A stretch of 36,870 nucleotides of DNA from contig JAJQHQ010000020.1 of assembly GCA_021199655.1 (NCBI GenBank), forward strand, positions 1 to 36,870. Direction: 5' to 3'. Positions 1-36,870 of this stretch are shown here, piece after piece. The translations under genes and the position numbers were made by a program. The notes under the pieces are model-generated. The model was not told the DNA's origin, searched no databases, and was given only the letters and a program-made list of their open reading frames with translations. Each line of letters starts with the position of its first letter. The stretch's first letter is position 1. The stretch is from Lachnospiraceae bacterium (GTDB lineage Bacteria; Bacillota; Clostridia; Lachnospirales; Lachnospiraceae).

Positions 1-55
1 ATAAGTTTTCATACGTACCTCGCAGCGAGTGCGAGGTACTGTCCTGAATAGTTAC
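1..55 (+). repeat. Right end of structured repeat family A (copy A1)
   Basis: This is the terminal part of a repeat that recurs at 5851-6036 and 9721-9894; the window edge cuts off the rest. It contains a hairpin with arms at 15-24 and 30-39 and a 5-nt loop, followed by the end sequence GTACTGTCCTGAATAGTTAC, which is identical to the reverse complement of the outer end of the third copy. The stem base pair that is T-A in the other copies is C-G here (GTACCTCGCA/TGCGAGGTAC), so pairing is kept while sequence changes. Confidence 0.75.
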
Positions 56-199
56 TTTCATTCATGCTTTCCAGCAAGTGCTAAATATTATCCTGCACAG
101 GCGAAAAGCCAACCATATGATTCGAGTGAAAAAGGGTATGATACCACGGATTGCTCCCGTGTTCCGCACTCTAGCAATCCTAACACTATATTTTCTGTA
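56..199. other. Non-coding stretch with short palindromes
   Basis: No convincing gene is seen here. The stretch holds a short palindrome near 135-145 (GGTATGATACC) and an 8-bp inverted repeat GGATTGCT/AGCAATCC at 148-155 and 173-180. The 10-mer ACGGATTGCT also appears near 32754 between the two ABC transporter genes, so this may be a degraded dispersed repeat. Confidence 0.4.
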
Positions 200-239
200 A
201 GACAAAAACAGGCTGCCGTACGGCAGCCTGTTTTTGTCT
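200..239. terminator. Bidirectional terminator, 40-bp perfect palindrome
   Basis: Positions 200-219 and 220-239 are exact reverse complements (AGACAAAAACAGGCTGCCGT as the left arm). The GC-rich core is flanked by A5 on the left and T5 on the right, so an RNA made from either strand folds into a hairpin with a U tract. It ends transcription of the hydrolase gene that finishes at 278 on the minus strand, and probably of a gene to the left of the window. Confidence 0.8.
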
Positions 240-277
240 AGCGTTCATCTGTAGTCATCTGTAATAACCATGGAGTC

Positions 278-1921
278 TTAATAGAACCAGTGGTCTCCTA
301 TCTGTACCCCTTTATTCGCAGTCGTATTGAAGTAAAGAGCTCCGCCTGTCGGATCCTCTCCGCTGATTGCTGCTGACGCTGCGGTATAACAGGTGCTGGG
401 GACACCATTCGCAATCGCCTTTGCAAGCGCTCCGCTGGAAGCCGGACTGAACTGGCCGCTCTGATAGATCACTTCGCTGATCGTGTTCGGGAAAGAAGAG
501 CTCGCCACACGATTCATCACTACCGCACCGACCGCTACCATGCCTTCGTAGCTCTGATTGCCTGCCTCGCAGTAGATCAGCGCCGCAAGAAGGGTCGTGT
601 CGTCTGTGCTGGCAGAAGTCGTGGCCGCTGCTGCTTCAGTCTCAGAAACCGTCGATGCCGCTGCTTCTGTGGAAGCTGTGGTCTCTGCCTCAGTGGAGTC
701 CGTCGTCTCCGCTTCTGTAGAAGCAGTCGTCTCCGCCTCATATGAGGAAGTCACAGCATTGCCATTCTCATCATAATATGTATCGGTATCCGCGTCGTAA
801 TAGCTCTCTCCGCTTGAAGAGGAGGACTCTGTGCTGGTCGTCTCTGTCGAAGTTGTCTCCGATGACGAGGAACCGGAAGAAGTCGAACCCGACGAGGACG
901 AACTCGAAGAAGACGATCCCGATGAGCCTGAGCTCGAAGAGGACGATCCCGATGAGGACGAATTCGAAGAAGACGATCCCGATGAGGACGAACTCGAGGA
1001 GGTCGAGCCTGACGAGGACGAACCGGAAGAGGTCGTTCCGGACGAAGTCCCTGTAGAATCTGATGAAGCCGCAGACGCCGTCTCTTCCTCTGTATAAGTC
1101 TCTTCCGCCTCCGGCCAGATCACGCCATAAAGCTTCTCAAGCTGTACGCGCTCCTCATCCTTGGGCGTCGCTCCCTCGAACAGCATGACACTGGTCACAT
1201 CTTCGCTGGAAACAAAAGCCGTCGTATCTTCATCATACAGGATCTCAATCCAGTGATCATAATCATTTACTACCTGATAAACATCGCCGGCATCCATGGT
1301 ATCCTTGACCGTGGCTCCATCGTCCGCTGTGTAAACATTCACTCCGTCCCAGTCTGCGCGAACACCCTCCGCGCCGTATACTTCCGCGATCTCCGCCACA
1401 TCACTTCCATAAAGCAGATAATCGCTCATCACATAGCCGGTAATGCCGTTCGAATAAAACTGTGTCCAGACATCGCCTCTCTCGATCACCCAGACTGCGG
1501 TACCCACATACAGATAGCCAAGAACCTCACTTTCCGTATCGGCCGCGCTGCGGATATTGACGCCGGTGTCCACATAAGCGCTATTGATGATCGCTACCTG
1601 CGCCCACGCGTCTTCTTCCTGATACGCAACCGCCACAAAGCTTGATTCCTCTTCGGTCTCAGTCTCGGCTTCGGTCTCTGTCTCGGTCTCAGTCTCAGCT
1701 TCGGTCTCTGTCTCAGCCGCGTCAGCAGCTGTCTCGCTCTGGGCAGTCACTTCCGCAGTCGTCTCTGCCGCTTCTTCCGCAGCTGTCTCCGTCTGCGCCG
1801 TCTCTGTCTCTGTAGCTGTCGCCAGCAGCGAACCATCTGAGAATGCCACAGCCCCGGTCACAGCCGTAGCTGTCATCACCGCAACCAGACCAAAAGCGAT
1901 CCAGATTGATTTTTTCTTCAT
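278..1921 (-). CDS. Secreted SleB/CwlJ-type cell wall hydrolase with SH3 domains
   Basis: The product is a 547-residue exported protein. The chosen ATG follows GGGAGG at good spacing; an in-frame TTG five codons upstream has no such support. An N-terminal signal sequence (MKKKSIWIAF then a hydrophobic stretch) is followed by a Glu/Thr-rich segment, then SH3-like modules (VNIRSAADTESEVLGYLYVG is typical of bacterial SH3 cell-wall-binding domains), a long Ser/Gly/Thr-rich linker, and a C-terminal domain of about 105 residues of the Hydrolase_2/SleB family. The motif LIYCEAGNQSYEGMVAVGAV carries the expected catalytic glutamate. SleB-type enzymes are lytic transglycosylases used in spore cortex or wall remodelling; the linker and SH3 modules suggest a wall-bound exported enzyme rather than a strictly spore-cortex enzyme. 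It stands alone, with its own promoter and terminator. Confidence 0.88.
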   Translation of the reverse strand: MKKKSIWIAFGLVAVMTATAVTGAVAFSDGSLLATATETETAQTETAAEEAAETTAEVTAQSETAADAAETETEAETETETETEAETETEEESSFVAVAYQEEDAWAQVAIINSAYVDTGVNIRSAADTESEVLGYLYVGTAVWVIERGDVWTQFYSNGITGYVMSDYLLYGSDVAEIAEVYGAEGVRADWDGVNVYTADDGATVKDTMDAGDVYQVVNDYDHWIEILYDEDTTAFVSSEDVTSVMLFEGATPKDEERVQLEKLYGVIWPEAEETYTEEETASAASSDSTGTSSGTTSSGSSSSGSTSSSSSSSGSSSSNSSSSGSSSSSSGSSGSSSSSSSSSGSTSSGSSSSETTSTETTSTESSSSSGESYYDADTDTYYDENGNAVTSSYEAETTASTEAETTDSTEAETTASTEAAASTVSETEAAAATTSASTDDTTLLAALIYCEAGNQSYEGMVAVGAVVMNRVASSSFPNTISEVIYQSGQFSPASSGALAKAIANGVPSTCYTAASAAISGEDPTGGALYFNTTANKGVQIGDHWFY

Positions 1922-1999
1922 TAGAAATCCTCCCAAACCTGTGTTACTACATTTTTATTAAAAATTATTACATAAATGTTAAATCTCGTTTGCGAGGTT

Positions 2000-2028
2000 A
2001 TTGTAATATGTTTCGATATGTTTGTCAA
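2000..2028 (-). promoter_or_regulatory. Sigma-A promoter of the cell wall hydrolase gene
   Basis: On the minus strand a perfect -35 TTGACA (2023-2028) is followed after 17 nt by -10 TACAAT (2000-2005). It lies about 80 bp upstream of the hydrolase start. A small CTCG/CGAG hairpin (1984-1995) sits at the start of the leader. Confidence 0.8.
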
Positions 2029-2070
2029 TGTTTTTTTCTTATTCATTCCGGTTTTGTCCGGTTTTATGCC

Positions 2071-2113
2071 AAAAAAGCCGGAAAAGCATTGAAAAAAACA
2101 ATGTTTTTCCGGC
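2071..2113 (-). terminator. Intrinsic terminator of the pyridoxal kinase gene
   Basis: On the minus strand arms at 2113-2099 and 2091-2077 (GCCGGAAAAACATTG pairing with CAATGCTTTTCCGGC, one mismatch) enclose a 7-nt loop and are followed by six T residues. It lies about 60 bp beyond the kinase stop codon. Confidence 0.8.
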
Positions 2114-2132
2114 CGGAATAGTGGAAACGCCG

Positions 2133-2145
2133 CCTCGCTTCGCAT
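2133..2145 (-). repeat. Fragment of a dispersed repeat shared with the lacZ insertion
   Basis: The minus-strand 13-mer ATGCGAAGCGAGG also occurs twice inside the lacZ gene (plus strand 22399-22411 and 22513-22525). Here it lies between the kinase stop codon and its terminator, in a GC-rich palindromic context (GCCACGCC nearby, also an arm of the other lacZ insertion). It is probably an eroded copy. Confidence 0.4.
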
Positions 2146-2171
2146 GGCGTGGCTGCTCATAAAATGTTTTC

Positions 2172-3047
2172 TCATCTGCACAGCAGTCCCAAAAGCTCCT
2201 CGAAGCACACGCCGTCGGTCAGCGGAATATCCATCTCCATGGATTTCTGCACGCAGAGCTTGATAAAATGAGATGCCTTGCGCACAGATTCCTGAAAATC
2301 CACGCCGTTGACCGCATCGGCAGCGATAATGGCGGCAAAGACGTCCCCCGTGCCGCAGCGCTGTGTGCCGACTCTGTGGGTGCGCACGAACCGCGGCTCG
2401 GTGCCTTTCTCAAAACAAAGATTAGCAATAAATTCCCCCTGCGGGATGCCGGTGATCACGACTTTATCCGGTCCCATCTTCGACAGCTCCTGTGCGAGAG
2501 AGATTACCTGCTCCGTCTTCCACTTCCCGTCATGCCAGTTCTCACCGGTCAGAATGCAGGCCTCTGTCAGATTCGGTGTCAGGATGTCCGCACGGGCGGC
2601 CAGCCGCTTCATTTCGCGGCACATTTCAGGCGTATAGGTCGAATAAGCCTCCCCATCATCCGCCATCACCGGATCCACAATGACTGTCGTTCCATCCTGC
2701 GCAAAATCATCCAGAAACCGCAGCACAATCCGGATCTGCTCTTTTGAACCTAAAAATCCGGTGCTGACACCGTCAAAGTTCAGCCGCAGCTTTTTCCATT
2801 CATCCATGTAGGGCTGCATGCTTTCAGTAAAATCCTCAAAGAACCAGCTCTCGTAGGCCGTGTGATTGGAAAAAATGGAGGTCGGCACCGGGCAGCACTG
2901 CACCTTCATCGCAGATATGACCGGAATGGATACGGTCAGTGAGCAGCGTCCAAAACCGGTGAAGTCGTTGATGACCGCGATTTTTTTCTGACGGAGCGGG
3001 CTTTGGGCGGGTGCACTTTTTATGTTTTTATTTTCATATTCTTTCAT
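2172..3047 (-). CDS. pdxK: Pyridoxal/pyridoxamine kinase (PdxK/PdxY-like)
   Basis: This 291-residue protein belongs to the ribokinase superfamily and should phosphorylate B6 vitamers (pyridoxal, pyridoxamine, pyridoxine) with ATP in the salvage route to pyridoxal phosphate. Features seen are the N-terminal KKIAVINDFTGFGRCSL substrate-binding strand, VIVDPVMADDGEAYSTY in the middle, ILTPNLTEACILTGENW typical of this family, and the anion-hole motif RCGTGDVFAAII, where the Asp of GTGD is the catalytic base. The start at 3047 is preceded by GAAGGA at 7-8 nt. A longer open frame reaches 3149, but a promoter lies inside that extension, which argues against it. The gene appears monocistronic, with its own promoter and terminator. 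Length is normal for the family (about 280-290). Confidence 0.88.
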   Translation of the reverse strand: MKEYENKNIKSAPAQSPLRQKKIAVINDFTGFGRCSLTVSIPVISAMKVQCCPVPTSIFSNHTAYESWFFEDFTESMQPYMDEWKKLRLNFDGVSTGFLGSKEQIRIVLRFLDDFAQDGTTVIVDPVMADDGEAYSTYTPEMCREMKRLAARADILTPNLTEACILTGENWHDGKWKTEQVISLAQELSKMGPDKVVITGIPQGEFIANLCFEKGTEPRFVRTHRVGTQRCGTGDVFAAIIAADAVNGVDFQESVRKASHFIKLCVQKSMEMDIPLTDGVCFEELLGLLCR

Positions 3048-3093
3048 ATGGGGGTCCTTCTCTGTTCCAATGAACCGTTTTTTAACGTACAGA

Positions 3094-3122
3094 ATCATAT
3101 CACAATTATTCATTCGCAGCAA
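3094..3122 (-). promoter_or_regulatory. Promoter of the pyridoxal kinase gene
   Basis: A minus-strand -35 TTGCTG (3117-3122) and -10 TATGAT (3094-3099) are separated by 17 nt, about 45 bp upstream of the kinase start at 3047. Confidence 0.65.
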
Positions 3123-3179
3123 CTGATCCTTCTGCCGAAAAAACTTCACTGATCAGAAGTTTTCCTTTTACAGAGCATG

Positions 3180-3211
3180 AAAAAACATCCCATTTTAAAA
3201 AACAGGATGTT
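3180..3211 (-). terminator. Intrinsic terminator downstream of ppk1
   Basis: On the minus strand AACATCC pairs with GGATGTT (arms 3205-3211 and 3184-3190), with further A-T pairing inside the loop, and a run of T residues follows. It is about 90 bp beyond the ppk1 stop codon and upstream of the pdxK promoter. Confidence 0.6.
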
Positions 3212-3303
3212 ATTCCAAAAATATATTGACACGGCTGCGCAGTGAAGCCTTTCTTTGCCGCCGGATTTATGCCAGCCGGATTCGCTGCGTACAGGCAGGC
3301 AGA

Positions 3304-5598
3304 TCACGCGCCCTGCGCCGCTTTCTCATACGCTTTCGCGGTAAAATATTCCTGCGCGTTCAGCGCCTCCTCCCCATCCGGAACGCTTCTTCTCACATAA
3401 GAGCCGTCCGGCATCTGGTCTCTCGCCTTAACGTTATCGTGCAGCATCACGTCAAACATGGCATGCAGGCGCGTCCGCAGCGCCGGATCGTAGATCGGCA
3501 CGGCGACTTCCACGCGGCGCAGCGTATTTCTCGTCATAAAGTCCGCTGAGGATATGTACAGTTTTTCCCGTTCTCCGGTTCCGAAAATATAGATGCGGGA
3601 ATGCTCCAGATAGCGGCCCACAATGCTGATGATATGAATATTATCGGTGGATCCCGGAAGTCCGGACTGGATGCAGTTGATCCCGCGGATAACCATGTCC
3701 ACACGCACCCCCGCCCTGGAGGCTTCAATCAGCTTGTCGATAATCTGCTTATCTGTCAGGGAATTGATCTTGACGCCAATGTATGCGTCACGCCCCTCTT
3801 TTTTCTCACGGATCTCCTCCTCTATCATATCCATTACGCGGTTCTGCAGACATTTCGGGGCTACGAGCAGATGATCCATGTTTTCAACGGTCTCTCCCAT
3901 AAACAGGGCCGCAAATACCTCTCCCGCTTCCCTGCCGATCTCTTCGTTCGCCGTGATCAGAGACAGATCTGTGTACAGGCGGGAAGTCTTTTCATTATAA
4001 TTGCCCGTGCCGATCTGGGTAATATACTGGAAGGGTTCTGTGTCCGCGGCTGCAGCGCTTTCTGTGCCCTCTGATACCTCACGTCGCCGCGTGATCAGGC
4101 AGAGCTTCGAATGCACCTTCAGTCCATCCAGGCCATAGATCACATGGCAGCCCGCGTCCTCCAGGCGACGCGACCACTCGATGTTGTTTTCCTCATCAAA
4201 GCGCGCTTTCAGTTCCACCAGAACATCCACCTGCTTGTCGTTCTCCGCGGCGGTCACCAGTGCCTCGACCACCTTACTGTTCTTCGCGAGGCGGTAAAGG
4301 GTCATTTTAATGGAAATAACCTGCGGATCCATCGCTGCTTCATTCAGCATATTCAGGAACGGCGTAATACTTTCATACGGATAGGAAAGCAGAATGTCAT
4401 GCTTGAGTACCTGCGGAATCATCGGCTCGTCATAATGCACCATCGTGCTGTGCTGCGGACTGCGTTTCTCATAAAACAGCTCCGGTCTGTGCCGCAGCAT
4501 ATCCTGAATCTTATACAGGAAGGACAGATCCATCGGCGCCGATGTAGAAAAGACCTGCTCTTCTTTGATTTTGAATTCTTCGCAGAGCTGTATCACGATC
4601 GCATCGCTCAGCTCCCAGGAAATCTCCAGCCGCACCGGACAGAGCTTTCGGCGCTGCTTGATAACCTCCGCCATATGATCGCGGTAATTCAGTTCCTCAT
4701 CGTAGATCCGGTCTGCATCGATATCGGCGTTTCGCGTGATCCGGATCAGAGACTTCCGCACGATCGTATATTTTTTGAACACCAACGGCAGAAAATGCAG
4801 GATCATCTCCTCCGCGAGCATGTAGCAGCCTGGGCGGGACGGGATCGGAATCAGGCGGCTGATCACATCGTTGCTGCACGGAATGATCGCCAGCTTTCCT
4901 TTTTCCCGTTTTGAATTCAGCACAGCCACCGCATAGATATCTTCATTCCGCAAAAACGGGAACGGCTGCTTTCTGCCAACGACCATTGTCAAAAGCAGCG
5001 GCTGAATTTCTCTGGTAAAATATTTTCCCAGCTCTGCTTCTTCCGAGGCTTCCAGAGAAGCAAAGGTCATAAGCCGAATCCCCTGCGCCGCGACATCTTC
5101 CATCAGCGCTTTGTAGACGCCGTCCTTGCGCCGGTTCAGCTGCTGCACCTCGGCAAGTACAGCCTCCGTCTGCTCCGCCGCCGTCATATTGGTCTTGTTC
5201 TCACGTTCCTCTTTTTTCAAAAGCATCCGGTCGTGCAATGACCCTACACGTACCATAAAGAACTCATCCAGATTACTCTGAAAAATGGAAAGGAAATTCA
5301 GCCGCTCACACAGCGGGTTCTGTTCTGATTCGGCCTCCTCCAGCACTCGTTCGTTGAATTTCAGCCAGGAAAGCTCCCTGTTCTGATAGCAGCTGACATC
5401 TTTCTTCATTGTGTTTTTTACTCCCGTATTCTCTGTACTGTCACGCTGACCGGTTTTATCATATCGGCCGCTTTTCCCATCTGCGCCGGCCTGATCTGTC
5501 CCACTGTTTTCTCCGGTCATACTTTCTTCACCGGCATCCCTATCTCCACCGTCTTTCCGGTCTTTCTCCCCGTCGGGAACCAGTTCAACCTTCTTCAC
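3304..5598 (-). CDS. ppk1: Polyphosphate kinase 1
   Basis: PPK1 reversibly moves the gamma-phosphate of ATP onto long-chain polyphosphate. The 764-residue protein contains the N-terminal PPK domain beginning CYQNRELSWLKFNERVLEEA, the middle domain, and C-terminal phospholipase-D-like domains with both conserved histidines: His496 in KVHSKLCLITRR (the autophosphorylated residue in the family) and His666 in LEHSRIYIFGTGE. A hydrophilic extension of about 64 residues precedes the usual family start. I keep the GTG at 5598 because it overlaps the stop codon of the micro-gene upstream (GTGA, 4-nt overlap) and no Shine-Dalgarno precedes it, which points to translational coupling. An internal ATG at 5409, 11 nt after GGGAG, would give a normal-length enzyme and is the main alternative. 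The Na/Pi transporter gene lies upstream on the same strand. Confidence 0.93.
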   Translation of the reverse strand: MKKVELVPDGEKDRKDGGDRDAGEESMTGENSGTDQAGADGKSGRYDKTGQRDSTENTGVKNTMKKDVSCYQNRELSWLKFNERVLEEAESEQNPLCERLNFLSIFQSNLDEFFMVRVGSLHDRMLLKKEERENKTNMTAAEQTEAVLAEVQQLNRRKDGVYKALMEDVAAQGIRLMTFASLEASEEAELGKYFTREIQPLLLTMVVGRKQPFPFLRNEDIYAVAVLNSKREKGKLAIIPCSNDVISRLIPIPSRPGCYMLAEEMILHFLPLVFKKYTIVRKSLIRITRNADIDADRIYDEELNYRDHMAEVIKQRRKLCPVRLEISWELSDAIVIQLCEEFKIKEEQVFSTSAPMDLSFLYKIQDMLRHRPELFYEKRSPQHSTMVHYDEPMIPQVLKHDILLSYPYESITPFLNMLNEAAMDPQVISIKMTLYRLAKNSKVVEALVTAAENDKQVDVLVELKARFDEENNIEWSRRLEDAGCHVIYGLDGLKVHSKLCLITRRREVSEGTESAAAADTEPFQYITQIGTGNYNEKTSRLYTDLSLITANEEIGREAGEVFAALFMGETVENMDHLLVAPKCLQNRVMDMIEEEIREKKEGRDAYIGVKINSLTDKQIIDKLIEASRAGVRVDMVIRGINCIQSGLPGSTDNIHIISIVGRYLEHSRIYIFGTGEREKLYISSADFMTRNTLRRVEVAVPIYDPALRTRLHAMFDVMLHDNVKARDQMPDGSYVRRSVPDGEEALNAQEYFTAKAYEKAAQGA

Positions 5599-5708
5599 AG
5601 TTTTTTTTTACGTTTTGCGTTCGTATAGATTGCGGCGCCCGCGATCAAAGCCGCCAGCAGTACGACTGAAATTCCGTATCCGATCATGCTGAGCATTCCT
5701 CCTGCCAT
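5595..5708 (-). CDS. 37-residue single-pass membrane micro-protein upstream of ppk1
   Basis: An ATG preceded by a perfect AAAAGGAGG seven nucleotides away opens a 37-codon frame. It encodes a short Gly/Met-rich start, a hydrophobic helix (ISVVLLAALIAGAAIY) and a basic tail ending KRKKKL, which by the positive-inside rule should face the cytoplasm. The TGA stop overlaps the ppk1 GTG by four bases, so ribosomes ending here could reinitiate on ppk1. No family is recognised. It may be a regulator or membrane anchor for polyphosphate kinase, or simply a leader peptide that sets ppk1 translation. The ribosome site, helix and overlap together make chance unlikely, but expression is not proven. Confidence 0.72.
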   Translation of the reverse strand: MAGGMLSMIGYGISVVLLAALIAGAAIYTNAKRKKKL

Positions 5709-5749
5709 GTTATCGCCTCCTTTTCGATCCTTTACTGTTCAATATCTAT

Positions 5750-5776
5750 GCATTTACTTCAATCTTCGCATTTACT
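5750..5776 (-). promoter_or_regulatory. Direct repeats upstream of the micro-gene/ppk1 unit
   Basis: GCATTTACT occurs at 5750-5758 and again at 5768-5776 (AGTAAATGC on the coding strand), 18 bp apart, 40-70 bp upstream of the micro-gene start. It could be an operator, but no clear -35/-10 pair could be fitted around it. Confidence 0.3.
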
Positions 5777-5850
5777 CCAATTCTTCTTATCTTCCATCAC
5801 ATGATTTCAGCAGATACGTATCACTTTTCATCCTGCGTGATGAAATATTC

Positions 5851-6036
5851 GTAACTGTTCAGTACCTTCACAGTTACGGGAAAAAGTCCATTTAAAATCG
5901 CGTCTCCGCTGCCGCTTCGGTCGGTGCTAAACGAACGTCCACTGGACGTTCAGCGCCGCGATGGGACTTTTTCCTGTATGATAAACATTTTCATACGTAC
6001 TTCGCAGTAGATGCGAAGTACTGTCCCGAATAATTA
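5851..6036. repeat. Structured repeat family A, complete copy A2
   Basis: This 186-bp element lies between the Na/Pi transporter and the micro-gene/ppk1 unit. Its ends are an imperfect inverted repeat (GTAACTGTTCAG versus TAATTATTCGGG). Inside are a hairpin GTAACTGT/ACAGTTAC (5851-5877), a central inverted repeat GGAAAAAGTCC with GGACTTTTTCC-type arms (about 5879-5889 and 5964-5974), and a hairpin at 5997-6021. The last bases supply the transporter stop codon. It could act as a terminator or processing site between the two transcription units. It has no coding capacity. Confidence 0.75.
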
Positions 6037-7707
6037 AAAATCCTTAAGGCTCAGCTGGTTCATCGCGACCTCCGCAAGGTTCACGCAGCTGTTGCCCATG
6101 CGGTCAATGCAGTGCAGGATCCGCATGAACGGCGCTGTCAGGCTCTTCTTGCAGGTGCCTTCCGTCACACGCCGCATATGCGATTTGCGCATCTTGATAT
6201 CCAGATCCAGAACCTCGTCCTTATGCTTGATGATCTTCTTCAAAGCTTCTTCATCTCCGTCAGAAAGAGCCATCAGTGCATTTATATACATCTTTTCAAT
6301 CTGTTTCAGGCTCTCCGTGAGGTCTCTGATAGCCTTCTCCGAATAGTTGTAGCCCTTGTCAAGCTTTTCCTGCACCGTCTCTGCCATCTCCACGGAAAGA
6401 CTGCTCATACGGTCCACATCGCTTAGCACATACATCAGCTTCGCGGTCTGTGTCGCCTGCTGTTCCGTCAGCACACCCGAGGAAAACAGATCCGCCAGAT
6501 ATTCGTTGATCTCCACCTGCAGCGCTTCCATCGCCTTTCCGTATTCCCGCACCCGGTTCAGCACCTGCGTGTCGCCGCTTGTCACTGTGCCTAAAACATC
6601 ATGCAGCATATCTTTGGCAATCTCGCCGCAGTGCAGGGTCTCCTTTGCTACCAGCTTCAGCGCGGCTGCCGGCTGGGAAAGAACATTTTTGTCAAGATAA
6701 AGCGGCACGGCCGGATCTGCCTCCTCCTGTTTTCCGTCCGGTATCAGCTTCATGACCAGCTTCACCATAAAGCCGAGGAGAGGGATCCAGAGCACCGTCA
6801 TGGTGATATTGAAGATCGTGTGCGCGTTCGCGATCTGTCTGGAGATGACATCCACCTCCGCCCCGCTCGGGGAAATCGACCGGATCAGAGCCGCATACGG
6901 CTTTATAAACCAGATGAAAAGCAGCGCACCGGAAATGTTAAACAGCGAGTGTGCGACCGCGGTCCGCTTCGCGTCTTTTGACTGCCCGATTGACGCCAGG
7001 AGCGCTGTGATCGTCGTTCCGATGTTATCGCCGAGCAGGATCGGGATCGCGCCCGTCAGCCCTAAGATGCTCGTCACGCCGTCCGCCCCGGCCTGCGACG
7101 CAAAATTCTGCAGTACGGCAATCGTTGCGCTGCTGCTCTGTACCACCAGAGTCATCAGTGTGCCGACCAGCACGCCCAGTACCGGCACATCGGCTACCTT
7201 CTCAATCATGCTTGTGAACACGGGGCTGGAAGCCAGCGGCTTCATCACGTTTCCCATCGTCTCAATTCCGAGAAACAAAAGTCCGAAGGCAAACAGCGTC
7301 AGGCCGATGTTTTTAATCCGCTCTTTTTTACATACAAACGAGATAATAAAGCCGATGAAAATAAATACGTATATATAATCTGTAATCTTAAAAGCAATGA
7401 TCTGCGCCGTGATCGTCGTACCGATATTTGCGCCGAAGATGATCGAAATAGCCTGCGGCAGCGTCATCAGTCCCGCGCTGACAAAGCCGATCGCCATGAC
7501 CGTCGTCGCGCTGCTGCTCTGAAGCACCGCTGTTACCAGCGCACCCGCCAGCACGCCCAGCAGGCGGTTTCTCGTCAGCAGCCCCAGAATCTGCTTCATC
7601 CGCTCCCCGGCCGCTTTCTGCAGGCATTCGCTCATCAGGTTCATGCCGAAAATAAAAATCGCCAGCCCGCCAAACAGTCCAAATATGATCTCAAGTGTAT
7701 CGTTCAT
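6034..7707 (-). CDS. Na/phosphate cotransporter with C-terminal PhoU-like domain
   Basis: This 557-residue membrane protein belongs to the NptA/Na-Pi cotransporter II family and should import phosphate with sodium. The two inverted repeats of the family are visible: each has a QSSSAT signature (residues about 63-69 and 190-195) followed by a GANIGTT or GDNIGTT motif, within several hydrophobic segments. After about residue 350 comes a soluble helical region resembling PhoU (ETLHCGEIAKDMLHDVLG and HCIDRMGNSCVNLAEVAM). The ATG at 7707 follows GAAGGAG at 7 nt; an extension to 7782 lacks a ribosome site. The promoter region carries a Pho-box-like repeat, fitting induction by phosphate starvation, and the downstream ppk1 unit suggests a phosphate acquisition and storage block. 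Confidence 0.92.
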   Translation of the reverse strand: MNDTLEIIFGLFGGLAIFIFGMNLMSECLQKAAGERMKQILGLLTRNRLLGVLAGALVTAVLQSSSATTVMAIGFVSAGLMTLPQAISIIFGANIGTTITAQIIAFKITDYIYVFIFIGFIISFVCKKERIKNIGLTLFAFGLLFLGIETMGNVMKPLASSPVFTSMIEKVADVPVLGVLVGTLMTLVVQSSSATIAVLQNFASQAGADGVTSILGLTGAIPILLGDNIGTTITALLASIGQSKDAKRTAVAHSLFNISGALLFIWFIKPYAALIRSISPSGAEVDVISRQIANAHTIFNITMTVLWIPLLGFMVKLVMKLIPDGKQEEADPAVPLYLDKNVLSQPAAALKLVAKETLHCGEIAKDMLHDVLGTVTSGDTQVLNRVREYGKAMEALQVEINEYLADLFSSGVLTEQQATQTAKLMYVLSDVDRMSSLSVEMAETVQEKLDKGYNYSEKAIRDLTESLKQIEKMYINALMALSDGDEEALKKIIKHKDEVLDLDIKMRKSHMRRVTEGTCKKSLTAPFMRILHCIDRMGNSCVNLAEVAMNQLSLKDF

Positions 7708-7875
7708 GTCTTTCTCCTTCGTTTCCTGCCTTCGACATCTGCCTGGGGTCACGGTTTTCACTTCCTGTGTCCCCTTTGACACTGTCTTCTATTTTTTGAT
7801 GTTTTCTTTTTATATTGTGTTGTCCTCATCAAATCATTTTTCATTTGCTTCTGTACGTCAATAGTTTAACGTATT

Positions 7876-7943
7876 TATATAAAGTGCAATATCGGGAGCG
7901 TGTAAAGGAAATGTAAAATCTGTGTAAGATGGAATCTGTGTAA
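7876..7943 (-). promoter_or_regulatory. Pho-box-like repeats and promoter of the Na/Pi transporter
   Basis: On the minus strand TTACAC, TTACAT and TTACAC occur at 7922-7927, 7911-7916 and 7900-7905, exactly 11 bp apart. A further TTACAC lies at 7938-7943. A -10 like TATATA (7876-7881) follows the last repeat after 18 nt, so that repeat takes the place of the -35. Direct TT(A/T)ACA repeats with about one helical turn spacing are the known PhoP binding pattern in Firmicutes. The gap 7708-8049 holds nothing else that I recognise. Confidence 0.65.
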
Positions 7944-8049
7944 CATAAAAAGATATGAAATGGTTTTAACGCGCAGTTCGCCAGAAAAGGGTATGCATCA
8001 ATAGAAGATGTGCCGCAGAAAAATCAGCAGAAATAGTGAGATAACATGA

Positions 8050-8079
8050 AAACAGGAGGAGATTGCTCTCCTCCTGTTT
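8050..8079 (-). terminator. Hairpin terminator after the AAA-like ATPase gene
   Basis: A perfect 13-bp inverted repeat (AAACAGGAGGAGA / TCTCCTCCTGTTT) with a 4-nt loop lies 10 bp beyond the stop codon at 8089. The T tract on the minus strand is short, so termination efficiency is uncertain. Confidence 0.6.
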
Positions 8080-8088
8080 CATACTATC

Positions 8089-9672
8089 TCACACCACCGC
8101 TTCCACCAGCACCTTGCTTCCTATCTGTATTGTACGGATGCCCGTTTCTTTTTCCCTGTTAAAATTAAAGCTCAGCATATAGCCTTTATCCAGATGGTAG
8201 TATTCCATATACTCCAACAACTGATTTTCTCCGCGTCGGTTATATTCCTGTCCGTGCCAGATCTTCATCTCGATCACATGCTGTACACCCCTGTAATCAA
8301 TGATGACATCCGTCCGCTTCATATTTCTCGTTCTGGTCTCAATATAATAATTCCCGCTTCCGTTGATGATCGGTTTCAGGAAAATCAGGAAAATCCGTCT
8401 GCCATTGTCTTCAATAAACGTATCATCAGCATCGGAATAAATCTCCTCAAAATATTCGCAGAACTTTTGCAAAACCAGTTCCATCTGCAAATGTCCGCCG
8501 CGGATGAACTGACTCTTTTCTGAGTCTGCAGCCGTAAACATTCTGGTCTCCGTCTCGTCTTCTGAGAGAAACAGATTATATAGCTTCATCTCAAAAATCC
8601 GGTTGGAAACACAGACCTGCCCGTCTCTTTCTTTCAGAAAACCGAACATTTCCCCAATACGAATGCGCTCGTTTTCCGGCTCATAAGAATATTTCTTTCC
8701 CTGAAAAAGGATGCCGTAAATCATCTCTTTCAGTTTTGGATAGTCCGCGAGTTTTTTTGTCATGTCATCAAAGAGCATGTTGGGCTTCTTTACTATTTCG
8801 CGTACAGCATCCTGAAAAGCCTCCTCCCCCCATGCTCTCGCTCGCTCCGCTTTTGAACTATCCCCCGTCACTGCCCGCGCCATGATCTGACACAGCCGTG
8901 ATACCAGAAATGGATAGCCTGATGTATAATCGTACAAAAGCCGACTGATTTTCTCCACGTCCATTCCGGTATTCCAGTCCGTCTCATATTGCAGAAGCAT
9001 AGAAGCAATATCATCTGCCGAAAAACTCATATCCACAGTAAAGTCAGCTGCTATGTTCCATGGACTGTTATATCCCGTTTCCTCACCCGGACGAATTTTC
9101 TTTTTTAAATTCTTTATGTCATAGACTCCGGCTAATATCACCGACTGAAAAGCAGGTATCTGTGGCCGCTTCAAATAATATGCTCTCAACTGCGAAAGGA
9201 AATCCAGAAAGACCTGATTATTTGACGCGGAATCCACCTCATCAATAATCAGGACGACTCCTTTTTCAGTTTTTCCACACCAGTCCTTTATAGTTCGAAA
9301 AAGTGCGTTAAGAGATCTGATTCGTGCTGTTCCCTCCACAAAAGATGATAACTGTTCTTCTATGCCTTCCGGAAAAGTTCCTACATTGTCCAGAATTTCT
9401 TCTGCAAACGCCGCTACAAATGTTTCCGTACTCTTAAATGACAGCGCATCCACAGTCTGGAAATCCAGATTTACCACTATATATTCTGTTCGCAGATACT
9501 CTGCAAGAGCATTCAGCATGGTCGTTTTACCAAACTGTCTTGCACGGTTTATTGTGAAATATTTTCCCGGCAGAATATATTCTCTGACAATCTGCTCTAC
9601 CTTCCCGCTAATATCTACCATATAGTTTCTTGCGGGAGTACAGAGACCGGTCACATTAAATGTCCTTTGCAT
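8089..9672 (-). CDS. AAA-ATPase-like protein with C-terminal PD-(D/E)XK nuclease-like domain
   Basis: The 527-residue protein fits the AAA-ATPase_like family (pfam09820 type) with a PDDEXK superfamily-9 tail. A Walker A variant RARQFGKTT lies at residues about 43-51, Walker B is VVLIIDEVDSAS, and the C-terminus has an acidic/EMK pattern (DVIIDYRGVQHVIEMKIWHG) typical of PD-(D/E)XK folds. Homologues are common, often multi-copy genes in gut anaerobes with no settled function; a defence or mobile-element link is inference only. ATG at 9672 follows AGGAAG. The gene sits alone between repeat A3 and its terminator. Confidence 0.82.
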   Translation of the reverse strand: MQRTFNVTGLCTPARNYMVDISGKVEQIVREYILPGKYFTINRARQFGKTTMLNALAEYLRTEYIVVNLDFQTVDALSFKSTETFVAAFAEEILDNVGTFPEGIEEQLSSFVEGTARIRSLNALFRTIKDWCGKTEKGVVLIIDEVDSASNNQVFLDFLSQLRAYYLKRPQIPAFQSVILAGVYDIKNLKKKIRPGEETGYNSPWNIAADFTVDMSFSADDIASMLLQYETDWNTGMDVEKISRLLYDYTSGYPFLVSRLCQIMARAVTGDSSKAERARAWGEEAFQDAVREIVKKPNMLFDDMTKKLADYPKLKEMIYGILFQGKKYSYEPENERIRIGEMFGFLKERDGQVCVSNRIFEMKLYNLFLSEDETETRMFTAADSEKSQFIRGGHLQMELVLQKFCEYFEEIYSDADDTFIEDNGRRIFLIFLKPIINGSGNYYIETRTRNMKRTDVIIDYRGVQHVIEMKIWHGQEYNRRGENQLLEYMEYYHLDKGYMLSFNFNREKETGIRTIQIGSKVLVEAVV

Positions 9673-9720
9673 AACCTGCTTCCTGCCTTTCTCTGCTTTT
9701 TGCGAGATGTAAAATCATTT

Positions 9721-9894
9721 GTAACTATTCAGGACAGTACTTCGCACTCGCTGCGAAGTACGTATGAAAACGTATATTTTGTAAGGGAAAGCCCTCGCCG
9801 GGTGGCATCCCACACTTCGTGCGGGATATTCCCTATCGCGAAGCGATTCTGAATGGGCTTTCCCCTCGTAACTGTGAAGGAACTGAACAGTTAC
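9721..9894. repeat. Structured repeat family A, complete copy A3 (inverted)
   Basis: This 174-bp element runs opposite to A1 and A2. Its ends are GTAACTATTCAG and the reverse complement of CTGAACAGTTAC. A hairpin with 10-bp arms lies at 9737-9761, a central stem pairs GGGAAAGCCC (9785-9794) with GGGCTTTCCC (9855-9864), and a terminal hairpin lies at about 9868-9894. The interior contains GCCCTCGCCGGGTGGCATCC (9791-9810), found identically inside lacZ at 22467-22486. It lies just upstream of the ATPase gene and downstream of the sulfotransferase gene. Confidence 0.75.
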
Positions 9895-9927
9895 AATCAA
9901 TTCGAAATACCATTGTAGTATAAACCA

Positions 9928-9961
9928 CCTCCGCAAAAGTTACAACGAACTTTTACGGAGG
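9928..9961 (-). terminator. Hairpin terminator after the sulfotransferase gene
   Basis: Long arms CCTCCGTAAAAGTT and AACTTTTGCGGAGG (one mismatch) with a 6-nt loop begin 10 bp beyond the stop codon at 9971. Only a weak T-rich stretch follows on the minus strand. Confidence 0.55.
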
Positions 9962-9970
9962 TTCACCTTT

Positions 9971-12900
9971 TCACATGGGGAAAACTGTAAAGCTCCCTTC
10001 CACATCATACAGCTCGTCATCGTACATAATCTGTATCGTGTAGGTGTCCGCCTCCAGCGTGTTTAGCGGAATCGGAATCTCGTAGCGGTAGCTGTCCACG
10101 TCGCTCGACTGGGACTTGATATCCGTGATGTCATAGACGTATGTGTGCTCTGTCCCGTTGAAAATAATCTGCGTGTACATGTGATCGCTGCCTTCCATAT
10201 AGAGCACCTGACCGCGCAGGGTAAAGCTGACAGTTTCCGTGGAAATGGTTTCGTTGTCTGTGATCGACACGACATCCTCGGAATCCAGCTCGACCGGCGT
10301 GCGCAGCGTACCCCGTATGTAATTATCGGAGAGCGTATAGGCTCCGGCGCAGTCGTTCATGGAGAGGGATATGGAATATCCTCTGTAGAATTTGTGCGTG
10401 ATCTTCCACGAATTCAGGATTTCACCGCTCTCGTAATCGATCTCATAGCCCTGACCGCGGTTCGATGTACCCAGATAAGTGGAAAGGTAGGCGTTTACAG
10501 AATATACCCGGTTCGCCTCACTGTCATAAAAGGCATTCGAGGTGATGACCGAATAGGCGGTCTCATAGTTTTTCAGCAGGGTCACCGTCATGGCTTCGGC
10601 ATCTACGGAATAAATCTTCACGTAGGAGGAACCGGTGTAATCATAGGTGGCAACGCTCCGATATGCTGAATAGTGGTTGTCAAACAGCATGATCTCCACA
10701 GTCAGCGGATTGCCGTCCAGATCTTCATCAAGTGCGTAGGCGGAATGCTGCTGGTACTGCCACTGAATGTCGTCGTCCGTGGCGGTGAGTACTTTGTCCT
10801 CGTATCCGGTGCCTTCCCAAACGGTCGGGTCCGCAAGGATCCACAAAATTTCATTCGTCGACCAGTCGATGCGAATGACAGAATGCAGATTCCGACAGCT
10901 GATCAGGATCGTATCCGTCGCCTCATCGTAGGAGACCGTGTTGGTGTGGCACCAGTCGTCTCTGTCAATATAATCAAGGCCTTCAAAGAGCTCGTTCAGG
11001 TTCAGCGATTTCACGACCTCGCCCGTCTCGCGGTCGATCTCCTGGATCATATTCTGTTCATAGCCGTCGTTGGAGTTGGTCAGGATCAGGAAATTGCCGT
11101 TCTCCGTCATTTCCTGAATATCGTGGTGTACGCCCTCCGGGAAATAATAAACATTATATACGCGCCCGAGATAATCCATCTCCCAGAATTCCGCCGAGTT
11201 CGGCATGCTCGCGTTCGGATAGAGCACATTCTCCGCTTCCATCAGAAAATGTCCGTTGTCCAGCATGAATAAACCATAGTATTCCCACTCTACTGTGCAG
11301 TACCAGCGGATCTCGCCGGTCTCGTCAAAGGCGTAGGCGTACGGCGCGGAAAGTCCGGACACCAGCATCAGCCCCATCGAGGATTCCGTCGTGTATGTGT
11401 CGGTCTCCACCTCGCCCTGCAGAGCGGACGGCAGTGCTTCCGTCGTGATCGTGATCGTTCTGGTCTCCGTCGCGTTCCCATTCGAGTCCAGAAGCTCCAG
11501 AACTACCTCATTGTCATACCCGGCGTAAAGCCCCAGTACCGGAATAATGTGCAGGGTAGCAGCGTCAATCACGTCCGTGATGTCCTGACTCTCCGCGCTC
11601 TCCACACTCTCCGTGTCCTCCGAACTTTCCTGTTCTGCCAGTATTTCCAGTATTTCTGTTTCCTCCAGCCCGTCCAGGCTCTCCAGGAGTTCTGTAAGAT
11701 CCTGTTCCTGCTCCTCTGTCTTGCCCTTCACCGTCACTCGCACCGCGCAGGCCTCATCAGTCTCAAAGGCCACCACGGCCGTGAGCGGCGTGTTCTGGTA
11801 GGGATTCTGGATAACCAGAGGATTCTCAAATGTATAGCCGTTGCTCTCCACCTCCGCGACGATCGCATCAGAAATGGCCTGCGTCTGCTCCGGCATCGTC
11901 AGCTCCGTCTCCAGATCGGTCTCAATACCGGCTGCGGCGCTAAGCGCCTCAGAGGACAGAACAGTATATTCCTGTCCGTCCACATCGTAGAGCACATACT
12001 GCGCCCCTTCATCATCAACGGATTCTCTGGTATCTGCATACACATTCCAGTATTTCCCGGTCCGATACAGGATACCCTGATTGTACAGATAAATATAGTA
12101 ACGGTGTCCGGCCTCCACCGAATCCGCCGTGATCCAGAGGTCAAAGTTCACTTCTCCTTCAACGGTCGATGTCGCAGATGCGTCAATCGCAAACCGGGCA
12201 ATGTCGCCGGATTCGCTCACCAGTACCAGAGACGCATCCTCACCAGTCTCCTGCCAGGAGCCGGAAACGGTCAGACGGTCCGGCATCTCCGTCAGCCCGG
12301 AGATAGTAAAATTGACGTCTTCCGACACTGCGGTCAGAACACTCGTGATCGTATCAGCGGCTCCTGCTGCGGCATTTGTTAGTTCTCCCAGACCTGTTGT
12401 CCCTCCATCCACAGTTACCGTCAGACTGTCCGCGTCCGCCTGCGCAACACTGCCGAGGCTGCCATACCAGTTTGCTTCCTCCGTAACGCTGTACGTATTT
12501 TCTTCCGTATACAGGGACATACGCAGACTGCGGTAAGTCGTCGCCGGAATCGTCATCTCATAAGCCAGCTCATCGCCGATCACCAAATCGATGTATGTGG
12601 TCCGATCTCCCTGAGCGGCCTGCACGATCGTGAGATCGTAGGTGCCCAGTTCCTCACTGTAGCTGTTGGTGCCTGACGTGATCCAGTAAGTATCCTCATC
12701 CAGATAATCCACCCCGGAAATATAGGAAGAATACCACTCTTCGCCGCGTTCCTCGCCGTAGGTCCAGACCTGTTCGATCGTCATGGTTTCCGTATCAATA
12801 TGGTAGCGCACCGCTCTCGAATACACATCGTCGCCCATGGTCACGTTTTCCGAGAAACCAACCTTGATTCGATGTGTGCCGTTGTCAAAGAGAAGAATAT

Positions 12901-15100
12901 CCCCGTCCGGCAGGAACGTCGCGTTATGCTGCGCGTACTGCCACTGGAAGGTGGAATCACTCTGCTCCCCGGTAACTGCAGCATCCTGTTCATTCTCTGC
13001 CGATTCGTCATCCTCATTGGATACCGCGGCATCCTGCTCATTCTCTGTCGATTCTTCCTCATCGGTCGTCACCGGCGTGAAAAACAGATCCTCCGAGACA
13101 CTCGTAAACCCGCTCGGGTCGCCCAGGATCCACACAAGTTCTTTTTCCGTCTTATTGATCGCCAGCACCGCGTCCAGATGGCGGCAGGAAAGCAGGATCG
13201 TGTCCGATTCCTCATCATAATCGATGGCGTTGTTGTGGCACCAGTCCTCCTCCGTCGCGTTTTCTGATCCGCCGTCTCCCGGCTCGATCAGATCCGCAAT
13301 GTTCAGCTCATAGACGATCTCACCGGTCTCCCGGTCAATCTCCACGATCCGATCCTCCACGGTAGAAAAGTCTTCCGTGCAGGAGCAGACAAGAAGATTC
13401 CCGTTTTCCATCTCTACGAAGTCATGATGCTCCCCGCCCGGGATCAGATAGATAGCGTAAAATTTTCCGCAAAGGTCAAATTCCACCAGTCCTGTGGAAT
13501 AATAATACCCGCTGATGATATCCGATGTCGACGCCATCATCCTGCCGTTCGCAAGGCGCTTCATGGAAAAGCCGGAAACATAATCTTCGTCCATATACCA
13601 GCGGATATCGCCTGCGTTGTCATAGGCAACCACGCCGCAGTCGCCTTCCATGACCGTCTGTACCAGAGCAAAGGTCAGCTCATCGCCCGAAAGCACGCCT
13701 TCTGTAAGCACACTCTCATCATAAACTGTCACTTCCGCTTCCGTGATGGATCCACTTAAAGCTTCCGTCGTAATCTCTATTGTCGTGCTCGACCCGTCGT
13801 CCAGTGTCAGCACCACCTCTGTCGTATCCCCGGCGTAAAGCCCGTAAATCGGCAGGATATGCGTGGTGTCCGCCTCAAAAGAGGCCGTGATATTGTTTGC
13901 TTCACTTTTGCCGCAGATCACAGCCTCCACGCCGGTCTCTTCTTCTGTCGTAAAGATCACCATCGCCGTCAACGGGGAATTGCCGTACGGATTGACTACT
14001 ACAAACGGATTTTCGAAAGAATAGCCGTTCTGCGCCTCCGCGTAAAGGGCGGCGTCAATCACGCTCTGCTCTTCGAGAATATCCTCATAATCAATCTCCG
14101 TCCAGGTTCCCTCGGTTTCTGTTTCTGTCTCCGTCTCGTTTTCTGTTGCCCCGGTCTCACTTTCTGTTGAAGCCGTCTCACTTTCTGTCACAGGCTCACT
14201 CCCGGCCGTACCCGTTTCTGCTGCGATTTCCGATGCAGCCTCAGATTCCGTCATGCTCTCTGATGTTTCCCCATCTGCTGCTGTGTTTTCCGTTACCGCA
14301 GTCTCGCTTTCTGCTGCAGTCGTCTCATTCTCTGTTGCCGCTGCGGCCTCGCTCTCCGCTGCAGTCGTCTCGCTTTCCGTTGCTGCTGCCGTCGTTTCGC
14401 TTTCTGCCGCAGTCGTCTCACTCTCCGCTGCTGCGGCCGTTTCGCTTTCCGTTGCTGCTGCCGTCGTTTCGCTTTCTGCTGCGGTCGTCTCACTCTCCGC
14501 TGCCGCAGTCTCTCTCTCCGTCTCCTCCTCGTCTTCCGCAAATTCTACCGGAATCACGAGTTCTTCTTCCGCAAATGAGCAGACAAATTGCAGACCGTCC
14601 GCGTCCTCAGGAATTTCAAAGCAGATCCAGCCCTCATAGCTGCCAAAATTCAGATTCGTTCCCGGAATGCGCGACATTCCGTAATCCTCCAGAAAGCTGT
14701 CCTCTATCCGGGAATAACTGTTCTCCTCTTCGTCCTTAAGGCTCACATTTTCCCAGTCGATTTCCTCTGTACTGTCCGCCTTGGTAAAGGAAAGCTTGAG
14801 CAGACAATACTCATTTCCTTCTTCGGCGCTCTGCTCCAGATCCGTCGTCTCCACGCTGGAATATCCCAGAGACACGCTCACCGTATTCAGTGAAGCCGTC
14901 CGTTCGGCATCCTCCAGACTGATCTGCCAGCCTGCCGCCTCATAGACCACAGCTTCGTCTTTTGATGTGTCCGCTTCCGAAGCGAATGCTCTGCCCGCAG
15001 TCCCGCAGGCGCTTTCACCGCTCCACAGGAGCATCACGCCGCAGATGCTCACTGCTGCAATACGAGACATTCCTGCTATCTTTGATTTAAACATCTTCAT
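9971..15100 (-). CDS. Giant secreted protein with two arylsulfate sulfotransferase modules
   Basis: The 1709-residue product starts at an ATG directly after AAGGAGGAGGCC and has a signal peptide (MKMFKSKIAGMSRIAAVSIC, then a hydrophobic core ending near AFASEA). A domain of about 160 residues and a low-complexity Ser/Glu/Thr/Ala stretch come next. Two sulfotransferase units follow, each with an N-terminal beta-sandwich (GNSPLTAMVIFTTEE; QNTPLTAVVAFETDE) and a propeller. The residues matching His252, His356, Arg374 and catalytic His436 of E. coli AssT appear twice: His558, His622, Arg640, His725 and His1325, His1385, Arg1403, His1452. The 18-residue gap between the second His and the Arg is the same in both copies and in E. 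coli. ASST enzymes move sulfate between phenolic compounds without PAPS. Single-module enzymes have about 600 residues, so the fusion is unusual. Unit 1 carries an extra acidic insert before its last His. Confidence 0.88.
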   Translation of the reverse strand: MKMFKSKIAGMSRIAAVSICGVMLLWSGESACGTAGRAFASEADTSKDEAVVYEAAGWQISLEDAERTASLNTVSVSLGYSSVETTDLEQSAEEGNEYCLLKLSFTKADSTEEIDWENVSLKDEEENSYSRIEDSFLEDYGMSRIPGTNLNFGSYEGWICFEIPEDADGLQFVCSFAEEELVIPVEFAEDEEETERETAAAESETTAAESETTAAATESETAAAAESETTAAESETTAAATESETTAAESEAAAATENETTAAESETAVTENTAADGETSESMTESEAASEIAAETGTAGSEPVTESETASTESETGATENETETETETEGTWTEIDYEDILEEQSVIDAALYAEAQNGYSFENPFVVVNPYGNSPLTAMVIFTTEEETGVEAVICGKSEANNITASFEADTTHILPIYGLYAGDTTEVVLTLDDGSSTTIEITTEALSGSITEAEVTVYDESVLTEGVLSGDELTFALVQTVMEGDCGVVAYDNAGDIRWYMDEDYVSGFSMKRLANGRMMASTSDIISGYYYSTGLVEFDLCGKFYAIYLIPGGEHHDFVEMENGNLLVCSCTEDFSTVEDRIVEIDRETGEIVYELNIADLIEPGDGGSENATEEDWCHNNAIDYDEESDTILLSCRHLDAVLAINKTEKELVWILGDPSGFTSVSEDLFFTPVTTDEEESTENEQDAAVSNEDDESAENEQDAAVTGEQSDSTFQWQYAQHNATFLPDGDILLFDNGTHRIKVGFSENVTMGDDVYSRAVRYHIDTETMTIEQVWTYGEERGEEWYSSYISGVDYLDEDTYWITSGTNSYSEELGTYDLTIVQAAQGDRTTYIDLVIGDELAYEMTIPATTYRSLRMSLYTEENTYSVTEEANWYGSLGSVAQADADSLTVTVDGGTTGLGELTNAAAGAADTITSVLTAVSEDVNFTISGLTEMPDRLTVSGSWQETGEDASLVLVSESGDIARFAIDASATSTVEGEVNFDLWITADSVEAGHRYYIYLYNQGILYRTGKYWNVYADTRESVDDEGAQYVLYDVDGQEYTVLSSEALSAAAGIETDLETELTMPEQTQAISDAIVAEVESNGYTFENPLVIQNPYQNTPLTAVVAFETDEACAVRVTVKGKTEEQEQDLTELLESLDGLEETEILEILAEQESSEDTESVESAESQDITDVIDAATLHIIPVLGLYAGYDNEVVLELLDSNGNATETRTITITTEALPSALQGEVETDTYTTESSMGLMLVSGLSAPYAYAFDETGEIRWYCTVEWEYYGLFMLDNGHFLMEAENVLYPNASMPNSAEFWEMDYLGRVYNVYYFPEGVHHDIQEMTENGNFLILTNSNDGYEQNMIQEIDRETGEVVKSLNLNELFEGLDYIDRDDWCHTNTVSYDEATDTILISCRNLHSVIRIDWSTNEILWILADPTVWEGTGYEDKVLTATDDDIQWQYQQHSAYALDEDLDGNPLTVEIMLFDNHYSAYRSVATYDYTGSSYVKIYSVDAEAMTVTLLKNYETAYSVITSNAFYDSEANRVYSVNAYLSTYLGTSNRGQGYEIDYESGEILNSWKITHKFYRGYSISLSMNDCAGAYTLSDNYIRGTLRTPVELDSEDVVSITDNETISTETVSFTLRGQVLYMEGSDHMYTQIIFNGTEHTYVYDITDIKSQSSDVDSYRYEIPIPLNTLEADTYTIQIMYDDELYDVEGSFTVFPM

Positions 15101-15171
15101 GGCCTCCTCCTTATCCGCCCACACGATCATTTGATTATATAAATTCAGTATAACAGGTTTTAATAGAAAAT

Positions 15172-15229
15172 GGTATAGGAATAACATTCTTAATTATCAA
15201 ATCAAGACTTGGCAAATCAAGATTTGATA
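15172..15229 (-). promoter_or_regulatory. Promoter with overlapping palindrome upstream of the sulfotransferase gene
   Basis: A minus-strand -35 TTGATA (15195-15200) and a weak -10 TATACC (15172-15177) are 17 nt apart. The -35 lies in a 9-bp inverted repeat TATCAAATC/GATTTGATA (15195-15203 and 15221-15229). The 10-mer CAAATCAAGA is also directly repeated at 15198-15207 and 15213-15222. This looks like a regulator site in the 305-bp region between the divergent sulfotransferase and endoglucanase genes. No clear promoter was found for the endoglucanase. Confidence 0.42.
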
Positions 15230-15405
15230 CAATGGCGGCCACAATTCCAAATCATTTTAAAAAGGCATAAATTCAGCGTCATTTCATCAGAAAAAGTAAA
15301 AAACAGGTGACAGCATCTGCCATCATTGGTAAAATAAGTGTAACTGTTCTGAAGAATTATAAATAAACAAAAAACAGAATGGCATCAAAAAAGGAGGGTT
15401 TTCTT

Positions 15406-16971
15406 ATGACACAGACATTCACAGCATTGCCGCTGCTCATCCCGCTGACTCTGGGACTGATTACAGCTGCAGGGTTTCTAAAGCCGGTCTCCGCACATGC
15501 CGTGGAAAGTGAGATGGCATCTGACGCCAGCGACAGTTCCGAATCAACAGGCACTGACTCAGCCGACACAGCTGCTGCAGAAGCAGACACAGCAATCGCC
15601 GCTCCATCCACCTGCGGCGCACTGCAGGTCATCGGTACGCAGCTTTCCGATCAGGACGGCAATCCGGTGCAGCTGAAAGGAATCAGTTCCCACGGCCTGT
15701 CCTGGTATCCGGAGTACATCAACGAGGAATGTTTTTCTGAATTCAAAAATGACTGGAATATGAACCTGATCCGACTGGCCATGTACACGGCGGAGTCCGG
15801 CGGCTACTGCACGGACGGCGATCAGGAAGCCTTAAAGGCGCTGGTAAAAAGCGGCGTAAATTACGCCACGGATCTGGATATGTATGTGATCATCGACTGG
15901 CACATCCTTTCCGACGGCAATCCGAATACTTATATTGAAGAAGCCAAAGCCTTCTTCGAAGAAATGTCTTCGGAGTTTGCAGACAATATCAATATCCTGT
16001 ATGAAATCTGCAATGAGCCGAACGGCAGCACGACCTGGGCGGATATCAAGGCTTACGCGGCGGAAATCATTCCCATCATCCGCGCCAACGACCCGGATGC
16101 CGTGATCCTGGTCGGCACACCGAACTGGTCCCAGTATGTCGATCAGGCCGCAGCCGATCCGATCACCGGATATGACAACATCATGTATACGCTCCACTAT
16201 TACGCGGCGACGCACACGGATTCTCTGCGGAACACTTTGGTATCCGCGCACAATGCCGGTCTCCCCATCTTCGTATCCGAATACGGCATCTGCGATGCCA
16301 GTGGAAACGGCGGACTGGATATTGATCAGGCCAATCAATGGATGGAGCTTCTGGATGATTATCAGATCAGCTGCGCCATGTGGAACCTTTCCCACAGAGA
16401 TGAGAGTTCCGCTATCTTAAAAAGCGGCTGTACAAAGACCAGCGGTTTTACCGCGGATGATCTCAACGACTCCGGCAAATGGCTCTATGAGATGCTGACC
16501 GGAGAATCCATGGATGGGACCTCTTTATACGGCAGTACGGATTCCGGCAGCGAGTCATCCAATGGTTCAGATTCCGGCGATGCTTCTTCCGGCAGCGAAT
16601 CGTCCGATTCTGACAGCGCCGGCGGAACAAATGGCGGTTCCTCATCGGCTTCTTCTGGTTCGGATTCCAGCGGTTCACTTGAATACACCGCCTCCGTGAC
16701 CAATCAATGGGAAAGCAACGGCATGTACTATTTCCAGTACACTCTGAAGGTGAAAAACACTTCCGGCAATGCCGTCAGCGGATGGAGTATCACACTGGAT
16801 TTCAACAACAGCATTACTCTCTCAGATGGCTGGAACGGTGAATATGCCGTCAGCGGCTCCGCACTGACGATTACGCCAAAGGACTATAACAGTCAGGTGG
16901 AAGCAGGAGGGGCGCTCTCCGACATCGGGTTTATCATTTACAGCAGTTCATCCAGTCTTACATTGGAGTAG
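15406..16971 (+). CDS. Secreted GH5 endoglucanase with C-terminal CBM2-like module
   Basis: The 521-residue protein starts at an ATG after AAGGAGG, with a signal peptide (LPLLIPLTLGLITAAGFLKP). The glycoside hydrolase family 5 domain spans residues about 65-370: it opens QLSDQDGNPVQLKGISSHGL, has the acid/base Glu204 in YEICNEPNG and the nucleophile Glu292 in FVSEYGICD. A Ser/Gly/Asp-rich linker follows, then a 95-residue beta-sandwich with VSGWSITLDFNNSITLSDGW, which resembles family 2 carbohydrate-binding modules. The likely role is hydrolysis of cellulose or related beta-1,4-glucans outside the cell. It diverges from the sulfotransferase gene and ends in a bidirectional terminator. No dockerin is seen, so it is not obviously cellulosomal. 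Confidence 0.93.
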   Translation: MTQTFTALPLLIPLTLGLITAAGFLKPVSAHAVESEMASDASDSSESTGTDSADTAAAEADTAIAAPSTCGALQVIGTQLSDQDGNPVQLKGISSHGLSWYPEYINEECFSEFKNDWNMNLIRLAMYTAESGGYCTDGDQEALKALVKSGVNYATDLDMYVIIDWHILSDGNPNTYIEEAKAFFEEMSSEFADNINILYEICNEPNGSTTWADIKAYAAEIIPIIRANDPDAVILVGTPNWSQYVDQAAADPITGYDNIMYTLHYYAATHTDSLRNTLVSAHNAGLPIFVSEYGICDASGNGGLDIDQANQWMELLDDYQISCAMWNLSHRDESSAILKSGCTKTSGFTADDLNDSGKWLYEMLTGESMDGTSLYGSTDSGSESSNGSDSGDASSGSESSDSDSAGGTNGGSSSASSGSDSSGSLEYTASVTNQWESNGMYYFQYTLKVKNTSGNAVSGWSITLDFNNSITLSDGWNGEYAVSGSALTITPKDYNSQVEAGGALSDIGFIIYSSSSSLTLE

Positions 16972-17058
16972 ACCGCCGATTTTGCGCACAGGCACACATA
17001 CAGTTTTCACGGCAGGCGCGGAAATCCGTCCTGATAAATTACATATTCATTAAAAAAA

Positions 17059-17101
17059 GCGGCAACCACTGCATAGATCTGCATTCGTTGCCGCCCTTTT
17101 T
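17059..17101. terminator. Bidirectional terminator between endoglucanase and galT
   Basis: Arms GCGGCAAC and GTTGCCGC (17059-17066 and 17086-17093), with an inner TGCA pairing, are followed by CTTTTT on the plus strand; on the minus strand a run of seven T residues follows. It can end both convergent genes. Confidence 0.78.
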
Positions 17102-17183
17102 GGCTTTCGTTATCTGCTTTTCGTGATCTGCCTCTCTTTTCGAACCGATTTTCCTGTTTCAAAAAGGCAAAAGCTTCTTCAAC

Positions 17184-18791
17184 TTACAACACACTCTCCA
17201 CGAACCGCAGGAACGCCGCCTGTCCCTCAGGGGTACGCTTGTACACTCCGGCGTGCTCCAGCACCTTGCTGAACACCAGCCCGACCTCGTCTTCGATAAT
17301 GCGGTCGATGGAATCTGCTGTAAAACAAAGAGGGGTATTCAATCCACCCGTAGTGCTTGTAGAATTACGGTATTTCAGCTTCAGCTCTTCCACCCACGGT
17401 GCGTGCTTGGAAAGCTCCTCGTCGTCAGAGATATCACGTCCCTCGACCATCGCAGTCTTTAAATGCTCCAGTTCGCCTTTCAGGCGGGCCGGAAGCACAG
17501 CAAGACCCATGACCTCGATCAGACCGATATTCTCTTTTTTGATGTGGTGCAGCTCCGCGTGCGGATGGAATACGCCGAGCGGATGTTCCTCCGTCGTGAT
17601 GTTATTGCGGAGCACCAGATCCAGCTCGAACTTTCCATTTTTCTTTCTCGCAATCGGGGTAATGGTATTGTGCGGCTCGCCATCCGTCTCCGCAAAAATA
17701 AATGCCGATTCATCTGTATACCCGCGCCACGCAAGCAGAATCTTATCCGCAAGATCAATCAGCCGCTCCGTCCTCTCACTGCGGATACGGATGACGGACA
17801 TCGGCCATTTTACAATGCCCGCTTCCACATCCTCATATCCGGCAAAGCTGATTTTCTTCTCGATCGGTGCTTTCGCCATCGCGAATTCATAGTGCCCGCC
17901 CTGGAAATGGTCGTGGCTTAAAATAGAGCCGCCGACGATCGGCAGATCCGCATTTGAGCCGACAAAATAATGCGGGAACTGCGTCACGAAATCCAGCAGC
18001 TTCGCGAACGTCGCACGCTCTATCTTCATCGGCACATGCTGCGAATTAAACACGATGCAGTGTTCATTGTAATAGACATAGGGCGAATACTGGAAATACC
18101 AGTCGCTGCCGTTGATCTTCACCGGAATAATGCGATGGTTCTGCCGCGCCGGATGATCCAGGCGTCCCGCATAACCTTCATTTTCCATGCACAGCTGGCA
18201 TTTCGGGTAGGCGGACTGTTTTGCGTTCCGCGCCGCCGCGATCGCTTTCGGATCCTTCTCCGGCTTGGACAGATTGATCGTAATGTCGAGATCGCCGTAC
18301 TCGGTCGGCGCAATCCATTTCATATCCTTTGCGATACGATAACGGCGGATATAATCCGTGTCCTGACTGAATTTATAATAGTAGTCCGTCGCCAGCTTCG
18401 GATCCTTCTGATACAGCTCAATAAAGCGGCGGATCACATTCGACGGGCGGTCCACCAACAGGCTCATCACCTTTGTGTCAAACAGATCGCGGTAGCCGAT
18501 CGTATTCTCCTCCAGAATTCCCGCCTCATACGCGTAATCACAGATTGCGCTGAGAATGTCAGGAAGTTCCTCTACGATACGTTCTTCCTGTTCATTGGCG
18601 CCATCTGCTGTCGAAGCAGCGCAAACAAAAGCTTTCATTGCCTTCTTGATTTCCTCTTCGGCATTTTCTTCCAGCGCATCGATCTTCAGCAGTTCCAGCA
18701 CTCGGTTCGCCGTAAATATCGCGTCTTCCGGCAAAATCAGACCTGTCGTCAGGCCATACTGCACCAGACGCGTGATTTCATGTTGAATCAT
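17184..18791 (-). CDS. galT: Galactose-1-phosphate (UDP-glucose-hexose-1-phosphate) uridylyltransferase
   Basis: This 535-residue protein matches the large Firmicute form of GalT, which exchanges UMP between UDP-glucose and galactose-1-phosphate in the Leloir pathway. Recognisable segments include QLCMENEGYAGRLDHPARQN, YVYYNEHCIVFNSQHVPM and the active-site region LSHDHFQGGHYEFAM with its histidines. The start was set at MIQHEI because AAGGAGGAGAT lies just upstream; an open frame extending to 18809 would place the ribosome site inside the gene. It follows lacZ on the same strand after 188 bp and would process the galactose that LacZ releases. No galK or galE is in the window. Confidence 0.92.
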   Translation of the reverse strand: MIQHEITRLVQYGLTTGLILPEDAIFTANRVLELLKIDALEENAEEEIKKAMKAFVCAASTADGANEQEERIVEELPDILSAICDYAYEAGILEENTIGYRDLFDTKVMSLLVDRPSNVIRRFIELYQKDPKLATDYYYKFSQDTDYIRRYRIAKDMKWIAPTEYGDLDITINLSKPEKDPKAIAAARNAKQSAYPKCQLCMENEGYAGRLDHPARQNHRIIPVKINGSDWYFQYSPYVYYNEHCIVFNSQHVPMKIERATFAKLLDFVTQFPHYFVGSNADLPIVGGSILSHDHFQGGHYEFAMAKAPIEKKISFAGYEDVEAGIVKWPMSVIRIRSERTERLIDLADKILLAWRGYTDESAFIFAETDGEPHNTITPIARKKNGKFELDLVLRNNITTEEHPLGVFHPHAELHHIKKENIGLIEVMGLAVLPARLKGELEHLKTAMVEGRDISDDEELSKHAPWVEELKLKYRNSTSTTGGLNTPLCFTADSIDRIIEDEVGLVFSKVLEHAGVYKRTPEGQAAFLRFVESVL

Positions 18792-18979
18792 GACTATCTC
18801 CTCCTTCATACAACCAGCACCCTTTCTTTCATGATCGTATCATAAAACGTGGTATCTTTGTTTATTTCATTAATCTCAAACATATCAATGTCTTTTTTAA
18901 ATGTCTCCCGAAGTTCCTCTGCAAGCGCAAAAATCATGGTCAATTTAAACTTTTTTCCGCCAAAAACAAGAAAATATCA

Positions 18980-22894
<3,915 letters not shown>

Positions 22895-22941
22895 TCAGGC
22901 CACAGTCTGTCTTTTCGATGCTGTTCTGAACTGTTGCTAAT

Positions 22942-22970
22942 ATTTTACAAAGCCTGTCTCTCCCCGTCAA
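22942..22970 (-). promoter_or_regulatory. Promoter of the lacZ-galT operon
   Basis: Minus-strand -35 TTGACG (22965-22970) and -10 TAAAAT (22942-22947) are 17 nt apart, about 90 bp upstream of the lacZ start. The leader between holds imperfect inverted copies of CAGAACA that could form a hairpin. Confidence 0.7.
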
Positions 22971-23108
22971 GAAGAAAAACCTTTTCCCAGCCTGAAATCT
23001 CCATGCGTATCAGCATTTATATTGGACGGCAATTCCCACAAAAAAATTATGCAAAACAATAATTTTCTGTTTATTTTTTCTTTCGCATCTGTTATGATGA
23101 AGATAATC

Positions 23109-23182
23109 GAGTAGGGAGACTTGTCCCCTACTCGCCGCGCGGGGCGCGAGCAGCCTTAGCTGCTAAATTCCTTACGCGCCCC
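23109..23182. repeat. Two strong hairpins in the lacZ/DUF402 intergenic region
   Basis: The first hairpin pairs GAGTAGGG with CCCCTACTC (about 23109-23133). The second pairs GGGGCGCG (23141-23148) with CGCGCCCC (23175-23182) and encloses AGCAGC/GCTGCT. The 446-bp gap 22853-23298 otherwise holds the lacZ promoter, an AT-rich stretch with a possible weak plus-strand -10 (TATGAT near 23092), and the hairpin at 23196. These hairpins may form the leader of the DUF402 gene. Confidence 0.5.
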
Positions 23183-23195
23183 TGCGCATAAAAAA

Positions 23196-23215
23196 GAATG
23201 CGCCCTGACGCATTC
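23196..23215. repeat. 20-bp hairpin repeat, copy 1
   Basis: GAATGCGCCCTGACGCATTC is a hairpin with 7-bp arms and a 6-nt loop. It is identical to 29208-29227 about 6 kb away. Here a run of A residues precedes it, so on the minus strand it would act as an intrinsic terminator. Confidence 0.65.
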
Positions 23216-23298
23216 TCGGGAACCTGGTGATCAAAAGAGGGGACCTGACTGCGCTGGATGCGGAGAAATCAAGGGCTCCGCTCAGAGAGGACAATCGA

Positions 23299-23787
23299 AT
23301 GGAAACTATCCGGCTGTATCGAAAAAGAATGATACCAAATGAATGCATCCCGCTAGACGACGATATCATTCTGCATGCGGACAATGAAGTCATCATCACA
23401 AAGTGGCACACCATCCGGCCAAAAAAGACCCTGCACCACGGCTACTCCTGTTATTTTATGGAGCGCGGATACAAGGTCAGCAAATTCTATGACCATGAGA
23501 ACAATCTGATCAGCTGGTACTGCGATATCATTGAGTACGAATATCTGGAAAAGGAAAATACATACATCTTCACCGATCTTCTGGTCGATGTGATCGTCTA
23601 TCCGGACGGTTTCGTCCGCGTCGTAGACCTGGATGAGCTCGCGGACGCGGTGCGCGACGGCCTGCTTTCTCCGGAACAATTGCAGCGCGCCCTGCGCAGG
23701 ACGGACAAGCTACTGTCCGTGATCTACAAGGGCGCGTTCGGGAAGCTTCAGAAATACATAGAGGATTATGAAGAAAAGGATACCTGA
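23299..23787 (+). CDS. DUF402 family protein
   Basis: The 162-residue protein starts at an ATG eight nucleotides after GAGAGG; a GTG-initiated extension to 23227 is less likely. The sequence LHHGYSCYFMERGYKVSKFY and later YTFTDLLVDVIVYPDGF-like segment (here IFTDLLVDVIVYPDGFVRVV), with DLDELADAV, fit the DUF402 fold. Some members are nucleoside di- and triphosphate phosphatases needing acidic residues to bind metal; the conserved Asp/Glu pattern is present but the substrate cannot be told. It ends 45 bp before the convergent ATPase remnant. Confidence 0.8.
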   Translation: METIRLYRKRMIPNECIPLDDDIILHADNEVIITKWHTIRPKKTLHHGYSCYFMERGYKVSKFYDHENNLISWYCDIIEYEYLEKENTYIFTDLLVDVIVYPDGFVRVVDLDELADAVRDGLLSPEQLQRALRRTDKLLSVIYKGAFGKLQKYIEDYEEKDT

Positions 23788-23832
23788 TATTCATGATCAT
23801 GAAAGGTGCCCCGATGCTTCCGTATTAAATCT

Positions 23833-24113
23833 TTATATACGAAACCGGTTTACCGACAGATCGCCGAAGCTGATTTCCTTTTCTTTCAGAAACATCACCA
23901 TGTAGATCGGCAGATAGGAAATACGGCCCTTTTCCATCACATTCTCATTTGTGAAAACAATCGCGTTTTCCATGTGAAACGTTTCTTTTTTCAATGCCTG
24001 CGTCAGCGCGGAATGCTTTTCGTAATCTTTCCCGCTCTTCACTTCAATCGGAAGTACCTTTCCATCCAGTTCAATCAGGAAATCCAGTTCCCCCATCTTT
24101 TTGTTGTTATACT
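23833..24113 (-). pseudogene. C-terminal remnant of an AAA_14/DUF4143 ATPase
   Basis: Only the C-terminal 90 or so residues remain: KMGELDFLIELDGKVLPIEV then SGKDYEKHSALTQALKK is the nuclease-like end of the DUF4143 family. Homology appears to continue a few codons upstream (YNNKK) and then stops exactly where 42-bp tandem repeats start, with an in-frame TGA just before. The Walker motifs and most of the gene are absent. An ATG inside would allow an 87-residue product, but no good ribosome site precedes it. An intact relative lies at 27885-29204. Confidence 0.75.
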
Positions 24114-24209
24114 TTCACAAATATCAAAATTTTTCAAATTCCTGAAGGCTATACTTTCACAAATAACAAATTTTTTCAGATTTCTGAAACCTGTGCTTTC
24201 ACAAATATC
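24108..24209. repeat. 42-bp tandem repeat, about 2.4 copies
   Basis: Units at 24108-24149 and 24150-24191 plus a partial at 24192-24209 share TATACTTTCACAAATA and an AT-rich rest. The repeats abut the truncated ATPase gene and differ by several substitutions, so the duplication is not very recent. Confidence 0.75.
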
Positions 24210-24233
24210 AATATCGGCATCATATACATTCCG

Positions 24234-25073
24234 TCACGGAGCGACCGTTATGGTCTCATTCACAACATCCTCCGCAGACCAGTCATCGTAATCATACACT
24301 CGAAGAGTAAACTCTATCTCCTCCACCTCTTCAATCCCGTTTTCCTCCAGATCATCCAGACTCCATGTCATAGAGCTGTTAAACGCGCATTTCCCGGCAT
24401 AAACCTCTGTAGCCCAGTAAGGATCCAGCATATACCCGTTCACTGAAACATCGTCAACAGAAAACATCAGATTCGATTCCGTCTTGTTCACAAGAAACAG
24501 ATTCGCTGTGTAGCCCCAGATATCATCAGTCTCAAAATCCACCACGATCATTGTCACGTCGTCATTGTCCACTAACACAATATCGGATTCCTGTGCTTCT
24601 CTCTCATACACGACGGCATTCTCTTCCCCATCCGGATAAATATGAATGGTCTCTTCCGCCACATTGTCCGCCAACCAGTCGTCGCTGTCATAGACCCGAA
24701 AAGAAATTTCAATATCCGTGACTTCGTCTATCTCATCCGGCATCGAATAGAATGTGATATCGGAATTATCTTTTTTTCCGGCAGCAACCTCTGTCGCAAA
24801 AAACGGATCGCTCATCACCCCATTTACCGAAGCAGTCTCTACGGAAAACATATACGTTTTTTCAGACGATTTGTTTTCAAAATAAGCGTCCACTGTATAG
24901 CCAAACAGGCTGTCCGGCTCCAGACCAGTGATCCGGATCACGCACTCATCATTATCAACAACCGTAATTTCTTCAAATTCCGTTTCCTCCGCTCCTGCGA
25001 TGACACTTTCATAAGACGTCATCGGCATGGCGAGAGTCACGGCAGTAAGGATTGCCAGAACCATTCTCTTCAT
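24234..25073 (-). CDS. Secreted protein with two copies of an unrecognised domain
   Basis: A 279-residue protein begins at an ATG after GGAGG (9 nt); the GTG nine codons upstream is less likely. The N-terminus KRMVLAILTAVTLAMPMTSY is a signal peptide. Two tandem domains of about 110 residues follow, each starting VDNDE or VDNDD, with matching segments GYTVDAYFENKS / GYTANLFLVNKT, FSVETASVNGVMSDPFFATEVAAGK / FSVDDVSVNGYMLDPYW and FRVYDSDDW / LRVYDYDDW. The pattern predicts acidic beta-sandwich modules. I do not recognise the family. It might bind surface ligands or calcium, but this is a guess from the Asp-rich loops. Confidence 0.7.
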   Translation of the reverse strand: MKRMVLAILTAVTLAMPMTSYESVIAGAEETEFEEITVVDNDECVIRITGLEPDSLFGYTVDAYFENKSSEKTYMFSVETASVNGVMSDPFFATEVAAGKKDNSDITFYSMPDEIDEVTDIEISFRVYDSDDWLADNVAEETIHIYPDGEENAVVYEREAQESDIVLVDNDDVTMIVVDFETDDIWGYTANLFLVNKTESNLMFSVDDVSVNGYMLDPYWATEVYAGKCAFNSSMTWSLDDLEENGIEEVEEIEFTLRVYDYDDWSAEDVVNETITVAP

Positions 25074-25239
25074 TTCTTTCTTCCTCCGTCTGTTTTTCAC
25101 TATAGGAATCTTCCTGTATTCTCACATGTCAGTGTCAGATTCCCTTATTTTTCAATTTTTTTATTTCTCCGGATGTCAAAAGGAATCCGATACCCGACAG
25201 CAAAGCAGGAGGAAACCCAGGCCGCACCAGCCGCATGTT

Positions 25240-26973
25240 TCAGCTGAGCTTCCGCACCGCCTCCCGCACCGGCAGGATGAAAGACGGAGAAACAGACAGT
25301 TCATCGATTCCCATTTCGACAAAGGTTTCTGTCAGGGAAGTGTCTGCGCCGAGTTCCCCGCAGATACCGACCCAGGCGCCGCCTCTGTGTCCGTTTTCGA
25401 TAACCATCCGGATTGATCGAAGGACAGCCGGGTGATGGGGATCATAAATGCTGTCCAGCTTCGGATTCTGCCGGTCGATTGCCAGGGTGTACTGGGTCAG
25501 ATCGTTGGTACCGATGCTGAAGAAATCCACTTCCTTCGCCAGCTCTTCACTGATCCAGACAGCAGCCGGTGTCTCGATCATGATGCCAATTTCGACATCC
25601 TTATACGGAATATCCTGCTCGCGGAGTTCTGCTTTTACTTCTTCCAGAATCCGTTTGCTCTCCAGCACTTCCTGCACGGAAATGATCATCGGGAACATAA
25701 TGGAGATATTGCCGAATGCACTGGCCCGCAGAAGTGCGCGCAGCTGTGTGCGGAAGATTTCCTGCTGATCCAGACAGATGCGGATCGCACGGTAGCCCAT
25801 GGCGGGATTGTCCTCTTTTTCGAGATGGAAATAATCCGCCTGCTTGTCGGCGCCGATATCCAGCGTACGGACAATTACTTTTTTGCCGGCCATATTCTGG
25901 GCAACCATTTTGTACGCTTTGAACTGTTCCTCCTCTGTCGGAAAAGTATCCGATTCCAAATAGAGGAATTCACTCCGGAACAGGCCGATTCCTTCGCCGT
26001 CATTTTCCAGCACCTGAGCAACATCGGATACGCTGCCGATGTTGGCATACAGGTGAATTTTTCTGCCGCTTCTGGTGATGGTCTCTTTCCCGCGCAGTTC
26101 TTTTAAAAGCTGCTGCCTCCGCTCATCATCGCTCATTTTCGCGCTCATCTGCTCCAGCGTCGCCGCATCCGGGTCAATGATCACGGTTCCGGTATAACCG
26201 TCTACGATGGCTGTCTTACCGGCCCATTCTTCCCGAATGTCGATGCCGATCACCGCGGGAATATTCATCGAGCGGGCCAGAATGGCCGTGTGGGAATTGG
26301 AAGACCCGCGGCGGGTGACAAAAGCCAGGATTCTGGATTTGTCCATCTGCACGGTCTCGCTGGGCGCCAGGTCGTCCGCCATCAGGATGACTGGCTCGTC
26401 AGGCGCAAGTGTGTCTGTGCCGGTTCGGCTGCCAATGTCGGGGGCAGCATTGATTTCGGTGACAATGCCTGTTCCGGCGACGGTTTCTGTTCCGGCAGCG
26501 CTTCCGGTTTGGCTGCCAGCGAGAGTTCCGGCGATAGTCCCGCTTCCGCTCAGTACCGCAACCAGGCGTTCCGAGATATCTCTCACATCCGCCGCGCGCG
26601 CCTGCATATAGGCATCGTCCATCTGTGCAAACATTTTTGCAAAATTATCCCCGGTCGCAGCGACCGCATACTCCGCGTTAATCAGCTCTCTGCGGATCAT
26701 ATTATAGATGGAGTCCAAATAATCCTCGTCCTCCATCATCATCTTATGGACGGCAAAAACGGCCGCGTTGTCCGCGCCCACCTCCTGCAGCGCTTTTTCA
26801 TAAATCTGATCCAGCTGGGCGAGCGCCGTCTTTTGGGCAGCGTCGAAGCGGACAATTTCCGCCTCTGCGTCTTCAATGTGCCGTCTTTTTACCTGGGTTT
26901 CCTTTTTCTGATAGAAAAACACCTTTCCAATCGCAATTTTATTAAAAATCGTTTTGCCCTGATATTGTTCCAT
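25240..26973 (-). CDS. ptsI: PTS enzyme I (phosphoenolpyruvate-protein phosphotransferase)
   Basis: Enzyme I takes phosphate from phosphoenolpyruvate and passes it to HPr. The 577-residue protein has the N-terminal four-helix region, the swivelling His domain with active-site His228 in SSNSHTAILARSMNIPAVIG, and the PEP-binding barrel with LYLESDTFPTEEEQF, NPAMGYRAIRICL, FFSIGTNDLTQYTLA and the Cys of VGICGELGAD. The active His is at about 190 in standard enzymes; here a Gly/Thr/Ala-rich insert of about 40 residues (around 142-183) pushes it back. The start follows AGGAGG at about 10 nt; an open extension to 27048 overlaps a repeat and is unlikely. It lies downstream of ptsH on the same strand. 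Confidence 0.93.
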   Translation of the reverse strand: MEQYQGKTIFNKIAIGKVFFYQKKETQVKRRHIEDAEAEIVRFDAAQKTALAQLDQIYEKALQEVGADNAAVFAVHKMMMEDEDYLDSIYNMIRRELINAEYAVAATGDNFAKMFAQMDDAYMQARAADVRDISERLVAVLSGSGTIAGTLAGSQTGSAAGTETVAGTGIVTEINAAPDIGSRTGTDTLAPDEPVILMADDLAPSETVQMDKSRILAFVTRRGSSNSHTAILARSMNIPAVIGIDIREEWAGKTAIVDGYTGTVIIDPDAATLEQMSAKMSDDERRQQLLKELRGKETITRSGRKIHLYANIGSVSDVAQVLENDGEGIGLFRSEFLYLESDTFPTEEEQFKAYKMVAQNMAGKKVIVRTLDIGADKQADYFHLEKEDNPAMGYRAIRICLDQQEIFRTQLRALLRASAFGNISIMFPMIISVQEVLESKRILEEVKAELREQDIPYKDVEIGIMIETPAAVWISEELAKEVDFFSIGTNDLTQYTLAIDRQNPKLDSIYDPHHPAVLRSIRMVIENGHRGGAWVGICGELGADTSLTETFVEMGIDELSVSPSFILPVREAVRKLS

Positions 26974-27049
26974 GAGAAAACTTCCTCCTGCATCTTCCAC
27001 GTCACATGAATACAGTGTGACGACATGCCCCGCTGATATCTGTATCAAT

Positions 27050-27171
27050 TATAGTAAACGACGCAAGTCGTTTTACTTCGCGCCAGACGCGAGGCTGCGA
27101 AGCAGCCATTCCATGCGCGTCTATGTGCATCATCTATAGTGAATAGCAAAAGAATTTTGTCGTTCACTATA
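27050..27171. repeat. Inverted-repeat element B between ptsH and ptsI
   Basis: The ends TATAGTAAACGAC (27050-27062) and GTCGTTCACTATA (27159-27171) are inverted copies with one mismatch. Inside are hairpins AGTAAACGAC/GTCGTTTTACT, GGCTGC/GCAGCC and TATAGTGAA/TTCACTATA. The element fills about half of the 257-bp gap in the ptsH-ptsI pair and may alter the expression ratio of the two genes. Confidence 0.6.
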
Positions 27172-27230
27172 AAACAGCCAGTTACAGGTCTGTGCTCCAC
27201 TGCAGTCTGTCCTGAAAAGCCATTGATTCT

Positions 27231-27488
27231 TTACAGATTTTCTGAGAAAAAGGTCCGCAGCCCGGCGATCGCCGCATCTTCGTCCTCACCGTCCGCCTCG
27301 ATCGTCACGGCAGTGCCTTTCTTTACGCCAAGACCCATGATCATCATCAGTTTCGCAGCATTTACTTTTCTGCCGTTCGCATTGATGAAAATGGCGGAGG
27401 AATATTTTTTTGCTTCTTTTACCAGCTCTCCCGCAGGGCGTGCGTGAATTCCGAGTTCGTCTGTGATGGTGTAGTCAAACGTTTTCAT
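27231..27488 (-). CDS. ptsH: HPr-like phosphocarrier protein
   Basis: The 85-residue protein has the length and fold signature of HPr. His15 in ELGIHARPAGEL receives phosphate from enzyme I. The region of the regulatory serine reads NAAKLMMIMGLGVKKG: position 46 is Lys where Gram-positive HPr has Ser46, the HPr kinase target, so this copy should not mediate CcpA-type catabolite control. It may be a paralogue dedicated to another sugar or regulatory PTS. AGGAAGGAAA lies upstream of the ATG. ptsI follows on the same strand. Confidence 0.93.
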   Translation of the reverse strand: MKTFDYTITDELGIHARPAGELVKEAKKYSSAIFINANGRKVNAAKLMMIMGLGVKKGTAVTIEADGEDEDAAIAGLRTFFSENL

Positions 27489-27504
27489 AATATCTTTTTC
27501 CTTC

Positions 27505-27528
27505 CTGACAGCTTCTTTTACCTGTCAG
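27505..27528 (-). promoter_or_regulatory. Inverted repeat in the ptsH leader
   Basis: CTGACAG (27505-27511) and CTGTCAG (27522-27528) lie just upstream of the ribosome site of ptsH, with a 10-nt spacer. It may be an RNA hairpin or an operator. A possible extended -10 (TGGCATACT) lies a few bases further upstream on the minus strand, but no good -35 was found. The rest of the gap 27529-27803 shows nothing recognisable. Confidence 0.4.
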
Positions 27529-27803
27529 TTAGTATGCCAGATCCGTTCAAAAAGTATTCCTGCCTGCGGAATAGTAATCTGTAGTTTCGGCCATGTGCCA
27601 GCGCAAATCTGTCCGGCACTATGCCCTCCTGTCGAACTGCATTTTTTACGCGAGTATACCACATTCTTATGATGTACAGGATTATTTTTTAATGTTTATA
27701 GCAATTTCTGTAACGGATGATATGCGCAGTTTCATTTCGCTGTATTTTATGTGTTATCATGCATTATTTCGTTGATAAAAACGTAATATATTCACTTTTT
27801 TGC

Positions 27804-27831
27804 TTGCATTTTTTGTTTTGTTCATTATAAT
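27804..27831 (+). promoter_or_regulatory. Promoter of the AAA_14/DUF4143 ATPase gene
   Basis: A -35 TTGCAT (27804-27809) and perfect -10 TATAAT (27826-27831) are 16 nt apart in AT-rich DNA, about 50 bp before the start codon. Confidence 0.65.
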
Positions 27832-27884
27832 GATATTGAAACATAATTCCAGGGGCACTCCCGTTTTCAGAAAGAGAGACGCTT

Positions 27885-29204
27885 ATGTATCGAAAAGCAA
27901 TGGAAGAACTGATAAAATGGAAAGAAAATCCCCGGCGAAAGCCGTTGATTATTGAGGGTGCCAGGCAGGTCGGCAAGACCTGGCTGATGAAGGAATTTGG
28001 CCGCACGCAATATGAGAATACTGTTTATGTAAACTTCGATGCGAACAGCCAGATGCAGGAATTGTTTTCCCATGATATGGACGTGAATCGTCTGCTTCTG
28101 GGACTCGAGCTCTACTCCGGCCAGAAAATAAATTCTGAAACGACACTTTTGATTTTCGACGAGGTACAGGAAGTGCCGAAGGCCTTATCCAGCCTGAAAT
28201 ATTTTTATGAAAATGCTCCGCAGCACCAGATTGTCTGCGCAAGCTCTCTTCTCGGGATTGCTTTACACGCCGGGACATCCTTCCCTGTGGGAAAGGTGGA
28301 TTTTTTTAAGCTTTACCCTCTCTCCTTTGAAGAATTTCTCATGGCAACGGGCAAAGAACGCTTTGCCGAACTGCTGGCTTCTCATGACTTCTCTATGATT
28401 ACCACGTTCCGTCAGAATTATGTGGATGCCCTGAAGTATTATTATTTTATCGGCGGAATGCCGGAGGCCGTAGCAAGCTTTGCCGAATTACAGGATTTCA
28501 ATGAAGTAAGGGCCATACAGCAAAGAATTCTGGCTGCGTATGAGCAGGATTTCTCAAAACATGCGCCAAATGAGATCGTTCCACGCATCCGCATGGTATG
28601 GAACAGCATTCCTTCTCAGCTTGCCAAAGAAAACCGGAAATTCGTGTATGGCCTGGTTCGGGAAGGCGGGCGTGCAAAGGATTTTGAAACAGCCATTCTG
28701 TGGCTTTCTGACTGTGGACTGGTTCACAGGATAAACCGCGTGACAAACGCAAAACTCCCGCTGAAATTCTACGAAGATCTGAAAGCATTTAAGCTCTTTT
28801 TTGTGGATGTCGGACTGCTTGGCTGTCTGGTCGGTTTAAAAGCCTCGACTCTGTTAAACGGAAATGCGCTTTTTACCGAATTTAAAGGAGCACTGACGGA
28901 ACAGTATGTGCTGCAGCAGCTTGTCACAATTCCGGATCTGAATATATATTACTATACAAATGACCGCGGCTCCTGTGAGATTGACTTCCTGATTGATGAC
29001 GGCACACAGGTCGTTCCTGTGGAGGTAAAAGCCGAGGTAAACCTTCACGCGAAAAGCCTGCGCACCTTCCGCGAAAAGTATCATCCGGCGGTTTCCGTCC
29101 GCACTGCCATGACAGATTACCGGCGGGAAGACCGGCTTTTGAATCTGCCATTATACGCTATTAGTGAAATCGCATCTCTCGGCCCGGAAAAAGCCGTTTC
29201 GTAA
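27885..29204 (+). CDS. AAA_14 / DUF4143 ATP-binding protein
   Basis: This intact 439-residue protein has a Walker A motif GARQVGKTW (residues about 25-33), a Walker B LLIFDEVQE, the family segment FFKLYPLSFEEFLMATG, and a C-terminal PD-(D/E)XK-like DUF4143 domain with YTNDRGSCEIDFLIDDGTQ then VVPVEVKAE. Such proteins are very common in gut anaerobes and have no firm role. In place of the usual Arg after Ala-Ser-Ser/Gly the sensor stretch reads VCASSLLGIALH. ATG at 27885 is preceded by GAAAGAGAG. A remnant of a relative lies at 23833-24113. Confidence 0.87.
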   Translation: MYRKAMEELIKWKENPRRKPLIIEGARQVGKTWLMKEFGRTQYENTVYVNFDANSQMQELFSHDMDVNRLLLGLELYSGQKINSETTLLIFDEVQEVPKALSSLKYFYENAPQHQIVCASSLLGIALHAGTSFPVGKVDFFKLYPLSFEEFLMATGKERFAELLASHDFSMITTFRQNYVDALKYYYFIGGMPEAVASFAELQDFNEVRAIQQRILAAYEQDFSKHAPNEIVPRIRMVWNSIPSQLAKENRKFVYGLVREGGRAKDFETAILWLSDCGLVHRINRVTNAKLPLKFYEDLKAFKLFFVDVGLLGCLVGLKASTLLNGNALFTEFKGALTEQYVLQQLVTIPDLNIYYYTNDRGSCEIDFLIDDGTQVVPVEVKAEVNLHAKSLRTFREKYHPAVSVRTAMTDYRREDRLLNLPLYAISEIASLGPEKAVS

Positions 29205-29207
29205 ACA

Positions 29208-29227
29208 GAATGCGCCCTGACGCATTC
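29208..29227. repeat. 20-bp hairpin repeat, copy 2
   Basis: Identical to 23196-23215 (GAATGCGCCCTGACGCATTC). It begins three bases after the ATPase stop codon and may work as a weak terminator; no T tract follows on the plus strand. Confidence 0.6.
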
Positions 29228-29276
29228 CCGCGCCGTTCAAAGAACCATTCACAATGAACTTTTTTGAGGTGTGATC

Positions 29277-29939
29277 ATGTCATTTTTGGATAAAAAAATA
29301 GATAAACGGCTGGCGGCATACCAGCAGGAGCTGATCGAGACGCACTACCGGGAAGTAGAAAATATGTACCAGAAGATGCGCGGCTGGCGGCATGATTACC
29401 GCAACCACATCCAGACCATGAAAGCTTATGCGGCGGCCGGTGATCTGGAAGCTATAAGCATTTATCTGGACGATCTGGATACGGATCTGAACACCGTAGA
29501 TACAGTGGTAAAGACCGGCAACTCCATGGCGGACGCGATCCTGAACAGTAAAATTTCTCTGGCTCAGTCCAAAGACATCCCGGTGATGGTGGACGCCAGC
29601 ATCCCCGTAAAGCTCCGCATGTCCGAGATCGACCTCTGCTGCATTATCGGCAACCTGTTTGACAATGCCATCGAAGCCAGTCTGACGCTGCCGCCTGAAA
29701 AACGGCTGATCCGTATCTACATGGATATGAAAAATACGCAGCTTTATATTTCGTTTACAAATTTTACCGCTACAAAAAAACAGATAAAGCAGGGGCGGCT
29801 GTTTGGCAGCTCCAAAGGAGAAGGGCATGGCTTCGGGCTGGTACGGATCGATGCGATCATCGACCGGCTGGACGGATATTTAAGCCGCAACAGCGAGGAC
29901 GGCGCGTTTACCACGGAGATCCTGATCCCGCAGGTATGA
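29277..29939 (+). CDS. Soluble GHKL-type sensor histidine kinase
   Basis: The 220-residue protein has only the cytoplasmic half of an AgrC/CitA-like kinase: a coiled-coil-like N-terminus, the H-box RGWRHDYRNHIQTMK with phospho-acceptor His39, the N-box CCIIGNLFDNAIEASLTLP and the G-box GEGHGFGLVRIDAIID. No membrane segment or input domain is present, and none is seen upstream. ATG at 29277 follows GAGGTG at 7 nt. The partner LytTR regulator is 118 bp downstream. It could sense an intracellular cue, dimerise with another sensor, or be a truncated kinase; the intact motifs argue against decay. Confidence 0.85.
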   Translation: MSFLDKKIDKRLAAYQQELIETHYREVENMYQKMRGWRHDYRNHIQTMKAYAAAGDLEAISIYLDDLDTDLNTVDTVVKTGNSMADAILNSKISLAQSKDIPVMVDASIPVKLRMSEIDLCCIIGNLFDNAIEASLTLPPEKRLIRIYMDMKNTQLYISFTNFTATKKQIKQGRLFGSSKGEGHGFGLVRIDAIIDRLDGYLSRNSEDGAFTTEILIPQV

Positions 29940-30057
29940 TAATCCCGGCATAAAGCTGCCGGTGAATATAAGCCCCGCCTGCACCGCGAATGCACACAAA
30001 TGCAGTTTACATAACCCCGGTACAATCCGCATAAAATTCAGAAAGGAAACAGCAATC

Positions 30058-30783
30058 ATGGCTTATCACATCGCCGTCTGCGACGACAATCCGACCGATC
30101 AGGAATATATACTTTCTCTCCTTAAGGAATGGAGCCTTCTGCGGAACCTTCCCATTGAGTCCGAAGCGTTTCCTTCCTCCGAGAGTTTTCTTTTCCGCTA
30201 CGCGGAGAATAAAACCTTTGATCTTCTGCTCCTTGATGTGGAAATGAAGGCCATGGACGGTGTCGAGCTGGCGCAGCGCATACGCCGCGAGAACAAAACG
30301 GTGCAGATTGTGTTTATCACAGGATATTCGGACTATATTGCCGAGGGATATGAAGTGGAAGCGCTTCATTATCTGATGAAGCCCCTGGACAAGGAAAAGC
30401 TTTTCCGGGTCCTCGACCGGGCTGTAGAAAAAAACAGGCAGCAGGAGCGATGTCTGAATCTGATGATCTCCGGGGAAATGGTGCGAATCCCGCTTTATGA
30501 AATCCGTTATCTGGAAGTTCATCACAATAACGTGACCATTGCCACCACGCAGCGCGATACATCTTCAGGTCCGCAAAAAGAATACACCGTCAGGCGCCCT
30601 CTCGCCGACTTTGAAAAAGAGCTGGACGAGTCTTTTTCCCGCATCGGACGCGGGATGATCCTGAATCTGAAACACATCAGCCGGGTGACGAAGAAGGAAG
30701 TGCTCCTCTTTGACGGCACCCGGCTACCCCTGCCGCGGGGCGCATATGAAGCCCTGAACCGGGCTATCATTGAGCGGGGTTAA
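30058..30783 (+). CDS. LytTR-family response regulator
   Basis: The 241-residue protein has a receiver domain (acidic pocket VCDDN near the start, phospho-acceptor Asp60 in LLLLDVEMKAMDG, Lys of YLMKPLD) and a C-terminal LytTR DNA-binding domain (MVRIPLYEIRYLEVHHNNV, ILNLKHISRVTKKEVLLFDG, LPLPRGAYEALNRA). AgrA/ComE-type regulators bind direct repeats upstream of peptide, transport or virulence genes. ATG follows AAAGGAAAC. It forms an operon with the kinase and ends 10 bp from the convergent ABC transporter gene, which is a plausible target. Confidence 0.92.
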   Translation: MAYHIAVCDDNPTDQEYILSLLKEWSLLRNLPIESEAFPSSESFLFRYAENKTFDLLLLDVEMKAMDGVELAQRIRRENKTVQIVFITGYSDYIAEGYEVEALHYLMKPLDKEKLFRVLDRAVEKNRQQERCLNLMISGEMVRIPLYEIRYLEVHHNNVTIATTQRDTSSGPQKEYTVRRPLADFEKELDESFSRIGRGMILNLKHISRVTKKEVLLFDGTRLPLPRGAYEALNRAIIERG

Positions 30784-30793
30784 TATTCGGAAT

Positions 30794-32698
30794 TTACGAA
30801 GGTACTGAACCGGTATCGGGGTTAAGCAGCACCCGCGCGGCCTCTTCAGAATAATACTGTGCCTGCGCATGCCAGAGCTCATAGTATTTGCCGGACTCAT
30901 CCAGGAGCAGCTCCTCGTGCGTCCCCTGCTGGACAATTCTTCCCTCGTGGAACACGGCAATCTCGTCACAGAACCGGCAGGACGAAAGCCGGTGGCTGAT
31001 AAAGACGGCAGTCTTATCCGTGACGATCTCGTTAAATTTACTGTAAATCTCCGCCTCCGCGATCGGATCAAGCGCCGCGGTCGGCTCATCGAGGATGATG
31101 AATGGCGCGTCCTTGTAAAGCGCTCTGGCGATGGCGATCTTCTGCGCCTCGCCGCCGGAGACCTCCACTCCATCCTCCGTAAAATCTTTATAAAGCTGTG
31201 TGTGAAGTCCCTCCGGCATGGATTCCAGACGCTCGCCAAAGCCCGCGTCGTTCAGTGCCTTTGTCACTTTTTCCGCATCGTAAGTCATACTGCCCGCGAC
31301 ATTGTTTCCCAGCGGCTGTGAAATAAGCTGGAAATCCTGGAACACGACCGAAAAAATCCCCATGTAATCACGATAATTGTATTTTCGGATGTCGATCCCA
31401 TTTAAAAGGATCTGTCCTTCCTGCGGATCGTACAGGCGGCAGAGCAGCTTGATAAATGTGGTCTTGCCGCTGCCGTTTTCGCCCACAATGGCCAGCCGTT
31501 TGCCGATCCGGAACTTCATGGAGACATTTTTCAGCGCCCAGTTATCACTCGCCGGATATTTAAAAGAGACATTGCGAAATTCCACCTCATACTTCCGGTC
31601 GGAGCGTTTTTCCGTGGTCAGGCTGCCCTGATACATGGCGTTCGGAATGTCCAGAAATGTAAAGATCTTTTCTGTGAACTCCGTGTTGACTTTCATCCCG
31701 CCGTACACCTCCAGCAGCGCGTAAATGTTGCCCGCAAGTGCCGTGGCCGCGCCCACGTATTGTGTGATGCTGCCGACATCAAACGCGCCGCCCCAGGCCT
31801 TTAAGCATGTGAAAATGTACATATAGCCGATGATCAGTGTGGATATGCAGACGCCAAGCCCCGCGTAAACGCCCATGGAGCCTCTTGAGAGCCTGCCGAT
31901 CTCACTGTCCGCTCCGAACGGATTTTCCCCGTTCAAATATGAATGAATGATATTCTGCTGCTCGTACATCCGAATATCCGTGTGCCGTTCTCTTTGAAAT
32001 GACAGAAACCCAAAGTAACTGAACACCCGGTTTCCAAAGGTAGCTGTCTCGGTCATGTTCATCCAATAGCTCTCTGATTTTGTATAAAGCTTCCCGGCCA
32101 GAGCACTGACGCCGATCAGCACAATTGCGGATAAAAGAAGAAACAGCGGGCTGTTCAGCACCGTCAGGGAACCAGCTTTTTCGGGAACAGATGAGGTAAA
32201 AAGCCCGGTGATCAGTACACAGCCGCTTATGACGCCGAGGACACCTGTCACGCAGGATTCATAGTAATAAGGAATTCTTCCAAAGCCCCAGCTGGCCCAG
32301 TTCTCATTCTGAGCGATCTGCGCTCTGAGGTCGTGCGTCTCCTGCTTATCAATATCCGCGTAATCCATCGAAAACATTTTTTCGCAGTATAGCTTCTCCT
32401 TACGTCCCCAGGTATCATCGATCAGCGTCTCTTTTCTCTGATAGAAAAAGGCATTGAAGACTGCAAGAATTCCTGTGACGATCACGAACGCGATCACCCA
32501 CTTCCAGAGAACCTCCGCCCTGCGCGCTCCGGCAAGCTCCGAGAGGATCTGTGCGGAGAAAAAAACCGTCGCATAGGGCTTCACTGCAGAAAAAAAGGCG
32601 GCAAGCGTGATCGTCGGGAACAGTTTTCGGTTGATTCCATTCAATTCCTTTATCCCGCGCTTATGAACCTCCAGAGTATGTGCAAACTCTCTTTTCAT
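30794..32698 (-). CDS. ABC exporter half-transporter, ATPase/permease (second of pair)
   Basis: The 634-residue protein has an N-terminal membrane domain with about six hydrophobic segments and a C-terminal ATPase with Walker A GENGSGKTTF, signature VSGGEAQKIAIARAL and Walker B FIILDEPTAALD followed by an H-loop ISHRL. The ATG follows GGGAGGG. It lies 63 bp after the other half-transporter, so the two probably form a heterodimer exporting a peptide, lipid or drug. The final codons and stop coincide with sequence like an end of repeat family A (TTCAGTACCTTC). Confidence 0.9.
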   Translation of the reverse strand: MKREFAHTLEVHKRGIKELNGINRKLFPTITLAAFFSAVKPYATVFFSAQILSELAGARRAEVLWKWVIAFVIVTGILAVFNAFFYQRKETLIDDTWGRKEKLYCEKMFSMDYADIDKQETHDLRAQIAQNENWASWGFGRIPYYYESCVTGVLGVISGCVLITGLFTSSVPEKAGSLTVLNSPLFLLLSAIVLIGVSALAGKLYTKSESYWMNMTETATFGNRVFSYFGFLSFQRERHTDIRMYEQQNIIHSYLNGENPFGADSEIGRLSRGSMGVYAGLGVCISTLIIGYMYIFTCLKAWGGAFDVGSITQYVGAATALAGNIYALLEVYGGMKVNTEFTEKIFTFLDIPNAMYQGSLTTEKRSDRKYEVEFRNVSFKYPASDNWALKNVSMKFRIGKRLAIVGENGSGKTTFIKLLCRLYDPQEGQILLNGIDIRKYNYRDYMGIFSVVFQDFQLISQPLGNNVAGSMTYDAEKVTKALNDAGFGERLESMPEGLHTQLYKDFTEDGVEVSGGEAQKIAIARALYKDAPFIILDEPTAALDPIAEAEIYSKFNEIVTDKTAVFISHRLSSCRFCDEIAVFHEGRIVQQGTHEELLLDESGKYYELWHAQAQYYSEEAARVLLNPDTGSVPS

Positions 32699-32761
32699 CA
32701 GGATTCCCTCCCTTCAATATAATATGACTCAATCAACAAAAAGGAATGCTACTACGGATTG

Positions 32762-34789
32762 CTACGTGCTTCGCGCTCCCACATCTCTGCTGCCGGTCTC
32801 CTCTACCGTTCCGGTGAGGGCTAAACAGACATCCACCGAATGTCCAGAGTTTGTATCATCATAATACCGGCTCTGGATCTCAAAAAGCTTCGCGTACTCT
32901 CCTCCAAGAGCAAGCAGGCTCTCATGCGTGCCTTCCTCCGCAATCCTTCCGTCCGCGACAAAAATGATCCGGTCGCAGAAGCGGGTGGACGCCAGACGAT
33001 GTGAGATAAATACAGAGGTCTTATCCTTTGTCATGTCGTTGTATTTCATATAAATGTCATTTTCGGCAATCGGGTCGAGCGCCGCAGTCGGTTCATCCAG
33101 CACCAGAATGGGGCCGTTCTTATACAGAGCTCTGGCGAGCATCAGACGCTGCGTCTGGCCGCCGGAGAACAGGACGCCGTCCAGAAAGACGTCTCTGCCC
33201 ACATGGGTGTTGATGCCGTTCGGCAGCTCCTCGATTGTTTTGGTAAGTCCTGCCTTATCCAGACAGTCCCGCACCCGGTCATAATCAATATCTTTGGTAG
33301 TCTGCGCAACATTTTCCGCAACGGTCACGTCCAGAACAGAGTATTCCTGAAAAACCGCGCTGAAAAGCCTGTAATATTCGCGACGGTCGAACGTACGGAT
33401 ATCCTTTCCGTTCAGGAGCACGCGCCCCTCTGTCGGATCAAAAAGACCGCAGAGCAGCCGCACCAGGGTTGTTTTTCCAGCGCCGTTCAAACCTACGACC
33501 GCCAGCTTCTCACCGGGACGGATCACAAGACAGACATCATGAATGGTGTCGGACCTGGCGCCCGGATAGCGAAAGGAGACATGCTCCAGTTCCAGTTCAT
33601 ACGCAGCTTTCCGCGATGATTCGCCTTTTTCCCTGTCAGAAGCCTGCGACTTCTCCTGTCCTGGCGGCCGCATTCCCTCTCGCTCGCCAGACAGTTTTTC
33701 TTCCTGTGCATGCACACAGGAATCTGCAGACATGGCTGTGGATAGGTTCGGCACCGGCTCTCCCCCTTCAAAGCGGAACGGTTCCGGATACTCCAGAAAT
33801 TCCCGGACGGAACAGATATCCAGACTGTCCTTGTGCAGCCGAATGAGATCCTTCAGAATTTCCATGACCCAGTTTGAAAACGTTGAGACGGCTGTAAAAT
33901 ACAGCACAAATTTCGAGACCGGCAGGTTTTCGTTCAGTGCCAGATTGATCAGATAGACATAGGCAATGCCATTTCGTGCCAGAGTAAGCACTGCTTCCGT
34001 CAGACCTGCCGCCAGACGCTTTTTCTCCACCTTCAGCCGCCATGTCAAATACAGGTCATGTACGGAATCCAGCAGGTCGTTCAGCCAGTCCTGCAGGCCA
34101 AAAATGCGAATGTCCTTTGCGAGAACCACCGACTGAGATTTGTCCCGAATATATTTCTTTTTCGTGTAATATTCAGACTCCTCTTTCCTGTGCTCATATT
34201 CCCAGTTATCCGAATAGCGGGATACCAGAAACCCGGCCGCGCAGGTCGCGATGATCACGAGCGTCAGCACCGGAGTCAGGCTTGAAAGGATGGTCAGGCA
34301 GACCAGAAACCCGCCCGCATTCTTTAACAGATTCGTCAGACCCTGCCAGATATACTCTGTCGCCGAAGCGTTGCTTCCGGTCGCGTCATCTGCTTTTTCG
34401 CGCAGCTTCATGAAATCAGCATCCAGCGTATTGGGGAACGATGTGGTATTGCTCTTATCCGCGAGCATGCCTACAATCTCCGTCCGGACATCAACCCGCG
34501 CATACACGGCTCCGGTAGAAAAATATTGTTTGATTCCCTGAGTCACAAACAATGCCGCCGTAAAAAACAGAATCGTAAGGATCAGGCTCTCCATGGAAGC
34601 ATGCTGCTCTACCAGCTCCAGAATCTCCGGCGCGATGTACAGCTGCGCCAGGTTATAGAGGATTTCAAACACTGCGGTCAATACACAGATCACCAGAACA
34701 CGCCTGCGCACCCTCCAGGCGATCCGGATCATCCATGCGACGTTCCGGAGAATGCCGTAATGGGGTTTTGTAACAGATTCCGATTTCAT
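32762..34789 (-). CDS. ABC exporter half-transporter, ATPase/permease (first of pair)
   Basis: The 675-residue protein has a membrane domain and an ATPase domain with Walker A GLNGAGKTT, signature FSGGQTQRLMLARAL, Walker B ILVLDEPTAALD and ISHRLAST. Between them, after EYPEPFRFEGGEPVP, lies a hydrophilic insert of about 50 residues rich in Glu, Ser and Arg before the usual YELELEHVSFRYPG. GAGGTG precedes the ATG. The C-terminus runs on about 30 residues beyond the usual end. It pairs with the gene directly downstream. No gene for a cargo peptide is seen nearby. Confidence 0.9.
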   Translation of the reverse strand: MKSESVTKPHYGILRNVAWMIRIAWRVRRRVLVICVLTAVFEILYNLAQLYIAPEILELVEQHASMESLILTILFFTAALFVTQGIKQYFSTGAVYARVDVRTEIVGMLADKSNTTSFPNTLDADFMKLREKADDATGSNASATEYIWQGLTNLLKNAGGFLVCLTILSSLTPVLTLVIIATCAAGFLVSRYSDNWEYEHRKEESEYYTKKKYIRDKSQSVVLAKDIRIFGLQDWLNDLLDSVHDLYLTWRLKVEKKRLAAGLTEAVLTLARNGIAYVYLINLALNENLPVSKFVLYFTAVSTFSNWVMEILKDLIRLHKDSLDICSVREFLEYPEPFRFEGGEPVPNLSTAMSADSCVHAQEEKLSGEREGMRPPGQEKSQASDREKGESSRKAAYELELEHVSFRYPGARSDTIHDVCLVIRPGEKLAVVGLNGAGKTTLVRLLCGLFDPTEGRVLLNGKDIRTFDRREYYRLFSAVFQEYSVLDVTVAENVAQTTKDIDYDRVRDCLDKAGLTKTIEELPNGINTHVGRDVFLDGVLFSGGQTQRLMLARALYKNGPILVLDEPTAALDPIAENDIYMKYNDMTKDKTSVFISHRLASTRFCDRIIFVADGRIAEEGTHESLLALGGEYAKLFEIQSRYYDDTNSGHSVDVCLALTGTVEETGSRDVGARST

Positions 34790-34884
34790 ATTCTTTCACC
34801 TCGTATGTCCTGTCGTGCACGATTACTGTTCCGTTCCATATTCCCACGTAATTGTACTGAATTATTACGCTCCCACTATACCAC

Positions 34885-34914
34885 AAAAAACAGCCCCGGT
34901 TGAATCCGGGGCTG
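34885..34914 (-). terminator. Intrinsic terminator of the toxN-linked operon
   Basis: On the minus strand CAGCCCCGG pairs with CCGGGGCTG (9 bp, 6-nt loop) and six T residues follow. It lies just after the stop codon at 34941 and separates that gene from the ABC transporter genes. Confidence 0.85.
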
Positions 34915-34940
34915 AATTGTCATATCAGAGGGCTGAAACA

Positions 34941-36203
34941 TTATTCCAGAACGTATGTCACCCCATTTTCTTCATACAGATCCGTAAGCACAATATCCTC
35001 ATCATTGCACTTAATCGTCCGGTCCTCGCAGTATATAGAATAAATGCCGTTCTTCTGCAGATCATCCAGCGCGTCCGCGTCGAATTCATCAGCAATATAG
35101 ACCGGTATCATCTGCAGCAGGATTTCCGCGCAGCCCAGATTCTCTGAGTAAGACACCAGGCTGTTGACCGAGGATTTGCAGAAGCCATCCTCCGTATCGA
35201 TATAGGACGTACGGATCTCTCCGCTTTCCAGTTCGTAATAATGCTGCACGTCGAAGCTGCTGTTCATCAAATAATCCCGCAGGAATACAATGCTTTTGGA
35301 TCCTTCGTACTGCATGGAAGCCGCCTGGTAAACAGTCTGATCCACCCGGTCGTAGATGGCAAATGACCATTCGGTGCCGCTGGTATCCAGGTTGCGGACA
35401 AAGCCGTCGTAGCTGGAAATCGCGCCCAGCGTATAGCCATTTTCAATCAGCGTATCCGCAATGTAATCGATGATAAACGCATTCTTCATCCAGAAAAAAT
35501 CGATGTAGCTGATAAAGCCGGTCTCTTCTGCATACGCCAGATACTCATCCGAGACAGAAAGCAGGATGGTATTATTGCCCAAAAGCTGCAGCTGAATGTG
35601 TTCGTCAGAGCAGGCATAAGAAAGGACTTCCGCAAAATACTCCGCGACCTCCTCATTCTGATAAGGATCATATTCCGCCGTCTCCCAGTCGTCGCTGCAG
35701 TAAAACAGATTGTTGTATTCGGTATAGATCGGCCCCAGATACAGTCCTCTGCCTCCGGATTCTTCCATCAGCGTAAACGCGTTGTAAAGAACGTCGTCCA
35801 CCACGATTTCCTCATTCGGGTGCGCGTTGATATAGCAGACATTATAGACGCCGTCATAGGTCTCCTCGTTGTGAAAATTCTGCCAGGCCGTCTCCAGAGC
35901 CGACGTGTAAAGAGAAACCAGTGCTTTTTTCTCCGCTGTGGCAGAAATGCCGCCCGCACCGAGATAATACTCGAAAATGAATTCGCTGCCGCCATTGTCG
36001 GAGGATGTGGAATCCGCCTCGATCTCCTGCCAGCCGTCGTTCGCGTTTAAAAGTCCCAGCACGCCCTGTACGAGCAGGGTGATACCCACGATTGCAAAGA
36101 TAACGGTAAAAAACAGACGCAGCTTCCAGTGTTTTTCAGAAACCTCTGCTTTATCCGCCGGTTTCGGGTCGGATGGCTTACGTTCTTTTACGGTACGTTT
36201 CAT
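34941..36203 (-). CDS. Membrane-anchored protein, distantly ApbE-like
   Basis: The 420-residue protein has a basic cytoplasmic tail, one membrane helix (LFFTVIFAIVGITLLVQGVL) and a large external domain. Segments such as FEYYLGAGGISATAEKKALV, ETYDGVYNVCYINAHPNEEI and KNAFIIDYIADTLIENGY then LGAISSYDGFVRNLD follow the order seen in ApbE flavin transferases, but the key Gly-rich and Lys-Gly motifs are changed, so flavin transfer is doubtful. ApbE likeness is my inference from pattern memory. ATG follows GAGGAG inside the end of toxN and overlaps the toxN stop (ATGA), so translation is probably coupled. A strong terminator follows the gene. Confidence 0.7.
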   Translation of the reverse strand: MKRTVKERKPSDPKPADKAEVSEKHWKLRLFFTVIFAIVGITLLVQGVLGLLNANDGWQEIEADSTSSDNGGSEFIFEYYLGAGGISATAEKKALVSLYTSALETAWQNFHNEETYDGVYNVCYINAHPNEEIVVDDVLYNAFTLMEESGGRGLYLGPIYTEYNNLFYCSDDWETAEYDPYQNEEVAEYFAEVLSYACSDEHIQLQLLGNNTILLSVSDEYLAYAEETGFISYIDFFWMKNAFIIDYIADTLIENGYTLGAISSYDGFVRNLDTSGTEWSFAIYDRVDQTVYQAASMQYEGSKSIVFLRDYLMNSSFDVQHYYELESGEIRTSYIDTEDGFCKSSVNSLVSYSENLGCAEILLQMIPVYIADEFDADALDDLQKNGIYSIYCEDRTIKCNDEDIVLTDLYEENGVTYVLE

Positions 36204-36775
36204 AGTTGGTCTCCTCGAAATTCCAGACATTTTCTCTCAGCATAGCAAAAGTCAACTGTGTTTACTATGTATCCCGGAATTGGCCGATTTGGGAAACTTT
36301 TTTGCGGGTTACTTTTCTGATTGTACAATACTCTTGCATTTTTTAAGATTCTCGACTCATTCTCTTTTATGAACATATATTCTTTCATTACCAGATTTTT
36401 ATAATGAATATCTTTCTCATCATTAATCTTATATGGAACAAGTTCAGATTTCGGAACAGGAATCATATTACTCAGTTTCAGCGTACCTAACAATTCTGTT
36501 TTCCCGAGTTTCGTATCCGTTGAAATAATTCTTATGATTGAAAGTGTATCTTTTCGAATCTTTCTAAAATCACTTTCCCCTATGACATAATCCGTATTTT
36601 TAGGAGATGAAAATGGTACGTAATAAAGAAAGCTGTCCTGCGCAAACACCACGCCAAGATATTTCCTTGTATGTATCCGACCATTCTCCTTATTATCGAA
36701 CACGATTCTCAACCTCGGATCAGATCTTAAATAAGAAATATATCTATCAGAAACACTATATATATCCAGATTCAA
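36200..36775 (-). CDS. toxN: Type III toxin-antitoxin endoribonuclease, ToxN/AbiQ family
   Basis: The 191-residue protein shows the family pattern in order: RKYLGVVFAQDSFLYYVPFS then SPK (residues about 37-59, with the Ser of the active site), LLGTLKLSNMIPVPKSEL (95-112), DIHYKNLVMKEYMFIKENES with RILKNARVLYNQK (122-154), and a closing DFCYAERKCLEF. ToxN-type enzymes cut RNA and are held inactive by a repeated RNA antitoxin, and known systems act in phage abortive infection. Length is normal (about 165-200). The frame starts with TTG seven nucleotides after GGGAGGG; no ATG fits. A terminator lies upstream as in known ToxIN loci. The stop overlaps the next gene by four bases. Confidence 0.88.
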   Translation of the reverse strand: MNLDIYSVSDRYISYLRSDPRLRIVFDNKENGRIHTRKYLGVVFAQDSFLYYVPFSSPKNTDYVIGESDFRKIRKDTLSIIRIISTDTKLGKTELLGTLKLSNMIPVPKSELVPYKINDEKDIHYKNLVMKEYMFIKENESRILKNARVLYNQKSNPQKSFPNRPIPGYIVNTVDFCYAERKCLEFRGDQL

Positions 36776-36795
36776 TGCAAAACCCTCCCATTTAC

Positions 36796-36824
36796 AAAAA
36801 AGGTGATGAAAAAATTCATCACCT
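36796..36824 (-). terminator. Intrinsic terminator between antitoxin RNA and toxN
   Basis: On the minus strand AGGTGATGAA pairs perfectly with TTCATCACCT around a 4-nt loop and is followed by six T residues. In characterised type III systems a terminator between the antitoxin repeats and the toxin gene keeps toxin transcripts scarce, which fits this position, 20 bp before the toxN start. Confidence 0.82.
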
Positions 36825-36870
36825 GATGTTATAGATCCCCATTTGACGGCTGGGGAGCACCGGATTTTAT
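36825..36870 (-). ncRNA. Presumed 3' end of the ToxI antitoxin RNA (partial)
   Basis: The 46 bp left before the window edge lie where the last antitoxin repeat should be. On the minus strand a CCCCA/TGGGG hairpin is visible (about 36838-36858). Only one unit can be present, so no repetition can be shown from this window; the call rests on position relative to toxN and its terminator. Confidence 0.45.

Follow-up and report, generated by a model that had tools for sequence, protein, structure and literature searches.

The ToxIN system of Bacillus thuringiensis and the AbiQ/antiQ system of Lactococcus represent the closest described counterparts of the toxN locus presented here. In the excerpts of PMC5086642 drawn on throughout this text, ToxIN holds an antitoxin array, a terminator and a toxin gene, in that order, and its array consists of 2.9 units of 34 nt, which adopt a pseudoknot and carry A-rich cut sites. 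A palindrome acting as a Rho-independent terminator directly before the toxin gene is used in the same source as a criterion for ToxIN systems. The antiQ array comprises 2.8 units of 35 nt, whereas the CptIN system of Eubacterium rectale shares the type III layout and the core fold of the toxin, but has longer CptI units with a different pseudoknot (PMC5086642).

The toxN locus lies at one end of the window, i.e., the whole stretch of 36,870 nucleotides that was analysed, which corresponds to positions 1–36870 of a contig of 60,409 bases (G000:C100) from a Lachnospiraceae bacterium and is followed by 100 N (36871–36970). The preliminary description had read it as a type III ToxIN-like locus, and this reading is supported by the toxin profiles, by a direct repeat flanking the gap, and by arrays found at the same place in relatives. 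The probability that the locus is a type III toxin–antitoxin system of the ToxIN (ToxN/AbiQ) family is put at roughly 0.93; it belongs to this known family and constitutes no new kind of system. The toxin family, a terminator, a promoter match and a repeat unit at both gap edges can be read at the locus itself, and comparison with relatives adds a conserved layout and one covarying stem.

Like B. thuringiensis ToxIN, the locus would run from array to terminator to toxin, with predicted pseudoknot units and putative A-rich cut sites, although its unit measures 38 nt and its array, probably hidden by the gap, is apparently non-uniform. The 38-nt unit is also longer than that of antiQ. In the case of AbiQ, the likeness extends to a match with the AbiQ model of PADLOC and to the alignment of the active-site Ser and Lys; contrary to AbiQ/antiQ, the toxN locus has peptide-transport genes as its neighbours, on a large contig.

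Terminator, repeat unit and assembly gap

An intrinsic terminator (36801–36824, minus strand) separates the predicted antitoxin array from toxN. The hairpin, AGGTGATGAA-TTTT-TTCATCACCT, is formed by a 10-bp stem and a 4-nt loop followed by a T run, and its fold of -13.8 kcal/mol (z -7.6) was equalled by 0 of 200 shuffles. Two terminator-like sites, this one among them, were detected in the 1.1 kb scanned, compared to 0.6 in shuffles. The preliminary description had placed a perfect hairpin terminator upstream of the toxin gene, and all 10 pairs are indeed present, leading into the T run; as in ToxIN, the palindrome precedes the toxin gene. Beyond the gap, a sigma-70 consensus (TTGACA-16-TATAAT, 12/12) is found on the gene strand at contig positions 37105–37078, directed toward the array. 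Promoter-like sites in the scanned 1.1 kb amount to four versus 3.8 in shuffles, the other three reaching 9/12.

The window ends with a 55-nt segment (36816–36870, minus strand), an exact copy of which directly follows the 100 N (contig 36971–37025). Read in the RNA sense, this 55-mer consists of a 38-nt unit, ATAAAATCCGGTGCTCCCCAGCCGTCAAATGGGGATCT (36833–36870, minus strand), and 17 further nucleotides, corresponding to the start of a next, non-identical unit (ATAACATCAGG; 36822–36832, minus strand) that leads into the terminator stem. The 38-nt unit is ToxI-like, as its sequence and the comparison with a related locus (L034) arrange GGT/GCC and CCCC/GGGG stems in the order of a pseudoknot. 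One of the visible unit boundaries, AUAAAAUC, resembles the A-rich cut sites of B. thuringiensis ToxIN, and the other one, AUAACAUC, differs from them. Exact copies of a 16-nt core of the unit are confined, in the whole of its own genome, to the two gap edges; with 2 mismatches, the core is found at three more places, all of them on other contigs. No antitoxin match was obtained with Rfam at E ≤ 1 in the 2 kb around the gap, Tandem Repeats Finder reported across the gap only a 6-nt array inside the neighbouring gene, and the lone 38-nt unit does not fold better than its shuffles (z -0.71).

Since the 55-mer overlaps itself by 1 nt only, the starts of two copies would be separated by at least 54 nt, and the lack of a self-overlap at 38 nt implies either that some units differ from others or that the period is longer. 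An array of uniform 38-nt repeats beneath the gap is ruled out on the same grounds. Some assemblers write 100 N where they cannot resolve a loop. A survey of 318,448 bases of the same genome, including the window and L003 (2,871 bases common to both), revealed four stretches of exactly 100 N, whose edges overlap by 55 (the toxN locus), 25, 55 and 0 nt. The other three gaps all sit at close direct repeats (55 nt repeated at a distance of 76 nt; a tandem repeat of 15 nt; and 55 nt repeated at a distance of 137 nt), and for this reason the gap at the toxN locus is very probably the assembler's mark of a repeat that could not be counted, hiding the antitoxin array.

These surroundings of the other gaps speak against the alternative that the gap is a mere break in the assembly graph, due for example to strain variants, with the 55-mer being single and the antitoxin consisting of one unit plus a stub. 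What this alternative would explain is the size of the duplicated edge, exactly 55 nt here as well as at another gap (L089), which may be the word length of the assembler. It could also draw on three loci (L015, L018 and L019) where one clear unit is seen by eye; however, all eight of the closest relatives found carry 2–3 units, and antiQ needed at least 1.8 repeats, 0.8 repeat being inviable (PMC5086642). A single unit at the toxN locus appears improbable on balance.

Arrays of related loci and structure of the unit

A search with the toxin in 144 relatives resulted in matches in 23 of them at E ≤ 0.001, the own genome counted and some rows being weak and located within long unrelated frames, such as one of 818 aa in G012. 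A scan of genome contigs, which reaches close relatives only, detected one locus: L034, an uncharacterised ToxIN from the Firmicutes MAG UBA4882, whose toxin is 61% identical. This nearest relative holds 38-nt units with the same core, followed by a terminator and toxN, and exhibits compensatory changes in a stem; it differs from the toxN locus in that three units are readable and in that its toxin bears a C-terminal extension of ~70 residues. Upstream units of 38–39 nt, two to three in number, are present in 8/8 of the relatives found whose toxin is at least 45% identical (L034, L005, L059, L060, L061, L062, L063 and L068), among which the toxin frame of L060 contains stops and L063 matches in the first part only.

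The stretches upstream of 27 loci (toxN locus and L034 counted) and, in a second round, of 17 loci were read. The 27 do not include the 818-aa frame, three rows that had no locus, or three entries that were second pieces of loci already counted, and in partial toxin matches the upstream stretch starts inside the toxin. A self-similarity score of at least 18 at a period of 25–74, a threshold chosen after looking and without a shuffle control, was observed for 17/27 and 12/17 loci. The loci below this threshold scored 5–16, and contig ends, non-uniform arrays and the gap of the toxN locus are among them. Rfam gave no antitoxin match on nine other ToxN-like loci, one of them from the own genome and four belonging to the eight closest relatives.

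At E ≤ 1e-9, toxin matches are found in 10 of the 397 genomes from the family and in 11 of the 392 from the order, with the own genome in both counts. One scan of viral contigs, reaching close relatives only, showed no toxin locus, and tblastn with the toxin matched 10 of 72,556 plasmid records and 2 of 50,697 phage records. Because all of these plasmid and phage matches lie below 60% identity, no recent mobile source was found.

Two more ToxN-like loci are present in the same genome. The first one (L027; contig C35, upstream of 422–923) holds three non-identical units, each of which can build two stems of its own, arranged alike; series of units like these are also seen in relatives of other genera (listed alongside are L073, L065 and L074). 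The second one (L095; contig C88, ~1264–1683) is a third ToxN-like gene with an in-frame stop, upstream of which repeat units and a hairpin are retained, as judged by eye, and an intact relative of it (L024) is found in G026. Another locus, L033, has no short tandem units, and by eye two long, similar and widely spaced stretches precede its toxin, unlike the usual array.

For the structure of the unit, 16 units from eight relatives and the toxN locus were registered by hand on the conserved core, omitting duplicates (the units of L068 and one each of L063 and L064), the first unit of L061 and the more distant loci. A MAFFT alignment of the units, which shifted the 39-nt ones at their 3' side, was not used for the counts. 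In stem 2, 40/40 cells pair over ten distinct core/strand pairs, compared to a mean of 35.4 and a maximum of 39 in 10,000 shuffles, which ignore the relatedness of the units and build on the hand-set register; in slid registers, pairing drops to 23/32, 22/32, 31/44 and 23/44. Double changes between C-G and U-A are found at 3/4 positions of this stem; at one position, a single unit carries the change. Covariation across relatives thereby supports stem 2 as a predicted helix. Stem 1 is short: two of its pairs are invariant G-C, and the third is standard in 4/16 units, including the one at the toxN locus (U-G), and a non-standard A-G in the remaining 12/16. The unit is thus likely to be a pseudoknot, one half of which is supported in this comparison.

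The toxin and its family

The toxN gene (36200–36775, minus strand) starts with TTG and encodes a ToxN/AbiQ-family endoribonuclease toxin of 191 aa, assigned through profile and PDB sequence matches. The preliminary description had reported a 191-residue protein with four ToxN/AbiQ motifs, and a TTG start with GGGAGGG; the four motifs are all present in this frame, and the CCCTCCC at 36783–36789 of the plus strand, 7 nt before the TTG, reads GGGAGGG on the gene strand and is assigned as the ribosome-binding site. A search with the ToxN_toxin profile, which the same description had proposed, bears out the assignment: Pfam PF13958 matches residues 3–159 (E = 3e-31) with 109.2 bits, well above the cut-off of 25. 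The AbiQ model of PADLOC, which covers residues 4–186 (5e-33) and is the sole defence model matched by the protein, agrees, and NCBIfam returned 0 matches for it. With phmmer, the best PDB match is ToxN of the B. thuringiensis ToxIN system (4ato; E = 1.9e-11), followed by AbiQ (4glk; 5.2e-10), 7d8o (3e-6) and a second ToxN entry (2xd0; 8.5e-6). The loop PFSSPK of the protein aligns with PLLSYK of AbiQ, placing S57 and K59 opposite the AbiQ Ser and Lys; in AbiQ, Ser51 is the likely nucleophile (PMC5086642). The toxN product is a full-length ToxN/AbiQ toxin, predicted to cut RNA and to be neutralised by its own RNA.

The toxin being full length, with conserved blocks and the Ser and Lys of the active-site loop, argues against a decayed remnant, in which toxN would still be open while the antitoxin or the toxin no longer works. 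The TTG start, the non-uniform units and the stop that interrupts the toxN-like gene on C88 would fit such a decay; nevertheless, the promoter, the ribosome-binding site and the terminator are all near consensus, making a remnant quite improbable. A CptIN or TenpIN type III system in place of ToxIN, conceivable because fold and layout are common to these families, is very improbable, given that the 38-nt unit comes near the 34–36 nt of ToxIN members (PMC5086642) and that the PDB matches up to E = 10 consist of only four sequences (ToxN, AbiQ and one ToxN/AbiQ-family chain), with no CptN chain among them.

Insertion site and proposed mode of action

Downstream of toxN lies a gene for a protein of 420 aa (34941–36203, minus strand), which has no Pfam family at E ≤ 0.001 and, as a flank common to relatives, is considered to be outside the module. 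The TGA of toxN overlaps the ATG of this gene (ATGA, 36200–36203), and a GAGGAG ribosome-binding site is found within toxN; the overlap suggests that translation of the 420-aa gene may be coupled to that of toxN. Two proteins with ABC ATPase domains are encoded further downstream, and the genes upstream of the locus, which share its strand, encode an oligopeptide ABC transporter (ATPases, permeases and a solute-binding protein) and a peptidase M3. PADLOC, at E ≤ 1e-5, matched four of ten neighbours (models mad3, mad8, ATPase-Toprim, AriA and AbiLi), but these matches are taken as generic because all four proteins are ABC ATPases by Pfam. This neighbourhood, made up of oligopeptide-transport and ABC-exporter genes, does not look like a defence island.

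Both flanking proteins were searched in 47 genomes of the genus, and the 420-aa protein was matched in 17 of them. The matched flank frames are 10 nt apart in four genomes (G005, G034, G041 and G043), 12 nt in two (G007 and G046) and 82 nt in G028. In G009, G014, G030, G035, G036 and G040, the interval amounts to 268–433 nt and contains palindromic repeats, as seen by eye. A REP-like palindrome, GGACATCCAGTGGATGTCC, and variants of it are found at the flank interval in several relatives (L037–L042, intergenic), and also on contigs C88 and C35 of the own genome.

In the sister genome G039, the flanks are 97.5% and 95.9% identical at the DNA level, up to contig positions 36203 and 37151, which fall on the start codon of the 420-aa gene and, in an oppF-like gene, on the first base of the stop codon. 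In place of the toxN locus, this genome holds (L096; G039:C58, 5702–6361) a RelB-family antitoxin (PF04221, 1.3e-8) and a ParE-family toxin (PF05016, 8.1e-10). The two sister genomes carry unrelated toxin–antitoxin modules at one site, predicted to be of type III and of type II (RelB/ParE-type), respectively, in a comparison made up of two draft genomes and a scaffold join across the gap. No paper on such a module swap was found in an open-licence literature search, with no claim that the case is unpublished. It is possible, if doubtful, that the short stretch from the oppF-like gene to the 420-aa gene serves for the exchange of whole, unrelated toxin–antitoxin modules; in this reading, the ATGA overlap may also tie translation of the downstream gene to toxN, and two types of unit may alternate in the antitoxin array (period of at least 54 nt).

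The mode of action expected for the toxN locus is modelled on the known family, as regards the transcription pattern, the processing of the RNA, inhibition, release and any phage defence. Transcription from the promoter at contig 37105–37078 would produce an RNA of ~38-nt pseudoknot units; the terminator would end most transcripts after the array and allow a few to read through to toxN. With readthrough limited to this minority, antitoxin RNA would be in excess of the toxin. ToxN would then cleave the array RNA at A-rich junctions, releasing single units that bind and block it. If the supply of RNA ends, for instance because an infecting phage has blocked host transcription, unbound ToxN would cleave cellular RNA and lead to cell arrest. 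Phage defence by abortive infection is a trait of some ToxIN members only.

The general picture of type III systems is unaltered by the toxN locus. It adds to ToxIN a member with an antitoxin subtype of 38–39 nt, present in the eight closest relatives found, and the natural compensatory changes of these relatives back one stem of the antitoxin unit. The exchange of type III against type II at one site, with flanks that are nearly identical, provides a small, clean case of a module swap.
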